DNA from: Winogradskyella aurantia
GTDB lineage: Bacteria > Bacteroidota > Bacteroidia > Flavobacteriales > Flavobacteriaceae
Direction of reading: 5' to 3'
DNA length: 64,000 nt
Assembly: GCF_002266855.1 (NCBI RefSeq)
Contig: NZ_NGJN01000009.1
Coordinates: forward strand, 1-64,000
Both the position numbers and the translations under genes were made by a program. The notes beneath the pieces were generated by a model. It saw only the letters and a list, made by a program, of their open reading frames with translations. It ran no database searches and was not told the origin of the DNA. Numbering within the stretch: the stretch's first letter is position 1; each line of letters begins with the position of its first letter. Shown here in pieces: positions 1-64,000 of this stretch.

Positions 1-735
1 AACGACGAGTGCGTAGATGCCGAGCCGATAGCCTGTGGCGATACGGTTTCAGGATCGACGGCAAATGCGACGGACAGCGGTGATAACGCATCCAATGACG
101 TCTGGTACGAACTGGCCGGTACCACGGTAGGCCAGGAGATTACGGCCAGCCTCTGTGGCTCGTCCTTCGATACGTTCATCAGGGTGTTCGATGCTTGTGG
201 TGGAACACAGGTAGCGTCGAATGACGACGATTTTGCAAATTGTGGTTCTTCAGCATCACAGACGACCTTTGTTTCGGACGGTACCTCGACCTATTACATC
301 ATGGTAGAAGGTTTCGGGTCAGCCAGTGGTGATTTTGATTTAGCGGTTACCTGTGTAGATCCTCAGCCGGCACCGGCGAACGACGAGTGCGTAGATGCCG
401 AGCCGATAGCCTGTGGCGATGCGGTGTCAGGTTCAACGGCCTTTGCTACAGACAGTGGAGAGAATGCCTCCAACGACGTCTGGTACGAACTGGCCGGCAC
501 TTTGGCAGGTCAGGAAATCACGGCCAGCCTATGCGGCTCTTCTTTTGATACGGTCATTAGGGTATTTGATGCCTGTGGCGGTACCGAAGTAGTATCCAAT
601 GATGATTTCTGTGGGACGCAATCAGAAACGACCTTCGTTTCAGATGGTACCTCAACCTATTACATCATGGTAGAAGGTTTCAGTTCCAGTGACGGGGATT
701 TTGATTTGGCCGTGAGCTGTGTGGACCCACCGGCC
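1..735 (+). repeat. Two tandem 0.37-kb coding repeats
   Basis: The unit beginning at base 1 starts again at base 379, a period of 378 bases (126 codons). The first 42 bases of the two units are identical and the remainder is similar with scattered changes. The second unit is slightly shorter and ends near 735 at CVDP. Earlier copies probably lie upstream of the window. Confidence 0.9.
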
Positions 736-1683
736 TGTGTGCCACCGGTCATAGACAGTTCTACGGTACTGGACAGCTGTAATCCAGATGGTACGGGCAC
801 CTTTACGGTAGACATCGTGGTATCCGACGGAGGCGATGCGGGAAGTGTTTTCGATGACGGTACGACGACCTACCCTGTGGTTGCAGGTACGGTAGCAGTA
901 GGGCCATATGACAGTGGGGATACTGTAACCATAGAATTGGTAGCTGCTGATACAGCTTGTAGTTCTACGGTAGGCACCTTTAGTTTTACCTGTACGGTAG
1001 AGGCTCCAGATAATGATGAGATAGCTGGTGCCATAATGTTGCCAGTGGGAGATACCTTATGCGAGACTGAGGTTGTAGGTACAAATGTAGGAGCTACAGA
1101 TTCAATAGAAAATGATAATGAGGCGTCTTGTAGTACGATTGATCCAACTAGTGATGTTTGGTTCAGTGTTACCGTACCCGCTACTGGTGAATTGAATATT
1201 CAAACATCTGCTGCAGATATCGATTCAATCACTGATACGGTTATGGAAGTTTACTCAGGGACATCAGGTGCATTAGTTGAGGTTGCCTGTAGTGATGACG
1301 AAGGACCTGGTGCATTCTCATTGGTTGAGTTAACAGGATTAACTCCAGGAGATGTGTTATTAGTGCGTGTATGGGAATGTGGAGTTATCGTAGAAGGTAA
1401 TTTTAATATCTGTGCATGGTCGCCATCTGCTTTGGATATAGACGATAGTGTCTTTGGTAACTTTAATTACTATCCAAATCCGGTTGAAAATACGTTAACA
1501 TTAGGTGCTCAAAATAATATTGAGACCGTTGTGATGTTCAATATGTTAGGTCAAGAAGTCCTAAGAACTCTGCCAAATAACGTAACTAGTAATTTAGACA
1601 TGTCTAGATTAGATGCGGGTGCATATTTTGTAAAGGTGACAATTGCTAACATTACTAAAACCATTAGAGTTATAAAAGAGTAA
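1..1683 (+). CDS. T9SS-secreted repeat protein, 5' end outside window
   Basis: The reading frame is open from base 1, so the N-terminus and signal peptide lie upstream; 560 codons are visible. Residues 1-126 and 127 to about 245 are two copies of a Cys-containing beta-sandwich-like domain that starts NDECVDAEPIACGD and carries VWYEL, SFDT and YYIMVEGF motifs, resembling pre-peptidase C-terminal or CUB-like domains of secreted Bacteroidota proteins. A third, more diverged copy starts near residue 337 (NDEIAGAIMLP). The last 75 or so residues (YYPNP, NMLGQEV, GAYFVKV, KTIRVIKE) are a type A T9SS sorting domain, which is removed after export through the outer membrane. An internal ATG at 184 is not the start, because the repeat continues upstream of it. 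Bases 1 to about 1000 are clearly GC-rich compared with the rest of the gene. The function of the mature protein is unknown; adhesin or enzyme accessory are both possible. Confidence 0.85.
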   Translation, partial: NDECVDAEPIACGDTVSGSTANATDSGDNASNDVWYELAGTTVGQEITASLCGSSFDTFIRVFDACGGTQVASNDDDFANCGSSASQTTFVSDGTSTYYIMVEGFGSASGDFDLAVTCVDPQPAPANDECVDAEPIACGDAVSGSTAFATDSGENASNDVWYELAGTLAGQEITASLCGSSFDTVIRVFDACGGTEVVSNDDFCGTQSETTFVSDGTSTYYIMVEGFSSSDGDFDLAVSCVDPPACVPPVIDSSTVLDSCNPDGTGTFTVDIVVSDGGDAGSVFDDGTTTYPVVAGTVAVGPYDSGDTVTIELVAADTACSSTVGTFSFTCTVEAPDNDEIAGAIMLPVGDTLCETEVVGTNVGATDSIENDNEASCSTIDPTSDVWFSVTVPATGELNIQTSAADIDSITDTVMEVYSGTSGALVEVACSDDEGPGAFSLVELTGLTPGDVLLVRVWECGVIVEGNFNICAWSPSALDIDDSVFGNFNYYPNPVENTLTLGAQNNIETVVMFNMLGQEVLRTLPNNVTSNLDMSRLDAGAYFVKVTIANITKTIRVIKE

Positions 1684-1703
1684 TTTTATTAAAAATCAGA
1701 CAT

Positions 1704-1733
1704 AAAAAGCCACCAATTTGGTGGCTTTTTTTT
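1704..1733 (+). terminator. Intrinsic terminator after T9SS repeat gene
   Basis: A perfect stem AAAAAGCCACC / GGTGGCTTTTT with a 5-base loop lies 20 bases after the stop codon at 1681-1683 and runs into a T tract. Confidence 0.9.
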
Positions 1734-1772
1734 ATTTTTAATTAGCTTTAGCTTAACTGTTTATACATTATT

Positions 1773-3509
1773 ATGAGATTTTTTTTATTGTTTTGGATGT
1801 TAGTGCTGCTTCAAGGGATTAACGCACAGCTTAACTTTGAAGACAGGGCCAATTTACTGGGACTCACAAACCATACAGGGACATCTGGTTTTGGGGGTTA
1901 TGGTGTAAGTTTTGTAGATTTTGATGATGATGGACTTGATGATATCACTATGGCTAGCGGTAATGGCGAACCTGTGCGCTTTTATAAGAATTTTGATGGT
2001 TTTGTGTTTGCCGAAGTATTTTTACTTCCAACTTCCTCAAGCTTTGATTATAGAACTAGAAGTGTAACCTGGGTAGATTTTGATAACGATGGAGATAAAG
2101 ATTTTTTTCTTACCAGTGATACCAATGGCAATAGGTTATTCCAGAATCAAAATGGAGTTCTAACCGACATAACTGTAATCGCCGGTTTTCCTCTAGAGAA
2201 TTTGTTTACCTATGGTGCTTCATGGGGAGATATTGATAACGACGGCTGCTTAGATGTTTACTTATCTAATAGAATAGGTGGAACGAATATCACTAATTAT
2301 TTATTTAAGAATAATTGTGACGGTACTTTTTCAGAAGTTACCGAAGCTATAGGTTTAGCTAATCTGCCAGCCCTTAGTTTTTGTTCAGGTTTTTTTGATT
2401 TTAATAATGATGGTTGGTTAGACCTATACGTGGCAAATGACAAGTTTAAGCCAAACTATCTTTATAAGAACAATGGTGACGGGACATTCAGTGATGTTAG
2501 CACCGCTTCAGGAACTGATATAGTCATGGATGCGATGTCCGTCACTATAGATGACTTTAACGCTGATGGCTATTATGATATTTTCCTTACCAATACACCT
2601 GTAGGGGTTAGCACTCCGGTTCCCGGTAGTGTTTTGTTTAAAAATAATGGAGACGAAACCTTCACCAATATTTCTTCAAGCTCAGGAACCAATTTGGATA
2701 GTTTTTCATGGGGATCTAGTTTTCTCGATGCCGATAAGGATACCGATTTGGATTTATATATCAATACACAGTATACAGGTGACAATGGTTATCCATCTTA
2801 TGCTTTTTATGAGAACTTAGGTGACGAAACCTTTCATTCGGCTAACGATGTTGGTTTTACAACTAACGTTTACCGAAGCTATTCTTGCGCCTTAGGTGAT
2901 TATAATAACGACGGAAACCTCGAGCTATTGGTAAATAACGATATAGAAAATATACCTTCCTTATGGGAAAATATGGCCCTTAACACTAATAATTATATAT
3001 CAATTGCACTAAGAGGCATTGTTAGTAATGCTGATGGAATAGCTTCTAAAATTGAAATTTCTATTAATGGTGATAAACAATTTAGACATGTTATGTGTGG
3101 TGAAGGTTATCTATCTCAAAATTCATTGGTTGAACATTTTGGCCTCGGGAGTTCCTCTGTCATAGACCATGTTAAAGTGACATGGCCAAGTGGTATTGTT
3201 GATGTGATAAATAATGTCACGGCCAATCAAAAACTTATTATAACCGAAGGCTCCGCACTTTCAGTAAATGGAGTAAGTAATGATTCTTTTCAATTCTTTC
3301 CTAACCCGGTAAAAAACACCTTGACGTTAACTGCTCAAAACACTATTGACTATATAATACTATACAATACACTAGGACAAATAGCATTTTATACTGAACC
3401 CAATACAACGCATACTGAATTAGATTTATCCGCGTTGCAGAGAGGTACTTATTTTTTAAAAGTGACTATTGCCAATGGAAATAAAATGGCAAGAGTGATC
3501 AAGCAATAA
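1773..3509 (+). CDS. CRTAC1/ASPIC-UnbV-like FG-GAP repeat protein with T9SS sorting domain
   Basis: 578 residues with a signal peptide (MRFFLLFWMLVLLQGINAQ). About seven FG-GAP/VCBS-type repeats follow, each with a Ca-binding Dx[DN]xDG motif (DFDDDGLDD, DFDNDGDKD, DIDNDGCLD, DFNNDGWLD, DFNADGYYD and others), which predict a seven-bladed beta-propeller. An ASPIC/UnbV-like domain lies near residues 410-490 (GYLSQNS, HFGLG, VTWPSG). The C-terminus (FFPNPVKNTLTL, GTYFLKV, MARVIKQ) is a type A T9SS sorting domain closely related to that of the preceding gene. The protein is expected to be surface-anchored or released. It lies between two terminators, so it is probably transcribed alone. Its ligand or substrate cannot be told. 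Confidence 0.9.
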   Translation: MRFFLLFWMLVLLQGINAQLNFEDRANLLGLTNHTGTSGFGGYGVSFVDFDDDGLDDITMASGNGEPVRFYKNFDGFVFAEVFLLPTSSSFDYRTRSVTWVDFDNDGDKDFFLTSDTNGNRLFQNQNGVLTDITVIAGFPLENLFTYGASWGDIDNDGCLDVYLSNRIGGTNITNYLFKNNCDGTFSEVTEAIGLANLPALSFCSGFFDFNNDGWLDLYVANDKFKPNYLYKNNGDGTFSDVSTASGTDIVMDAMSVTIDDFNADGYYDIFLTNTPVGVSTPVPGSVLFKNNGDETFTNISSSSGTNLDSFSWGSSFLDADKDTDLDLYINTQYTGDNGYPSYAFYENLGDETFHSANDVGFTTNVYRSYSCALGDYNNDGNLELLVNNDIENIPSLWENMALNTNNYISIALRGIVSNADGIASKIEISINGDKQFRHVMCGEGYLSQNSLVEHFGLGSSSVIDHVKVTWPSGIVDVINNVTANQKLIITEGSALSVNGVSNDSFQFFPNPVKNTLTLTAQNTIDYIILYNTLGQIAFYTEPNTTHTELDLSALQRGTYFLKVTIANGNKMARVIKQ

Positions 3510-3531
3510 TGACGATGTGATTTTGGGAGTT

Positions 3532-3562
3532 CAAAAGCCAGCTAATAGGTGGCTTTTGTGTT
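3532..3562 (+). terminator. Intrinsic terminator after FG-GAP gene
   Basis: A 9-bp perfect stem CAAAAGCCA / TGGCTTTTG with a 9-base loop lies 22 bases after the stop codon. The following sequence is T-rich (TGTTTTCTTT). Confidence 0.75.
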
Positions 3563-3584
3563 TTCTTTAGTTACTTTTGTAATT

Positions 3585-4595
3585 ATGGATGAGCCGAAGT
3601 TTTCATTTGTAATACCAGTCTATAACCGTCCAAACGAGATTAAGGAACTTCTAGGAAGTTTTTTGAAATTGGAAGGGGATTTGCCTTTTGAAATCGTTAT
3701 TGTTGAGGACGGTTCCACCGACACTTCTGAAAAAGTTATAAGTGATTTCAATACTGTCTTGAACATCTCATATTTTTACAAGACAAATTCTGGACCTGGG
3801 GATTCCCGTAATTTTGGAATGCAAAGGGCCAAAGGTAATTACTATGTCATTTTAGATTCTGACGTTATTTTGCCTTCAAGCTATTTAATTACGGTAAAAA
3901 CATTTTTAGAAGAACGCTATTATCATTGTTTTGGTGGACCTGACGCTGCACATCCTTCTTTTTCAACTTTTCAAAAAGCGATTAATTTTGCAATGACATC
4001 GTTCCTAACTACTGGTGGCATAAGAGGAGCAAATGAACAGCTAGAGGATTTTCAACCGCGCAGTTTTAATATGGGGATTTCAAAGGAAGCTTTTCAGAAA
4101 TCTGGTGGATTTGGAAGAATCCATCCAGGTGAAGATCCTGATTTATCACTTCGTTTAATAAAATTAGGCTATAAGACTGCACTCATTAAAGATGCCTTTG
4201 TGTACCATAAACGCAGAATATCCTGGATGAAATTTTATAAGCAGGTTTATAAATTTGGTTTAGTTAGACCTATTCTTAATATCTGGCATCCAGACTCTAA
4301 AAAAGTGTTATATTACTTACCCACCTTATTTTCCATAGGACTATGTCTGGCTTTAGCTCTTTTGTTTTTTTCTGTGTTTTGGCCTATGGCATGCTATGGT
4401 TTTTACTACGTACTAGTTTTTGTTTTGGCCACTGTATCAGCCCAAAGTATTAGTGTTGGGTTGCAGTCTATGGTAGCTATTACCATTCAGTTTTTTGGCT
4501 ATGGCTATGGATTTTTAAAATCAACACTACAAATTGGGGTTTTAAAAAAAGACCCGGAGAAAGAGTTTCCACAATTGTTTTTTAACCAGTTATGA
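3585..4595 (+). CDS. Family 2 glycosyltransferase, membrane-associated
   Basis: 336 residues from the ATG at 3585 (MDEPKFSFVIPVYN). An in-frame GTG at 3549 lies inside the terminator of the upstream gene and is rejected. GT-A fold motifs are visible: VIPVYNRP, VEDGSTD, the DSDV (DxD-type) metal and nucleotide-sugar site, and GEDPDLSLRL. The C-terminal third has two or three hydrophobic segments (YYLPTLFSIGLCLALALLFF; FYYVLVFVLATV), so the enzyme probably sits on the inner membrane and transfers a sugar to a lipid-linked or surface glycan. It is the first gene of an apparent operon; its TGA overlaps the ATG of the next gene (ATGA). The sugar and acceptor are unknown. Confidence 0.88.
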   Translation: MDEPKFSFVIPVYNRPNEIKELLGSFLKLEGDLPFEIVIVEDGSTDTSEKVISDFNTVLNISYFYKTNSGPGDSRNFGMQRAKGNYYVILDSDVILPSSYLITVKTFLEERYYHCFGGPDAAHPSFSTFQKAINFAMTSFLTTGGIRGANEQLEDFQPRSFNMGISKEAFQKSGGFGRIHPGEDPDLSLRLIKLGYKTALIKDAFVYHKRRISWMKFYKQVYKFGLVRPILNIWHPDSKKVLYYLPTLFSIGLCLALALLFFSVFWPMACYGFYYVLVFVLATVSAQSISVGLQSMVAITIQFFGYGYGFLKSTLQIGVLKKDPEKEFPQLFFNQL

Positions 4596-5542
4596 AAAGT
4601 CGATTAACTAAATATTTCAAGAAAAAGGCGTTTAAGCAATTCATTTTATTTTTCATGTTGACCTTTGTAGTTTTAATTTTTGCGAAACTCTCAAATGATT
4701 ATAAACAAAATATTGCTATCGAGATAAAATTATCTAACCTTGATGATGAAATCGTAATTAAAAATAGTGCTGTAAACGAAGTTTCGGCTTATGTTGAAGC
4801 CAAAGGTTTTGCATTGGTCCCTTTTTTATTTAAAGATAAATTAGAAGTAGAGTTCGATGCTGAATCAGATGTCAATACTTCAGACCACGCATTTGTTTTT
4901 GATGTACAGAAGCAACGGTTTCTACTTGAAAAAAAGATAGGAAAATCTTACAAAATTCTCTCCTTAAAACCAGACACCCTAATTTTACCCTATTCTAAAA
5001 TGGCCGTTAAAAACGTACCGCTCTACTTGAAATCGGACATTGACTATGCCATAGGCTATGATTTAAGAGACAACTTTTCCTTAAGTACTGATAGCATAAA
5101 AATTGTAGGTCCTTTTGATGCTATAGACAGTATAACACACTTAAATACTAAAGAACTTGAACTTTCTAATATAAAAAGCGATATTGAAAAAGTTATTGAA
5201 GTTGATTTAACGGGTTACAACGATGTGGAAGTATTTCCAAAATCAATTGAACTAAAAGGTAAGGTTAGTCGATTTACGGAGGGTACTTTTGAGGTTCCCA
5301 TTATTATTACCAATAAACCTGAGAATCTAAAAATCAACTATTTTCCTAAAACCGTTACGGTATCTTTTTATGTGGATTTAGAACGCTTCAAATCGGTATC
5401 TAGCGCTGATTTTATTGTGGAGTGTGAATTTCCAGAGCCTAGCGAAAACAGCACTTTTTTAATTCCGAAAATAGCCAAGGCACCTAGTTTTGTAAAGCGA
5501 ACTAATATCAAACCTAAACGTATTGACTTTATTAGGTTATAG
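4592..5542 (+). CDS. YbbR-like domain protein
   Basis: 316 residues with one N-terminal membrane helix (FILFFMLTFVVLIFAKL, about residues 17-33) followed by an extracytoplasmic beta-rich region. The two YbbR-like repeats are seen as VYLKSDIDYAIGYDL through LKGKVSRF, with related sequence before and after. In Firmicutes the YbbR protein CdaR regulates the cyclic-di-AMP synthase CdaA; no cdaA is nearby here, so that role is not supported by context. The ATG overlaps the stop of the glycosyltransferase by 4 bases and coaE follows after 31 bases, consistent with one transcript. Confidence 0.8.
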   Translation: MKSRLTKYFKKKAFKQFILFFMLTFVVLIFAKLSNDYKQNIAIEIKLSNLDDEIVIKNSAVNEVSAYVEAKGFALVPFLFKDKLEVEFDAESDVNTSDHAFVFDVQKQRFLLEKKIGKSYKILSLKPDTLILPYSKMAVKNVPLYLKSDIDYAIGYDLRDNFSLSTDSIKIVGPFDAIDSITHLNTKELELSNIKSDIEKVIEVDLTGYNDVEVFPKSIELKGKVSRFTEGTFEVPIIITNKPENLKINYFPKTVTVSFYVDLERFKSVSSADFIVECEFPEPSENSTFLIPKIAKAPSFVKRTNIKPKRIDFIRL

Positions 5543-5573
5543 AAGATGTGGTTTTAAATCATTATTTTAAGAC

Positions 5574-6173
5574 ATGAAAATTATAGGACTAACCGGCGGT
5601 ATTGGCAGTGGCAAGACGACCATAGCCCATTTTTTCAGAGATTTAGGCATACCTGTTTATATCGCTGATAAAGAAGCCAAGGCCTTAATGAATCGGTCCA
5701 AGGTTATTAAACGTAAATTAATTCAACTTTTTGGGAAGCAAGCCTATATTGATGGACAGTTAAACAGATCTTTTATTGCCCAGTGCATATTCAATAATAA
5801 ATCCTTACTATCAAAAATGAATGCTATCGTGCATCCCAAAGTCGCATCACATTTTCGACAGTGGCTAAAAAAACAGGAAGGGCCATACGTGATTAAAGAA
5901 GCGGCTGTTATTTTTGAAAACCAACTCCAATCGCAGTACGATTTAATAATCACAGTTGTAGCTGAAGAAAAAAATAGAATTAAGCGTGTGATGCAACGCG
6001 ATGGTTCTACCGAGGAGCGCGTGAAGGCAATAATAAAAAATCAGCTTTCCGATGAAGAAAAAATTCAACGTTCAGATTTTGTTATCGAGAACAATAATCT
6101 TAGAGATGCTAAGAAGCAAGTGTTAAACATTCACAATTGTATCTTAAAAAAAATAGCTCAAGAGTTGCGATAA
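5574..6173 (+). CDS. coaE: Dephospho-CoA kinase
   Basis: 199 residues, normal for CoaE, which phosphorylates the 3'-hydroxyl of dephospho-CoA with ATP as the last step of coenzyme A synthesis. The P-loop GLTGGIGSGKTT is at residues 5-16, followed by GIPVYIADKEAK (substrate Asp region), the NAIVHPKV segment of the CoA domain, and the lid RVMQRDGSTEERV. It sits between the YbbR gene and a two-component system in the same direction. Confidence 0.96.
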   Translation: MKIIGLTGGIGSGKTTIAHFFRDLGIPVYIADKEAKALMNRSKVIKRKLIQLFGKQAYIDGQLNRSFIAQCIFNNKSLLSKMNAIVHPKVASHFRQWLKKQEGPYVIKEAAVIFENQLQSQYDLIITVVAEEKNRIKRVMQRDGSTEERVKAIIKNQLSDEEKIQRSDFVIENNNLRDAKKQVLNIHNCILKKIAQELR

Positions 6174-6232
6174 TCTTTTGTTAAGGTAAGGTTAAACCTA
6201 ATTTCTGCTAAATGTTAAAATGTTAAATTTGA

Positions 6233-7807
6233 ATGATGGGCAAGAAGCTATTCGTCTTACTGGTAGTGTTAATGAGTTTGTCTCTCATCGGTATTATCTT
6301 TGTTCAGTCATTTTTTATCAATAATAGCTTAAAAAATGAAGAGCAAAATTTTAACTTAAGTGTAAAGCGTGCCTTAAGTTTTGTCTCTAGGGATATAGAA
6401 GATTTTGAGTTACGCAAGTACATAAGTATGATTAGGCCATGGGTTAACCAGAAGAAAGAGCCTGATTCTACCATAATAAAGAGACTTTACATTACTGCAG
6501 AAGACGATATTAACGATGAAACCATTGTACATCGTAATACCGTTTTAGAAGAGCGCTTTAGAGTGCCATCCCTGTTCTTTGAAATTGATGCAGACAGTAT
6601 TGATGTGAGCCAGCGTTCGAGTGAACGTGTCACCCAAGTATTTAGTAGTTCTGGTAGTGAAATAGGGTCTTCTGTAGAACCTAAGCAGACACTAGTTGAG
6701 ATATCGTCGCTCTCAAAAATTGATAAGCAATCTTACGAAGAGTCATTTAAAGATCTTCTAAAGCGTATCCCAATTTATAAAAGGGTAACCACAGAACAGG
6801 TTAAGGCCCTTTTAGAAAGAGAACTAGAAAGCGAGGGGGTTAATTTAGATTTTGAGTTTGCCATTTACGATGACGATTTAGCAACAGCCGTAAAAACTAT
6901 AGATTTTAAGAAAAATCCAGAGAGCACTATAGGAATCAAAGTGTTCTTGGATAATAATGATGAGAGTAACTACCGGCTTTATGTAGATTTTCCTGAACGT
7001 AAAAAGTACTTGCTATCTTCGATACTTTGGATGATATTGTTGTCGGTTTTATTTACGGGAATCATAATTTTAGCATATTCCAGTGCTATTTATCAATTGA
7101 TAAAACAACGGCAAATATCTCAAATTAAAACGGATTTTATTAATAATATGACGCACGAATTTAAAACACCAATTGCCACAATCAATTTGGCCTTAGATTC
7201 CATACGAAATCCTAAAATCATAGATGATAAAGATAAGGTTATGCGCTATTTGAAGATGATTAAGGACGAGAATAAGCGTATGCACGCTCAAGTAGAAAAT
7301 GTATTGCGTATTTCTAAACTTGAAAAAAATGAGCTTAATATTAGTAAGGAACGACTAAAACTGCACGACTTAATAGAGGATGCGGTAACCCATATAGAGT
7401 TGATTGTTGAAGATAGAAAGGGCTACGTGAAGACACATTTGAATGCTGCTAAATCATCAGTTTTGGCCAATGAGTCACATTTTACCAATGTTATCGTAAA
7501 TATATTGGACAATGCGGTTAAATATTCAGACGATGCACCAAAAATTGATATTTATACTGAAAATATAGGAAATAACATTATATTAAAGATAGCAGATCAA
7601 GGAAATGGTATGTCCAAGCAAGTAGCGAAACGTGTGTTCGAAAAATTTTATAGGGAGCACACTGGTAACGTACATAATGTAAAAGGACATGGTTTAGGTC
7701 TGGCATATGTAAAACGTATAGTAGATGACCATCAAGGTTATATAACAGTAGAAAGTGAAAAAGGAAAGGGTAGTACCTTCATAATAAGGCTACCATTAAT
7801 ATCATAA
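6233..7807 (+). CDS. Membrane sensor histidine kinase
   Basis: 524 residues. A membrane helix at residues 6-27 and a second near 261-285 (SILWMILLSVLFTGIIILAYS) enclose a periplasmic sensor region of about 230 residues with no recognised family. The H-box follows (FINNMTHEFKTP, phospho-acceptor His308), then the N-box NVIVNILDNAVKYSD, G1 ADQGNGMS and G2 GHGLGLAYVKRIV, completing the HisKA plus HATPase core. The response regulator starts 9 bases downstream, so the two form a pair resembling the RprX/RprY systems of Bacteroidota. Two ATGs (6233, 6236) are adjacent; either may be used. The signal is unknown. Confidence 0.93.
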   Translation: MMGKKLFVLLVVLMSLSLIGIIFVQSFFINNSLKNEEQNFNLSVKRALSFVSRDIEDFELRKYISMIRPWVNQKKEPDSTIIKRLYITAEDDINDETIVHRNTVLEERFRVPSLFFEIDADSIDVSQRSSERVTQVFSSSGSEIGSSVEPKQTLVEISSLSKIDKQSYEESFKDLLKRIPIYKRVTTEQVKALLERELESEGVNLDFEFAIYDDDLATAVKTIDFKKNPESTIGIKVFLDNNDESNYRLYVDFPERKKYLLSSILWMILLSVLFTGIIILAYSSAIYQLIKQRQISQIKTDFINNMTHEFKTPIATINLALDSIRNPKIIDDKDKVMRYLKMIKDENKRMHAQVENVLRISKLEKNELNISKERLKLHDLIEDAVTHIELIVEDRKGYVKTHLNAAKSSVLANESHFTNVIVNILDNAVKYSDDAPKIDIYTENIGNNIILKIADQGNGMSKQVAKRVFEKFYREHTGNVHNVKGHGLGLAYVKRIVDDHQGYITVESEKGKGSTFIIRLPLIS

Positions 7808-7816
7808 AAGCGAATC

Positions 7817-8533
7817 ATGGAAGAACAAAACAAGAAAATTCTTTTGGTTGAAGACGATCCAAATTTTGGAACAGTTTTAAAGGATTATTTAATGATGAAC
7901 GATTACGATGTCGTCCATGCCAAAAACGGAATGGAAGGTTTTGAAAAGTTCAAAAAGGACGATTTCGATTTGTGTATTTTAGATGTAATGATGCCATATA
8001 AAGATGGTTTTACATTAGCAAAGGAAATTCGTGAAAAAAATACAGATGTACCTATTATTTTCCTTACGGCAAAGGCCATGAAGGAAGATGTATTAAAGGG
8101 ATATAAGGTAGGTGCTGACGATTATCTTAATAAACCTTTTGATAGTGAGGTTTTACTGATGAAAATCAAGGCGATAATGCAGCGTAAAGCTACAGATACA
8201 GTTGCTGACAGTAAGCAATTTGAATTTAAAATTGGACGGTTTGACTTAAACTCAAAATTGAGATTCCTCAAGTTTGATGGTGGAGAACCTACAAAACTGT
8301 CACCTAAGGAAAATGAGCTATTGCGTCTACTGGCACTACATGAAAATGATCTTATGCCTAGGGAACTTGCCTTAACCAAAATATGGAGAGACGATAATTA
8401 TTTTACATCCCGAAGTATGGATGTTTATATTGCCAAACTTAGAAAATATTTAAAACCAGATCCAAATGTTGAAATATTAAACATTCACGGTGAGGGCTTT
8501 AGATTGGTCATAAACAATAATGATAATTCATAG
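7817..8533 (+). CDS. OmpR-family response regulator
   Basis: 238 residues. The receiver domain has the acidic pair EDD near residues 12-14, phospho-acceptor Asp56 in CILDVMMP, Thr in FLTAKA, and Lys in NKPF. The winged-helix DNA-binding domain at about residues 130-235 contains LSPKENELLRLL and SRSMDVYIAKLRKYL, the recognition helix region. It is the partner of the kinase directly upstream and acts as a transcription factor. The unit ends at a strong terminator just after the gene. Confidence 0.95.
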   Translation: MEEQNKKILLVEDDPNFGTVLKDYLMMNDYDVVHAKNGMEGFEKFKKDDFDLCILDVMMPYKDGFTLAKEIREKNTDVPIIFLTAKAMKEDVLKGYKVGADDYLNKPFDSEVLLMKIKAIMQRKATDTVADSKQFEFKIGRFDLNSKLRFLKFDGGEPTKLSPKENELLRLLALHENDLMPRELALTKIWRDDNYFTSRSMDVYIAKLRKYLKPDPNVEILNIHGEGFRLVINNNDNS

Positions 8534-8554
8534 GTTTTAGGATATTGTAATATT

Positions 8555-8585
8555 AAATCCAGCTAGGAATTAGCTGGATTTTTTA
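8555..8585. terminator. Bidirectional terminator between response regulator and miaA
   Basis: A perfect 11-bp stem AAATCCAGCTA / TAGCTGGATTT with a 5-base loop and T tracts on both strands separates the two convergent units. The last codons and stop of miaA (from 8570 on the minus strand) lie inside the hairpin. Confidence 0.88.
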
Positions 8586-9475
8586 TTTTCTATAAAACGA
8601 ATAATATCGTCGGGCTGTGTTTTGAAATCGAACCAGGTGATATTTTTGTTTTTTCTGAACCAAGTCAATTGTCGTTTAGCAAATCGCCTGCTATTTTTTT
8701 TTATTTCAGAGATGGCAAAATCTAATGTAGTATGCCCATCAAAGTAAGCGAATAGTTCCTTGTAGCCTACAGTATTGAGTGCATTGACATTTTTAAATGG
8801 TAATAGGCGCCTTGCCTCATCCACCAAGCCTTCAGACACCATGAGGTCAACACGTTTATTAATTCGCTCGTAAAGCATGGAGCGCTCTGCCACTAAACCG
8901 ATAATTATGGGTTCAAAATTTCTTTTTTTACTTGAATTTGTCAAAAAAGTCGAATAAGGTTTACCTGTTCCCAGGCAAATTTCAAGAGCTCTGATTACGC
9001 GCTGGGGATTATCAATTGCTATGGTATTGTAAGCTACAGGGTCTAAACCCTTGAGTTGTTCTTGTAATACAGATAGCCCTTCACTTTTCAATCTTTTATT
9101 TAGCTCATATCTAAAGATGTTTTCTACTTTAGGAAAATAGTCAAGACCTTCAAGAATGGCTTTTACATAAAGTCCAGAACCGCCAACCATAACAGCATAT
9201 GGATTGTGCTTATGTAACTCTTCTAGTTTTGAAATAGCATCACTTTCAAAATCACCAACATTATAATTTTCATGAATGGACTTGTGTTGAATGAAATGGT
9301 GAGGTACGGTCTTTAATTCTTCGTCGGAAGGCACAGCAGTGCCTATGCACATTTCCTGGTAAAACTGACGCGAATCTGAAGATATAATTTCACATTTAAA
9401 ATAACGTGCCAGTTTGATGCTCAAAGCTGTTTTGCCAATAGCTGTAGGACCAACAATGGTAATTAATTTAGGCAT
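8570..9475 (-). CDS. miaA: tRNA dimethylallyltransferase
   Basis: 301 residues from the ATG at 9475 (MPKLITIVGPTAIGKT). The longer frame to 9517 only adds sequence that overlaps the upstream gene and is rejected. MiaA transfers a dimethylallyl group to N6 of A37 in tRNAs reading UNN codons. The P-loop GPTAIGKT, SSDSRQFYQ (catalytic Asp region), the GTAVPS segment, GGSGLYVKAI, DNPQRVIRALE and the C-terminal AKRQLTWFRK motif are all present. Its start overlaps the stop of the ion channel gene by 8 bases, so translation may be coupled. The gene ends within a terminator hairpin. Confidence 0.96.
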   Translation of the reverse strand: MPKLITIVGPTAIGKTALSIKLARYFKCEIISSDSRQFYQEMCIGTAVPSDEELKTVPHHFIQHKSIHENYNVGDFESDAISKLEELHKHNPYAVMVGGSGLYVKAILEGLDYFPKVENIFRYELNKRLKSEGLSVLQEQLKGLDPVAYNTIAIDNPQRVIRALEICLGTGKPYSTFLTNSSKKRNFEPIIIGLVAERSMLYERINKRVDLMVSEGLVDEARRLLPFKNVNALNTVGYKELFAYFDGHTTLDFAISEIKKNSRRFAKRQLTWFRKNKNITWFDFKTQPDDIIRFIENKKSS

Positions 9476-10346
9476 TATGATGAAGGGGAGACCCACATTT
9501 ATAACAGTACTCAGCACCGTCTTGATGTTGCTCCGTTAAGCAATTAACACAGCATTGGGTATTGAGTTGTACCGATTCCAGTTGCACTACTTCTTCGTCT
9601 GATAGTTTACCTGAATCACTTCCACTTGCTTTGGTGTATTCTGCAGAAACGATACCGGTTGGTACGGCTATAATACCATAACCTAAAATCATAATTACCG
9701 TGGCGATAAATTGTCCTAGAGGTGTTACTGGAGCAATATCTCCAAATCCAACGGTGGTAAGAGTTACGATGCACCAATACACACTTTTAGGGATATTCGT
9801 AAAGCCATTTTTCTCACCTTCAACGAGATACATGATGGTGCCAAAAATAACAGCAGCGATAATAACAGCGAATAAAAAAACGGCAATTTTAGCTCTGCTT
9901 GCCTTAATTGCAGCCGCCAATTGATTGGATGCGCCCAGGTATCTAGCCAATTTAAGAATTCTAAAGACCCTTAAAAGTCTCAAGGCTCTTAAGGCTACCA
10001 AGGCATGAGTGCCAGCCATTAATAGGGATATGTATTTTGGTATGGTGGAAAGTAAATCTATGACACCGTAAAAACTGAAAATATATTTAAAAGGCTTTTT
10101 AACTGAAATGACTCTAGCGACGTACTCCAGAGAAAATAAAATGGTTATTACCCATTCAGCTATATTTAAGAATGTGTGATGCTTATTGTCAAAACTATTT
10201 ATGCTCTCTAGCATAACCAAGACAATACTAGCAAGAATTGCAATGAGCAGTATAACGTCAAATAACTTTCCAGCAGGGGTGTCTGCTTCATAAATAACTT
10301 CGTGAAGCTTCGTTTTCCAGTTATGTTTGTTATTTGATTCCATCAT
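9468..10346 (-). CDS. Voltage-gated-type K+ channel with C-terminal zinc ribbon
   Basis: 292 residues. Six membrane segments are predicted, with an S4-like helix rich in Arg (LRALRLLRVFRILKLARYL) and a pore loop with the K+ selectivity filter TLTTVGFGD, so it belongs to the Kv-like ion transporter family of the inner membrane. After the last helix (VIMILGYGIIAVPTGIV) the tail ends in a zinc-ribbon-like pattern, CVNC and, 13 residues later, CYKCG. The zinc ribbon could be a cytosolic sensor or assembly module; this is inference. The gene overlaps miaA by 8 bases. Two adjacent Met codons (10346, 10343) are possible starts. Confidence 0.92.
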   Translation of the reverse strand: MMESNNKHNWKTKLHEVIYEADTPAGKLFDVILLIAILASIVLVMLESINSFDNKHHTFLNIAEWVITILFSLEYVARVISVKKPFKYIFSFYGVIDLLSTIPKYISLLMAGTHALVALRALRLLRVFRILKLARYLGASNQLAAAIKASRAKIAVFLFAVIIAAVIFGTIMYLVEGEKNGFTNIPKSVYWCIVTLTTVGFGDIAPVTPLGQFIATVIMILGYGIIAVPTGIVSAEYTKASGSDSGKLSDEEVVQLESVQLNTQCCVNCLTEQHQDGAEYCYKCGSPLHHNA

Positions 10347-10366
10347 TCAAATCTACGAAAGATATA

Positions 10367-11737
10367 CTAATTGTTTAATTCAATGACTTTCAATCGTTTA
10401 TTTCTGCGCATATAACTTTGAATAATATGTTGAGTGTCTCTATTATTCTCCATTGGAGTAATGAGGGAGGTTAATATTGATCTATTATTTATTTGATGGT
10501 TTAAATCAAAATAACCAAGACCTCTAAACACACCATCTTCAATTAATATTACGCTTTTTTCTTCAATGTCTCGGCCTCTATCAATAAGTACCATATCCTT
10601 ATTGTCGTAAGAATTAATATTTATGACAGTATTGACGCGTTTATTGTATTTCTCTGTACTTTCTTCAGAAACACAGGCTCCATAACAATGTTTAATATCG
10701 TAATTAAAACAACTGGATTTTGATTTTTGTAGACCACATAACTTAGGGCATAGCTCGTAGTCTTCAATCACTCTATTCATGAATGATATACCACTTTGTC
10801 TATTGGCGAATGTAGTTATGGGTTTCTCCGTTTTTTTAAGATGATTTACCCTAAGGTTAATATAGCCGTTACTGTCTTTATAACAATATAGACCTTGCGT
10901 GAATTTATTTTGTTTTAGGGCTCTATTGAGAATGGGTTTGTTGCTTTTTATCTCTTCACTCTCTTTTAACAGCGCTACCAGTTCGCTGCCGGTTTTTTCA
11001 TAGGAGACGGATGAAACTAAAGCTTGAATTTTTTTTGATTTAGAGTTGGAATTGGTAAAATGTTGAGTGACCCGCTTTTTTATATTGTTGCTTTTTCCAA
11101 TATAGATAATATCACCGTCATCATTATGAATGTAATAAACACCAGTATCGCTAGGGAGTTCTTCAATTATATTTTTAAGATTGGAGGCAAGTTTTGATTT
11201 TTTTTCAATTTTAACAGCGTCTTTAATAATGGACTTACCGACATCTTTATTTAAGAGCATCTTAAATAATTTTATAGTAGCCAAAGCGTCACCATTAGCT
11301 CTGTGCCTATCACTTACAGCTATTCCCAAGGCTCTTGCCAATTTTCCTAAACTGTATGATTCCATTTCTGGGATTAACTTTTGAGCTAATTCCACAGTGC
11401 ACAGTGTCTTTCGTTTGAAGGGAAACCCTAATCGATTAAATTCTGTTTTCAGGATGCGGTAATCAAAATCGGCATTATGAGCCACTAGGATACAATTTTC
11501 AGTAATCTCAACAATGCGCTTGGCTACTTCATAAAATTTGGGCGCATTTCTAAGCATGTTAGAGTTAATACCAGTAAGGTTAACTACAAAAGGCTGGATA
11601 TCGCGCTCTGGGTTGACGAGGGAGATAAACTGATCGGTCACCTTATGACCATCAAATTGATATATGGCAATTTCGGTGATACCTTCTTCATTGTACTTTC
11701 CACCAGTGGTTTCTATGTCTAATATTGCGTAAATAAT
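10367..11737 (-). CDS. DEDD exonuclease (DnaQ-like) fused to GIY-YIG nuclease domain
   Basis: About 456 residues. The N-terminal half is a DnaQ/DNA polymerase III epsilon-like 3'-5' exonuclease with motif I DIETTGG, motif II AHNADFD and motif III HRANGDA. The central part is a GIY-YIG domain (GVYYIHN, IIYIGKS, KKRVTQHF) like the N-terminus of UvrC, followed by a Cys-containing tail (CPKLCGL, CFNYDIKHCYGAC). Such fusions are known and probably act in DNA repair. The start is the odd point. Motif I is encoded upstream of the first usual start codon (GTG at 11641), yet between it and the in-frame TGA at 11759-11761 there is no ATG, GTG, TTG or CTG. The best fit is ATT at 11735-11737 (ATT-TAC-GCA, giving (M)YAILDIETTGG). 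The adjacent Ile codon is also possible. Confidence 0.85.
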   Translation of the reverse strand: MIYAILDIETTGGKYNEEGITEIAIYQFDGHKVTDQFISLVNPERDIQPFVVNLTGINSNMLRNAPKFYEVAKRIVEITENCILVAHNADFDYRILKTEFNRLGFPFKRKTLCTVELAQKLIPEMESYSLGKLARALGIAVSDRHRANGDALATIKLFKMLLNKDVGKSIIKDAVKIEKKSKLASNLKNIIEELPSDTGVYYIHNDDGDIIYIGKSNNIKKRVTQHFTNSNSKSKKIQALVSSVSYEKTGSELVALLKESEEIKSNKPILNRALKQNKFTQGLYCYKDSNGYINLRVNHLKKTEKPITTFANRQSGISFMNRVIEDYELCPKLCGLQKSKSSCFNYDIKHCYGACVSEESTEKYNKRVNTVININSYDNKDMVLIDRGRDIEEKSVILIEDGVFRGLGYFDLNHQINNRSILTSLITPMENNRDTQHIIQSYMRRNKRLKVIELNN

Positions 11738-11807
11738 TCGAGGATTAAATTGAGCTATTCAAGTTTACGAAATTAATAAAGTCTAAATAGACTTAGAAAT
11801 GAAATTA

Positions 11808-12473
11808 CTAATAATCTCTTGCTCCAAAAATATTGCTTCCAACTCTTATCATAGTGCTGCCACAATCAATGGCCAATGGATAATCACCACTCATTCCCAT
11901 TGAAATAATTTGAAGATCACAGTTCTCTGTTTGAAAGGTTTTTAATTTATTAAAAGTTGATTTCAAAAAGTCAAATTCACTTTTAATTTGGGTCTGGTCG
12001 TCTGTAAAGGTGGCCATACCCATGAGCCCAACAATTTTTATGTTGGACAGCTGCTTTAGGGATTCAGATTTTAATAAGGCTTCTGCGTCTTTCGCAGACA
12101 TGCCGAACTTACTGTCTTCTTCTGCTATTTTAATTTGAAGTAGGCATTCAATGGTCCTTTGGTGTTTAGACGCTTGTTTATTGATTTCCTTGAGCAGTTT
12201 CAAACTATCCACACCATGGATAAGATTGACAAACTCAGCCATGTATTTTACCTTATTTCGCTGCACATGACCAATCATATGCCATTGGATATCTTTAGGC
12301 ATTTGCTCATATTTCTCAACCATCTCTTGGATTTTGTTTTCACCAAAAATGCGTTGACCTGAGCTATAGGCCTCCATTAGGTCACTAATAGGTTTGGTTT
12401 TGGATACCGCAACTAAAGTGACATGTTTTGGTAGTTCTGATTTAATTTGTTGTAAGTTTTTTTTAATACTCAT
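11808..12473 (-). CDS. YggS/PROSC-family PLP-binding protein
   Basis: 221 residues from the ATG at 12473 (MSIKKNLQQI). This family binds pyridoxal phosphate on a single-domain TIM barrel and keeps free PLP and amino/keto acid pools balanced; no catalytic reaction is established. The PLP lysine lies in TLVAVSKTKP, with FGENKIQE, WHMIGHVQRNK, SKFGMS, GLMGMATFTDD, LSMGMSGDYPLAI-like (ISMGMSGDYPLAI) and IRVGSNIFG as the other signature segments. Its start overlaps the end of the DUF1015 gene by 11 bases, so the two are likely co-translated. Confidence 0.94.
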   Translation of the reverse strand: MSIKKNLQQIKSELPKHVTLVAVSKTKPISDLMEAYSSGQRIFGENKIQEMVEKYEQMPKDIQWHMIGHVQRNKVKYMAEFVNLIHGVDSLKLLKEINKQASKHQRTIECLLQIKIAEEDSKFGMSAKDAEALLKSESLKQLSNIKIVGLMGMATFTDDQTQIKSEFDFLKSTFNKLKTFQTENCDLQIISMGMSGDYPLAIDCGSTMIRVGSNIFGARDY

Positions 12474-13701
12474 AGATGGTGATTCCACTTCTTAGTTTTG
12501 GTAAAATATAGGTACTTTTTGGAGGCATTTTTAACCCTTCGTCTGCTATATGTTTTATTTGCTCTACAGTGGCCGGTATCATTCCAAAACCAACCTTAAA
12601 TTCGCCGCTATCTACACTAGATTTTATGGTAACGATTTCATGTCTGCCGTTAACGTAGGAAATCCTATTGTCATTCCGTAAGTCATTAATTCCTAAAATG
12701 GGTTGAAGAACGGTTTTATACAATAATTGAGCATCTAGTTCATCAAGTGCTGTGTTGAATTTATAGAGTGATTTTCTTAAATATAAGGAATAGAATTCAC
12801 CATCTAAATACATACTGAAGTGGTGCTGCTTAGATGGGTGGTAGGGCATCATCCCTCTGTTCTCTATTCTATATATGCCGTCTAATTTAATGAGAAATTC
12901 TTCTTTGGTCAGACCATTCAAGTCTTTAATTAAACGGCTAAATTCATGTATAACTAAATCAGACTCTGGGATAAGGTAGGACATAAAAAAGTTGTAAGAC
13001 TCTTCACCAGTGTGATTGGGATTTTTATCCTTTTCATCTTTGTACAGCAAATACGATGAAGATGACCTATGGTGACCATCTGCGATATAAACGGTCCCCA
13101 TTTTTTTAAATTCGTTTTGGATGGTGGTAATAGTCTCTTTATCATCGATTTTCCATAGATAATGGGTATCTCTGTAAGTCATTGTAAATTCAAATTCGGC
13201 ATAGCCTTTTTGTGCCTCTTGAATGATTTTTGCAATGACATCGTTATCGGGATAGGTGAGCAGAACTGGCTCCGCATTAAAGCCCACGGTTTGGAGGTAT
13301 GATTTAAATATTTCTTCGCGTTGAGCTAAGGTGTCTTCATGCTTTTTTATAATATCATTCTCATAGTCTTCTGCACTAGTTGCTGCTATAATACCGTTAA
13401 AAATCTGTCCGTGTCTGTTTACAATTTTATACGCGTAAAATGAAGGGGTCTTATCTTGGATGAATATGCCATCCTCCTTAAATTCCATGTACCTGTTCCT
13501 CACAAGTCTGTAGCGTTCTTCACCAGTGATGACCTGATCGTACTTATAACCCGGATTCACGATATGAAGAAAGCTGTACGGATTGTAATCCATACGAGAT
13601 TCCCGTTCATCAACCGTGTAGCTTTCATAGGGACGTGCCGCTACGAGACCTACGATTGCTCTTGTAGGTCTAACAGCTTTAAAGGGAATGACTTTAACCA
13701 T
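12463..13701 (-). CDS. DUF1015 domain protein
   Basis: 412 residues, full length for DUF1015 proteins. Recognisable segments are IPFKAVRPT, ARPYESYT, NPYSFLHI-type N-terminus, YIADGHHRSSS (a highly conserved DGHHR motif) and FFMSYLIPESDL. The biochemical function of the family is not known, although the conserved His and Asp suggest an enzyme. It follows the hydroxybutyryl-CoA dehydrogenase by 37 bases and overlaps yggS by 11 bases. Confidence 0.9.
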   Translation of the reverse strand: MVKVIPFKAVRPTRAIVGLVAARPYESYTVDERESRMDYNPYSFLHIVNPGYKYDQVITGEERYRLVRNRYMEFKEDGIFIQDKTPSFYAYKIVNRHGQIFNGIIAATSAEDYENDIIKKHEDTLAQREEIFKSYLQTVGFNAEPVLLTYPDNDVIAKIIQEAQKGYAEFEFTMTYRDTHYLWKIDDKETITTIQNEFKKMGTVYIADGHHRSSSSYLLYKDEKDKNPNHTGEESYNFFMSYLIPESDLVIHEFSRLIKDLNGLTKEEFLIKLDGIYRIENRGMMPYHPSKQHHFSMYLDGEFYSLYLRKSLYKFNTALDELDAQLLYKTVLQPILGINDLRNDNRISYVNGRHEIVTIKSSVDSGEFKVGFGMIPATVEQIKHIADEGLKMPPKSTYILPKLRSGITIYEY

Positions 13702-13738
13702 GAAATGTTTTTAAGTAGTCTTTTAGGGTTTTTTGCAA

Positions 13739-14629
13739 TTATTTCAGAAACTGGCCAGCAACGTTTTCAGCCTTCTTGCTTTCAGAATAATCATAAAAGC
13801 CTTCTCCAGATTTTACACCTAATTTGCCAGCTCTTACCATATTAACTAGTAATGGACAAGGGGCGTATTTTGGATTTTTAAAACCGTCATACATAACATT
13901 GAGGATAGATAAACAAACATCCAATCCTATAAAATCAGCTAATTGCAGAGGGCCCATAGGATGGGCCATACCTAGTTTCATCACCGTGTCGATTTCTGAA
14001 ACGCCAGCTACGCCGTTGTAAAGTGTTTCAATGGACTCATTTATCATAGGCATTAAAATGCGGTTGGCAACAAACCCTGGATAGTCGTTAACTTCTGTGG
14101 GCACTTTACCAAGAGTCTTAGACAGGTCCATAATGGTGTTTGTTACTTCGTCGCTAGTATTGTAACCCCTTATAATTTCTACCAATTTCATAATAGGAAC
14201 CGGATTCATAAAATGCATTCCTATGACCTGTTCTGGTCTTGAGGTTACTGCTGCAATTTGGGTAATTGAAATAGAGGAGGTGTTTGTGGCCAAGATAGTG
14301 TCCTCACTGCAAGCTTCGTCAAGCTGTTTAAAGATATTAAGTTTCAGATCTACATTTTCGGTAGCTGCTTCAACTACTAAACTAGCATATTCAACACCTT
14401 CTGTGATGTCTGTATATAAGGTAATGTTTTCTAAGGTGGCCGCTTTATCGGCTTCTGTAATTTTTTCCTTGGCAACCATACGGTCCAAGTTCTTTGAGAT
14501 GGTTTCCACTCCTCTTTTTAAAGAAGCTTCACTAATATCTATAAGTTGAACTTTAAATCCGTTTTGTGCAAAGGTATGGGCTATACCATTACCCATTGTA
14601 CCTGCTCCAATTACTGCTATATTTTTCAT
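13739..14629 (-). CDS. 3-hydroxybutyryl-CoA dehydrogenase
   Basis: 296 residues. The NAD-binding Rossmann motif GAGTMGNG is at residues 7-14 and the second half is the helical dimerisation domain (LGKVPTEVNDYPGFVANRI, MKLGMAHPMGPLQLADFIGLD). The catalytic His-Glu pair is in GMHFMNPVP and LVEIIRG. It interconverts 3-hydroxyacyl-CoA and acetoacyl-CoA in short-chain fatty acid or butanoate metabolism. No other genes of beta-oxidation are adjacent; it lies between an oxidoreductase and a DUF1015 gene in one leftward run. Confidence 0.93.
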   Translation of the reverse strand: MKNIAVIGAGTMGNGIAHTFAQNGFKVQLIDISEASLKRGVETISKNLDRMVAKEKITEADKAATLENITLYTDITEGVEYASLVVEAATENVDLKLNIFKQLDEACSEDTILATNTSSISITQIAAVTSRPEQVIGMHFMNPVPIMKLVEIIRGYNTSDEVTNTIMDLSKTLGKVPTEVNDYPGFVANRILMPMINESIETLYNGVAGVSEIDTVMKLGMAHPMGPLQLADFIGLDVCLSILNVMYDGFKNPKYAPCPLLVNMVRAGKLGVKSGEGFYDYSESKKAENVAGQFLK

Positions 14630-14717
14630 TTATAATTTATTTTGAATCCCCACCTATGCGGAAATTCCTTAATTAATAGTATTGTTCATCTAATTAAACT
14701 CCTACAACCCCAAGGAA

Positions 14718-15677
14718 TCAAAATTGGTTGATAATCATGGTAGCAACACGCAAGGCTTCCGTACCATCGTGGAGTGTTACTATGGGCTTTGAATCGTTAT
14801 TGATGGCCTCTGCGAATGTTTCTAATTCATCAAGAATGGCGTTATTGCCCTCAACCTCTGGATTATCAAAATATATCTGTTTTTTAACACCTTCAGCATT
14901 TTGAAGAATCATATCAAAATCGCCAGGATGTTCAGGTGCATCTTTCATTTTAACCACCTCACATTTCTTTTCTAGAAAATCTACTGAAATGTAAGCGTCT
15001 TTTTGAAAGAACCTTGTCTTACGCATATTTTTTAGTGAAATTCTACTCGCTGTAAGATTTGCAACACAACCGTTTTTAAACTCAATTCTAGCATTTGCGA
15101 TATCGGGTGTTTCACTAACCACTGACACACCACTTGCGGAAATATGCTTTACCGGTGAATTAACGACGCTCAATATAATGTCAATATCATGAATCATTAA
15201 ATCTAGTACCACGGGTACATCTGTTCCTCTGGGGTTAAACTCAGCCAGGCGATGGGTTTCTATAAACATAGGGTTATCAATCTTATCCTTTACAGCTGTA
15301 AAGGCTGGATTAAATCGCTCTACATGACCTACTTGGCCTTTAACGCCGTGTTCAGCAACTAACGTTCGGATGGTCTCTGCCTCCTCAACTGTGTTGGTGA
15401 TAGGCTTTTCAATAAAAATATGTTTACCTTTTTTTATAGCTTGTTTGGCACATTCGTAATGCGAGAGTGTTGGTGTAACTATGTCCACCACATCAACAGC
15501 ATCAATTAATGCATCAATATTATTAAAGTATTTATAGCCAAACTCCGTTTCAACAGCTTTTGCATTTTTCGCATCTGCATCGTAGAACCCTATAAGCTCA
15601 AATTTATTGGACTCTTTAAGTAACCTTAGATGAATTTTACCGAGGTGACCAGCACCTAGAACTCCAGCTTTAAGCAT
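14718..15677 (-). CDS. Gfo/Idh/MocA-family oxidoreductase
   Basis: 319 residues. The N-terminal NAD(P)-binding fold begins VLGAGHLGKIHLRLL and carries the family EKP motif (HIFIEKPI), the lysine typical of sugar and inositol dehydrogenases. The C-terminal alpha/beta domain includes GHVERFNPA and LMIHDIDIILS. The substrate is not clear; the GHVERFNP and HDID motifs occur in flavobacterial members near amino-acid and fatty-acid genes. It is first in the leftward run that leads to hbd, DUF1015 and yggS. Confidence 0.88.
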   Translation of the reverse strand: MLKAGVLGAGHLGKIHLRLLKESNKFELIGFYDADAKNAKAVETEFGYKYFNNIDALIDAVDVVDIVTPTLSHYECAKQAIKKGKHIFIEKPITNTVEEAETIRTLVAEHGVKGQVGHVERFNPAFTAVKDKIDNPMFIETHRLAEFNPRGTDVPVVLDLMIHDIDIILSVVNSPVKHISASGVSVVSETPDIANARIEFKNGCVANLTASRISLKNMRKTRFFQKDAYISVDFLEKKCEVVKMKDAPEHPGDFDMILQNAEGVKKQIYFDNPEVEGNNAILDELETFAEAINNDSKPIVTLHDGTEALRVATMIINQF

Positions 15678-15780
15678 AGTGTTGAATTTTTAACAAAAAT
15701 AATTGTTTTGCCTTTAAAATTTGAAAAAGAAACTATAAAATACTAAGGATTTAATAATTACCTAAAGTTTAATTTCTGGC

Positions 15781-15811
15781 TTTGAACTTGGGATTCTTTA
15801 AATTAATTTCG
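15781..15811 (+). promoter_or_regulatory. Candidate Bacteroidota promoter for pcm
   Basis: TTTG at 15781-15784 and TAATTTCG at 15804-15811 are separated by 19 bases. This is close to the Bacteroidota -33 TTTG and -7 TAnnTTTG elements, with one mismatch in the -7 box. The predicted transcript starts a short distance before the TTG start codon at 15830. Confidence 0.5.
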
Positions 15812-15829
15812 CATAAACTAAACTAAGCT

Positions 15830-16471
15830 TTGAAAGATACATTTAAGCATAAGGGCATGCGGCAGCAACTGGTTAAGACGGTCGCTGAGAAGGGTATAAC
15901 TAATAGCGATGTTTTAAAGGCTATCGGTAAGATACCTAGGCATCTCTTTATGGATTCTGGATTTATAGATCATGCCTATGTGGATAAAGCCTTTCCTATT
16001 GGAGCTGATCAAACAATTTCCCAGCCGTATACAGTGGCATTCCAAACCGAGTTATTGCAAATTGAAGAAGGTGATAAAATTTTGGAAATAGGGACAGGAA
16101 GTGGTTACCAGACTGCTGTTTTATTGGAATTAGGTTCTAAAGTATACAGCATTGAACGACAGAAAGAGCTTTTTAAAAAGACTTCAAAGTTTTTACCTAA
16201 GATAGGTTACAGACCTAAGAAACTTGTTTTTGGTGATGGCTACAAGGGTTTACCCGAGGAAGCGCCTTTTGATGGTATAATCGTAACTGCAGGCGCACCA
16301 TTTGTTCCAAAACCGCTTTTAAGTCAGTTAGCTATTGGAGGAAGACTAGTAATTCCTGTCGGGGATGAAGTCCAGACGATGACTTTGTTCATAAGAAAAG
16401 ACGACAAGGAATTTGAAAAACACGAGTTCGGTGAGTTTCGTTTTGTGCCATTACTTGAAAACAAGAATTAA
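15830..16471 (+). CDS. pcm: Protein-L-isoaspartate O-methyltransferase
   Basis: 213 residues using a TTG start at 15830 (MKDTFKHKGMRQQLV), chosen because the conserved N-terminal helix begins there; an ATG nine codons later would remove it. The enzyme methylates isoaspartyl residues in aged proteins with S-adenosylmethionine. Visible motifs are IPRHLFM, the QTISQPYTVA loop specific to PCMT, SAM motif I LEIGTGSGYQTAVL, YSIER, GDGYKG and IIVTAGAP. The gene converges on the next one and the two stop codons share four bases. Confidence 0.94.
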   Translation: MKDTFKHKGMRQQLVKTVAEKGITNSDVLKAIGKIPRHLFMDSGFIDHAYVDKAFPIGADQTISQPYTVAFQTELLQIEEGDKILEIGTGSGYQTAVLLELGSKVYSIERQKELFKKTSKFLPKIGYRPKKLVFGDGYKGLPEEAPFDGIIVTAGAPFVPKPLLSQLAIGGRLVIPVGDEVQTMTLFIRKDDKEFEKHEFGEFRFVPLLENKN

Positions 16472-18303
16472 TCCGTTACCTTTTTGTAGGTTTCTTTGCC
16501 ACCAACGATAGGTAAGGTTAAACTGGTTTTGTTCAAATCTAATGTAAGGACCGTACCCGGTTTAGGATGCAAGGTGTATTCTTTGTCACTTGAAAAAATC
16601 ATGAAACCAATTTGCTGTCCAGCCTTTATAATCTGGTCGTCTGGTTGAAGCTCAAAATCTATGGTGTAGAATTGACCTGGAATCAGAGCTTCTTCATCTC
16701 TAAGGGATTTATAGTTTTTGGGATCTGCCCAGCCTCTGGTAATAACATTATCTGTAATTCTAACCGCCTTGCCTTCTTCCCATGGCAAAGCTACCAACCA
16801 AACCGAAAGGTTTGCGGCAGGTTTACTGCTAGCTATCGTTATACTCACTTTAGGAATTCCAGAGATGTGAAGATCCTCCTTTAAAACGTTTGTTAGATAT
16901 AATAATCTATGAGTTGATTTTTCAGCTGTAGCTAAGTCTTCACCTGAGAACGAAACATCATCAACCAAGGTTTCACGAGACAGTTTTCTGTTTTGCTTTG
17001 TACTAAGACTTCCACTCGTATTCCCACCATCATTCAAAAACAATGTAACAGGTTCTGCTTTGGGGTTAGGGTAATCCCTGTAGGCTGTTGGTTTATCCAT
17101 ATCATCATATTCCCTAACGATATAGGCCTTATTTTCTTCATTTTCAACACCATTATCTACCCCGTGTAAATATTTTGTAAACCATTTATTCATCATGGAC
17201 ATAGGAGGAGGGCCTCCATGTCCAAATTGGTGATAGTATATCATAGCCGGTAGGCCTTTTTCCCGAGCTGCATTGTAAATACGATAGCTGTGTTCTGGCA
17301 TCACGTTCCAATCGTTAAATCCATGCGACATTAAGAGTGCTGCTTTCATATTGTCCATTTGATTTAGGTAATCACGCCCAGCCCAGAAATCGTTATAATC
17401 CCCAGTTTCCCTATCCATATCATTTTTCATTTCGGTATCTCGAACTGTTTTGTTATTGTATGGACGCTTAGCCTCATCACCACTGTGGACAAAATCATAA
17501 AGTACATCAATATCCTCACCTAAATATCCTCCCGGAGATCGCACAAGGCCATTTGATCGGTAATAATGGTAATACGATGTATTGGGTGCAATAGGGATGA
17601 TGGCCTCTAAACCTTCAACACCCGTTGTGGCGGCTGCAAGCGGAATGGTACCGTTGTAAGATGTCCCTGTCATTCCTACCTTGCCGGTTGACCAATATGC
17701 CTTTACTTCATCACCGCCATTTCTTTCGGTATATCCTTTTGCACGTCCACAAAGCCAATCGATGACAAACTTTGGTGCCATGGATTCATTTTTACCTCCA
17801 ATGGTTGGTGCCCCATCAGATAAACCAGTTCCTGGAGACGAGGAGTGCACCACAATATACCCTCTAGGCACCCATTTTTTAATATGTGAATTTGAGATTA
17901 TGGGTCTTTGGCCTCGACGCTTTACTTCTGGATGCACGCGTTCTGGACCAATTTCTCCCAATTCGTGTTCTACATTCCACATAATTCCGGGAACGTCACC
18001 TGCAACACCAGCAAAATAAGGACTTGATACATAAACTACAGGAAGTTTTAAGCCTTCTGTTTCGGTTTGCTCAGGTCGTGTAACCGAAACGTGCATTCGA
18101 TCTGGTGTACTGTCGCCGTCGGTATCAAAATCCGTTTCTACCCATAAATCGTGTCGTATCCACTTATTGGCGTTGCTGAAAGCGTCAACAATTTGCGCTT
18201 CACCATCCTTGAAAATAGGTTGAGCAGGCTCTTGAGCTACACAAGCCGCTGACATTAATGTAATTACTATTAAAAGGTGTCTGAGCTTAAGTGATAATTT
18301 CAT
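16468..18303 (-). CDS. Secreted CocE/NonD-family hydrolase (X-Pro dipeptidase-like)
   Basis: 611 residues with an N-terminal signal sequence (LRHLLIVITLMSAACVAQ), possibly lipid-modified at Cys21. The alpha/beta-hydrolase core shows nucleophile Ser215 in GTSYNG, a probable acid Asp331 in GFNDWN, and His362 in FGHGG. The C-terminal 200 residues form the PepX_C jelly roll typical of the S15/CocE group. It is expected to hydrolyse peptide or ester bonds outside the cytoplasm. Substrate preference cannot be read from the sequence. Confidence 0.92.
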   Translation of the reverse strand: MKLSLKLRHLLIVITLMSAACVAQEPAQPIFKDGEAQIVDAFSNANKWIRHDLWVETDFDTDGDSTPDRMHVSVTRPEQTETEGLKLPVVYVSSPYFAGVAGDVPGIMWNVEHELGEIGPERVHPEVKRRGQRPIISNSHIKKWVPRGYIVVHSSSPGTGLSDGAPTIGGKNESMAPKFVIDWLCGRAKGYTERNGGDEVKAYWSTGKVGMTGTSYNGTIPLAAATTGVEGLEAIIPIAPNTSYYHYYRSNGLVRSPGGYLGEDIDVLYDFVHSGDEAKRPYNNKTVRDTEMKNDMDRETGDYNDFWAGRDYLNQMDNMKAALLMSHGFNDWNVMPEHSYRIYNAAREKGLPAMIYYHQFGHGGPPPMSMMNKWFTKYLHGVDNGVENEENKAYIVREYDDMDKPTAYRDYPNPKAEPVTLFLNDGGNTSGSLSTKQNRKLSRETLVDDVSFSGEDLATAEKSTHRLLYLTNVLKEDLHISGIPKVSITIASSKPAANLSVWLVALPWEEGKAVRITDNVITRGWADPKNYKSLRDEEALIPGQFYTIDFELQPDDQIIKAGQQIGFMIFSSDKEYTLHPKPGTVLTLDLNKTSLTLPIVGGKETYKKVTD

Positions 18304-18360
18304 TAGGAATTGATGTTTAGGAGAGTAAAAATAAATAATAGGTCTGGATGACTTTGGGGT

Positions 18361-18894
18361 TTAAGATTTATTTGGCAAATATTTTTCTGGTATAGGATGC
18401 GCTTCTGATTCTTGCATCCAGAAAATATTTACAATCCACCAACGGTTGCCATCATTCATTAGTTGAATGCTGTTTATGCCGCGCATGAATGGTTCCGTAT
18501 CTGCTTTGCTTCGATACGACTCATACGTACTAAAGACGTGAGCAATATTTCCAAAGGTTTCTGTCACGCGATAAATTTCAACTTCATGAAAACCATTTTC
18601 CAACAACCATTTCCCGGAGGTTTTTATATAATCCTCTGGGGTCATATAGCGAACCGTTGTTTTATCCTCATTATTTTTTCCTGTAGGAATGAGTTTAGCT
18701 TTTTCACGAAATAATTGCTTAAATAAATCCCAATTGCGTTCTTCACCTTTGTCGCCTGAAATGACAGCATATAAGGTTGTAATTGTACTATCTAAACTAG
18801 ATACCTTTAGGGTTAAGTCGTTTTGTTTAGAGGATTCTTGGGAAGAAAGATTAATAAAAAACAAAAGGATAATACCCGAAATTAGATTTTTCAT
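18361..18894 (-). CDS. Secreted NTF2/SnoaL-like protein
   Basis: 177 residues with a signal peptide (MKNLISGIILLFFINLSSQ). The mature part has the layout of an NTF2-like cone fold: an initial helix (LDSTITTLYAVISG), WDLFKQLF, then beta strands ending NRWWIVNIFWMQE. Proteins of this type may bind small ligands or act as accessory domains; no catalytic residues can be assigned. The gene starts eight bases after the end of the DUF5686 gene, on the same strand, so the two are probably co-transcribed. Confidence 0.75.
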   Translation of the reverse strand: MKNLISGIILLFFINLSSQESSKQNDLTLKVSSLDSTITTLYAVISGDKGEERNWDLFKQLFREKAKLIPTGKNNEDKTTVRYMTPEDYIKTSGKWLLENGFHEVEIYRVTETFGNIAHVFSTYESYRSKADTEPFMRGINSIQLMNDGNRWWIVNIFWMQESEAHPIPEKYLPNKS

Positions 18895-18902
18895 ACGTAA
18901 AA

Positions 18903-21365
18903 TTAAAAGAATTTTAGTCCAAATACTACGGCGTCATTTACAAAGCCATTTTGGTAAGACCTAATATAATCAAATCTTAAGAAACGCCATTTGCCCCATC
19001 CAATATTGTCTATGCCAACCGTATATTCTTGATAGGGTTTATTATCTATTGTGGACAAATTGTGGGCTCCAATAATAAGATTGAGGTTAAGCTTGTTTAA
19101 AATTGGAATTTTGCCTAAAATGAAACCGTTGAAGTCATGTTCAGCATGCATTTCTAAGTAGCTGTCATTAGTGCTTAAATCATAGTAGCCTAAATTATTG
19201 AAGACATCAGTGTAATTACCTCTTCGGCTTAGATTAATTTGGTTGCCGTTAAAGTGCTGGAAATCCATAAAAGCTATAGCATCAGCATTAAAAAACGTTC
19301 CAGCCCTGAAGTTGTAACTAAATTGGCCTTTATCCGCGATTGAAAAGGATTGGTATAACCGTGCTTTAATCTGGTCGAAATTATAATCTTCAATAGTTGA
19401 CCCTAAGCCTTTTTCATAACTCAATACCAATGTGGGGTATTTATCATTTGGAATATTCAACTTGCTATTTGGATAACTCAAGTAACGTTGTCCAAAATTG
19501 ATCTGTGCCGATACATTAAGCTTTACAATATTGTGATCAATAAAAGGTGAACTATCACTTGTTGGGTCTAATGGATTATTGCTTAAATATGATTTACCTG
19601 CCTGCGGATAAAAGGTTTGGTCTGTGGTATTGTTAAGTGAAGATCGGCGTTCGTAACTAAGGTTTGAGAACAAACGAAAGCCGTTAAACAATTCTTCAGA
19701 ATAATTGAGCTCTACGAAACTTCGATCATATAACTTCATGTAGTTTTCCTGAAAAAAAAGTGTTACAATCGTATTTCCTATAGGTCTAATAGGGTTTGAA
19801 GGGTTGAATTGTTCTGCCCTAATGCCACCAGATAGGGTTAGAAACCGACGTGTTGTATTGTTAAACTTATAGGTTAAATTACCAGTTGCCCTAAGCCGTT
19901 CATCTGAAAATCCATATTGTAAATTGGCACTTGCCCTAAAATAGCGTCTAAACTCGTCATAATTCTTCGTAAAGAAAACATTGGCTTCTGTAGTCCAGCC
20001 CTGAACTGTATTGAATTGAATACCTGATATTGGAATACCGTAACCAAAACTGTATTTTTTTTTGGAATTTTGATAAGTGTAGTTTAAAACATCACCGAGT
20101 TTGAATCTATTATTTTCACGATCAATGGAGTCTAAATAAGGCTGGGACTCCTTTACAATTTGAATACTATCTTTCTTGATGTAGTCTGTGAGTTCCTCAG
20201 TGGTTAATGGTACAGGTCTAATTTGTTTCCAAAACGCAGAGTCTTTTTTGTTGGCCTCCGGAGCAAAGGCCACTAATTCTCGATCAAAATCCAGTCTGGT
20301 AAGATCGGTATTGAATTCATAGTTGCTGTAGACCGCCGTAAATCTACCGTCACCTTTAATACCAAAAATATTATATTGAAAATCTATACTTTGGGAACGC
20401 AACGCCCATATGTCATCACTTTCGGAGTAGGAAAAGCTCTGTTGCAGGGAAATGATGTCTGCTGGAGGTATACGTGCTTGAATACCCGTTATTTCAAGCT
20501 CTAAAGCATAAATGGTCCATTGGTCTTCAACAATAAAGATAGAACCTGAAAAAACAGGGTCGTTTTTTCGTTTTGGGATTACGCTAATCTTATTGATGAG
20601 GTTACCTCTCTCATCGAAAAATACACCTTCTAATTGATATTGGTAATAGCTAAAGGCATTATTGGAAATTGGCGAGACAATTTCATTTCCGAATTCTATG
20701 GTTTTATTGTAAATATTAAAATCAACATCTATAGCGTTATTAAAACTAAAGCCGTTGTCGTCGCCACTTACTTTTGATGCCGTAATTTTTTCCTTGAGCC
20801 TATCCGGTTTGAGGTATTTAATTTTTGAAATAGTTTCCGAAAGGTATATGATTCCGCTTCTTGTAGAATCTAATCCGCCACCAAGGTCCCCAACATCTTG
20901 GCCCAAAATTTTCTCGGGTGCGTCTTTAATCTTAATTAAACCCCTAGAGTAGAAATCGGCCTTATAATTATTGATTTTTTCAAAATTCTCTTTTCGTTTT
21001 GCTATGGTTTGCCTAATAATAGCATTTGCGGGGTTATCATCTGCACTCACAAGAACTTCATCTAAAGACACGCGTTCTTCCTTAAGCATAATATCCATTT
21101 TGAAGGGCAATTTATCGATGTTGACTTGCTTTCTTACAGTTTTAAAACCTAAATACGTGTAAATTATCGTATAGCTACCTAGTTCAGTAATGTTAAGCTC
21201 GTAATAACCATCGTCGTTGCTTGTAGTGCCTTTATACGTGTCTTCAATTAAAATATTTACAAAAGGAAGGGGTTCATTTTTTTCATCACTGATGGTGCCG
21301 ATGACCTGAGCGGTAATAGATGCATTAAAGGCTAAGAATAAAAAAAAGAGTACGCGTTTAGTCAT
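18903..21365 (-). CDS. DUF5686 outer-membrane protein with carboxypeptidase-regulatory-like domain
   Basis: 820 residues with a signal peptide (MTKRVLFFLFLAFNASITAQ). Residues 21 to about 105 form a CarboxypepD_reg-like domain (GTISDEKNEPLPFVNILIEDT, GYYELNI). The remainder matches the DUF5686 layout: a periplasmic part, then many aromatic-rich alternating strands ending in Phe (VVFGLKFF), as expected for an outer-membrane beta-barrel. There is no TonB-box or plug that would make it a SusC-type receptor. Function is unknown. Confidence 0.88.
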   Translation of the reverse strand: MTKRVLFFLFLAFNASITAQVIGTISDEKNEPLPFVNILIEDTYKGTTSNDDGYYELNITELGSYTIIYTYLGFKTVRKQVNIDKLPFKMDIMLKEERVSLDEVLVSADDNPANAIIRQTIAKRKENFEKINNYKADFYSRGLIKIKDAPEKILGQDVGDLGGGLDSTRSGIIYLSETISKIKYLKPDRLKEKITASKVSGDDNGFSFNNAIDVDFNIYNKTIEFGNEIVSPISNNAFSYYQYQLEGVFFDERGNLINKISVIPKRKNDPVFSGSIFIVEDQWTIYALELEITGIQARIPPADIISLQQSFSYSESDDIWALRSQSIDFQYNIFGIKGDGRFTAVYSNYEFNTDLTRLDFDRELVAFAPEANKKDSAFWKQIRPVPLTTEELTDYIKKDSIQIVKESQPYLDSIDRENNRFKLGDVLNYTYQNSKKKYSFGYGIPISGIQFNTVQGWTTEANVFFTKNYDEFRRYFRASANLQYGFSDERLRATGNLTYKFNNTTRRFLTLSGGIRAEQFNPSNPIRPIGNTIVTLFFQENYMKLYDRSFVELNYSEELFNGFRLFSNLSYERRSSLNNTTDQTFYPQAGKSYLSNNPLDPTSDSSPFIDHNIVKLNVSAQINFGQRYLSYPNSKLNIPNDKYPTLVLSYEKGLGSTIEDYNFDQIKARLYQSFSIADKGQFSYNFRAGTFFNADAIAFMDFQHFNGNQINLSRRGNYTDVFNNLGYYDLSTNDSYLEMHAEHDFNGFILGKIPILNKLNLNLIIGAHNLSTIDNKPYQEYTVGIDNIGWGKWRFLRFDYIRSYQNGFVNDAVVFGLKFF

Positions 21366-21462
21366 ATTTGATTGATGATGGGTAACTGTATGAATTATAA
21401 GTTAATTCGTACACTAAATATAAAATGAAATTTGGTGTGCTCTTGTTATAGTATTCCTAAAA

Positions 21463-21921
21463 TTATCGGAAACTTCTTTTAATACGGTCGAGATTTCTCT
21501 TATTTTCTCGGTCTTTAATGGTTTCGCGTTTGTCGTAGAGCTTTTTGCCCTTTGCCAAAGCAATTTGAAGTTTGGCCAAACCTCTATCATTAATAAAAAG
21601 CCGTATGGGAATAATGGCATTTCCTTTAATATTGACTTCCTTTTCCAGTTTTTTTAGCTCGCGTTTATTCAACAGAAGCTTGCGTTCAGCCTTAGGTTTG
21701 TGATTGTAATAGTTACCGAACATGTATTCTTCAATAGTCATATTAATAACAAACAGCTCACCTTTATCATTGAATTCACAAAAGCTTTCGGCAATGGAAG
21801 CCTTGCTATCCCTTAAGGATTTTATCTCAGTACCGGATAAAACAATTCCAGCGACATATTTATCCAGTATTTCGTACTGAAATTTTGCCTTTTTATTGAG
21901 TATGTTGACTTTTCCTTGCAT
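21463..21921 (-). CDS. smpB: SsrA-binding protein
   Basis: 152 residues from the ATG at 21921 (MQGKVNILNKKAKF); the 20-codon extension to 21981 is unlike the family. SmpB binds tmRNA and brings it to stalled ribosomes for trans-translation. Conserved segments are YVAGIVLSGTEIKSLR, ASIAESF, MTIEEY, KRELKKL, GLAKLQIALAKGKKLYDKRETIK and the basic tail. The tmRNA gene itself was not seen in the window. Confidence 0.96.
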   Translation of the reverse strand: MQGKVNILNKKAKFQYEILDKYVAGIVLSGTEIKSLRDSKASIAESFCEFNDKGELFVINMTIEEYMFGNYYNHKPKAERKLLLNKRELKKLEKEVNIKGNAIIPIRLFINDRGLAKLQIALAKGKKLYDKRETIKDRENKRNLDRIKRSFR

Positions 21922-22029
21922 GCAGGCCAAAGATAATAAAGTTAGGTTTAAATAAAGTCTTGTTAAAGTATTATAAGACAAGTGTAAATGAATTTATACT
22001 TTTGCGACTAAATCATAAAATCCGTGTTG

Positions 22030-22788
22030 ATGAAATTATGGACGTTTGTCTTCTTATTGGTTTGTCTTAGTTGCAAAAATGACAAGAAACCAGCCGAACA
22101 ATCCGCAATTGAGATCATTCAAAAATCTATTGAAGTTTCAGGCGGTGAATTGTTTTCTTCCTCAGTTATTGGATTTCAGTTTAGAGATTACTTCTACAGA
22201 GCTAAAAGAAATAATGGTAGCTTTGTTTTAACCCGAAGTACGGTAAATGAGAATCAAGATTCCATTTTCGATATCTTAGATAACACGGGCTTTAAACGAA
22301 TTATTAATAGGGCGCCTGTTCAAGTTGCAGACTCCATGGCCAAAAAGTATGCGGCTTCAGTCAATTCTGTACATTATTTTTCTGTTTTACCTTATGGTTT
22401 AGATGCTCCGGCTGTTAATCATAAGCTGCTTGGCGTAGAAAATATAAAAGATGAAAATTACTATAAGATTGAAGTAACCTTTGACAAAAAAGGAGGTGGT
22501 GAAGATTATGAGGATGTGTTTATCTATTGGGTTAATAAAAATACGTTTAAAGTAGATTATCTAGCTTATTCATACAATGAAGAAGATGGGGTAGGTATGC
22601 GATTCAGGGAAGCTTACAACGAACGTTATGTAAATGGACTGAGGTTTGTTGACTATAACAATTACAAGCCTAAGGCTGGGCCTGTAGATCTTATGGATTT
22701 GGGAAGCGCATTTAAAAACAACCAACTAGATCTTCTATCCAAAATAGAGCTTAAAAATATCTCTGTAAACCTAATCCAAAGACAATAA
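22030..22788 (+). CDS. Predicted lipoprotein, DUF6503-like
   Basis: 252 residues from the ATG at 22030 (MKLWTFVFLL); a GTG six bases earlier is less likely. A lipoprotein signal ends at Cys in VCLSCKND. The rest is beta-rich (GFQFRDYFY, YYKIEVTF, EDVFIYWVNKNTFKVDYLAYSY) and resembles Bacteroidota lipoproteins annotated as DUF6503, which have a LolA/outer-membrane-carrier-like look. The function is unknown. Its last 18 bases overlap the end of the convergent phosphatase gene. Confidence 0.72.
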   Translation: MKLWTFVFLLVCLSCKNDKKPAEQSAIEIIQKSIEVSGGELFSSSVIGFQFRDYFYRAKRNNGSFVLTRSTVNENQDSIFDILDNTGFKRIINRAPVQVADSMAKKYAASVNSVHYFSVLPYGLDAPAVNHKLLGVENIKDENYYKIEVTFDKKGGGEDYEDVFIYWVNKNTFKVDYLAYSYNEEDGVGMRFREAYNERYVNGLRFVDYNNYKPKAGPVDLMDLGSAFKNNQLDLLSKIELKNISVNLIQRQ

Positions 22789-23655
22789 GGTTGAGGTTAA
22801 ATTGTCTTTATCAAGGTTTATAATGTAGAGGTTACCGTGAATGTCCTCTGGGATTTGACTGTATTTTTTATCCCTGAGAAAATCATTGGCTAGCGCTGGC
22901 GTTGTATTGCTATGGCCGACAATAAGTACCGTTTTTCCGTTTGTTTCCTTTATAAAATCATCAATGTTCAAGTTTCTCGGGTCATAAATAGTGACATTTA
23001 GATTATTGCCTTTAGCAATTGGAGCAGCGGTTTCTTTGGTTCTATAATAGTCTGTAGAATATACCATGTCAAATTCAACAGTTTCAAGGATTTTAGCCCA
23101 GTTTGCAGCACGTGCCAATCCAGTTTCTGTGAGGCGTGGATTTCTGTTGGACTTATCGCTCATGTCTTTTTCGGCATGCCTAATTAAATAATAAGTTGCA
23201 GGTTTTTGAACGTAAGCCTTTTGATAAGGACCTTCCCAAATGACCTGCTCTATCAGCCATTGCCCATCGTCCTTTGAAAGCGTCATGTAATCTATTCCCC
23301 AGACTGCTGTTACTTTGGCACTGGCAATATGGTTACCAATATCTAAAACTTCAACGTCTCTAATTTCATTTTCATCTCTTGTTCTGCCATCATCTTTCAT
23401 TTTTTGAACAAATGCCATGGCATCTTCATAGTTCATTTTTGCATAGTACTCATATTTGTTGGTGTCCTTGTTTTTCCAATACCCAAATTTATAGAGTCGT
23501 GGCCTAAGGGCTTTTTTAAGGGCAGTGGTATCACCCTTATAAAAGGCATCAATGTAATGGTTCAGTGTTCTTTCAATGGCTTTTTGGTCGCTAATATCCT
23601 GAGATAGACTGAGGGTGGACCAAGTGAAAAGCAAAAAATAAAGGAAATGTTTCAT
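22771..23655 (-). CDS. Exported NTF2-like/histidine phosphatase fusion
   Basis: 294 residues with a signal peptide (MKHFLYFLLFTWSTLSLSQ). Residues 20 to about 147 are an NTF2-like lumazine-binding-type domain (IERTLNHYIDAFYKGD, WLIEQVIWEG). Residues 152-294 are a SixA/phosphoglycerate-mutase-like histidine phosphatase, with the nucleophile in YYLIRHAEK (His160), Arg205 in YYRTKETA and the second His248 in LIVGHSNT. Both domains look intact. Export predicts a periplasmic or surface phosphatase with unknown substrate. The gene converges with the lipoprotein gene and overlaps it by 18 bases. Confidence 0.85.
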   Translation of the reverse strand: MKHFLYFLLFTWSTLSLSQDISDQKAIERTLNHYIDAFYKGDTTALKKALRPRLYKFGYWKNKDTNKYEYYAKMNYEDAMAFVQKMKDDGRTRDENEIRDVEVLDIGNHIASAKVTAVWGIDYMTLSKDDGQWLIEQVIWEGPYQKAYVQKPATYYLIRHAEKDMSDKSNRNPRLTETGLARAANWAKILETVEFDMVYSTDYYRTKETAAPIAKGNNLNVTIYDPRNLNIDDFIKETNGKTVLIVGHSNTTPALANDFLRDKKYSQIPEDIHGNLYIINLDKDNLTSTLLSLD

Positions 23656-23781
23656 GAGGTTGATTAATCTTAATAGTGCTAAATATACACCAGCACCGGA
23701 ATTAAATGTAATATGGAGGTGTTAAAAGTATTATAGTTTAGGTCCGACAATAAGTGACGAAGTACATTTTACATGAATAGA

Positions 23782-24480
23782 TTAAGCGAGCTCCAAGCCA
23801 ATTTTAATCATATTTTTAAAGGTAGTCTCACGTTCCTTACTCGTAGTGCGCTCTCCGGTGACTAAGGAATCAGAAATGGTTAAAATAGCCAAGGCGTTCA
23901 CATTGTGTTTAGCTGCAACCGTATAAAGCCCAGCGGCTTCCATTTCTACACACAAGACTCCAAATTTTGACCATTTTTTGTAGGACTCGATATTATCTTC
24001 ATAAAATTCATCAGAAGACAAAACATTACCTGCCTTAATTGGGATTTGCATTGCTTTTGCGGCTTCAACCGCTTTCATAAACAACCCAAAATCTGCAGTA
24101 GGGGCATAGTCCGCACCACCAAAACGCAATTCATTAACGCCTGAGGTTGAGGATGCTGCCATGGCCAAGACCACATCTCTTATTTTAATATCTTTTTGAT
24201 AGGAGCCCGCACTGCCAACCCTGATTAAATTTTTAACACCGAATTCCTTGATTAATTCATTAGCGTAAATGGACATACTCGGAATACCCATACCTGTACC
24301 CATTGTAGATACTTTTTTACCTTGATATGTTCCTGTGTAGCCCAACATTCCGCGTATTTCGTTGAAGCATATAGGATTTTCAAAAAAAGTTTCCGCGATC
24401 CACTTTGCTCTTAATGGGTCTCCGGGAAGAAGGATTGTCTCTGCTATATCGCCTTTACTAGCACCGATGTGTACACTCAT
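23782..24480 (-). CDS. deoD: Purine-nucleoside phosphorylase, DeoD type
   Basis: 232 residues. The family pattern is complete: VHIGASKGDIAETILLPGDPLRAK (phosphate loop), GTGMGIPSMSIYANEL, VGSAGSYQ, the nucleoside-binding VEMEAAGLY, and LTISDSLVTGE with the catalytic Asp. The hexameric enzyme splits purine nucleosides with phosphate to base and (deoxy)ribose-1-phosphate. It follows deoC by 30 bases on the same strand, a salvage pair in which deoC handles the deoxyribose phosphate. Confidence 0.96.
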   Translation of the reverse strand: MSVHIGASKGDIAETILLPGDPLRAKWIAETFFENPICFNEIRGMLGYTGTYQGKKVSTMGTGMGIPSMSIYANELIKEFGVKNLIRVGSAGSYQKDIKIRDVVLAMAASSTSGVNELRFGGADYAPTADFGLFMKAVEAAKAMQIPIKAGNVLSSDEFYEDNIESYKKWSKFGVLCVEMEAAGLYTVAAKHNVNALAILTISDSLVTGERTTSKERETTFKNMIKIGLELA

Positions 24481-24510
24481 GGTACAAAAATAAACAAAAA
24501 GAGGTCTTTC

Positions 24511-25173
24511 CTAGTAAGATGAAGTTGAAGTTTGATTCGCCATCATGGCAACACCAGACGATGAGCCTATTCTATCAACGCCAACTTCAATATATTTCAA
24601 CGCTGTTTCAGCATCTCTGATACCCCCAGAGGCTTTGATTTTGAGTTGGTCTTTCACGGTTTTTCTCATGATTTTAACGGCAGTGAGGGTAGCACCACTT
24701 TTCGAAAAACCCGTTGAGGTTTTAACAAAATCTGCCCGAGCATCAATACAAATCTCACATGCTTTTACAATCTCATTTTTTGAAAGCTCACTGATTTCTA
24801 AAATCACTTTTAAAGGAATTAGACCAATCGCACGTTTCACGTCGCTTATATCTTTTAATACAGCAACATGGTTTTTACTTTTTAAGCGTCCAATATTCAT
24901 TACCATATCAATTTCCGAAGCACCTTGCTCAATAGCTTTTTTAGCTTCAAAAACCTTGGCTTCGGTAGACATGGCACCAAGAGGAAAACCAATAACAGTA
25001 CAGACTTTAACATCTGATTTTCCTAAGGCTTGCTTGGCCAACGGAACGTAACAACTATTAATACAAACAGAGTAAAAGTTATACTTTAACGCTTCTTGGC
25101 ATAGGGTTAAAATTTCTGCTTCTGTTGCAGATGCACTTAAAAGGGTGTGGTCTATATATCTATTCAATTCCAT
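24511..25173 (-). CDS. deoC: Deoxyribose-phosphate aldolase
   Basis: 220 residues. The TIM-barrel class I aldolase carries the Schiff-base Lys151 in ADFVKTSTGF, the supporting Lys180 in IKASGGIR and Asp89 in EIDMVMNIG. It cleaves deoxyribose-5-phosphate to glyceraldehyde-3-phosphate and acetaldehyde. It lies directly upstream of deoD, so the two probably form one deoxynucleoside catabolism unit. Confidence 0.96.
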   Translation of the reverse strand: MELNRYIDHTLLSASATEAEILTLCQEALKYNFYSVCINSCYVPLAKQALGKSDVKVCTVIGFPLGAMSTEAKVFEAKKAIEQGASEIDMVMNIGRLKSKNHVAVLKDISDVKRAIGLIPLKVILEISELSKNEIVKACEICIDARADFVKTSTGFSKSGATLTAVKIMRKTVKDQLKIKASGGIRDAETALKYIEVGVDRIGSSSGVAMMANQTSTSSY

Positions 25174-25391
25174 TATAAAGTAAGTAGGTCTTTTACATAA
25201 ACTAGCTATTGCAATTCTCTAATTTAGAGGGATTACACGACAAGATTAGTAGTATCTTAAGTAATATTGGAATTAAATAGCTCGACAAAACTAATGATTT
25301 ATCCGTTAAAGTGTGTGTTAAAATTTAATTTTTGCGATGCATTTCGTCGAAAACTTTATTTGTGTGCCACTAACTAATTGTAAGTGAACAA
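25174..25391. other. Intergenic region between deoC and the TraB gene
   Basis: No conserved gene is visible. It must hold the deoC-deoD promoter for the minus strand, but no clean TAnnTTTG box was found. On the plus strand a T-rich TTTAATTTTTG element is followed by a 16-codon frame (25337-25387) that ends just before the hairpin at 25392. Whether this is expressed is unknown. Confidence 0.4.
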
Positions 25392-25417
25392 AAAAGAGTC
25401 TAGACGTAGACTCTTTT
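25392..25417 (-). terminator. Terminator for TraB/GumN gene
   Basis: An 11-bp perfect stem AAAAGAGTCTA / TAGACTCTTTT with a 4-base loop lies 22 bases past the stop of the minus-strand gene. It is followed on that strand by a longer T tract. It could also act weakly on the plus strand. Confidence 0.85.
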
Positions 25418-25438
25418 AATTGCATTAAATAAAATACT

Positions 25439-26302
25439 TTAATTTAGTACAGCCGTAACGTTGTACCCTGCAGACCTTAGAAGATTGACAACGCCATTTT
25501 CTCCAGCTAAATGGGCAGCGCCAACACCAAAAAATGTAGGTTGTTTTTTGGCATAGTCGGCAATGATAGGGATCCAATTTTTATTCCGGTTGTCTAGTAA
25601 TTTATCTTGATATTGGGCAATTGAAGTATAATTTTCATCATTCATCATATCTATCATGGCGTTAATGTCTTCTGATTTATACATCTCTAATAATTTTGTA
25701 AAGGTTGCTTTGTCGTAAGCCAAATTATCCTTAGCTGAGCGTACTAAATCTTTTATTTGCACTTCATAAGGGATATCTTCAAAAATCTGCATTTGATCGT
25801 CTATAGATTCCAATCCCATAACCTCTTCATTTTGTGCCTTAGCTACTTTGATCAATTCGCTTTCAAAGGATTGCATTGGACAATCAAGAAGCTTAGGATA
25901 AAGGGAAGCCGTGAGAAAAAAGGGTTTTACGTTTTGCAGCATTTTTACTGACATGCCCATATTTTTAATGAACAGAGAATCGATAGATGCAAAGTCTTCT
26001 GGCGAAACTAAATCTTGAATTGTTTTATTGTCGCTCATATACATACTTTTCATCATTTCCGCCTGCATATTAGGGTCGTCCATATCTAACTCTAGTACAA
26101 CTAAGGATGTTTCATCTAGGGCTTTTTTGACGTCATCGTCTAAAGTAGCATCGCAGGTGATATGGATAGTGCCGAATAAATACGAAGGCTTGTCTAAGCC
26201 ATTACCTTCTATTTTCCAAAGTGTTGAATTTTCAAGTTGTTGGGCATTGAAGTTGGTAATGCATAGAGCCGTAAGGGTAAAAAGTAAAAAAATACGTTTC
26301 AT
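25439..26302 (-). CDS. TraB/GumN family protein
   Basis: 287 residues with a signal peptide (MKRIFLLFTLTALCITNFNAQ). The family motifs are present: FGTIHI near the N-terminus, a conserved Glu in VVLELDMDD, GLESIDDQ, and a C-terminal GVGAAHLAGENGV. The TraB/Tiki fold is metalloprotease-like, with GxxH and Glu residues as possible ligands. Activity in bacterial members is largely untested. The location is predicted to be periplasmic or outer-membrane-associated. It is flanked by terminators and therefore probably monocistronic. Confidence 0.9.
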   Translation of the reverse strand: MKRIFLLFTLTALCITNFNAQQLENSTLWKIEGNGLDKPSYLFGTIHITCDATLDDDVKKALDETSLVVLELDMDDPNMQAEMMKSMYMSDNKTIQDLVSPEDFASIDSLFIKNMGMSVKMLQNVKPFFLTASLYPKLLDCPMQSFESELIKVAKAQNEEVMGLESIDDQMQIFEDIPYEVQIKDLVRSAKDNLAYDKATFTKLLEMYKSEDINAMIDMMNDENYTSIAQYQDKLLDNRNKNWIPIIADYAKKQPTFFGVGAAHLAGENGVVNLLRSAGYNVTAVLN

Positions 26303-26354
26303 GGTTTTAGTGTTGATTCAAAGGTTAGTAGCGTGTATTGTAATTTTGTTACAA

Positions 26355-26414
26355 CAAAAAAAGCAACACTTTTAAAGACCGATTTTGTCTCGGAACTTCG
26401 TCAGCGTTGCTTTT
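26355..26414 (-). terminator. Long-stem terminator downstream of clpB
   Basis: On the minus strand AAAAGCAAC (26406-26414) pairs with GTTGCTTTT (26359-26367) and runs into a T tract. The 38-base interior holds a smaller AGAC...GTCT hairpin. It lies about 65 bases past the clpB stop and before the TraB gene. Confidence 0.65.
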
Positions 26415-26426
26415 AACCAACCAATC

Positions 26427-26453
26427 ACCTTAAAGACTGATTTAAGGTCTTTT
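26427..26453. terminator. Second hairpin in the clpB-TraB gap
   Basis: ACCTTAAA and TTTAAGGT form an 8-bp stem with a 6-base loop. The T tract follows on the plus strand, where no upstream gene exists, so its role is unclear. It shares 13 of 14 bases (TTAAAGACyGATTT) with 26372-26385. Confidence 0.45.
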
Positions 26454-26478
26454 TGTTACGTTAAGGGTATAGTTTTTA

Positions 26479-29088
26479 TTAAAATTCCTCAGCAACTAAA
26501 TCGCTTTGATTTCTAAATACCAGTTTCTCGTCAAAGGCATCTAGGAGAACTATACTGTCTTTTGTTACCTTTCCTGAAAGAATTTCTTTACTCAATTCGT
26601 TTAAAACTTCTCTTTGAATCACTCGTTTTACAGGTCTTGCACCGTATTCAGGATTATATCCTTTTTCTGCTAAGTATGCTTTAGCCTCAGGAGTTGCATC
26701 AAAGGTTATGCCTTGTTGAGCAATCATTTTAGTGACATTCTTCAATTGAAGGTCAACGATATTAACGATGTCTTTTTTAGATAATGGTGTAAACATAATT
26801 ATGTCGTCAATACGATTTAAAAACTCTGGTCGCACACTTTGTTTAAGTAGACCTAACACTTCCACCTTGGCACCTTCAATAGCAGTTTGAATATCCTTTG
26901 TGGCCTCAAAGCGTTCATGGATTATATGACTTCCCATGTTTGAGGTCATAATGATAATTGTGTTTTTAAAATCCGCCACACGGCCTTTGTTATCTGTAAG
27001 GCGTCCTTCATCCAATACTTGCAATAATATATTAAAGGTATCTGGATGTGCCTTTTCAATCTCATCTAACAAGACAACGGAATAGGGTTTACGTCTTACG
27101 GCTTCGGTTAGCTGACCGCCTTCATCATAGCCTACATATCCTGGAGGTGCACCAACGAGCCTGCTTACGGCATGGCGTTCTTGGTATTCGCTCATGTCAA
27201 TTCTGGTCATGGCATTTTCATCATCAAATAGGTATTCTGCTAAAGCTTTAGCCAGCTCGGTTTTACCGACACCTGTTGTTCCTAAGAATAAAAAGGTGCC
27301 TATTGGTTTTTGCGGGTTTTGCAATCCTGCCCTTGAGCGTCTCACTGCATCACTAACCGCTTCAATCGCTTCTTCTTGGCCAACTACGCGTTTATGCAAT
27401 TCGTCCTCAAGTTTTAAAAGCTTTTCGCGATCGCTTTGCAGCATTTTGCTAACCGGAATACCAGTCCACTTGGCCACCACGTCTGCAATATCCTCATAGG
27501 TGACTTCCTCTTTAATCAAGGAGTGCTCGCTTTGGTTTTCTTGTAATTCCTTTTGAAATTTTTCTAGTTTTTCTTGAGCTTCTTTAATCTTACCGTAACG
27601 AATTTCAGCTACTTTGCCATAATCACCTTCGCGCTCAGCACGCTCAGCTTCAAGTTTATACTCTTCAATATTAGATTTTATGGTTTGAATATTATCAACT
27701 ACTTCTTTTTCAGATTTCCACTTGGCATTGAGTTCGTTGCGCTCTTCTTTGAGATTTGCCAACTCTGCCTTTAAACTTTTAAGTTTTGTTTCATCCTTCT
27801 CGCGCTTAATGGCCTCGTGCTCAATTTCCAGTTGCATAATCTTACGGTCCAAAACGTCCAACTCTTCGGGTTTTGAATTGATTTCCATTCGCAATTTAGA
27901 AGCAGCTTCATCCATTAAGTCAATAGCTTTGTCTGGAAGAAAACGATTGGTGATATAGCGTTCCGATAACTCAACGGCACCTATAATGGCTTCATCTTTA
28001 ATCCTAACCTTGTGATGGGCTTCGTATTTTTCTTTAATACCGCGAAGAATAGAAATAGCACTTTCGGTATCTGGTTCGTTTACAACTACTTTTTGGAATC
28101 GACGCTCTAGGGCTTTGTCTTTCTCAAAGTACTTTTGGTATTCGTCCAGGGTCGTAGCGCCAATAGCTCTTAACTCGCCGCGTGCTAATGCCGGTTTTAA
28201 AATATTTGCTGCGTCCATAGCACCCTGCCCACCACCAGCACCGACAAGGGTGTGAATTTCGTCTATAAATAAAACGATATCACCTTCACTTCCAGTCACT
28301 TCCTTAATGACCGCTTTTAGACGTTCCTCAAACTCACCTTTATATTTAGCACCAGCAATCAGTGCACCCATGTCGAGTGCAAAAATTTGCTTATCCTTTA
28401 GGTTTTCGGGAACGTCACCATCAATGATACGGTGTGCCAGTCCTTCTGCTATAGCTGTTTTACCTGTACCGGGTTCTCCAACTAAAATGGGATTGTTTTT
28501 CGTTCTACGCGATAAAATTTGAAGAATCCGCCTTATTTCTTCATCTCTACCAATAACTGGGTCTAGCTTTCCGTCCCTAGCTAATTGGTTTAGGTTCTTT
28601 GCGTATTTATTTAATGAGTTGTATGTTTCTTCTTGACTTTGGGATGTTACGCGATCTCCTTTACGCAATTCATCAATTACTGCACTTAAATCCTTTTCGG
28701 TGACACCTTGATCTTTTAGAAACTGTGAAATCTTACTTTTAGATTTAAAAATGGCCAAAATGAGATGTTCTACAGAAACATAATCATCATTCATTTTTTT
28801 AGCGATAATAGATGCCTCATTTAAAGTTTTGCTAGCTTCACGCGAAAGCATAATCTCCCCACCAGAAACCTTAGCAAAACTCTCTAATTCCTTATCTAAA
28901 ACCTGTTGTAGCATTGTTGTGTTGACATTTAGCTTTTTAAGCAAAAATGGCAATACGTTGTCATCAACTTCAAAAAGCGCCTTTATGATATGCTCATTTT
29001 CAATTTGTTGATGACCAAAGCCTTGAGCAAGCTGCTGCGCTCTGCCTATGGCTTCTTGAGACTTAATAGTATAGTTATTAAAATTCAT
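26479..29088 (-). CDS. clpB: ATP-dependent disaggregase ClpB
   Basis: 869 residues from the ATG at 29088 ([15 protein letters not shown]); the 29-codon extension upstream is not conserved sequence. An N-domain (about 1-145) is followed by NBD1 with Walker A GEPGTGKT at 204-211, the coiled-coil middle domain (about 395-530) rich in Lys and Glu, and NBD2 with Walker A GTTGVGKT at 603-610, [13 protein letters not shown] pore loop and [11 protein letters not shown] sensor 2. It rescues aggregated proteins together with DnaK. It is transcribed away from ytxJ, with repeated GACAAA words between them, and ends at tandem hairpins. Confidence 0.97.
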
Positions 29089-29169
29089 CTTTTGATTTGT
29101 AATTAATTGTTGTTGTGTTTGCTTATATTTAGTCAATAATCTTACCAATGTATTAACGTAAGAAGAAAA

Positions 29170-29234
29170 AGACAAAGTGTCTGGTTAACTGTAAAATAGA
29201 ATGACGTTTTGTCAATTTGTAAGGCCAGACAAAA
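29170..29234. promoter_or_regulatory. Cluster of GACAAA inverted repeats between clpB and ytxJ
   Basis: The divergent promoter region holds AGACA-AAG-TGTCT (29170-29182), TTTTGTC (29207-29213) with its inverted partner GACAAAA (29228-29234), and GTCTGG (29179-29184) with CCAGAC (29225-29230). Such clustering suggests an operator, but no regulator is identified. Confidence 0.4.
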
Positions 29235-29262
29235 GTTGCGACTCTATACAAAACGATTGCAT

Positions 29263-29640
29263 ATGTTCAAGAAATTATTTGGGTCATCAACACCCAAGGA
29301 AGAAAAAGTATTGCCATGGACGCCATTGACTAGTTTGAAGCAAATTGAAACTATTGCAGAACAATCCAAAGGCAAAACCCAATTGGTATTTAAGCACTCA
29401 ACGCGCTGTGGTATCAGTAGAATGGTAATGAATCAGTTTACATCACAGTATAATATAGATATGAATGCCGATTTATATTATCTGGACCTATTGAGTTATC
29501 GAGAGGTCTCTAATGAAATAGGGCATAAGTTTCAAGTGAGGCACCAATCGCCACAACTTTTGGTCATTAAAAATGGTGTGGCCGTGGCACATGCCTCTCA
29601 CGGAGCTATTAATGAGTTAGAGTTAGAGAAGCATCTTTAA
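29263..29640 (+). CDS. ytxJ: YtxJ-like bacillithiol-system redox protein
   Basis: 125 residues from the ATG at 29263 (MFKKLFGSS). It has a thioredoxin-like fold with the single-Cys motif STRCGISRM, YYLDLLSYREVSNEI, and the cis-Pro segment HQSPQLLVIKNG, matching the bacillithiol-linked monothiol protein YtxJ. It is thought to reduce mixed disulfides of bacillithiol with proteins; that assignment comes from co-occurrence and is not proved here. It is divergent from clpB. Confidence 0.88.
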   Translation: MFKKLFGSSTPKEEKVLPWTPLTSLKQIETIAEQSKGKTQLVFKHSTRCGISRMVMNQFTSQYNIDMNADLYYLDLLSYREVSNEIGHKFQVRHQSPQLLVIKNGVAVAHASHGAINELELEKHL

Positions 29641-29727
29641 GGAGGAGATAAAATACGTTTAGGATGTTGGGTAATTAGACTATGTTATCTGTAAGGAATG
29701 GCTATAAGTTTGGAAACCAATAGAACA

Positions 29728-30243
29728 ATGAAGTATATCATCTTTTATATAAACCTATTCTTAATTGTTGTAGTTTACGGTCAAGACCAATTTGTTATCG
29801 AGGAAAATGGATTAACACCAAAATTTTCGATAACAAAAATCGATAATTCCACCAAAACGGAGTTGTACAACAAAACACTGGATTGGGTTAATGAACATGA
29901 GAATTCGTTTAGCCTATCCGTGGATGATACTGTTGAAGGCGAAGCTATTTACTTAACAAGTTTTAAGGGAAATGCCGTTAGTTTAGATAAGCAATTTTTC
30001 AATGTGAAATATGACATAAGAATCAGCTTTGAAAATGAGCAATTTAAGTTTGAACCCTCTGAAATTAAGCTAAAACTCAATAGCAAGTACGATATGGGCT
30101 GGAAAGAATTTAGTCTTTCAAATGGGGATATCTACTTTAAAAATGGTAAAGTGATAAGGAAGTACAAACGATATATCAAAGATATTACTGCTGTATTGAA
30201 CGAGATCAATAATCAATTGAGTGCCTATTTAAAGAAACCCTAA
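29728..30243 (+). CDS. Exported DUF4468-like protein
   Basis: 171 residues from the ATG at 29728 (MKYIIFYINLFLIVVVYGQ is the signal peptide). The mature domain has alternating strands and helices (NKTLDWVNEH, YLTSFKGNAV, VKYDIRISFENEQFKF) like the DUF4468/TBP-like family of Bacteroidota, which has no known function. A frame extension of ten codons upstream is less likely because the signal peptide starts at 29728. It lies 40 bases before the pseudouridine synthase gene. Confidence 0.68.
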   Translation: MKYIIFYINLFLIVVVYGQDQFVIEENGLTPKFSITKIDNSTKTELYNKTLDWVNEHENSFSLSVDDTVEGEAIYLTSFKGNAVSLDKQFFNVKYDIRISFENEQFKFEPSEIKLKLNSKYDMGWKEFSLSNGDIYFKNGKVIRKYKRYIKDITAVLNEINNQLSAYLKKP

Positions 30244-30283
30244 GACAATTTTTTTATTTCTTTGTTCAGAATTTATAGGCTTT

Positions 30284-31954
30284 ATGTTTAATCCAATACA
30301 CTCCTCTTGCCACAGTTTAGATATTGAAGGTTATGATTTGCCCCAGCAATTCACCTTTCCCTTTTATTATGAGCCACATCCATTATGTATTAAAGCGGCT
30401 CAGGAAGTGCAAAATTATTTAAAAACCCAAAACGACTTTCAACATAATTTTGGGTTAATCCAAGGTAAAAAAGGACTGGTTATCGGTAAAATGTTTGGCG
30501 TGATGCTAATCGAAGCTCCAGATGGCAGTATTGGCTATTTGGCTGGATTTTCTGGAAAATTGGGTGAAAAAAATTATATCAAAGGCTTTGTCCCTCCCAT
30601 TTTTGATACCTTAAATACCTCTGGTTTTTATAAGAAAGGTGAGGAGCAGCTCAATATCATGAATGCCGATATTGAAGCCTTAGAAACTTCCAAAGCACTT
30701 ATCAAGGCTAAAGCTAACCTCGAAGAAGAAAAATTGAAGTCGGTGTCTGAGTTAAAAGCGTTAAAGGCCTACTTGAAAACTCAAAAACAGGAACGTGATA
30801 AAAAGCGAAAAGAAGCAAGGTTAAACCTGTCTCCTGAAGTCCTTAAAGCTTATGAATCCCAACTTGATGAAGAAAGTATAGCCTTTCATTTTAAATTAAA
30901 GCATTTAAAGGCGGATTGGAAAGAGCGCATAGCTTTTGCAGAGCTAAACTTACGCCTTTTAGAAGAAGACATCAATGCTCTCAAATCCAAGAGAAGAACA
31001 TTGTCAGCTCAATTACAGCGACAATTGCATCAGAGCTATGCGTTTTTAAATGCAAAAGGAGAACATAAAGACTTATTGGATATTTTTGAAACTCAACCAC
31101 CGGCAGCGGCTGGTGAGTGTGCAGCACCCAAATTATTTCAGTTTGCTTATGAAAACAAGTTAAAGCCTTTGGCCATGGCTGAGTTTTGGTGGGGAAGTTC
31201 ACCTAAATCCGAAGTGAGGCAACACGGTCAATTCTATCCATCTTGTCGTGGTAAATGCGAACCTATATTAGGACATATGTTGGAGGGTTTAAAGGTTGAG
31301 CCCAATCCGATAGCACATACCGAGCCTTTAAAAGGTGATTTAGACATTATTTACGAAGATGATTATTTATTATTGGTCAATAAACCGAGTGAGTTTTTGT
31401 CGGTTCCCGGAAAAACCATAAATGATTCTGTCTTAACCAGAATGCAAAATTATTTACCAGATGCTAAAGGTCCTTTATTGGTTCACCGCTTAGATATGTC
31501 AACATCTGGGTTGCTGCTAGTTGCTAAAAACAAAAAGACACATAAGAATCTGCAAAAACAGTTTCTAAATAGAACAGTAAAAAAAAAATATATAGCCATT
31601 CTCGATGGTATAATTAATGCTAACAGCGGTGTCATTGATTTACCACTTCGTGTGGATTTAAATAATAGACCTACACAATTGGTTTGTTATGATTATGGTA
31701 AGAAAGCCGTTACAAAATATGAAGTCATTAAAACTGAAAATGGAAAGACATTAGTTCATTTTTATCCCATTACAGGGCGAACACATCAGTTGAGAGTGCA
31801 CGCTGCACATCATAAAGGGTTAAGAACCCCTATCCTCGGTGATGATTTGTATGGAAGGCGACATAAACGTTTACATCTGCATGCGGAATCCCTAAGTTTT
31901 GAACATCCAGTAAGCAAAAAGCATGTGCTCTTTACGTCTGAATGTCCCTTTTGA
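30284..31954 (+). CDS. RluA-family pseudouridine synthase with long N-terminal extension
   Basis: 556 residues, about twice the size of a plain RluA enzyme. Residues 1-110 form an N-terminal domain (YLKTQNDFQHNFGLIQGKKG, VIGKMFGVML), residues about 125-250 form a charged coiled coil, and residues 270-330 are a Cys-containing block (PPAAAGECAAPKL, AEFWWG, CRGKC). The catalytic domain follows with LLVNKPSEFLSVPG, catalytic Asp404 in HRLDMSTSGLLLV, and TGRTHQLRVH. This long architecture is seen in other bacteria and probably modifies rRNA or tRNA uridines. The target is unknown. Confidence 0.9.
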   Translation: MFNPIHSSCHSLDIEGYDLPQQFTFPFYYEPHPLCIKAAQEVQNYLKTQNDFQHNFGLIQGKKGLVIGKMFGVMLIEAPDGSIGYLAGFSGKLGEKNYIKGFVPPIFDTLNTSGFYKKGEEQLNIMNADIEALETSKALIKAKANLEEEKLKSVSELKALKAYLKTQKQERDKKRKEARLNLSPEVLKAYESQLDEESIAFHFKLKHLKADWKERIAFAELNLRLLEEDINALKSKRRTLSAQLQRQLHQSYAFLNAKGEHKDLLDIFETQPPAAAGECAAPKLFQFAYENKLKPLAMAEFWWGSSPKSEVRQHGQFYPSCRGKCEPILGHMLEGLKVEPNPIAHTEPLKGDLDIIYEDDYLLLVNKPSEFLSVPGKTINDSVLTRMQNYLPDAKGPLLVHRLDMSTSGLLLVAKNKKTHKNLQKQFLNRTVKKKYIAILDGIINANSGVIDLPLRVDLNNRPTQLVCYDYGKKAVTKYEVIKTENGKTLVHFYPITGRTHQLRVHAAHHKGLRTPILGDDLYGRRHKRLHLHAESLSFEHPVSKKHVLFTSECPF

Positions 31955-31978
31955 GATATTGAGCGAGGAACTGAGAAA

Positions 31979-33271
31979 CTATTTTTTCTTCTTTGGATTA
32001 AAAATAGGCAGTAATTGTGTTTTTAACTGTCCAAATCCTATACGTACATCATCATTTTCACAATACCCACGCATGATTACAGTGTCGTAATCGTTTATAA
32101 ATTTACGCTCAGTACCATCTTTCATTTTAATGGGTTTTGTCCCTTTCCATGTCAATTCTAGCATAGAACCATAAGAGTCCTCAGTTGGTCCTGAGATAGT
32201 ACCGCTTCCCATCATGTCACCGGAATTTACAGGACAACCGTTGATAGTATGGTGCGCCAATTGTTGTGCCATGTTCCAGTACATGTATTTAAAATTAGAC
32301 CTACTGACTGTAGTTTCTTTCGAGCCTTTAGGTTGTATGCCAACTTCTAAATTAATATCGAAACTGTGCTTGCCGGTTGTTCTCAGGTAGGGCAGTGGCT
32401 CTGGGTCTTGTTTAGGACTTTCTACTCTAAAGGGTTCCAATGCGTCCAACGTGACTATCCATGGCGACATGGAAGAGGCAAAACTCTTTCCTAAAAAAGG
32501 ACCTAACGGTACATATTCCCACTTCTGAATATCTCTAGCAGACCAATCATTAAATAAAACCAATCCGAAAATATATTCTTCCGCTTCTGTAATAGGAATA
32601 GGTTCTCCCAAATCATTCGCATCTGTAGTGATAAATGCCATTTCAAGTTCAAAATCTACAAGTTTTGATGGGCCAAAAATGGGACTTTTTGCACCTTCAG
32701 GCATCGTTTGTCCTTGAGGTCTATGAATAGGCCTGTGTGTTGTTATGATTGAAGAACTTCTACCGTGATAACCAACTGGCATATGTACCCAATTGGGCAT
32801 TAAGGCATTATCTGGGTCTCTGAACATACTTCCAACATTGGTGGCATGCTCCTTACTGGCATAAAAATCTGTGTAGTCTCCTATGAAGACGGGTAACTTC
32901 ATTTCTATTTCATCCAAACGAAATAGGATAGTTTCCTTGTGTGCCGTATTGTTTTTTAACACTGGGTTTTCAGCATCAAAAATCTCCGCTATTCTATTTC
33001 TAACTAAACGCCATGTTTTTCGACCATCAGCAATAAAATCGTTAAGCGTATCTTGAAGGAAAATATCATCGGTCAAAGGGATGCCATCAAAATAGCCCAA
33101 TTGATGCAATGCACCAAGGTCAATGGCCGTATCACCTATCCGTGTTCCAATAGTTATAATATCGTCTTTGGTTAGGAATACCCCAAAAGGTATATTTTGA
33201 ATTGGGAAATCAGAGTTCTTGTTTACGTATAACCAAGAACTACGATTGGGATTATTAGCTGATATTGACAT
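31979..33271 (-). CDS. fahA: Fumarylacetoacetase
   Basis: 430 residues. The family segments are FGVFLTKDDIITIGTRIGD (N-terminal beta domain), DYTDFYASKEHATNVG with metal-binding Asp and His, MPVGYHGRSSSI, LVDFELEMAFI with the Glu ligands, FNDWSARDIQKWEY, and GDMMGSGTISGP. It hydrolyses fumarylacetoacetate to fumarate and acetoacetate at the end of tyrosine degradation. The gene is divergent from glyA. Other tyrosine-pathway genes are not adjacent. Confidence 0.96.
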   Translation of the reverse strand: MSISANNPNRSSWLYVNKNSDFPIQNIPFGVFLTKDDIITIGTRIGDTAIDLGALHQLGYFDGIPLTDDIFLQDTLNDFIADGRKTWRLVRNRIAEIFDAENPVLKNNTAHKETILFRLDEIEMKLPVFIGDYTDFYASKEHATNVGSMFRDPDNALMPNWVHMPVGYHGRSSSIITTHRPIHRPQGQTMPEGAKSPIFGPSKLVDFELEMAFITTDANDLGEPIPITEAEEYIFGLVLFNDWSARDIQKWEYVPLGPFLGKSFASSMSPWIVTLDALEPFRVESPKQDPEPLPYLRTTGKHSFDINLEVGIQPKGSKETTVSRSNFKYMYWNMAQQLAHHTINGCPVNSGDMMGSGTISGPTEDSYGSMLELTWKGTKPIKMKDGTERKFINDYDTVIMRGYCENDDVRIGFGQLKTQLLPIFNPKKKK

Positions 33272-33323
33272 GTTACCTTTGTTGATTAAATGTTCATTAA
33301 TTTCTATTCAAACCTACATAATT

Positions 33324-33357
33324 TTTGATAGTAAAACTAATGTATTTAGTATTTTTG
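33324..33357 (+). promoter_or_regulatory. Bacteroidota-type promoter for glyA
   Basis: TTTG at 33324-33327 and TATTTTTG at 33350-33357, 22 bases apart, match the -33 and -7 consensus of flavobacterial housekeeping promoters. The start codon of glyA lies 28 bases past the -7 box. Confidence 0.65.
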
Positions 33358-33384
33358 GACTTCATTTAACAATAGATATTATTT

Positions 33385-34659
33385 ATGCAACGTGATGAAC
33401 AGATTTTTGAATTGATTGAAGCTGAAAGAGAACGCCAGACAGATGGTATAGAGCTTATTGCATCGGAGAATTTTGTGAGCGACCAGGTGATGGAAGCAAC
33501 AGGTTCTGTATTGACCAATAAGTATGCGGAGGGGTATCCTGGAAAGCGCTATTATGGAGGTTGTGAAATTGTAGATGAGGTTGAGCGCGTTGCTATTGAA
33601 CGAGCAAAATCCTTATTTGGAGCTGCCTACGCCAATGTACAACCCCACTCTGGAAGCCAAGCAAATACAGCTGTGTTTCATGCTTGTCTAAAGCCAGGTG
33701 ATACTATTTTAGGATTTGATTTAGCCCATGGAGGCCATTTGACACATGGTTCTCCAGTTAACTTTTCTGGACGCTTGTACCGTCCAACATTTTATGGCGT
33801 TAAAAAGGATACAGGTTATATTGATTATGATATGTTATCGGACGTTGCTGAAAAGGAAAAGCCAAAATTAATTATAGCTGGAGCATCAGCTTACTCGCGT
33901 GATATGGATTTTGCAAAATTCAGAGAGGTAGCTGATAACGTTGGTGCTGTTTTATTGGCCGATATATCCCATCCATCCGGATTAATTGCCAAGGGCATCC
34001 TGAATGATCCGATGCCGCACTGTCACGTCGTAACTACGACAACACATAAAACCTTGCGTGGTCCAAGAGGAGGAATGATTATGATGGGAGAAAATATAGA
34101 TAACCCTTTTGGTATTACCTTAAAAAGTGGCAAACTCCGTAAAATGTCCGGTTTATTAGATTCCGGGGTATTCCCAGGAAATCAAGGCGGACCTCTAGAA
34201 CATGTCATTGCGGCTAAAGCCATTGCTTTTGGTGAAGCTTTGACGGACGAGTTTTTACATTACATGCTTCAGGTAAAGAAAAATGCGGATGCCATGGCAA
34301 AAGCATTTGTTGCTAAGGATTACCATCTAATTTCTGGTGGAACGGATAACCATATGATGTTAATTGATTTAAGGAACAAGAACGTCACAGGAAAGGATGC
34401 TGAGGAAGCTCTGGTTAAAGCAGATATTACCGTGAACAAAAACATGGTGCCTTTTGATACGGAATCGCCTTTTGTGACCTCGGGTATTAGAGTTGGTACG
34501 CCTGCTATAACCACAAGAGGTCTTAGAGAGAATGATATGGCCTATGTCGTAGATTTGATAGATGAGGTCATAACCAATTATGAGAATGAAACTGTTTTAA
34601 AGGGAGTTGCTGAAAAAGTAAATACGTTAATGAGCGGGAGACCCCTTTTTGTTGCTTAG
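33385..34659 (+). CDS. glyA: Serine hydroxymethyltransferase
   Basis: 424 residues. The PLP lysine is Lys222 in [65 protein letters not shown] and [12 protein letters not shown] are the standard motifs. The enzyme makes glycine and 5,10-methylene-tetrahydrofolate from serine. It has its own promoter and terminator and is divergent from fahA. Confidence 0.97.
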
Positions 34660-34687
34660 TTTAAAACAAAGGAGAATTTCAAATAAA

Positions 34688-34720
34688 AAGCCCATCACTT
34701 TATATGTGATGGGCTTCTTA
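34688..34720. terminator. Terminator after glyA
   Basis: An 11-bp stem AAGCCCATCAC / GTGATGGGCTT with a 7-base loop lies 28 bases past the glyA stop and is followed by TCTTATTTAT. The convergent lpdA gene ends about 70 bases beyond, so it could serve both. Confidence 0.85.
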
Positions 34721-34788
34721 TTTATCTTAAATCAACTGTTTATTGATTTAGTGCATCAGGAAAGTATATCCTTCATCTAGGCTTTTGG

Positions 34789-36165
34789 TTATAAATGAAT
34801 AACCTCATCATATGCATCGGCAACTGCTTCCATTACAGCTTCACTCATTGTAGGGTGAGGGTGAACAGCCTTAAGTACTTCGTGTCCTGTAGTCTCTAAT
34901 TTACGTCCCAAAACGGCTTCAGCAATCATATCTGTTACACCTGCGCCAATCATGTGACATCCTAACCATTCACCATATTTGGCGTCAAAAATTACTTTTA
35001 CAAAGCCATCTTTATTTCCTCCTGCGCTAGCTTTACCAGATGCAGAAAACGGGAATTTACCAATCTTTACGTCTAAGCCCTGCTCTTTAGCTTGTGCTTC
35101 TGTTAAACCTACACTGGCTATTTCTGGTGAACAGTAGGTACAACCTGGAATGTTACCGTAATCCAAGGCTTCCACATGTTGTCCTGCTATTTTCTCTACA
35201 CACAAGATACCTTCGGCTGAGGCTACGTGCGCTAGTGCTTGTCCTGGCGTTACATCACCTATGGCGTAATATCCTGGTATGTTAGTTTGGTAGTAATCAT
35301 TCACTATGATTTTATCCCTGTCAACCGCAATTCCTACATCTTCGAGGCCTATATTTTCTATATTAGATTTTATACCAACGGCAGACAATAAAACATCAGC
35401 CTCTAATACTTCTTCACCTTTTTTGGTCTTTACAGTGGCCTTCACACCTTTTCCTGAGGTATCAACAGAAGTTACTTCAGCGGAGGTCATGATTTTAATT
35501 CCAGATTTCTTGAAACTGCGCTCTAGTTGTTTAGAAACTTCATCATCTTCAACGGGAACTATTTTTGGCATATATTCAACAATAGTAACTTCAGTACCCA
35601 TTGAATTATAGAAGTAAGCAAACTCAACACCTATGGCTCCAGATCCTACAACAATCATTTTCTTTGGTTGCTTTTCTAAGGTCATAGCTTTTCTATAGCC
35701 AATGACTTTTTCACCATCTTGAGGTAGGCTCGGTAATTCACGAGAACGTGCTCCTGTTGCAATTATAAGATGGTCAGCAGAATATTCCTTTCCATCAACC
35801 TCCACTTTTTTTCCCGGCTTTAATTTACCAAAACCTTCTATGACATCAATTTTGTTTTTCTTCATTAAAAACTTAACACCATTACTCATTCCGTCGGCAA
35901 CACCACGACTCCGTTTTACCACAGCATCAAAATCATGTTCAGCATCCTTGACCTTTAAGCCATAATCTTCGGCATGTTTTAAATATTCAAATACTTGAGC
36001 GGATTTTAGGAGTGCTTTTGTAGGAATACAGCCCCAATTAAGGCAAACGCCGCCAAGACTTTCTTTTTCTACTACTGCCGTTTTGAACCCTAATTGAGAA
36101 GCTCTAATAGCAGTGACATAGCCTCCTGGACCACTTCCTAAAACGATAATATCATATTTGCTCAT
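34789..36165 (-). CDS. lpdA: Dihydrolipoyl dehydrogenase
   Basis: 458 residues, full length. FAD motif GSGPGGYV at 10-17, the redox-active disulfide GGVCLNWGCIPTK (Cys41 and Cys46), the NAD motif VVGSGAIGVEFA, the second FAD motif YAIGDV, and the C-terminal catalytic HPHPTMSEA His are present. It reoxidises lipoamide in 2-oxoacid dehydrogenase complexes and glycine cleavage. The E1 and E2 genes are not adjacent. Confidence 0.97.
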   Translation of the reverse strand: MSKYDIIVLGSGPGGYVTAIRASQLGFKTAVVEKESLGGVCLNWGCIPTKALLKSAQVFEYLKHAEDYGLKVKDAEHDFDAVVKRSRGVADGMSNGVKFLMKKNKIDVIEGFGKLKPGKKVEVDGKEYSADHLIIATGARSRELPSLPQDGEKVIGYRKAMTLEKQPKKMIVVGSGAIGVEFAYFYNSMGTEVTIVEYMPKIVPVEDDEVSKQLERSFKKSGIKIMTSAEVTSVDTSGKGVKATVKTKKGEEVLEADVLLSAVGIKSNIENIGLEDVGIAVDRDKIIVNDYYQTNIPGYYAIGDVTPGQALAHVASAEGILCVEKIAGQHVEALDYGNIPGCTYCSPEIASVGLTEAQAKEQGLDVKIGKFPFSASGKASAGGNKDGFVKVIFDAKYGEWLGCHMIGAGVTDMIAEAVLGRKLETTGHEVLKAVHPHPTMSEAVMEAVADAYDEVIHL

Positions 36166-36574
36166 GAGTGAGATTTTAAGTTGAAATTTGAAGCTACGAA
36201 TTTACAAAACCAAAATGTAATATTAAAGGTCTTCTTTAAAATGTCATGTCGTACCTTTTTTAAGAAATCTTCTATATTAGAATTGGATTACTTTTCTTTA
36301 GGTGTATACAATTGTGTCAAGCATTATGTTTCCTTATCCATTTTCTGAAATACAAATTGCACCAGTATAAAGTTTTGTAGCATTTTGGTCTACTGGTTAC
36401 CTTGGTAATCTCATACTTCAGAATTTGTTCTTTTAGATTTTTGAATTCCTAAAAGGTAAGCCTAACTTTTATTCTAATTAAAGGAACAAACCTTATTTAG
36501 GTCCTATAAAAATTTGTTTCTAGAATGTATGAGGCAAAGAACTCTATCTCTAGTCAAATGACAATTAATAATCA
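36166..36574. other. 409-base intergenic region, no gene recognised
   Basis: This is the longest gap in the window. It holds the lpdA promoter region on its left edge for an incoming leftward transcript from the right, and the 3' end of msrB. One open stretch without a start codon runs on the minus strand from about 36448 to 36317 (about 43 codons) and may be chance or a decayed gene. No RNA gene or repeat was recognised. Confidence 0.5.
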
Positions 36575-37054
36575 TCATTCCTTGGCAGGAACAAACTTTA
36601 AGGCTACGCCATTAATACAGTGTCTTTTGCCAGTAGTTTCTTTTGGTCCATCATTAAAAACATGGCCTAGATGACCTCCACATGTGGCGCAATGTTCCTC
36701 GGAGCGCGCATAACCAATCTTATAGTCGGTAGCGTAGGCTACATTACCCTCAATGGCTCTGTCAAAGCTCGGCCAACCTGTTCCCGAATCAAATTTATGC
36801 TCGCTTTTAAATAAGGGTGTGTTGCAAGCTGCACAATGGTAAACCCCTTTTTTATAATTTTTGTTTAAGGGACTCGAAAATGCGCGTTCTGTTCCTTCCT
36901 TTCGCAATACGTAGTATTGTTCAGGAGTTAGCTCTGCCTTCCATTCTGCCTCGGTTTTTGTTACGGAAAAATTTTCCTTTTTATCTTTTTTTTGCGCTGA
37001 GCCATTACAGCTGTACATAGATATGAACAGGAAAATAATAAAAGTCTTTCTCAT
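36575..37054 (-). CDS. msrB: Peptide-methionine (R)-S-oxide reductase, lipoprotein form
   Basis: 159 residues from the ATG at 37054 (MRKTFIIFLFISMYSC). The lipoprotein signal places it in the envelope. The MsrB domain has zinc-binding pairs CAAC and CATC, SGTGWPSF, GHLGHVF, and the catalytic Cys in KRHCINGVALKF. It reduces methionine-R-sulfoxide in proteins. The ten-codon extension upstream would spoil the signal peptide and is rejected. It is divergent from the glycogen gene cluster. Confidence 0.94.
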   Translation of the reverse strand: MRKTFIIFLFISMYSCNGSAQKKDKKENFSVTKTEAEWKAELTPEQYYVLRKEGTERAFSSPLNKNYKKGVYHCAACNTPLFKSEHKFDSGTGWPSFDRAIEGNVAYATDYKIGYARSEEHCATCGGHLGHVFNDGPKETTGKRHCINGVALKFVPAKE

Positions 37055-37106
37055 CTTTTCATTTTTGATAAAGGTAAATCTCAATTTTCAGAAATAATAA
37101 TCCTTT

Positions 37107-37124
37107 AACCTAATATTATAGGTT
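37107..37124. promoter_or_regulatory. Inverted repeat between msrB and the glycogen cluster
   Basis: AACCTA and TAGGTT form a perfect 6-6-6 palindrome in the 157-base divergent region, 53 bases from the msrB start and 88 bases before the glgA-like start. It may be an operator. Confidence 0.35.
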
Positions 37125-37211
37125 TTTCAGCCAATTTTGACTTATATTTATAGTTCATAATGTGTAGTGAAAATCAATTCAATTTCTAATTCAAAACTGA
37201 CTTTTTATTAA

Positions 37212-38426
37212 ATGAAAGCATTGTTTCTAACAAGAGAATTTCCACCTTATGTCTATGGTGGGGCAGGTGTGCACGTTGAGTATTTGGCAAAAGAACTCGC
37301 TAAATTAATGAATATCGAAGTTCGCGCTTTTGGTGATCAGAATGAAACTAAGGGCAATCTTTCAGTTAAAGGATTTTCGTGGTATGATTCGAAATTTGAA
37401 GATGTAGATGAGAAGCTTAAAATGATTTTTAAAACATTGCAGGTAGACCTCGACATGAATATTGATGAGATTAATGCCGATATTGTGCATTGTCACACTT
37501 GGTACTCCCATTTTGCTGGTGTAATTGCCAAACTGTGTTACGGTATTCCCCTTGTAGTCACTACACATTCATTAGAGCCTTTGCGCCCTTGGAAAAGAGA
37601 GCAGTTGGGCCGAGGCTATGACACCTCATCATGGATTGAAAAGACAGCCATTGAAATGGCTGATGCTATTATAGCTGTTTCTGAAGAAACCAAACAAGAT
37701 GTGCTGAAATACTTTGAGGTTAAGGCTGATAAAATAGAGGTGATTTATAATGGTATAGACCTAAAGGAATATGTAATGGTAGATGAAACTTCAGTTTTGG
37801 AAACATATCATATTGATAAGTCAAAACCATATGTGCTTTTCGTTGGGCGCATAACACGTCAAAAAGGAATTATTCACTTAGTTAATGCCATAAAATATAT
37901 AGACAAGGATACCCAAATTGTCTTGTGTGCAGGTGCGCCAGACACACCTGAAATAGCCAAAGAAATGGAAAATGCCGTAGAGGAAGCATCAAAGTATAGA
38001 GATAATATTTTTTGGATAGACAAAATGCTAGATAAGAAGGATGTTATTCAACTGTATTCTCACGCTGATGTGTTTTGTTGTCCCTCAATTTATGAACCTT
38101 TTGGAATTATAAATATTGAGGCCATGGCTTGTGAAACAGCAGTTGTGGCTAGTGCGGTTGGCGGTATTAAGGAAGTGGTAGTTCCTAATGAAACAGGTTT
38201 GTTGATTCCTCTTAAACAGCAAACTGAGGCCCCTTTCGAGCCCGTCGACCCAGATAAATTCTCTAGAGATTTGGCAGAAGGAATAAATTTCATTGTAAAT
38301 AATAAAGACTTAAGAGACAAAATGGCCAAAAATGGACGTAAACGCGTAGAAACACATTTTGATTGGTCTGCAATTGCCAAACAAACGAAATCATTATACA
38401 AATCTTTAATCGATAACAATGTTTAA
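37212..38426 (+). CDS. GT4-family glycogen synthase / maltose-1-phosphate synthase
   Basis: 404 residues, the short actinobacterial-archaeal type, not the classical 480-residue GlgA (GT5). N-terminal glycogen-synthase signature LFLTREFPPYVYGGAGVHVEYLAKEL, HCHTWYSHFAG, THSLEPLRPWKREQLGRGY; C-terminal GT-B half with VIYNGID, FVGRITRQKG and EPFGIINIEAMAC (the E-x7-E motif). In Mycobacterium the homologue GlgM joins ADP-glucose and glucose-1-phosphate into maltose-1-phosphate. The glgE gene nearby makes this role likely here, but a glycogen elongation role cannot be excluded. Its stop overlaps the start of glgC by 8 bases. Confidence 0.88.
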   Translation: MKALFLTREFPPYVYGGAGVHVEYLAKELAKLMNIEVRAFGDQNETKGNLSVKGFSWYDSKFEDVDEKLKMIFKTLQVDLDMNIDEINADIVHCHTWYSHFAGVIAKLCYGIPLVVTTHSLEPLRPWKREQLGRGYDTSSWIEKTAIEMADAIIAVSEETKQDVLKYFEVKADKIEVIYNGIDLKEYVMVDETSVLETYHIDKSKPYVLFVGRITRQKGIIHLVNAIKYIDKDTQIVLCAGAPDTPEIAKEMENAVEEASKYRDNIFWIDKMLDKKDVIQLYSHADVFCCPSIYEPFGIINIEAMACETAVVASAVGGIKEVVVPNETGLLIPLKQQTEAPFEPVDPDKFSRDLAEGINFIVNNKDLRDKMAKNGRKRVETHFDWSAIAKQTKSLYKSLIDNNV

Positions 38427-39684
38427 TCAAAAAGTTATAAGCATAATTTTAGGTGGCGGACAGGGCTCACGCCTTTACCCACTTACTGAAAGTAGATCTA
38501 AACCAGCAGTTCCCATAGCGGGGAAGTACAGGTTGGTTGATATACCTATTTCAAATTGTATAAATTCAGAGATGAAGCGGATGTATGTGTTGACACAATT
38601 TAATTCGGCATCCTTGAACAAGCACATAAAAAACACCTATAATTTTAGTTTTTTCAGTTCTGCCTTCGTAGATGTCCTTGCAGCTGAACAGACCATTCAA
38701 AGTGGTGATTGGTTTCAAGGTACTGCTGATGCTGTAAGGCAGAGCATGCATCACTTTTTGCAACACGATTTTGAATATGCCTTAATCCTTTCAGGCGATC
38801 AGCTTTATCAAATGGATTACAATGATATGCTCAATGCACATATAGAATCAGGAGCTGATATTACTGTAGGTACTTATCCTGTCAATGCCAAGGATGCCAC
38901 ATCTTTCGGTATTTTAAAAACAGATGAAAATAAGGCGATAACATCATTTATTGAAAAACCTTCATCAGATTTATTGGTAGACTGGAAATCTGAGGTAAGT
39001 GACGACATGAAAGCTCAGGGCAGAGAATATTTAGGGTCCATGGGTATTTATGTCTTTAACAAAAAACTGCTTATTGACTTGATGAATGATAAGTCTACAA
39101 ATGATTTTGGTAAGGAAATAATTCCCCAGTCTATTGGCAAATATAAAACCGTAAGTTTCCCTTTTGAAGGGTATTGGACCGACATTGGTAATATTGACAG
39201 TTTTTTTGAAGCGAATTTGGGCTTAACGGATGAGATTCCCCAATTTAACCTTTACGATTTAAATCAACGGGTTTATACTAATGCTAGGATTCTTCCTACA
39301 TCAAAAATTTCGGGAACTACACTAAATAAAGCGGTAATTGCTGAAGGCTGCATCATTCATGCAGCGATGATTGAAAAATCCGTCATTGGTATCCGCTCTA
39401 GAATTGGACGTGAAACTACTATAATCAATACTTATATGATGGGTTCTGATCTTTATGAATCCTTAGAGGATATCGAATCAAGACATATTGAAATACTTAT
39501 GGGTATTGGGGAAAGGTGCTTTATCAAAAATGCCATTATCGATAAAAATTGTCGAATCGGTGATGACGTGAGAATAAATGGTGGTAGGCATTTAAAAGAT
39601 ACTGAAACGGACAGTTATTGCATAAAGGATGGAATCGTTGTTGTTAAAAAGGGAGCTACCATACCAAAAGGAACTATAATTTAA
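38419..39684 (+). CDS. glgC: Glucose-1-phosphate adenylyltransferase
   Basis: 421 residues. IILGGGQGSRLYPLT with SKPAVPIAGKYRLVDIPISN is the nucleotidyltransferase signature. YFQGTADAVRQ-like (WFQGTADAVRQ), LILSGDQLYQMDY, FIEKPSSD, EYLGSMGIYVF and a left-handed helix C-terminus complete it. It makes ADP-glucose, the donor for glycogen and maltose-1-phosphate synthesis. Translation is probably coupled to the preceding synthase. Confidence 0.97.
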   Translation: MFNQKVISIILGGGQGSRLYPLTESRSKPAVPIAGKYRLVDIPISNCINSEMKRMYVLTQFNSASLNKHIKNTYNFSFFSSAFVDVLAAEQTIQSGDWFQGTADAVRQSMHHFLQHDFEYALILSGDQLYQMDYNDMLNAHIESGADITVGTYPVNAKDATSFGILKTDENKAITSFIEKPSSDLLVDWKSEVSDDMKAQGREYLGSMGIYVFNKKLLIDLMNDKSTNDFGKEIIPQSIGKYKTVSFPFEGYWTDIGNIDSFFEANLGLTDEIPQFNLYDLNQRVYTNARILPTSKISGTTLNKAVIAEGCIIHAAMIEKSVIGIRSRIGRETTIINTYMMGSDLYESLEDIESRHIEILMGIGERCFIKNAIIDKNCRIGDDVRINGGRHLKDTETDSYCIKDGIVVVKKGATIPKGTII

Positions 39685-39711
39685 ACTTCTTTTCAACATA
39701 TAATTTGTTTC

Positions 39712-39724
39712 AAACGTTGTAGTT
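39712..39724 (+). promoter_or_regulatory. Shared 13-base motif upstream of glgE
   Basis: AAACGTTGTAGTT occurs here, 89 bases before the glgE start codon, and again at 45343-45355, 84 bases before the GH31 gene. Both gaps also share TAGAAGTT and AATTTTTC nearer the start. The core AACGTT is palindromic, as in LacI-type operators. Confidence 0.45.
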
Positions 39725-39813
39725 CGCCATAATTTGGTAATAATGAAATTCTGGTCTCATTTTATGTGCGTTTTTTATTAAATTCGACGTGTAGAAGTTA
39801 ATTTTTCACAAAT

Positions 39814-41748
39814 ATGCAAAATCAAGAGCGTGTTGTTATAGACTATGTATCGCCTCAAATTAATGGTGGCGATTTTTTTATTAAGCGAACTATCAATGAG
39901 ATTGTTAATATTGATGCTCATGTTTTAGTAGATGGACACGATGTTATTGGAGCTTCTGTCTTGTTTAAGCACGAAACAGAGAAAAAATGGAGTGAATCTA
40001 GAATGCATTTAGTTGTGAATGACGAGTGGCAGGGATCCTTTTCGGTTCAGAAACAAGGGTTTTATAGCTACAAGGTGCAAGGTTGGGTAGATTACGCTTT
40101 AAATTGGCAACACGGTATTGAACGTAAAATTGATGCTGGTCAAATTGTAAAGTCAGAATTACTGGAGGGGATTCTCTACTTAAAACCTCTTTTAAAGAAG
40201 GGAACAAAGGAAGAAAAGGAATATTTGCACTATTGTATAGATTGTTTCGAGGACCAATCAAAATATGAAATCGCGCTTTCTGAAGCTAAAAGTAAGGCCC
40301 TTCATGATATTTTTATAAAATACCCTGAGAAATATTTAGCCAACGAATCTAAGGAATACAGGGTTTATGTCGATAGAAAGAAGGCACTTTTTAGCACATG
40401 GTATGAGCTCTTTCCAAGGTCGACTGCAGAAGAAGAACAGCACGGTAACTTCAAGGATTGTGAGCGTTTGCTTCCCAGAATCGCTGCAATGGGTTTCGAT
40501 ACACTTTACTTTCCGCCAATACATCCTATTGGCTATTTAAACCGAAAAGGAAAAAATAATACGACAGAAGCCAAAGAAGGTGACTCGGGATCAGCTTGGG
40601 CAATAGGCTCTCATGAAGGCGGTCATCGTGCCATACACCCAAAACTTGGCACTATTGAAGACTTCAAGGCGCTTATTAAAAAAGCAAAAGATCACCGTAT
40701 TGAAATTGCCATGGATTATGCCTTACAAGCTGCGCCAGATCACCCATGGGTAAAGGAACACCCAGAATGGTTTAAGTGGCGGCCAGATGGGACGGTGCAA
40801 TATGCTGAAAACCCACCTAAAAAATATCAAGACATACTACCCATATATTGGGAGACGAAAGATTACAAAAACCTCTGGAAAGAATGCTTGGACATCCTTT
40901 TGTATTGGATAGATTGTGGGATTACGATATTCAGGGTAGATAATCCACATACCAAACCTTTTTACTTCTGGAATTGGATAATCACAGAGGTAAAAAAGAA
41001 GTATCCTGACACCATATTCTTAGCCGAGGCTTTTACTAAACCAAAGGTAATGCAGCAGTTAGCTAAACAAGGATACACGCAGTCTTATACCTATTTTACC
41101 TGGAGAAATTCCAAATACGAGCTTATGGAGTATATGACCGAATTGACCCAAACTGAGCAACGCGAGTTTATGCGTCCAAATTTTTGGCCAAATACACCGG
41201 ATATCAATCCTTATGATCTTCAAGGGGCTAATGAATCAAAGTATATCCAAAGGTATGTTTTGGCTGCTACCTTAAGCTCAAATATTGGGATATATGGGCC
41301 TGTGTTTGAACAAATGATAGATGAAGCTATACCTGGAAAAGAAGAATACTTCATGTCTGAAAAATTTGAGGTTAAACATTATGACTGGTTCAAACAAAAC
41401 AAGTTGACAACGGTCATTTCAAGAATCAATCACATACGTCACCAACATGAAGCCTTGCAGCAAACAAATAACATAAAGTTTTGTCATATTGAAAATGATA
41501 ATTTAATGGCCTATTATAAGTGGAACGATTCTAAAACAGATGAATTGCTGATCATAGTGAGTTTAGAACATCACTACGCTCAGCAAGGGACAGTGCAGTT
41601 ACCTTTGGCAGACTTAGGTGTTCAATCGGGTCATCAAATAAATGTTAGTGACCTTGTTACCGGGAGCAACTACAATTGGCAAAACGAATGGAATTTTATA
41701 GAATTGCACCCTACATTACCGTTTCATATTTTTAAGATAAATAAATAG
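39814..41748 (+). CDS. glgE: Alpha-1,4-glucan:maltose-1-phosphate maltosyltransferase
   Basis: 644 residues. GlgE adds maltosyl units from maltose-1-phosphate to the end of an alpha-1,4-glucan. The protein has an N-terminal beta-sandwich and helical domains (1-180) and a GH13_3 barrel with FPPIHPIGYLNRKGKNN, IGSHEGGH, the nucleophile Asp376 in FRVDNPHTKP, acid Glu405 in FLAEAFTKP and a third acidic residue, Asp463, in FWPNTPDINPYDLQ. These motifs are specific to GlgE within the alpha-amylase family. The gene ends one base from the start of the maltokinase region, so the two are co-translated. Confidence 0.95.
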   Translation: MQNQERVVIDYVSPQINGGDFFIKRTINEIVNIDAHVLVDGHDVIGASVLFKHETEKKWSESRMHLVVNDEWQGSFSVQKQGFYSYKVQGWVDYALNWQHGIERKIDAGQIVKSELLEGILYLKPLLKKGTKEEKEYLHYCIDCFEDQSKYEIALSEAKSKALHDIFIKYPEKYLANESKEYRVYVDRKKALFSTWYELFPRSTAEEEQHGNFKDCERLLPRIAAMGFDTLYFPPIHPIGYLNRKGKNNTTEAKEGDSGSAWAIGSHEGGHRAIHPKLGTIEDFKALIKKAKDHRIEIAMDYALQAAPDHPWVKEHPEWFKWRPDGTVQYAENPPKKYQDILPIYWETKDYKNLWKECLDILLYWIDCGITIFRVDNPHTKPFYFWNWIITEVKKKYPDTIFLAEAFTKPKVMQQLAKQGYTQSYTYFTWRNSKYELMEYMTELTQTEQREFMRPNFWPNTPDINPYDLQGANESKYIQRYVLAATLSSNIGIYGPVFEQMIDEAIPGKEEYFMSEKFEVKHYDWFKQNKLTTVISRINHIRHQHEALQQTNNIKFCHIENDNLMAYYKWNDSKTDELLIIVSLEHHYAQQGTVQLPLADLGVQSGHQINVSDLVTGSNYNWQNEWNFIELHPTLPFHIFKINK

Positions 41749-41750
41749 TG

Positions 41751-43382
41751 ATGTCCAAGAAAAAATCCCAATCCAATATACTTCAACCACCATATAATTT
41801 CAATGTAAGGTGGGAAGAGTTAATGGAAAATAAGGATTTTGTCAAGATTTTTTTATCGGATGTTCTCGAAGAGTATATCGTAAAGCAGCGCTGGTATGGC
41901 GGAAAGTCGAGTAAACTAAAGTATATCGAACTTGCCGAATACTTTAGGATTCAAAAAAATGAAGAAGTGTATTATGGCCTTATTTTGGAAGTTAATTTTC
42001 AAGAGGCCTTTTATCAACACTACTTTATTCCAATAGCTTTTGTTTCTGATGAGAATTTTGCAAACGATGATCGTATCTTGCCAATAAGTATTCAAAATCA
42101 GGAAGGCTTTATTATTGATGCTATTAATCTTGAAGCCTTTAGGCGTGTGGTTTTTGAGCGTATTCTTACCGCCGAGCCCTTAGACAAAACAAGGGTTCAG
42201 TACAATAAAAGTATCTTGTTCTCGGATTGTGAATACGAATCATCTCGGTTTATGGGTCTGGAGCAAAGCAATACCTCTATTGTTTACAATGAAAAGTATG
42301 TACTGAAGTTTTTTAGAAGAATATATGCAGATAGAAACCCAGATTATGAGATGAGCCGATTTTTATCGGAGACTAAGGATTTTAAAAACACACCAGCATA
42401 CCTAGGAAGTATGCAAATAAAAGATCATGAGAATGTGAATATAACCATTGCCTTAATGCAAGAAATGGTGCCTAATGAAGGAGATGCTTGGGATTATATG
42501 CTCAAGGAATTGCACAAGGTATTTAGCAATCTCGAGTACAAGAAAATAGATATTGACAAGCTGCCTAAAACAGTGATGTTTGAACGTTTGGGTATTAGGG
42601 ATATCCCGCCCCAAATCATTGATTGGGTAGGCTTGAGTATTTTTACAAAGATTCAAAAATTAGCCCTGAGAACAGCAGAAATGCATATAGCCCTAGGTTC
42701 CGAATTTGAGGATACGGCCTTTACCCCAACGCGTTTTAACGGTGATTACACAGTTTGGTTAAAGAATCGTCTTTTGTATCAATTTCAGAATAGGTTAAAC
42801 GCTGTTGAAAACAATCTTCACAAACTAGACGGCTTAGCACTTGAGTTGGCTAATGAATTCCTAGAAAAGAAAAACGATATACGAAAGCGTTTTGTCAATT
42901 TCGATTGGACCAAATTGAAAGGTGAAAGGCTAAGGGTTCATGGGGATTACCATTTGGGCCAAATTCTGGTTAAGGATGACGATTTCTACATCTTGGATTT
43001 TGAAGGGGAACCAGAAAGTACCATTCGAGATAGAAAGGTAAAACAACCACCTTTAAAGGATGTAGCTGGATTATTCAGGTCATTTCATTATGCCATTTAC
43101 GCCACGATTTTTAATAATCTCGAAAAATATAAGCACAGTCAGGACGACCTTTTTAAAGCTGGTGAAGTTTTGTATCAATACTTTATAGGCTTGTTTCTGG
43201 GTACTTATGTGGTTCAGATTCAAAATGCAAACATCAATATAGGTTATGAGCAGGAACGTATCTTTCTTTTAAAGTACTCCCTGCTAGAAAAAGCAGTTTA
43301 TGAATTAGGCTATGAACTTAATTCTCGCCCACGATGGGCCGTAATTCCATTAAAGGGAATTTCTAATATTATCAACCACTAA
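41751..43382 (+). CDS. Pep2-like maltokinase
   Basis: 543 residues from the ATG at 41751; a GTG three bases earlier overlaps the glgE stop. The protein kinase-like fold typical of maltokinase is visible: QRWYGGKSS near the start, the nucleotide-binding YVLKFFRRIY, the catalytic VHGDYHLGQIL (Asp399) and the metal site LDFEGEP. It is expected to phosphorylate maltose to maltose-1-phosphate, the GlgE donor. In many bacteria this domain is fused to trehalose synthase (TreS); here it stands alone. It precedes glgB by 5 bases. Confidence 0.9.
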   Translation: MSKKKSQSNILQPPYNFNVRWEELMENKDFVKIFLSDVLEEYIVKQRWYGGKSSKLKYIELAEYFRIQKNEEVYYGLILEVNFQEAFYQHYFIPIAFVSDENFANDDRILPISIQNQEGFIIDAINLEAFRRVVFERILTAEPLDKTRVQYNKSILFSDCEYESSRFMGLEQSNTSIVYNEKYVLKFFRRIYADRNPDYEMSRFLSETKDFKNTPAYLGSMQIKDHENVNITIALMQEMVPNEGDAWDYMLKELHKVFSNLEYKKIDIDKLPKTVMFERLGIRDIPPQIIDWVGLSIFTKIQKLALRTAEMHIALGSEFEDTAFTPTRFNGDYTVWLKNRLLYQFQNRLNAVENNLHKLDGLALELANEFLEKKNDIRKRFVNFDWTKLKGERLRVHGDYHLGQILVKDDDFYILDFEGEPESTIRDRKVKQPPLKDVAGLFRSFHYAIYATIFNNLEKYKHSQDDLFKAGEVLYQYFIGLFLGTYVVQIQNANINIGYEQERIFLLKYSLLEKAVYELGYELNSRPRWAVIPLKGISNIINH

Positions 43383-43387
43383 ATTTT

Positions 43388-45295
43388 ATGGCAGACGTTA
43401 TTCCACACAGTTTATTTACAGATTTTGACATTGATTTATTTAAATCTGGAAAACACTATCGGCTTTACGAAAAATTTGGGTCACATATTATGACTGTAGA
43501 TGGTGTAAAGGGCACTTACTTCGCTGTTTGGGCCCCTAGTGCAAAAGCCGTTTCCGTGATTGGTGATTTTAATTTTTGGATTGAAGGCGATCACAAGCTC
43601 AATGTGCGTTGGGACGAAAGTGGTATTTGGGAAGGTTTCATTCCAGAAGTTGGTAAAGGCAATATTTATAAGTACAAAATACAAAGCCATAACAATGATA
43701 TAAAGACTGAAAAGGCAGATCCCTATGCACGCCGAAATGAGCATCCGCCCAAAACGGCCTCTGTAGTCTGGGATGATAATTATAAATGGAAGGATACCAA
43801 GTGGATGAAGGACCGCAAAACGCATAATGCCCTTGATGCTCCTTTTTCGGTGTATGAAGTTCACCTTGGATCATGGAAAAGACAGATTGAAGAAAATCGC
43901 TTCCTGTCGTACACCGAATTGGCGGATGATTTGGTAAGCTATGTCAAAGAGATGAATTTTACACATGTAGAATTAATGCCAATTATGGAATTTCCGTACG
44001 ATCCATCGTGGGGTTATCAGATTACAGGCTACTTTGCACCAACAGCGCGTTTTGGTTATCCTGAAGAGTTTAAACTACTGGTTGACAAGCTACACCAAAA
44101 TGATATTGGAATTATTTTAGATTGGGTGCCATCCCATTTCCCAGAGGATGCCCATGGTTTAGGTTTCTTTGACGGATCTTGTTTATACGAGCATCCAGAC
44201 AAAAGAAGGGGATACCATCCTGATTGGAAAAGCTTAATTTTTAATTACGGCCGCAATGAGGTAAAATCCTTTTTAATAAGTAATGCGCTATTTTGGCTTG
44301 ATCAATATCATGCAGATGGCTTAAGGGTAGATGCTGTAGCTTCTATGTTATTTTTAGATTACAGTAGGGAAGACGGTACGTGGGAACCCAATATGTTTGG
44401 TGGGAGAGAAAATCTAGAAGCCATTGCATTTATGCGCGAAATGAATGAAGCGGTTTACGGTGCATTTCCGGATGTTCAGACTATTGCCGAGGAATCTACA
44501 TCATTCCCTATGGTTTCCAAGCCAACCTTTATAGGTGGATTGGGTTTTGGTATGAAATGGATGATGGGATGGATGCATGACACCCTACAGTACTTCTCCA
44601 AGGAACCCATTTACAGAAAGCATCACCAAAATGATTTAACTTTCTCTATGACCTATGCCTTTACGGAGAATTTTATGTTGCCTTTAAGCCACGATGAGGT
44701 AGTTTACGGCAAGCATTCTATTTTAGGCAGAATGCCAGGAGATGAATGGCAACGCTTTGCAAACCTCAGGTTATTATATAGTTATATGTTCACCCATCCA
44801 GGTACAAATTTATTATTTCAAGGCGCTGAGTTCGGTCAGAGTGAGGAGTGGAATTTTCAGCAAAGTTTAGATTGGCACTTATTACAATACCAACCTCATA
44901 AAGGAGTACAAACGCTTATTAAGGATTTAAACACCTTCTATAAAAACGAACCTGCGTTATACCAAAAACAATTCTCAGGCGAAGGATTTGAATGGATTGA
45001 CTACAATGATGCTGAAAATTCGATTTTGGTTTATATCCGTAAAGGAAATGATAAAAAAGATGATATTATCATTGCCTGCAATATGACTCCAGTTCCTCGC
45101 GAAAATTATCGAATGGGTGTACCGCGAAAAGGAAAACTAAAGGAGGTTTTCAACAGCGATTTAAAAAAGTATTTTGGTAGCGGGACCTACAAAAATAAAG
45201 CTAAAGGCACTGCTAATGAGCCCTGGCAGTTCCGAGATGATTCTGTAGAGGTTGTCATTCCTCCCCTAGGAATGGTTGCTTTTAAATATTCATAA
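43388..45295 (+). CDS. glgB: 1,4-alpha-glucan branching enzyme
   Basis: 635 residues. An N-terminal CBM48 region (YFAVWAPSAKAVSVIGDFNFW) precedes the GH13_8/9 barrel with GYQITGYFAPTARFG, LDWVPSHF, nucleophile Asp315 in DGLRVDAVASM, general acid in TIAEESTSFP, and Asp436 in LSHDEVVYGK. It creates alpha-1,6 branches in glycogen. It follows the maltokinase by 5 bases and closes the tight part of the operon. Confidence 0.97.
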   Translation: MADVIPHSLFTDFDIDLFKSGKHYRLYEKFGSHIMTVDGVKGTYFAVWAPSAKAVSVIGDFNFWIEGDHKLNVRWDESGIWEGFIPEVGKGNIYKYKIQSHNNDIKTEKADPYARRNEHPPKTASVVWDDNYKWKDTKWMKDRKTHNALDAPFSVYEVHLGSWKRQIEENRFLSYTELADDLVSYVKEMNFTHVELMPIMEFPYDPSWGYQITGYFAPTARFGYPEEFKLLVDKLHQNDIGIILDWVPSHFPEDAHGLGFFDGSCLYEHPDKRRGYHPDWKSLIFNYGRNEVKSFLISNALFWLDQYHADGLRVDAVASMLFLDYSREDGTWEPNMFGGRENLEAIAFMREMNEAVYGAFPDVQTIAEESTSFPMVSKPTFIGGLGFGMKWMMGWMHDTLQYFSKEPIYRKHHQNDLTFSMTYAFTENFMLPLSHDEVVYGKHSILGRMPGDEWQRFANLRLLYSYMFTHPGTNLLFQGAEFGQSEEWNFQQSLDWHLLQYQPHKGVQTLIKDLNTFYKNEPALYQKQFSGEGFEWIDYNDAENSILVYIRKGNDKKDDIIIACNMTPVPRENYRMGVPRKGKLKEVFNSDLKKYFGSGTYKNKAKGTANEPWQFRDDSVEVVIPPLGMVAFKYS

Positions 45296-45342
45296 CCTAC
45301 GCCGCAGTTTTAATTTCGAAAGGTATCTTCAGGCATCCACTA

Positions 45343-45355
45343 AAACGTTGTAGTT
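45343..45355 (+). promoter_or_regulatory. Shared 13-base motif upstream of the GH31 gene
   Basis: AAACGTTGTAGTT, identical to 39712-39724. It lies in the 144-base gap between glgB and the alpha-glucosidase gene, 84 bases before the start codon. A near-palindrome CGGTTTTATAAAATCG follows at 45420-45435. Confidence 0.45.
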
Positions 45356-45439
45356 AGTAACTCATCGAAAATACCTATCAACTACCTTTTAGAAGTTCAA
45401 ATTTTTCCGTTTTTTTACACGGTTTTATAAAATCGTTTT

Positions 45440-47848
45440 ATGATTGTAAATACAGAACTCGAAAGCAAAGGGAACCAGTTTCCGTCCAATATAGTCAACT
45501 TTCAAAAGGATGTTGATAAACTCTATTTCTATACAGATAATGATGTTATTCTTGAACTTACAGTCGTTAGGGACAGTGTATTGAGGTTTAGGTATACTAC
45601 CGTTGGTAATTTTGACAATGATTTTTCATATGCCATTACTAAATATGCCAGTATTGGATATAACAAGTTAGAGATCGATGACAAAAAGGACTGTTATGAG
45701 GTGCTCACCTCAAAATTGCGCTGTGAAATCTCCAAGGAAAGTCTTCGTGTTTCAATTTATGACGCAATAGATGGGTTTTTAATAAATCAAGATGAGATTG
45801 GTTTTCACTGGGAAGAGAGTTATCAGTATGGAGGTAACATTGTTAAGATGAGTAAAATCTCAAATGACGGAGAGAGTTATTATGGCCTCGGAGATAAACC
45901 TAATCATCTAAACCTTAAAGGCAAACGATACAATAATTGGGTAACGGATTCTTATGCTTATGGCAAGGATACAGATCCTATTTACAAAACAATTCCTTTC
46001 TACACTGGCTTGCATCACAATAAAGCCTATGGTATTTTCTTTGATAATACTTTTAGTTCTTCTTTCGATTTCGCCCAAGAGCGACGAAATGTCGTTAGTT
46101 TTTGGGCCCAAGGTGGTGAAATGAATTATTATTTTATTTATGGTCCGGCAATGAATGATGTCGTTGAGAGTTATACAGATCTAACGGGTAAACCACATCA
46201 ATTACCGCCGCTTTGGGCCTTGGGTTTTCATCAATGTAAATGGAGTTATTATCCTGAAAGTAAGGTTAAGGAAGTTACATCAACATTTAGGAAACTAAAA
46301 ATTCCCTGTGATGCGATTTACTTAGATATAGATTACATGGATGGGTTTAGATGCTTTACTTGGAATAAGGAGTATTTCCCTGATCCCAAACGAATGGTTA
46401 AGGAACTAGCAGAAGATGGTTTTAAGACGGTAGCTATTATAGATCCAGGTATAAAAATAGATAAAGACTATGCGGTCTTTAAAGAAGGTCTTGAAAATGA
46501 TTACTTCTGTAAGCGAGCAGATGGAGCTTATATGAAAGGGAAAGTATGGCCTGGAGAATGTTATTTTCCAGATTTTACCAATCCCGAGGTTAGGGATTGG
46601 TGGTCGAGCTTATTTAAAGAACTTATTGAAGATATTGGTATTAAAGGCGTCTGGAATGATATGAACGAGCCAGCTGTTATGGAAGTGCCAAACAAAACCT
46701 TTCCAGATGACGTACGGCACGATTATGATGGCAATCCTTGCAGTCATAGGAAAGCGCACAATATTTATGGTATGCAGATGGCTAGGGCAACCTATCAAGG
46801 GTTAAAAAAATATTCTCATCCTAAGCGCCCTTTTGTGATTACACGTGCGGCCTATTCTGGAACACAACGATATACATCATCGTGGACAGGAGACAACGTT
46901 GCGACATGGGAACATTTATGGATAGCTAATATCCAAGCACAACGAATGTCTATGTCTGGTTTTGGTTTTGTAGGTAGCGATATTGGTGGGTTTGCCGAGC
47001 AACCTTCGGGAGAACTATTTACAAGGTGGGTGCAACTAGGTGTTTTCCATCCATTCTTTAGAGTTCATTCCTCTGGTGATCATGGCGATCAAGAACCTTG
47101 GTCCTTCGATGAAGATGTTACGGATATAGTTAGAAAGTTTATTGAGCTTCGTTATGAATTGTTACCCTATTTATATACAGCATTTTGGAACTATGTAGAT
47201 TATGGTACACCATTGCTAAAATCCTTGGTCCTTTATGATCAGGAGGATGTACAGACGCATTACAGAACAGATGAATTTATTTTTGGAAAACAGATTTTGG
47301 TTTGTCCAATTCAGGAAGCTAATGCCAAAGGTAGGCGCATGTACGTACCTCGTGGAAACTGGTATAATTATTGGACCGATGAAGTTGTAAAAGGGGGTAA
47401 GGAAATGTGGGTAGACGCTGATATAGATAGTATGCCTGTTTTTGTTAAAGAAGGGGCCGTCATTCCAAAATATCCTGTTCAGCAATATGTAGGTGAAAAA
47501 GAAATTACTGAAATCACACTAGATGTATATTATAAAAATGGTAAGGAAAAAAGTGAACTTTTCAGTGATGCTAATGATGGCTATGATTATATAAAGGGAC
47601 GCTACAGTTTAAGAACATTTAGTTTGACTGGAAGAAGCAATGAACTGATTATAAATCAGCACAAGGAAGGCAAATATATAACGCCTTACAATATATTTGA
47701 GGTCAGGATTCATGGTCTACCTTTTGAAATTACTGAAATTCAAGTTGATAACGAAATTGTTTCTATAGATCTTTTAAAATCAAATGGAACGCAGACAATT
47801 AAAGTCGACAAGAATTTTTCAGAATTGCATGTTCTTGGAAATTTATAG
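45440..47848 (+). CDS. GH31-family alpha-glucosidase
   Basis: 802 residues without a signal peptide, so probably cytosolic. The GH31 layout is seen: N-terminal beta domain (YYGLGDK, NSWVTDSYAYG-like), barrel with LGFHQCKWSYYPE and DAIYLDIDYMDGFRCF, nucleophile Asp407 in WNDMNEPAV, acid/base Asp485 in WTGDN, GSDIGGF, HPFFRVHS. It releases glucose from the non-reducing end of alpha-glucans or maltose. Placed after glgB it probably acts in turnover of the stored polymer. Confidence 0.93.
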   Translation: MIVNTELESKGNQFPSNIVNFQKDVDKLYFYTDNDVILELTVVRDSVLRFRYTTVGNFDNDFSYAITKYASIGYNKLEIDDKKDCYEVLTSKLRCEISKESLRVSIYDAIDGFLINQDEIGFHWEESYQYGGNIVKMSKISNDGESYYGLGDKPNHLNLKGKRYNNWVTDSYAYGKDTDPIYKTIPFYTGLHHNKAYGIFFDNTFSSSFDFAQERRNVVSFWAQGGEMNYYFIYGPAMNDVVESYTDLTGKPHQLPPLWALGFHQCKWSYYPESKVKEVTSTFRKLKIPCDAIYLDIDYMDGFRCFTWNKEYFPDPKRMVKELAEDGFKTVAIIDPGIKIDKDYAVFKEGLENDYFCKRADGAYMKGKVWPGECYFPDFTNPEVRDWWSSLFKELIEDIGIKGVWNDMNEPAVMEVPNKTFPDDVRHDYDGNPCSHRKAHNIYGMQMARATYQGLKKYSHPKRPFVITRAAYSGTQRYTSSWTGDNVATWEHLWIANIQAQRMSMSGFGFVGSDIGGFAEQPSGELFTRWVQLGVFHPFFRVHSSGDHGDQEPWSFDEDVTDIVRKFIELRYELLPYLYTAFWNYVDYGTPLLKSLVLYDQEDVQTHYRTDEFIFGKQILVCPIQEANAKGRRMYVPRGNWYNYWTDEVVKGGKEMWVDADIDSMPVFVKEGAVIPKYPVQQYVGEKEITEITLDVYYKNGKEKSELFSDANDGYDYIKGRYSLRTFSLTGRSNELIINQHKEGKYITPYNIFEVRIHGLPFEITEIQVDNEIVSIDLLKSNGTQTIKVDKNFSELHVLGNL

Positions 47849-47852
47849 TTTT

Positions 47853-47876
47853 AAAGTGACGAATTATCACTTTTCG
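47853..47876 (+). terminator. Possible terminator after GH31 gene
   Basis: AAAGTGA / TCACTTT, a 7-bp stem with a 7-base loop, lies just after the stop at 47846-47848 and is followed by TTCGGTTTTATT. The T run is broken. Confidence 0.45.
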
Positions 47877-47927
47877 GTTTTATTATAAATTCAATTTCGT
47901 ATTTTTAAATACTATTAAATAGAACTT

Positions 47928-48755
47928 ATGAAGTTAAAGAAACCAGTACTTTTTTTATTTACTATTGGCGTGGTAATGTCTTGCGCCACCAATCCCTTTA
48001 CTGGAAAAAAGACGATGGCATTTGTATCTAATGATCAATTGTTTCCATCTGCTTTTGCGCAGTATAATCAAGTACTAAGTGAAAATAAGGTTATTACAGG
48101 AACTAGTGATTCCGAAATGATAACCCGTGTTGGCCAACGTATTGCAACAGCTGCAGAACGCTGGTTAAATGCAAACGGATATCAAGGTTATTTAGATGAT
48201 TATGAGTGGGAGTATAAACTTATTGAGTCAGACCAGGTTAATGCTTGGTGCATGCCAGGAGGAAAGATTGCATTTTATACAGGAATTCTGCCTATTGCAC
48301 AAAACGAAACAGGTGTAGCAGCGATTATGGGTCATGAAGTAGCGCATGCATTGGCAAACCACGGACAACAGCGGATGAGTGCGGCTTACATTCAGCAAGG
48401 CCTGGCAGTTGCTGGTAATGTGGCGTTCGCAAATGATCAGCAAGCATTGAACATATTTAATCAATCTTACGGAGTTGGTTCTAACGTATTAGGAATCTTA
48501 CCATTTAGTAGAAGTCATGAGGCAGAGGCTGATAAAATCGGATCCTATATTATGGCAATTGCAGGTTATAACCCTGACGAAGCTGCAGAACTATGGAAGC
48601 GCATGAAAGCAAATAGCGGCGGAGAGGCACCACCTGAATTTTTTAGTACACACCCAAGTAACGAATCAAGAATTCAGAATTTACAGGCTCTAGCACCAAA
48701 GGCAAAGGAGGAGGCTAAAAAATTTGGGGTTACATCGTTTAGAGCTGTTAACTAG
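47928..48755 (+). CDS. M48-family metallopeptidase, lipoprotein
   Basis: 275 residues. The signal ends at Cys in VVMSCATNP, with NPFTGKK typical of LoiP/BepA-like proteases. The zinc site is GHEVAHAL (HExxH) with the third ligand in HEAEADKIG. It probably acts at the outer membrane or periplasm in protein quality control. The gene ends at a clear terminator and is otherwise alone. Confidence 0.94.
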   Translation: MKLKKPVLFLFTIGVVMSCATNPFTGKKTMAFVSNDQLFPSAFAQYNQVLSENKVITGTSDSEMITRVGQRIATAAERWLNANGYQGYLDDYEWEYKLIESDQVNAWCMPGGKIAFYTGILPIAQNETGVAAIMGHEVAHALANHGQQRMSAAYIQQGLAVAGNVAFANDQQALNIFNQSYGVGSNVLGILPFSRSHEAEADKIGSYIMAIAGYNPDEAAELWKRMKANSGGEAPPEFFSTHPSNESRIQNLQALAPKAKEEAKKFGVTSFRAVN

Positions 48756-48781
48756 TGATAAATATTAATTCATTATTTTAG

Positions 48782-48809
48782 AAGCTGTTCAACTGTGAAC
48801 AGCTTTTTT
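48782..48809 (+). terminator. Terminator after M48 protease gene
   Basis: A 9-bp stem AAGCTGTTC / GAACAGCTT with a 6-base loop is followed by a T tract that touches the alternative TTG start of the next gene. Confidence 0.88.
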
Positions 48810-48819
48810 GTTGACTTTT

Positions 48820-50121
48820 ATGGGAGAATTAAAGAAAGGAAGTAAGAAACTTTTAAACGCTTGGGCATTTTACGATTGGGCAAACTCCGTTTATACCTTA
48901 ACTATAGTATCCTCAATATTTCCCATATTTTATTCCGCACTATTTATTTCAGAAGTCAAGATAGTTACTGCTTTTGGCTATGAATTCAAAAGTACCGCAT
49001 TAATAACCTTTGTTACGGCGTTTACCTTTATGGTCGTTGCAGTTATGTCTCCAATCCTATCTGGTATTGCTGACTTTGTAGGGAATAAAAAGAATTTTAT
49101 GAAATTCTTTTGCTATGTCGGTTCGGCAGGTTGCATAGGCTTGTATTGGTTTAGTTTAGACAGGATTCATTTGAGTCTGTTATTCTATTTTATGGGACTT
49201 ATAGGCTATTGGGGGAGTTTGGTTTTTTATAATTCGTATTTACCGGATATTGCGTTTAAGGAGCAGCAGGATAGTGTTAGCGCCAATGGATTTAGTATGG
49301 GTTACATTGGTAGTGTTTTGTTATTGATCCTTAATCTAGCTATGGTTATGAGCCAAGACGACCCTGGGGATAAACTTCAGATGATGCGGTATTCATTTAT
49401 TACTGTGGGTCTTTGGTGGGCACTCTTCAGCCAATACACATTTATAGTTTTACCTAAAGGTAGGTCGTCTGGCAATAAACTGACCAGACACATTTTATTC
49501 AACGGTTTTAAGGAGCTTAAAGGTGTTTGGATTCAGTTGAAGCAAGACTTAAGGCTACAACGTTACCTATATGCTTTTTTTGTCTTCAGTATGGCTGTTC
49601 AGACCATTATGCTGGTCGCGGTATATTTTGGAGAGGAGGAAATAAAATGGGGTAGTAGTGAGGCTAAAACAACAGGATTGATAACGAGTATTTTGGTTAT
49701 TCAGCTTGTCGCCATTATTGGAGCTATTTTAACATCTCGGGCGTCTTCAAAATTTGGTAATATTAAAACACTTATTTTCGTCAATGTTATCTGGATGTCC
49801 TTGTGCGTATATGCCTTCTTCATGAAGAGTCCAGTTCAATTTTATATAGCGGCCAGTTTAGTAGGATTGGTTATGGGCGGTATTCAATCTTTGGCAAGAT
49901 CAACCTATTCCAAGTTTTTGCCCGAAACGGAGGATACTACGTCTTATTTTAGTTTTTATGATGTTGCAGAAAAAATTGGTATTGTTATTGGCATGCTTAT
50001 TTATGGCTTTATTGATCAAATTACAGGAAGTATGAGAAACTCTATTCTATTTTTAGTCATCTTCTTTTTTGTAGGAGTTATTTTATTGTATAGGGTCCCG
50101 AAGGAACGTATAAAAGGATGA
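48820..50121 (+). CDS. MFS transporter, UMF1 (Atg22-like) type
   Basis: 433 residues from the ATG at 48820; an in-frame TTG at 48808 lies in the preceding terminator. The start LLNAWAFYDWANSVYTL is the hallmark of the UMF1 family. About twelve hydrophobic segments follow, with a conserved GGIQSLARSTYSKFLPE loop and a FSFYDVAEKIGI segment. The substrate is unknown; related eukaryotic Atg22 exports amino acids from the vacuole. Confidence 0.9.
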   Translation: MGELKKGSKKLLNAWAFYDWANSVYTLTIVSSIFPIFYSALFISEVKIVTAFGYEFKSTALITFVTAFTFMVVAVMSPILSGIADFVGNKKNFMKFFCYVGSAGCIGLYWFSLDRIHLSLLFYFMGLIGYWGSLVFYNSYLPDIAFKEQQDSVSANGFSMGYIGSVLLLILNLAMVMSQDDPGDKLQMMRYSFITVGLWWALFSQYTFIVLPKGRSSGNKLTRHILFNGFKELKGVWIQLKQDLRLQRYLYAFFVFSMAVQTIMLVAVYFGEEEIKWGSSEAKTTGLITSILVIQLVAIIGAILTSRASSKFGNIKTLIFVNVIWMSLCVYAFFMKSPVQFYIAASLVGLVMGGIQSLARSTYSKFLPETEDTTSYFSFYDVAEKIGIVIGMLIYGFIDQITGSMRNSILFLVIFFFVGVILLYRVPKERIKG

Positions 50122-50147
50122 AAAAAGCCGCATAATTGCGGCTTTTT
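50122..50147. terminator. Bidirectional terminator
   Basis: AAAAAGCCGCA / TGCGGCTTTTT, an 11-bp perfect stem with a TAAT loop, starts directly after the MFS stop codon and serves the convergent GIN-domain gene as well. Confidence 0.92.
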
Positions 50148-50166
50148 CTGATTGATGAAAATAAGA

Positions 50167-50892
50167 CTATTGTGATATGCTTCCCGATCCCGAGACCTTA
50201 GTGTCCTTGGTTTTGGGTGAACCTTTATATGTAATATCACCCGACCCAGACACCCTCGCTTTGAGGTTACCATTACATACTACACTTGCGTTGCCAGAAC
50301 CTGCTACACTTACATCTACGTCGCTACTTTTTAATTTTCTTCCATCAAAATCTCCAGAGCCAGCAACCTTAACATTTAACACTGTAGTTGAGCCACTTAA
50401 TCTAATATCCCCTGATCCTGAAATATTACTTTCAAGGCTTTGGGATTCAATATTTAGATTCATGTCGCCAGATCCAGCTAATGAAATTTCCAGCATATTA
50501 GAGCTAATGGTACCGGAATTATTTACATCACCAGAACCAGATAAGGCCACTAGTTCAATATCCTCATAGGGTACAGTTATGCTAAGCGTTCGGCTGGTTT
50601 TCAGATTAAAGCCATCCTTCACCTTTATGATGAGGTAATTGTTTTTAATATGAGTTTCAATATAGTCTAGCAAGTTAGACTCACCTTCTAAGGTAATTTT
50701 ACCTTCTGCTCCTTCAACGAGGTTAATGTTCATAAATCCGGAAGCTTTAATACCGTCATAGGACCCTGTAGATCTCGTTATTGTGGTGATGTCGCCATTA
50801 CCTTTAATTTTTTTGCCTTTTCCCCATTGTGCACATGATATAGAGGTGCTTAGAACAAGTGCAAATACCATGATTGATTTTAAAAGTTTCAT
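50167..50892 (-). CDS. Head-GIN-domain (DUF2807) exported protein
   Basis: 241 residues. A lipoprotein-like signal ends at Cys20 (LSTSISCAQ). The mature protein has seven GSG(D) turns at residues 119, 140, 159, 178, 198, 216 and 235, spaced about 19-20 residues, the mark of a right-handed beta-solenoid in head-GIN proteins. No enzyme motif is present; an envelope scaffold or adhesion role is a guess. It is the last gene of the sigma-factor unit, 25 bases after its neighbour. Confidence 0.85.
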   Translation of the reverse strand: MKLLKSIMVFALVLSTSISCAQWGKGKKIKGNGDITTITRSTGSYDGIKASGFMNINLVEGAEGKITLEGESNLLDYIETHIKNNYLIIKVKDGFNLKTSRTLSITVPYEDIELVALSGSGDVNNSGTISSNMLEISLAGSGDMNLNIESQSLESNISGSGDIRLSGSTTVLNVKVAGSGDFDGRKLKSSDVDVSVAGSGNASVVCNGNLKARVSGSGDITYKGSPKTKDTKVSGSGSISQ

Positions 50893-50917
50893 CTGTTATT
50901 AGTTATAAGATTATTTT

Positions 50918-52000
50918 TTATTTAAAAGTTAAGCTGCCGTATTCAGCTTTTATTTTAACTAGATTTCCTGAATTTTGTGACCCGTGATAACCCTCATATT
51001 TTTTATCTGAACGCTCTATCTGTTTATTAGTAAAGTTAAACTTATCCGTATGACTTAATGAGGCATATTGAAGATCAATATCAAAATCAAAATTAAAGCT
51101 AGGGTCCAGACCAATAGTTATGCCGGTAAATTCTGAATTAATATCTAGATTTCTCGCATTAGATGCCAAACGGTCAATTTTAATTGACCCATAGTCTGCT
51201 TTGATAAGGACACTCTTATAAACATTTTGAATTCGTAATGTTAAATAGTCTCCGTTGCCATCTAGAGTGTTGGTGTTATCAACTTTCAAGGAGCCATAAT
51301 CACAATTATAAGTGACATTTTCTGAAGCTTCTACAATGGATTTAGAGTAATCTGCATTAAGCTCTAGATTCTTGGTTTTTGCTAGGGTAAATCCACTGTA
51401 ATCCGCATTTATTTTACCGCTTTTGATATATTCAAAATAGCAATTATTACTGTAATCAAAACTCAATTCATTATTGTCTGCCATGAGTTCTTGAGTTGTT
51501 ATTTTTCCATAATCACAGCTAATTTTTGCACGTCCTTCTAGTTTTCCCAAATTTATGAAACCATAGTCGTTACTCAGGTCAACGTTGTTGGATATCGGCA
51601 ATTTCACACGATAATGAATTTCTATTTTCAACTTATTGCTATTGCCCCAATTCCACCAGGACTTTTCTCTTTTTCCAAATTTTGTGATTGCAGAAATTAT
51701 ATTTCCGTTATCGGAAAAGTCAACAGTAATGTCGTCCAGACGATTTTGTACCTTATCTGGATTACCACCAGTCACTTTTATTACGATATTGAAATCTATA
51801 CGATTTTCATTCCAGGTCACTATGTCAAGGTTTCCATAGCTGTTTTCTATTTTGAGCGTAGCATCAGAGGACACCGTGAATGATTTGTTTATGGTTTTTT
51901 CTTTTGTTGCTTTAGCAATTGTAAACTCAGGGCTTGCCAATAAAACAAACGGTATGAATAAGAGCAGTGCGACGATACTATATTGTATTTTTGAATTCAT
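50918..52000 (-). CDS. Exported DYG-repeat (DUF4097-like) protein
   Basis: 360 residues with a signal peptide (IVALLLFIPFVLLASPEF). About eleven short repeats with a [DE]Y[GS] core, spaced around 20-25 residues (NSYGNLDI, NDYGFINL, CDYGKITT, ADYSGFTL, ADYSKSIV, CDYGSLKV, ADYGSIKI, AEYGSLTF and others), suggest a beta-solenoid like that of DUF4097 and head-GIN proteins. No catalytic motif is seen. It overlaps the anti-sigma-like gene by 23 bases, so translation is likely coupled. Confidence 0.78.
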   Translation of the reverse strand: MNSKIQYSIVALLLFIPFVLLASPEFTIAKATKEKTINKSFTVSSDATLKIENSYGNLDIVTWNENRIDFNIVIKVTGGNPDKVQNRLDDITVDFSDNGNIISAITKFGKREKSWWNWGNSNKLKIEIHYRVKLPISNNVDLSNDYGFINLGKLEGRAKISCDYGKITTQELMADNNELSFDYSNNCYFEYIKSGKINADYSGFTLAKTKNLELNADYSKSIVEASENVTYNCDYGSLKVDNTNTLDGNGDYLTLRIQNVYKSVLIKADYGSIKIDRLASNARNLDINSEFTGITIGLDPSFNFDFDIDLQYASLSHTDKFNFTNKQIERSDKKYEGYHGSQNSGNLVKIKAEYGSLTFK

Positions 52001-52541
52001 TGTTTTTGATTTTTAAGTGTTTAACATTTTCTATTTGTTCAAGAACGGTATTTAAAATTTCTATTCTATTCTGAAAGTTGGAAATCATAGCATGAATAAC
52101 GCGTTGGTCCTTTCCACTTTCGGTTAAGTCTATTTTTAACTGTTTATACTCATCTTCTAAAATTTTAATTTGTTCTAAAGCATCATTGATAATTTGGTTA
52201 GTTAAAGGTGAGCGTTCATTATTTAATTTTTTTAATTCCGTTGTAAGCGTAACCGTAAAGAAATCTTGTGTCTCGGATAACTCAGGTGATACGCTTGCAA
52301 GATCTAAAGTGCCCGATTGATTTTGAACTATAATAAACACACTAAAGCTAATAACTATTGTAGCAGCAATGGCTAGAAGCTGCTTCCAACTTGAAACGCC
52401 CTTATCTACATTTAAATCAGTCGCTTCCTGCTGGGACTTGAGCTTGTCTAAAAACCTTGACTCATGTCCTGTTGGCGGTACTTCAATATCAAATTTCCCG
52501 TTAAGGCTATCAAACAGTTCTGTTAATCTATCGTTTTGCAT
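51978..52541 (-). CDS. Probable anti-sigma factor, single membrane helix
   Basis: 187 residues. The N-terminal 50 residues are cytosolic (FDIEVPPTGHESRFLDKL, a motif seen in Bacteroidota anti-sigma-like proteins), followed by one membrane helix (LLAIAATIVISFSVFIIV) and a periplasmic helical region with coiled-coil character. It lies four bases after the sigma factor gene, which is the basis for the anti-sigma proposal; no ZAS zinc motif is visible. Confidence 0.7.
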   Translation of the reverse strand: MQNDRLTELFDSLNGKFDIEVPPTGHESRFLDKLKSQQEATDLNVDKGVSSWKQLLAIAATIVISFSVFIIVQNQSGTLDLASVSPELSETQDFFTVTLTTELKKLNNERSPLTNQIINDALEQIKILEDEYKQLKIDLTESGKDQRVIHAMISNFQNRIEILNTVLEQIENVKHLKIKNNEFKNTI

Positions 52542-52545
52542 AGGG

Positions 52546-53106
52546 TTAATTTTTGTTGACTGTTAACTTTAGTTTTTTCCGTAAACTTTCTTTTGCACGT
52601 GATATCATTGTTCTACAATTACCGTAAGAGATATTCATAATTTGACAAATTTCATCATAGTCATAACCTTCTATAAGGTGAAGGGTTAAACCAGTATTAT
52701 AATTCGGCTTTAACGTTTTCATTGCTTCGATAATACATTTTACCTCCTTTTTGTTTTGACTCTCATGAGACAGTCCGTCATTATCAGCAACTTTATACAT
52801 GATTCCCTCAAGTGGCACCTCATTTAACTTTTGGGTTTTGTTGTATTCCGCAATACTGTTGTTAACAACTATTCGCTTCAGCCAGGCACCAAATGATTTT
52901 AGATCATCAAGTGTATTGATTTTTGTGAACGCTATTAAAAACGACTCTTGCATCACATCCTCCGCCCAAAAAGAATCCTTTAAAATTCTTACAGCGGTAT
53001 TGTACATCGCTTTGTTGTACCTATTATAGACTTCCATCTGCGCGTGCTGGTTGCCTTCTTGGCAAAGCGATAGTAACTGTTCAATATTTTGATTGGTTAG
53101 TGTCAA
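52546..53106 (-). CDS. ECF-type RNA polymerase sigma factor
   Basis: 186 residues. Region 2 is seen as YNRYNKAMYNTAVRIL and AEDVMQESFLIAFTKI, and region 4 as GYDYDEICQIMNISYGNCRTMISRAKESLRKKL, the helix-turn-helix that reads the -35 element. There is no sigma-1.1 or region 3, as normal for ECF factors. It heads a four-gene leftward unit with an anti-sigma-like gene and two repeat proteins. A long palindrome lies upstream of its start. Confidence 0.93.
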   Translation of the reverse strand: MTLTNQNIEQLLSLCQEGNQHAQMEVYNRYNKAMYNTAVRILKDSFWAEDVMQESFLIAFTKINTLDDLKSFGAWLKRIVVNNSIAEYNKTQKLNEVPLEGIMYKVADNDGLSHESQNKKEVKCIIEAMKTLKPNYNTGLTLHLIEGYDYDEICQIMNISYGNCRTMISRAKESLRKKLKLTVNKN

Positions 53107-53157
53107 AAAAACAATTGCTTTGTTATAATGATGTCATCTTTAATGCTTTGTTACACT

Positions 53158-53189
53158 TTCTTAAAAAAAAGAATTTCTTTTTTTAAGAA
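53158..53189. promoter_or_regulatory. 32-base near-perfect palindrome between sigma factor and lon
   Basis: TTCTTAAAAAAA (53158-53169) pairs fully with TTTTTTTAAGAA (53178-53189) around an 8-base centre. It lies 52 bases before the sigma gene start and 146 bases before lon. A smaller palindrome ATTGA-TAT-TCAAT is at 53248-53260. Either could be an operator. Confidence 0.45.
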
Positions 53190-53334
53190 TAGTGGCATGG
53201 GAATTGAATTTAAGTGAGTGTTAATAAGATTGGATATATTATAAGTTATTGATATTCAATATAAAATTAAAAATTAATACATTTAAAACATTGCTATTCT
53301 TTGATTAAAAATGACAGAATGGCTTAAAAATAAT

Positions 53335-55788
53335 ATGAAGAAATCTAATTTTTTAAGACTTGACAGTTTGTCATTACAGGATTTTGATGAAAATTCAGAA
53401 TTAATTCCTTTAATGACTCCTGAAGATGAAGAGCAAATTAATAATGAATCCTTACCAGAATCCTTACCCATATTACCACTCAGAAATACGGTTCTTTTTC
53501 CTGGTGTAGTGATACCTATAACGGCCGGCCGTGATACTTCAATAAAATTAATCAACGATGCTAATAGTGATGGCAAAGTCATCGGTGTTGTTGCGCAAAA
53601 AGATGAAGCTGTAGAAAATCCCGAAGCAAAGGATATTTACAAAACAGGTACGGTTGCAAGAATACTGAAGGTTTTAAAAATGCCTGATGGCAATACAACG
53701 GTTATTATTCAAGGTAAAAAACGTTTTAAGATTAAGGAGATGATTTCCGAAAAGCCGTATCTGAGAGCGGTAATTTCGGATTTACCTGAACAAAAGCCAG
53801 ATAGGGATAATGAGGAATTCAAGGCTATTATTGAGTCTATTAAGGATTTGTCGCTGGAAATAATAAAGGAAAGTCCAAATATTCCTACTGAGGCGACCTT
53901 TGCCATTAAGAACATTGAAAGCAGTTCCTTTTTAGTCAACTTTGTATCGTCTAACATGAATCTTAAAGTGTTAGAGAAACAAGAGCTGCTTAAGATAAAT
54001 GATTTGAAGGAGCGTGCCCTTCAGACCTTAAAATACATGAATCTCGAATATCAAAAACTGGAATTGAAAAATGATATTCAGAGTAAGGTTCAAAGCGATA
54101 TGAACCAACAGCAGCGCGAGTATTTTTTGCACCAACAATTAAAAACTATTCAAGAAGAGTTGGGTGGAGGCGTTGCTTACGGTGAGGAAGTTGAGGAGAT
54201 GCGGAAGCGTGCAAAAAGCAAAAAATGGGACGACAAGGTAAAAATCCATTTTGAAAAGGAATTAGCCAAAATGCAGCGCATGAATCCTCAAGTAGCTGAA
54301 TATTCGATTCAGCGTAATTATTTAGATCTTTTCTTGGATTTGCCTTGGAATGAATTTAGTAAAGACAATTTTGACCTAAAACGGGCCAAAAAGATTCTAG
54401 ATAGAGACCACTTTGGACTTGATGATGTAAAGAAGCGTATTATCGAATATTTAGCGGTTTTAAAATTGCGCAACGATATGAAGTCGCCTATTTTATGTCT
54501 ATACGGTCCTCCGGGAGTAGGTAAAACCTCTTTGGGAAAGTCTATTGCTGAGGCCTTAGGTAGGGAATATGTTAGGATTTCGCTGGGTGGTTTACGAGAT
54601 GAGGCTGAAATACGTGGTCACAGAAAAACCTATATTGGTGCTATGCCGGGTCGAATTATCCAAAGTTTAAAAAAGGCAGGAACATCTAACCCAGTTTTTG
54701 TTCTTGATGAGATAGATAAGTTGTCGGCAGGGCATCAAGGTGATCCGTCATCGGCCATGTTAGAAGTTCTCGACCCTGAGCAAAATAATGCCTTTTATGA
54801 TAATTTCCTCGAAATGGGATTTGATTTATCTAAGGTCATGTTTATTGCTACCTCTAATAGTCTTAATACCATTCAGCCTCCTTTATTGGACCGCATGGAA
54901 ATTATTCATGTAACCGGTTACACCATAGAGGAAAAAGTAGAAATAGCAAAGCGTCACCTGCTACCAAAACAATTAAAGGAACACGGTTTAGATTCATCGG
55001 CTTTAAAAATTGGTAAGCCACAGCTAGAAAAAATTGTTGAAGGCTATACAAGGGAGTCTGGCGTTAGAGGTTTAGAAAAGCAAATCGCTAAGATGGTAAG
55101 GTATGCTGCAAAGAATATTGCCATGGACGAAGAATATAAAATTAAAGTAACTAATGATACAATTGTCGATGTTTTGGGAAGTCCAAGACTAGAACGCGAT
55201 AAATATGAAAATAATAATGTTGCAGGTGTAGTCACTGGATTGGCCTGGACCAAGGTTGGTGGTGATATTTTGTTTATAGAATCAATTCTATCAAAAGGAA
55301 AAGGGAACCTTACCATTACGGGAAATTTAGGTAAAGTCATGAAGGAATCTGCAACCATAGCTATGGAATATATAAAGGCGCATGCAGATAAATTTAACAT
55401 AGACCCAGAGGTGTTAGAGAAATACAATGTACACATTCATGTGCCAGAAGGCGCAACACCCAAGGACGGTCCAAGTGCTGGTGTTACAATGTTGACATCT
55501 TTAGTATCTTTATTCACACAACGTAAAGTAAAAAAGAGTTTAGCTATGACTGGGGAAATCACCTTAAGGGGTAAGGTTCTTCCGGTTGGAGGTATTAAAG
55601 AAAAAATTCTTGCCGCTAAACGTGCGAGAATAAAGGAGATCTTGCTTTGTGAGGATAATAAGCGCGATATTGATGAAATTAAGCCAGAGTACCTCAAAGG
55701 ACTTACATTCCATTATGTAAAGGATATGAGCGAGGTTTTGGATATTGCCATTACCAATCAAAAAGTTAAGAATGCTAAGAAACTATAG
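53335..55788 (+). CDS. lon: ATP-dependent protease Lon
   Basis: 817 residues from the ATG at 53335 ([14 protein letters not shown]); an in-frame ATG at 53311 would add eight residues and is also possible. The N-terminal substrate domain ([19 protein letters not shown]) precedes the AAA+ module with Walker A GPPGVGKT (391-398) and the protease domain with catalytic Ser714 in KDGPSAGV and Lys755 in [10 protein letters not shown]. It degrades damaged and regulatory proteins. Its end overlaps the next gene by 17 bases. Confidence 0.97.
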
Positions 55789-56503
55789 TCTTTTAATAGC
55801 AATATTTTTTATAACTGGTTTTATTACCACGGGCTTTGCCCAGGATAAAACCAAATTTAAGAATGTTTTATTGAATGGTAAACCCGCAATACTCAATACC
55901 GTTACAGGAGAGATTACCTTGGTTGAAGACACTATTCGTGATGATTCCTTAAATTTAAAACAAATACCTAAACCTACTGCGGTTAAAGATTCAATACCGA
56001 TAGGTATTCACATAGTCCAAAAGGGGGAAACATTGTTAGATATTTCCAATAAATATAAAGTGCCTTTGAATACGCTTAAGCAACTGAATAACCTGGAGAC
56101 CACCATAGTCAATGAAGGGCAAAGGCTTAAAGTTTCGAGTATAGATACGTTTGATAAGGAGAACCAACAGGATGAATCCAATAGTGAAGTAACCGCTGAT
56201 TTTCATGTGGTTCAAAAGGGAGAAACTCTCTATAGTATATCAAATCAATATAATCTTACGGTTACTGAATTAAAAAATCTAAATAACTTACAATCAGATT
56301 TAGTCAAAATCGGTCAGAGGCTAAAAGTTAGAAACTTAAATAATGAGCCTGATCATTCAAATCTAGATTCAATAATAGTAAAAAGTGGAGATACCCTGTA
56401 TAGTATTGCCAAGAAATATGGCATTTCTGTTAAGGCTTTAAAACAACTAAATAACTTGGTTGATAATCAAATAGTAATAGGCCAAAAACTTCGTTTAAAA
56501 TAG
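55772..56503 (+). CDS. Exported protein with three LysM domains
   Basis: 243 residues from the ATG at 55772; the frame to 55745 would use TTG inside lon and is rejected. A signal peptide ([18 protein letters not shown]) is followed by three LysM repeats at about 79-121, 145-187 and 200-243 ([29 protein letters not shown]), which bind peptidoglycan. It has no catalytic domain. It sits between lon and porQ in one direction. Confidence 0.88.
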
Positions 56504-56575
56504 AATTGGGAAGGTTGAAAAAATAAAAAAATCATATCATCGTTTTAAGATAGATTTAGTTATTTTGCAAAACCT

Positions 56576-57595
56576 ATGATTCAAAGGATTGCCACCTTTT
56601 GCTGCTTACTGTTGACCATACCTCATTTTGCACAGTTAGGTGGTGAATCTACGTACCAATTTTTGAATTTAGTATCCTCACCAAGACAGGCCGCCTTAGG
56701 AGGAAAGGTGATTACCAATTTTGACCATGATGTAACGGATGCTTTGTACAATCCAGCATCTATTAATTGGCAGATGAGCAACCAGCTTGCCGTAAATTAT
56801 TCGAGCTATCTTGGCGGTATCAGTTACGGGACAGCAGCTTATGCCTACACTTGGGATAGGCATGTTCAGACCTTTCATATTGGGGTAACCTATATAAATT
56901 ATGGCACCTTTGATGGTTATGACGTTAACGGTATAGCTACAGGTACATTTACAGGAAATGAAACAGCCCTTTCAATGGGGTATAATTATAATATACCTTT
57001 TACGGATTTTTATGTAGGCGCCAATCTAAAGCTTATAACATCTTTATTGGAACAATACAATTCTTTGGGAGGCGCTGTTGATATTGGCGTTATGTACATC
57101 AACGAAAAGTTAGATTTTCATGCAGCTTTGACCATTAGGAATCTAGGAACACAATTTACAACCTATGCCGGTCAAACAGAACCGCTCCCATTTGAAGTGA
57201 ATTTTGGAATGTCACAAACTCTGGAAAATGTACCTTTGAGATGGCATTTAACCTTAGAGAATTTGCAAAAATGGCCTATAGGTGTTTCTAATCCAGCTCG
57301 TGCAACTACAGACTTAGATGGTAATCAAACACAGGAAAAGGTTGGTTTTTTTAATAACGCTTTAAGGCATCTCATTCTTGGGGCTGAATTATTTCCAGAT
57401 CGCGGATTTAATCTTAGGTTGGGCTATAATTTTAGACGTGCCGAGGAATTGAGAATAGTAGATCAACGAAATTTTTCAGGACTTTCGGTAGGCGTAGGAA
57501 TAAAACTTAATAAAATGCGATTTAGTTACACGCACGCGAGATATACCAGCGCGTCAAACACCAGTTTTTTTGGTCTTCAAATAGATTTACAATAG
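56576..57595 (+). CDS. porQ: Type IX secretion system protein PorQ
   Basis: 339 residues with a signal peptide (FCCLLLTIPHFAQ). The start of the mature part, LGGESTYQFLNLVSSPRQAALGG, and the later NPASI and LGAELFPDRGFNLRLGYNFRR are typical of PorQ, an outer-membrane beta-barrel of the PorV family needed for T9SS function and surface attachment of cargo in Porphyromonas. The window also encodes two T9SS cargo proteins. The stop codon overlaps the GTG start of cmk. Confidence 0.92.
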   Translation: MIQRIATFCCLLLTIPHFAQLGGESTYQFLNLVSSPRQAALGGKVITNFDHDVTDALYNPASINWQMSNQLAVNYSSYLGGISYGTAAYAYTWDRHVQTFHIGVTYINYGTFDGYDVNGIATGTFTGNETALSMGYNYNIPFTDFYVGANLKLITSLLEQYNSLGGAVDIGVMYINEKLDFHAALTIRNLGTQFTTYAGQTEPLPFEVNFGMSQTLENVPLRWHLTLENLQKWPIGVSNPARATTDLDGNQTQEKVGFFNNALRHLILGAELFPDRGFNLRLGYNFRRAEELRIVDQRNFSGLSVGVGIKLNKMRFSYTHARYTSASNTSFFGLQIDLQ

Positions 57596-58281
57596 TGAAA
57601 AAAATTATTATTGCGATAGACGGATTTTCTTCAACGGGGAAAAGTACAATTGCTAGAAAAGTGGCCAAGAAATTGAACTACATTTATGTAGATACCGGGG
57701 CAATGTACAGAGCTGTAACCTATTACGCCATAAAACAGGGTTTTATAAAGAATGGCGAATTAAATTCCGAGGGGTTAATCAGTGCCTTAGACAATATTAC
57801 AATTTCATTTAAAATGAATGAAGTTTCAGGAATTGCTGAAGTGTATTTGAATGGTAAAAATATTGAGTCTAATATTAGAACAATGGAAGTGTCAAATTAT
57901 GTGAGTCCTGTGGCAACCTTATCCGAAGTTAGAAAAAAGCTTGTTGAGCAGCAGCAACAAATGGGAAAGGATAAGGGAATCGTAATGGATGGAAGGGATA
58001 TAGGTACCGTTGTGTTTCCGCAAGCCGAACTAAAAATATTTATGACGGCCTCTGTTAAGACAAGAGCCCAAAGACGCTACAAGGAACTTACAGCGCGTGG
58101 GCATAATTTGGATTTTGATGCGGTTCTAGGGAATGTCACCACTCGAGACCACATTGATTCAACTAGGGAGGATTCACCATTAATTAAAGCTAAAGATGCT
58201 ATAGAAATAGACAATTCTGATTTAACTATCGAGGAGCAAGTTCAAACGATTATAACGCTTGCAAATAAAAAGATAACATAA
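57595..58281 (+). CDS. cmk: Cytidylate kinase
   Basis: 228 residues starting with GTG at 57595, which shares one base with the porQ stop (TAGTG). The P-loop GFSSTGKST, DTGAMYRAVTYYA, VMDGRDIGTVVFP and the lid RAQRRYKEL identify CMP/dCMP kinase, which makes CDP from CMP with ATP. It ends at a bidirectional terminator. Confidence 0.96.
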   Translation: MKKIIIAIDGFSSTGKSTIARKVAKKLNYIYVDTGAMYRAVTYYAIKQGFIKNGELNSEGLISALDNITISFKMNEVSGIAEVYLNGKNIESNIRTMEVSNYVSPVATLSEVRKKLVEQQQQMGKDKGIVMDGRDIGTVVFPQAELKIFMTASVKTRAQRRYKELTARGHNLDFDAVLGNVTTRDHIDSTREDSPLIKAKDAIEIDNSDLTIEEQVQTIITLANKKIT

Positions 58282-58325
58282 AAAAAGCAACTTGCACTAA
58301 GATTGATGGATGCAGTTGCTTTTTT
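58281..58325. terminator. Bidirectional terminator after cmk
   Basis: A 12-bp stem AAAAAAGCAACT / AGTTGCTTTTTT with a 21-base loop lies directly after the cmk stop and 29 bases from the end of the convergent LysM gene. Confidence 0.85.
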
Positions 58326-58353
58326 ATAATTTTAAGAGTTTAAACTCCTAGAA

Positions 58354-58731
58354 TTAAAGGTTTGGAATAATTAGCTCTTGATTTGGATGTATTAAATCTG
58401 GATTTTTAAGAATATCGGTATTAGCCGCAAAAATTTTCTGATATTTCATGGGGTCACCGTAATAATGCTTGGCAATTTTCCCTAAGGTTTCTCCAGATTT
58501 TACCGTATGCCGCGCATAAACCGACGTATCTGCCACTTTAATATCAGCCTTTATATCTGCGGGATTTTCACCACCAATCTCTTTAATTTTATCCCATAAT
58601 AAATTTTTCTCGTATTGCGTGGCCGCTGTGCCCTTTACTTTAAGTACACCATTATCCTCGCTGACATCGCCATTTTGAATATTTAATTTTTCACCTAAGT
58701 CTAAAACGCTTTGGTATTTTGCCTTAACCAT
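58354..58731 (-). CDS. BON-LysM protein, Kbp/YgaU-like
   Basis: 125 residues without a signal peptide. A BON-like domain (1-65, DVSEDNGVLKVKGTA) is followed by a LysM domain (75-124, HTVKSGETLGKIAKHYYGD, NPDLIHPNQELIIP). The E. coli homologue Kbp is a cytosolic potassium-binding protein. The match in architecture and length is close, so a K+ sensing role is possible. Confidence 0.88.
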   Translation of the reverse strand: MVKAKYQSVLDLGEKLNIQNGDVSEDNGVLKVKGTAATQYEKNLLWDKIKEIGGENPADIKADIKVADTSVYARHTVKSGETLGKIAKHYYGDPMKYQKIFAANTDILKNPDLIHPNQELIIPNL

Positions 58732-58862
58732 GATAAATAAGATTTAATAATTAATAGTCATGTAAAGATATTAATTAAAAATATAATTTTTGTTGAATTA
58801 GGTGCTTTTAATAGTTTGATAATTAGGACACAACTATAATTTAACGGTCATCTAACTTTTAG

Positions 58863-58894
58863 TTTGGTATTCAGGATAATAAATACTAATTTTG
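58863..58894 (+). promoter_or_regulatory. Bacteroidota-type promoter for rpsA
   Basis: TTTG at 58863-58866 and TAATTTTG at 58887-58894, 20 bases apart, match both consensus boxes. The leader to the start codon is about 110 bases. Confidence 0.75.
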
Positions 58895-58947
58895 CAGACC
58901 TTTTTGGCGGACATAAGAGAGAAGAAAAGGAAAAAACAAAACAACTA

Positions 58948-59009
58948 ATGGCTTCTGTGCCTTCCGCTAAACTTTCAAAGTGTACAGAATACAAATTTTT
59001 ATTCAGCAC
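58948..59009 (+). promoter_or_regulatory. Structured rpsA leader with overlapping short frame
   Basis: TTCTGT (58953-58958) pairs with ACAGAA (58984-58989), enclosing ACTTT-C-AAAGT (58971-58981). An ATG at 58948 opens a 43-codon frame that passes over the rpsA start out of frame and ends at 59079. Both features could serve autoregulation of S1, which is known in other bacteria. Confidence 0.4.
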
Positions 59010-60848
59010 ATGTCTGAAAAAGAAACAAAACAAGCTGAAGTTGAAGCAACTGAAGCAAAAACTGTCGAGGCTCCAGTAGTATCAGAGGCTCAAGCAAATC
59101 CAGAAAAATTCTTAAAGGAGTTCAATTGGCACAATTACGAGGAAGGAATTGAGCAAGTAGCGGACAAAAAACTTGAAGAATTTGAAAAACTAGTATCCGA
59201 GAATTTCGTAGATACCTTAGATGACGAAGTCGTTGAGGGAGAAGTTATTCACATTACGGACAGGGATGCTATAATTGATATCAATGCTAAGTCTGAGGGT
59301 GTGATTTCCTTAAACGAGTTTCGTTACAACCCAGACCTAAAGGTTGGTGATAAAGTAGAGGTATTAATTGATGTGCGTGAAGATGCTACAGGGCAATTGG
59401 TATTATCTCACAGAAAGGCACGTGTCATCAAGGCTTGGGAACGTGTAAACAATGCACATGACAATGGAGAAATCGTAAACGGTTTCGTAAAATGCAGAAC
59501 TAAAGGTGGTATGATTGTGGATGTTTTTGGAATAGAAGCATTCTTGCCTGGTTCTCAAATTGATGTAAAACCTATTAGGGATTACGATCAGTATGTCAAT
59601 AAGACTATGGAATTCAAGGTTGTTAAAATAAACCATGAGTTCAAAAATATAGTAGTTTCCCACAAAGCGCTCATTGAAGCGGATATTGAAGAGCAGAAAA
59701 AAGAAATCATCGGTCAATTAGAAAAAGGCCAAGTATTGGAGGGTGTTGTTAAGAACATTACTTCTTACGGTGTCTTTATAGATCTTGGTGGCGTTGATGG
59801 TTTAATTCATATTACGGATTTGTCATGGTCTCGCATCAACCATCCAAACGAGATTGTGGATTTAGATCAGAAACTGAATGTTGTTATTCTTGATTTTGAT
59901 GAAAACAAATCAAGAATCCAATTAGGTCTTAAGCAATTGAGCAAGCATCCGTGGGAAGCCCTCGGTGAAGATGTTAAGGTTGGCGATAAAGTAAAAGGTA
60001 AAGTTGTAGTCATAGCGGATTACGGTGCTTTTGTAGAAGTAGTTGATGGTGTTGAGGGATTAGTTCACGTTAGTGAAATGTCTTGGTCAACACACTTACG
60101 CTCTGCACAAGATTTTGTAGAGGTGGGTGATGAAATAGAAGCTGTAATTCTAACCTTAGATAGAGAAGAACGTAAAATGTCACTTGGTATTAAGCAATTA
60201 ACACCAGACCCTTGGACAGATATTACAACTAAGTATCCTGTAGGCTCTAAACACTCAGGAATAGTCCGTAACTTCACCAACTTTGGTGTATTTGTAGAAT
60301 TAGAGGAAGGTATTGACGGTTTGATTTACATTTCAGATTTATCTTGGACTAAAAAAATCAAGCATCCATCAGAATTTTGTAATGTAGGGGATACCTTAGA
60401 TGTTGTTGTTCTAGAATTGGACGTTGAAGGACGTAAATTGTCTCTTGGACATAAACAAACGACTGAAAACCCTTGGGATAAGTATGAAACGGAATTCGCG
60501 TTAAATACCACTCATAAAGCAAAAATTTCTGAAATTGTAGATAAGGGTGCAACAGTTGCCTTTAATGAAGATATTGTTGCTTTTGTTCCTTCTCGTCATT
60601 TAGAGAAAGAGGACGGTTCTAAGCTTAAAAAAGGTGAGGAAGCGGAATTCAAAATCATTGAATTTAACAAGGAATTTAAACGTGTTGTGGCTTCCCATAC
60701 TGCTGTGTTTAGGGAAGAAGAAGCAAAAATCGTGAAGAAAGCAGCTAAAAAAGCTGAGGCACAAGCTGCTGAAGCCAAGCCTACTTTAGGAGATGCTAAC
60801 GATGCTTTACAAGCGCTTAAAGACAAAATGGATGGGAAGAAGAAGTAA
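59010..60848 (+). CDS. rpsA: 30S ribosomal protein S1
   Basis: 612 residues from the ATG at 59010 (MSEKETKQAEVEA); the GTG at 58980 is rejected because it adds unrelated sequence. Six S1 RNA-binding domains are at about 72-136, 153-219, 240-309, 324-395, 410-483 and 499-565, with classic motifs ITSYGVFIDLGGVDGLIHITDLSW and similar in domains 3-5. A Lys/Glu/Ala-rich tail follows. It binds mRNA on the small subunit. The gene has its own promoter and terminator. Confidence 0.97.
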   Translation: MSEKETKQAEVEATEAKTVEAPVVSEAQANPEKFLKEFNWHNYEEGIEQVADKKLEEFEKLVSENFVDTLDDEVVEGEVIHITDRDAIIDINAKSEGVISLNEFRYNPDLKVGDKVEVLIDVREDATGQLVLSHRKARVIKAWERVNNAHDNGEIVNGFVKCRTKGGMIVDVFGIEAFLPGSQIDVKPIRDYDQYVNKTMEFKVVKINHEFKNIVVSHKALIEADIEEQKKEIIGQLEKGQVLEGVVKNITSYGVFIDLGGVDGLIHITDLSWSRINHPNEIVDLDQKLNVVILDFDENKSRIQLGLKQLSKHPWEALGEDVKVGDKVKGKVVVIADYGAFVEVVDGVEGLVHVSEMSWSTHLRSAQDFVEVGDEIEAVILTLDREERKMSLGIKQLTPDPWTDITTKYPVGSKHSGIVRNFTNFGVFVELEEGIDGLIYISDLSWTKKIKHPSEFCNVGDTLDVVVLELDVEGRKLSLGHKQTTENPWDKYETEFALNTTHKAKISEIVDKGATVAFNEDIVAFVPSRHLEKEDGSKLKKGEEAEFKIIEFNKEFKRVVASHTAVFREEEAKIVKKAAKKAEAQAAEAKPTLGDANDALQALKDKMDGKKK

Positions 60849-60873
60849 AACTATCATTTTGCCCATATAAATT

Positions 60874-60905
60874 AAAGCCTTTCAGAAATGAGAGGCTTTT
60901 TTATA
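60874..60905 (+). terminator. Terminator after rpsA
   Basis: AAAGCCTTTC / GAGAGGCTTT, a 10-bp stem with one G-T pair and a T tract, lies 25 bases past the stop. Confidence 0.85.
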
Positions 60906-60915
60906 CCTTTAAAAC

Positions 60916-61389
60916 ATGAAGAAATCAGCTTATATTTTGGTTATATGTGCTCTTTCAATTATTGGGTATTATACCTCAGAATCCTTTTTTAGCCAATCCT
61001 GTAGCATGCTAAGTATGGATAAGGTCATCTTAAAAGATATAGCGAATAATAACGACTTATATAAGCCGACAGTAATGGCGGTAATATCAGGACTATTGCC
61101 ATTATGTTTTCTCTTAATTCAAAAAACCGCAGACCTTAAGACGCGCTTTCATAGGGTTGTAAGTGCCCTAATTATAATTTTATCAGGACTTGTATTCTGG
61201 AGACTGAGAATTTTTGGTTTAAATTCAGAATTTCAAATACTGTCGGAGTACAATACACTTTACAACCTACCTGCAACCTTAGATAGAAGCTATCTAAAAT
61301 TTGAAGTTTATCTGTTAATGGGGTTTATCGTTGGTACGCTCATAGCGATATTGATTTTTAGGGATAAGTCAAGGCCGCTCATGTTTTAA
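60916..61389 (+). CDS. Small membrane protein of unknown family
   Basis: 157 residues with four hydrophobic segments (near 5-20, 51-68, 83-98 and 130-147). No family is recognised and no motif suggests activity. It lies directly after the rpsA terminator and is convergent with glgP. Codon use is like its neighbours, and the regular placement of helices supports a real gene. Confidence 0.68.
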   Translation: MKKSAYILVICALSIIGYYTSESFFSQSCSMLSMDKVILKDIANNNDLYKPTVMAVISGLLPLCFLLIQKTADLKTRFHRVVSALIIILSGLVFWRLRIFGLNSEFQILSEYNTLYNLPATLDRSYLKFEVYLLMGFIVGTLIAILIFRDKSRPLMF

Positions 61390-61420
61390 GAGCTAGGTAT
61401 CCTTCAAAATAGTTCTTTTT

Positions 61421-63064
61421 TTAATTGAACAATTCTTTATAATACTGGTCAGCCATACGATGGCTTGAAAAATCAGATAAAACATCATCAATACCATTAA
61501 AAACAATCTTTTGCCATTTTTTTGGATGATTATAATAGGTTGGTATCACTTTGTTTTCTAGAATATCATATAAGTTCGTGGCATCCAATCTATCCTGTTC
61601 TGAAACAGGCATGTGATGGTCTAACTCTGGTAAAATGAAACTGTTTTTTCCATCCTTTTTAAATTCAGGAATCCAACCATCATTAACCGAAACATTTATA
61701 GAGCCGTTCATAGCGGCTGTCATCCCACTTGTGCCGGAAGCTTCACGAGTTATGCGTGGTGTGTTCAACCAAACATCAGATCCTTGTTTTAGTTTTTTAG
61801 ATAGGTCTATTTCATAACCTGTTAGTACGGCAAGATTAGCTTGGTAATTTGTAAAATGAACAAGTTTGTTAAATACGTCAATACCAGAATAATCCGTAGG
61901 GTATGGTTTGCCCGCCCAAATAATTTGAACAGGATATTTCTCGTTAGAAATCAGTTGATTCAAACGTTCTAAATCATATAGCAAAAGGTCTGCACGTTTG
62001 TATTCAGCAAAGCGCCTTGCCCATACAATGGTTAAGACTTTTGGATTGAATAATTTACCTGTTTGATTTAATACTTCCTCAAATAACTCTGTCTTTAAAT
62101 CTAGCTTTCGTTTTTGAAAAGCGTCATCATTTTTTTTGACCCAAGCACTTTTTAGTTTTTCGTCTTGCCAAAAGGTTGGATTTTGTGCATTGGTGATAGG
62201 TATAATTTTACATGTGTTGTCATAGCCACGCCACATGTCTTTTGAAACTTTAGCATGAAGTTTTGAAACCGCATTGGCCTTTTTAGCCATTCTTAACCCT
62301 GAAACGGTGTAATTAAGGTTGCCACCATTTACCATTTCATTAGACAGTTCTTCCATAGTTAAGGTTCTTCCAAAGAATCCACATTGGTTTAAAAAATTAG
62401 CGTCATGCTCCTCGTTTCCTGCTTTTTCAGGAGTATGGGTTGTGAAAACCATTTGATTTTTTTTTACTCCCTTATCGCGCAAATGATAAAAGGCTGGCAA
62501 GGCATGCCCTTCATTAAGATGATAGGTGTCGGCACCACCAAGAGCCTCAACAACTTTGGCTCCTCCAATTCCCAAAACGATACTTTGAGAAATACGCGTG
62601 GTTTGATTTCCATCATAAAGGTGATCTGTAATAGTTCTTGAAAGAAAATCATTGCCTTCTACATCCGTACTTAAAAGATAAATTGGTACTGAACCAAATA
62701 TTTCAGGTTTTAAGACGTAAGCTTTAACTTTTACATTAGGGTTATCGTGAAGCCTTACAGTGACTTCAATGCCAGTATCCTCTAAAAAGTTATAGGTCTT
62801 TTCTACAAAATCTGCTCTTAGGGATTTGTCTCTATTACGGGCTTGGTCGTAATAGCCATATTTCCATAGCATGCCTACTCCAATAAGATTTTGTTTTAAT
62901 TCGTAAGCTGAACGCATATGCGAACCAGCTAAAAACCCTAGTCCTCCCGAATAGATTTTCAGTGCCTGATGAATACCAAATTCCATACTGAAATAGGCTA
63001 CCCGCTTTTCGTATTTTTTTTCGGGTTTATATGTGTGAAACCAAGTTTTATATTTACTGTCCAT
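61421..63064 (-). CDS. glgP: Alpha-glucan phosphorylase
   Basis: 547 residues, the short type of glycogen phosphorylase, lacking parts of the 800-residue enzyme. The N-terminal VAYFSMEFGIHQALKIYSGGLGFLAGSHMRSA, HLNEGHALPAFYHL, VFTTHTPEKAGNEEH, WARRFAEYKRADLLL and the C-terminal EASGTSGMTAAMNGSINVSVNDGW with the PLP and phosphate site are clear. It releases glucose-1-phosphate from alpha-1,4-glucans and would balance the synthesis genes at 37-48 kb. Confidence 0.93.
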   Translation of the reverse strand: MDSKYKTWFHTYKPEKKYEKRVAYFSMEFGIHQALKIYSGGLGFLAGSHMRSAYELKQNLIGVGMLWKYGYYDQARNRDKSLRADFVEKTYNFLEDTGIEVTVRLHDNPNVKVKAYVLKPEIFGSVPIYLLSTDVEGNDFLSRTITDHLYDGNQTTRISQSIVLGIGGAKVVEALGGADTYHLNEGHALPAFYHLRDKGVKKNQMVFTTHTPEKAGNEEHDANFLNQCGFFGRTLTMEELSNEMVNGGNLNYTVSGLRMAKKANAVSKLHAKVSKDMWRGYDNTCKIIPITNAQNPTFWQDEKLKSAWVKKNDDAFQKRKLDLKTELFEEVLNQTGKLFNPKVLTIVWARRFAEYKRADLLLYDLERLNQLISNEKYPVQIIWAGKPYPTDYSGIDVFNKLVHFTNYQANLAVLTGYEIDLSKKLKQGSDVWLNTPRITREASGTSGMTAAMNGSINVSVNDGWIPEFKKDGKNSFILPELDHHMPVSEQDRLDATNLYDILENKVIPTYYNHPKKWQKIVFNGIDDVLSDFSSHRMADQYYKELFN

Positions 63065-63215
63065 GTTAGACTACTTTTGAGTTTATAAAAGTCTAAAATT
63101 AATCATTTACCGAGTATAAATTTTGTGATTATTATTAGAAAACTAACTCATTCATATTAATATGACAGTGTTAACATTAAGGTTGATAAACTGATAAATT
63201 CCTAAAATTTTACAT

Positions 63216-63223
63216 TAACTTTG
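63216..63223 (+). promoter_or_regulatory. Candidate -7 box for pyrR
   Basis: TAACTTTG matches TAnnTTTG, 27 bases before the pyrR start codon. No good -33 box is placed at the usual distance, so support is partial. Confidence 0.4.
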
Positions 63224-63250
63224 CATACTGAACATCGATTGGTCACTTAA

Positions 63251-63790
63251 ATGAGTCAAAAAGTTTTACTCAACTCTAAAGAAGTCAATATCATTTTACA
63301 CAGATTGGCTTGCCAACTTATTGAAACTCATGACGATTTTTCTGAAACAGTATTAATAGGCTTACAACCACGAGGCAAATTTTTAGCTGACAGGTTGGCT
63401 CATATTTTGGTTGCGGAATATAAAATCAAAAATATTCAACTAGGATATTTAGATATAACCTTTTTTAGAGATGACTTTAGAAGAGGAGATAAACCGTTAG
63501 AGGCCAATACCACCATAATTGATTTTATCGTAGAAGATAAGAATGTCGTATTCATAGATGATGTTCTCTACACTGGGCGTAGTATTAGATCGGCACTTAC
63601 GGCTATACAGTCTTTCGGTAGGCCAAAGAATATTGAACTCTTAACTCTTATTGATAGGCGTTTTAGTAGGCATTTGCCAATACAACCAACCTATAAAGGA
63701 CGACAAGTAGATGCCATAGATAAACAAAAAGTAAAAGTAAATTGGCAGGAAAATGAAGGAGAAGATGTCATTTACTTAATTGATAATTAG
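63251..63790 (+). CDS. pyrR: PyrR-type uracil phosphoribosyltransferase / pyr regulator
   Basis: 179 residues. The PRPP-binding motif VVFIDDVLYTGRSIRSAL and the segments RLACQLIE, LIGLQPRGKFLADRL, LGYLDITFFRDD and LLTLIDRRFSRHLPIQPTYKG identify PyrR. The Bacillus protein attenuates pyr operons by binding RNA and has weak UPRTase activity. Its position directly before pyrB supports a regulatory link, though no PyrR-binding leader was recognised. Confidence 0.95.
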   Translation: MSQKVLLNSKEVNIILHRLACQLIETHDDFSETVLIGLQPRGKFLADRLAHILVAEYKIKNIQLGYLDITFFRDDFRRGDKPLEANTTIIDFIVEDKNVVFIDDVLYTGRSIRSALTAIQSFGRPKNIELLTLIDRRFSRHLPIQPTYKGRQVDAIDKQKVKVNWQENEGEDVIYLIDN

Positions 63791-63821
63791 TGAGAACAAG
63801 ATTAAAAATAAGAGCTAAGGT

Positions 63822-64000
63822 ATGAGTGAATTAAGTGTAAATCACTTATTGGGAATAAAATACCTCAACACAAAAGATATTGAACTGATTTTTGAAACTG
63901 CAGATCAGTTTAAAGAGGTCATTAATAGACCAATTAAAAAAGTACCATCGCTAAGGGACATTACCATTGCTAATTTATTTTTTGAAAATTCTACCAGAAC
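63822..64000 (+). CDS. pyrB: Aspartate carbamoyltransferase catalytic chain, 3' end outside window
   Basis: The ATG at 63822 opens a frame of 59 codons to the window edge. HLLGIKYLNTKDIELIFETAD and the carbamoyl-phosphate site FFENSTRT at the end match the N-terminus of the PyrB catalytic chain. It starts 31 bases after pyrR, so the two form a pyrimidine operon. Confidence 0.92.
   Translation, partial: MSELSVNHLLGIKYLNTKDIELIFETADQFKEVINRPIKKVPSLRDITIANLFFENSTR

Follow-up and report, generated by a model that had tools for sequence, protein, structure and literature searches.

Organization of the nuclease locus

The window, i.e. the whole stretch of 64,000 nucleotides analysed here, derives from a genome whose closest named relatives in the relative searches belonged to Winogradskyella (Flavobacteriaceae). 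On its minus strand, a reading frame extending from 11761 to 10367 begins with an in-frame TGA (11759-11761), passes through two consecutive ATT codons (11737-11735 and 11734-11732) and encodes a protein of 455 residues (10367-11734, minus strand). The minus-strand sequence following the TGA is ATA GCT CAA TTT AAT CCT CGA ATT ATT TAC GCA ATA TTA GAC ATA GAA ACC ACT GGT GGA.

Open reading frame and profile analysis indicated a DEDDh (RNase_T) exonuclease joined to a GIY-YIG nuclease. The RNase_T domain (PF00929, E = 1.9e-32) occupies residues 4-157 (11264-11725) and the GIY-YIG domain (PF01541, E = 1.9e-09; 38.1 bits, gathering cut-off 22.6) residues 198-262 (10949-11143). Exonuclease motif I, DIETTGG, is encoded at 11699-11719. 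The protein also scored above the cut-off of TIGR00573, the NCBIfam family of the DNA polymerase III epsilon subunit (95.5 bits, cut-off 71.5), and below that of NF005906, the NCBIfam family of PRK07883-type DEDD exonucleases (254.5 vs 495 bits). The full-domain RNase_T match including motif I marks the product as a predicted DEDDh exonuclease. Three family members (G226, G230 and G198) have a shorter orthologous frame of 367-433 codons, whose alignment ends after the first 272-326 residues; their C-terminal part is missing or diverged.

A 73-nt gap (11735-11807) separates the nuclease gene from an upstream gene on the same strand (11808-12473), which we take to be yggS-like and which probably starts with the ATG at 12473, as judged from the open reading frame and from a motif in the relatives. 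Elsewhere in the window, three other frames of at least 150 codons have their first ATG, GTG or TTG at least 20 codons past the stop. One of these lies at the window edge, and in the other two the additional stretch looked non-coding by eye. An open reading frame at 57526-58278 (plus strand), presumably cytidylate-kinase-like, has the N-terminus KKIIIAIDG; its first canonical start, probably a GTG, lies 23 codons after the stop.

Identification of the start codon

A previous sequence-only reading had found no ATG, GTG, TTG or CTG between the TGA (11759-11761) and the first in-frame GTG (11639-11641), and this was borne out on the minus strand. Initiation at the GTG (11641) would remove the first 35 positions of the RNase_T profile, motif I included: the match covers positions 2-164 of 164 with an ATT start and 36-164 with the GTG start. 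Motif I was retained in the relatives while the codon at the GTG position varied, which argues against the GTG as the start.

In all 80 named relatives the aligned position, just before the Tyr codon (TAC or TAT), was occupied by one of a few codons: ATT (37), TTG (23), ATC (12), ATA (6) or ATG (2), so that 55 of the 80 had ATT, ATC or ATA (AUH). The same position carried ATT, ATC, ATA, TTG, ATG or GTG in 309 distinct orthologues. The sequence-only reading had proposed initiation at the ATT at 11735-11737. An ATT initiator was retained but its position was not. The conserved codon is the second ATT (11732-11734), one codon downstream, because it is this codon that aligns with the TTG or ATG of relatives, whereas the preceding codon is variable and in some relatives is a stop (e.g. 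taa taa ATT tac in L030).

The same reading had also considered that the codon might have been misread in sequencing, or that a mutation might have removed the start and left a short inactive product. Apart from what the single sequence shows, nothing spoke for a lost or misread start in a gene that is inactive or begins at the GTG, and we regard its probability as negligible. Neither error nor loss is compatible with the recurrence of the same codon classes in 80 of 80 named relatives. Codons of the AUH class stood at the start position in 149 distinct orthologues, and each of the 229 distinct sequences in the first set had an open frame of at least 400 codons. In 135 of the 149 AUH orthologues no in-frame ATG, GTG or TTG occurred from the nearest upstream stop to the start; the other 14 had only TTG or GTG in that stretch, and none had ATG. 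Sequencing error, start loss and a GTG start were thus ruled out by the orthologues, and on this comparative evidence the lack of a usual start codon is real and cannot be put down to an error or to a broken gene.

The frame might instead be entered from the yggS-like gene by read-through, frameshifting or obligatory coupling. That gene was found upstream of the nuclease in 78 of the 80 named loci (median gap 58 nt), and in 24 of the 78 the two genes lie 1-24 nt apart. However, the gap ranged from 1 to 504 nt and took every remainder modulo 3, and an in-frame stop occurred within five codons of the start in 74 of the 149 AUH copies. Fusion or frameshift from the upstream gene was ruled out by this variability of frame and gap, and entry from the yggS-like gene in any of these forms is very improbable.

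Start codons among the orthologues

The 309 distinct orthologues, collected from the named loci, from searches at the genus, family and order level and from fetched stretches, had the start codons ATT (112), TTG (102), ATG (53), ATC (22), ATA (15) and GTG (5). All 28 loci with Winogradskyella in the title had an AUH codon (ATT 19, ATA 5, ATC 4). In a FastTree phylogeny built from nuclease residues 8 onward, the window gene and the 28 Winogradskyella loci fell into a clade of 199 sequences (support 72), whose boundary was chosen after the codons had been seen. This clade contained ATT (110), TTG (53), ATC (22) and ATA (14), and not a single ATG or GTG. The surrounding clades of 201 and 203 sequences added one GTG and still no ATG; eight ATG starts were present in the next well-sampled clade outwards (225 sequences). 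The 110 sequences outside the 199-sequence clade had ATG (53), TTG (49), GTG (5), ATT (2) and ATA (1). As far as sequence comparison can tell, the AUH start class is conserved across species, without exception in the Winogradskyella loci and, in the wider clade, as 146 AUH next to 53 UUG.

Parsimony on this tree required 84 start-codon changes, among them TTG to ATT (22), ATT to TTG (9), ATT to ATC (13), ATT to ATA (7) and TTG to ATG (19), and no change from ATT, ATC or ATA to ATG; the directions depend on tie-breaking and on weakly supported branches. On supported branches, AUH and the other codons differed in 15 independent pairs. The start can flip within one genus: Confluentibacter lentus and C. 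citreus have TTG, C. flavum and C. sediminis ATT. TTG and ATT are two substitutions apart, with ATG as one of the possible intermediates. The absence of ATG from 199 sequences, in spite of this, points to selection against it, and we infer that AUG and GUG would be selected against in this clade.

In some ATG-starting copies of the Flavobacterium group (L304, L306 and L308, partly L300 and L307) every second codon upstream of the start is an in-frame TTG (e.g. ttg aca ttg aca ttg aat ATG), a pattern suggestive of repeat slippage.

Start codons of control genes

All 78 loci in which the yggS-like gene was found had an in-frame ATG 12-30 codons ahead of its conserved motif. This is evidence against anything generally unusual in the assemblies or the genetic code. 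Twenty loci of a paralogue of the nuclease (40% identity) were inspected by eye, and all 20 had ATG, GTG or TTG at the aligned start or immediately ahead of it. The AUH start is therefore not shared by the superfamily as a whole.

The sequence-only reading had pointed to infC, which was upheld as the nearest textbook comparison. In this family infC starts with AUA. Among the 30 best-scoring loci of 117 infC matches 29 could be located, and inspection by eye showed an ATA GCA beginning in 28 of them, without any canonical start between the upstream stop and the ATA; one was ambiguous. In these loci (L316, L377-L405) the triplet preceding the ATA was mostly GCC or GTC (ACC and GTT once each among the 28), even though no translation is expected there. 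The opening codons of infC look similar to those of the nuclease gene, GCA ATA occurring in both, one codon apart.

If the nuclease start were an IF3-regulated switch as in infC or sigR, synthesis of the nuclease would rise when IF3 activity falls and DNA repair would be tied to translation initiation. The AUA start in 28 of the 29 located infC loci (the best 30 of 117) means that both genes could respond together. Codons that IF3 rejects (AUH) are found in 146 of the 199 clade members, but the remaining 53 have UUG, which is counted as canonical for IF3 in an excerpt of the literature (PMC5472188). Moreover, the infC loci examined keep ATA, unlike the nuclease gene. Free acceptance of UUG would not be expected of a conserved IF3 switch, unless UUG is a further codon that the IF3 of these bacteria rejects. 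We consider such a switch unlikely; a constitutively weak start fits the exchange with UUG better than regulation as in infC.

Sequence context of the start codon

A uridine at position -1 can pair with A37 of the initiator tRNA. U was present at -1 in 92 of 149 AUH, 80 of 102 TTG, 13 of 53 ATG and none of 5 GTG copies, that is, in 172 of the 251 weak-start copies (AUH plus TTG) vs 13 of 58 with ATG or GTG. When kinship was taken into account by independent pairs on the tree, 9.4 pairs were with and 0.8 against this association (median p 0.012, range 0.0005-0.23).

An out-of-frame AUG overlapping the start region at +5, created when TAT is followed by G, was found in 2 of 251 weak-start copies vs 15 of 58 ATG/GTG copies. 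When only copies carrying a G at this position were compared, the contrast gave a Fisher p of 7e-11 with kinship ignored; the tree-aware test was not significant (median p 0.625). In weak-start copies the Tyr codon 2 was TAC in 222 of 224 cases when codon 3 begins with G, and TAT in 18 of 27 when it does not.

The predicted ensemble energy of the region from -25 to +25, calculated regardless of kinship, was -1.95 kcal/mol for AUH, -2.81 for TTG and -4.50 for ATG copies, compared with about -7 in mid-gene. The leaders of AUH copies are A-rich at -13 to -11 (66-81% A), and A at -3 was present in only 40%. In Flavobacterium johnsoniae, according to excerpts of the published work, Shine-Dalgarno sequences are absent, A at -3, -6, -12 and -13 acts as a positive signal and AUG is avoided near starts (PMC6847099, PMC8710568). 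Weak-start copies of the nuclease gene carry several features that would compensate for the codon: U at -1, absence of an out-of-frame AUG overlapping the start region, little structure around the start and biased synonymous codons 2-7.

Codon bias after the start

The bias in codons 2-7 (TAC GCA ATA TTA GAC ATA in the window, 11714-11731) was measured in 145 AUH copies of the first set, with codons beyond 60 as background. Codon 2 was TAC in 132 of 145 copies (background 34%), codon 3 GCA in 116 of 127 Ala codons (29%) and codon 4 ATA in 111 of 140 Ile codons (26%). At codon 6 GAC was used in 143 of 145 copies (27%) and at codon 7 ATA in all 145 (26%). Divergence from background was 0.68-1.93 bits at codons 2-7, 0.04-0.51 at codons 8-12 and 0.86 at codon 13, and codons 15-17 and 19-23 were near background. 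Further biased positions in the AUH copies were T9 (ACC), K13 (AAG, 101/144), G18 (GGC) and I24 (ATC, 67/138).

The preference for TAC at codon 2 fits the avoidance of AUG. Low structure accounted for part of the remainder: single synonymous swaps in codons 2-7 raised the predicted structure in 59-91% of cases. However, a swap to the U-ending codon also raised it at the unbiased controls I22, I56 and D28, though not at the controls I46, D34 and Y25. As a full cause of the bias at codons 6-7 low structure was therefore rejected as only partly adequate, and GAC ATA is stricter there than low structure alone would predict.

The concentration of the synonymous bias in the codons right after the initiator, near-absolute at codons 6-7, would also be expected if these codons formed a specific cis-regulatory RNA element, the target of an RNA-binding protein or a small RNA, with the weak start as part of the regulation. 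No second site with up to three mismatches was found in the genome of the window, the single match being the nuclease gene itself. The rise in structure caused by the alternative codons, together with the AUG that TAT followed by G creates, accounts for some of the bias with no need of a regulator. The pair GAC ATA is not confined to weak starts: a pattern combining it with an ATG start was matched in 23 of 397 genomes, and GAC stood at codon 6 in 19 of 53 ATG-start copies. In tree-aware tests neither GAC at codon 6 (median p 0.125) nor ATA at codon 7 (median p 1) was significantly linked to the weak start. A dedicated regulatory element of this kind is accordingly doubtful. GAC ATA (11714-11719 in the window) was near-invariant in the weak-start copies and was also present in some paralogues. 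An antisense promoter within codons 2-7 was dropped on inspection by eye, codon 5, which would belong to its core, being the least conserved of them.

Discussion

The position and conservation of the start codon, the absence of AUG and GUG from the sampled clade and the context features, all observed directly, are best explained if the nuclease is translated from a weak near-cognate AUU at 11732-11734 whose weakness is kept by selection, little enzyme being made. We think this probable. The initiator tRNA would read the AUU as Met, inefficiently, and AUU, AUC, AUA and UUG would be interchangeable weak starts. The free use of UUG suggests that conservation acts on the weakness as such. Selection would keep the start weak and hence the nuclease scarce, presumably since excess enzyme is harmful. 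The rest of the initiation region would compensate, by the U at -1, an A-rich unstructured leader, the lack of a nearby competing AUG and open codons 2-7, because the codon is weak and because Bacteroidia, according to the literature on other genera, generally lack Shine-Dalgarno sequences. A more elaborate form of this explanation, in which a clade-wide never-AUG rule for this one repair nuclease of the marine flavobacteria (free use of AUU, AUC, AUA and UUG, with AUG and GUG purged) is combined with codons 2-7 as a dedicated initiation element independent of Shine-Dalgarno pairing, and possibly with an IF3-sensed regulon shared with infC, is tentative, and we would not favour it.

Conserved non-canonical starts are of a known kind. 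According to part of one report, very few non-canonical starts have been characterised experimentally (PMC5472188). A parallel for an enzyme gene held low by an AUU start is pcnB of E. coli, as cited in the reference list of PMC13009471. The nuclease differs from it in belonging to a phylum reported to lack Shine-Dalgarno sequences, in the alternation of AUH and UUG across the family and in the biased synonymous codons after the start. With infC, whose start is AUU in E. coli and ATC in Streptomyces in the excerpted source (PMC5472188), it shares an AUH start and the lack of a canonical start in frame; however, infC has an autoregulatory loop, and the infC loci examined keep AUA while the nuclease also uses UUG.

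In Staphylococcus aureus, as far as the excerpts of PMC13009471 go, the conserved non-canonical starts of ccpN (AUA) and cvfC1 (AUU) cut expression, to about 10% of that from AUG in poor medium. Those genes have extended Shine-Dalgarno motifs, whereas compensation in the nuclease gene seemingly comes from the U at -1 and the open leader. The GTC start of Streptomyces sigR is described in part of PMC5472188 as repressed by IF3. There the weak start keeps dosage down and a canonical start leads to overproduction, but sigR encodes a sigma factor and has an extensive Shine-Dalgarno sequence, and its dependence on IF3 was demonstrated in that study. The domain pair itself is familiar from a mycobacterial fusion of an epsilon exonuclease with a Cho-related GIY-YIG domain, as described in an excerpt of PMC1564403, and from NF005906 ('DEDD exonuclease domain-containing protein'), whose curated cut-off lies above the score of the window protein.

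The literature searched yielded no description of AUU starts in flavobacteria or of a conserved non-AUG start in a gene of this type. The combination of a repair nuclease, no use of Shine-Dalgarno sequences, repeated exchange between AUH and UUG and the absence of AUG from a large clade is thus new with respect to that literature. For annotation the consequence is practical: gene callers that demand ATG, GTG or TTG would cut motif I off the nuclease in AUH species.

The repeated natural swaps between AUH and UUG can be read as replicated tests of the requirements of a weak start. While sigR, ccpN and cvfC1 have strong Shine-Dalgarno sequences in the excerpted reports, such sequences are reported to be missing from the phylum to which the nuclease gene belongs. 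The gene would offer a direct test of how ribosomes that do without Shine-Dalgarno pairing use a near-cognate start, and of why a repair nuclease stays scarce. The repeated exchange of one weak codon for another, without a switch to the normal ATG in one large group of the sequences sampled, suggests that evolution keeps this nuclease scarce.
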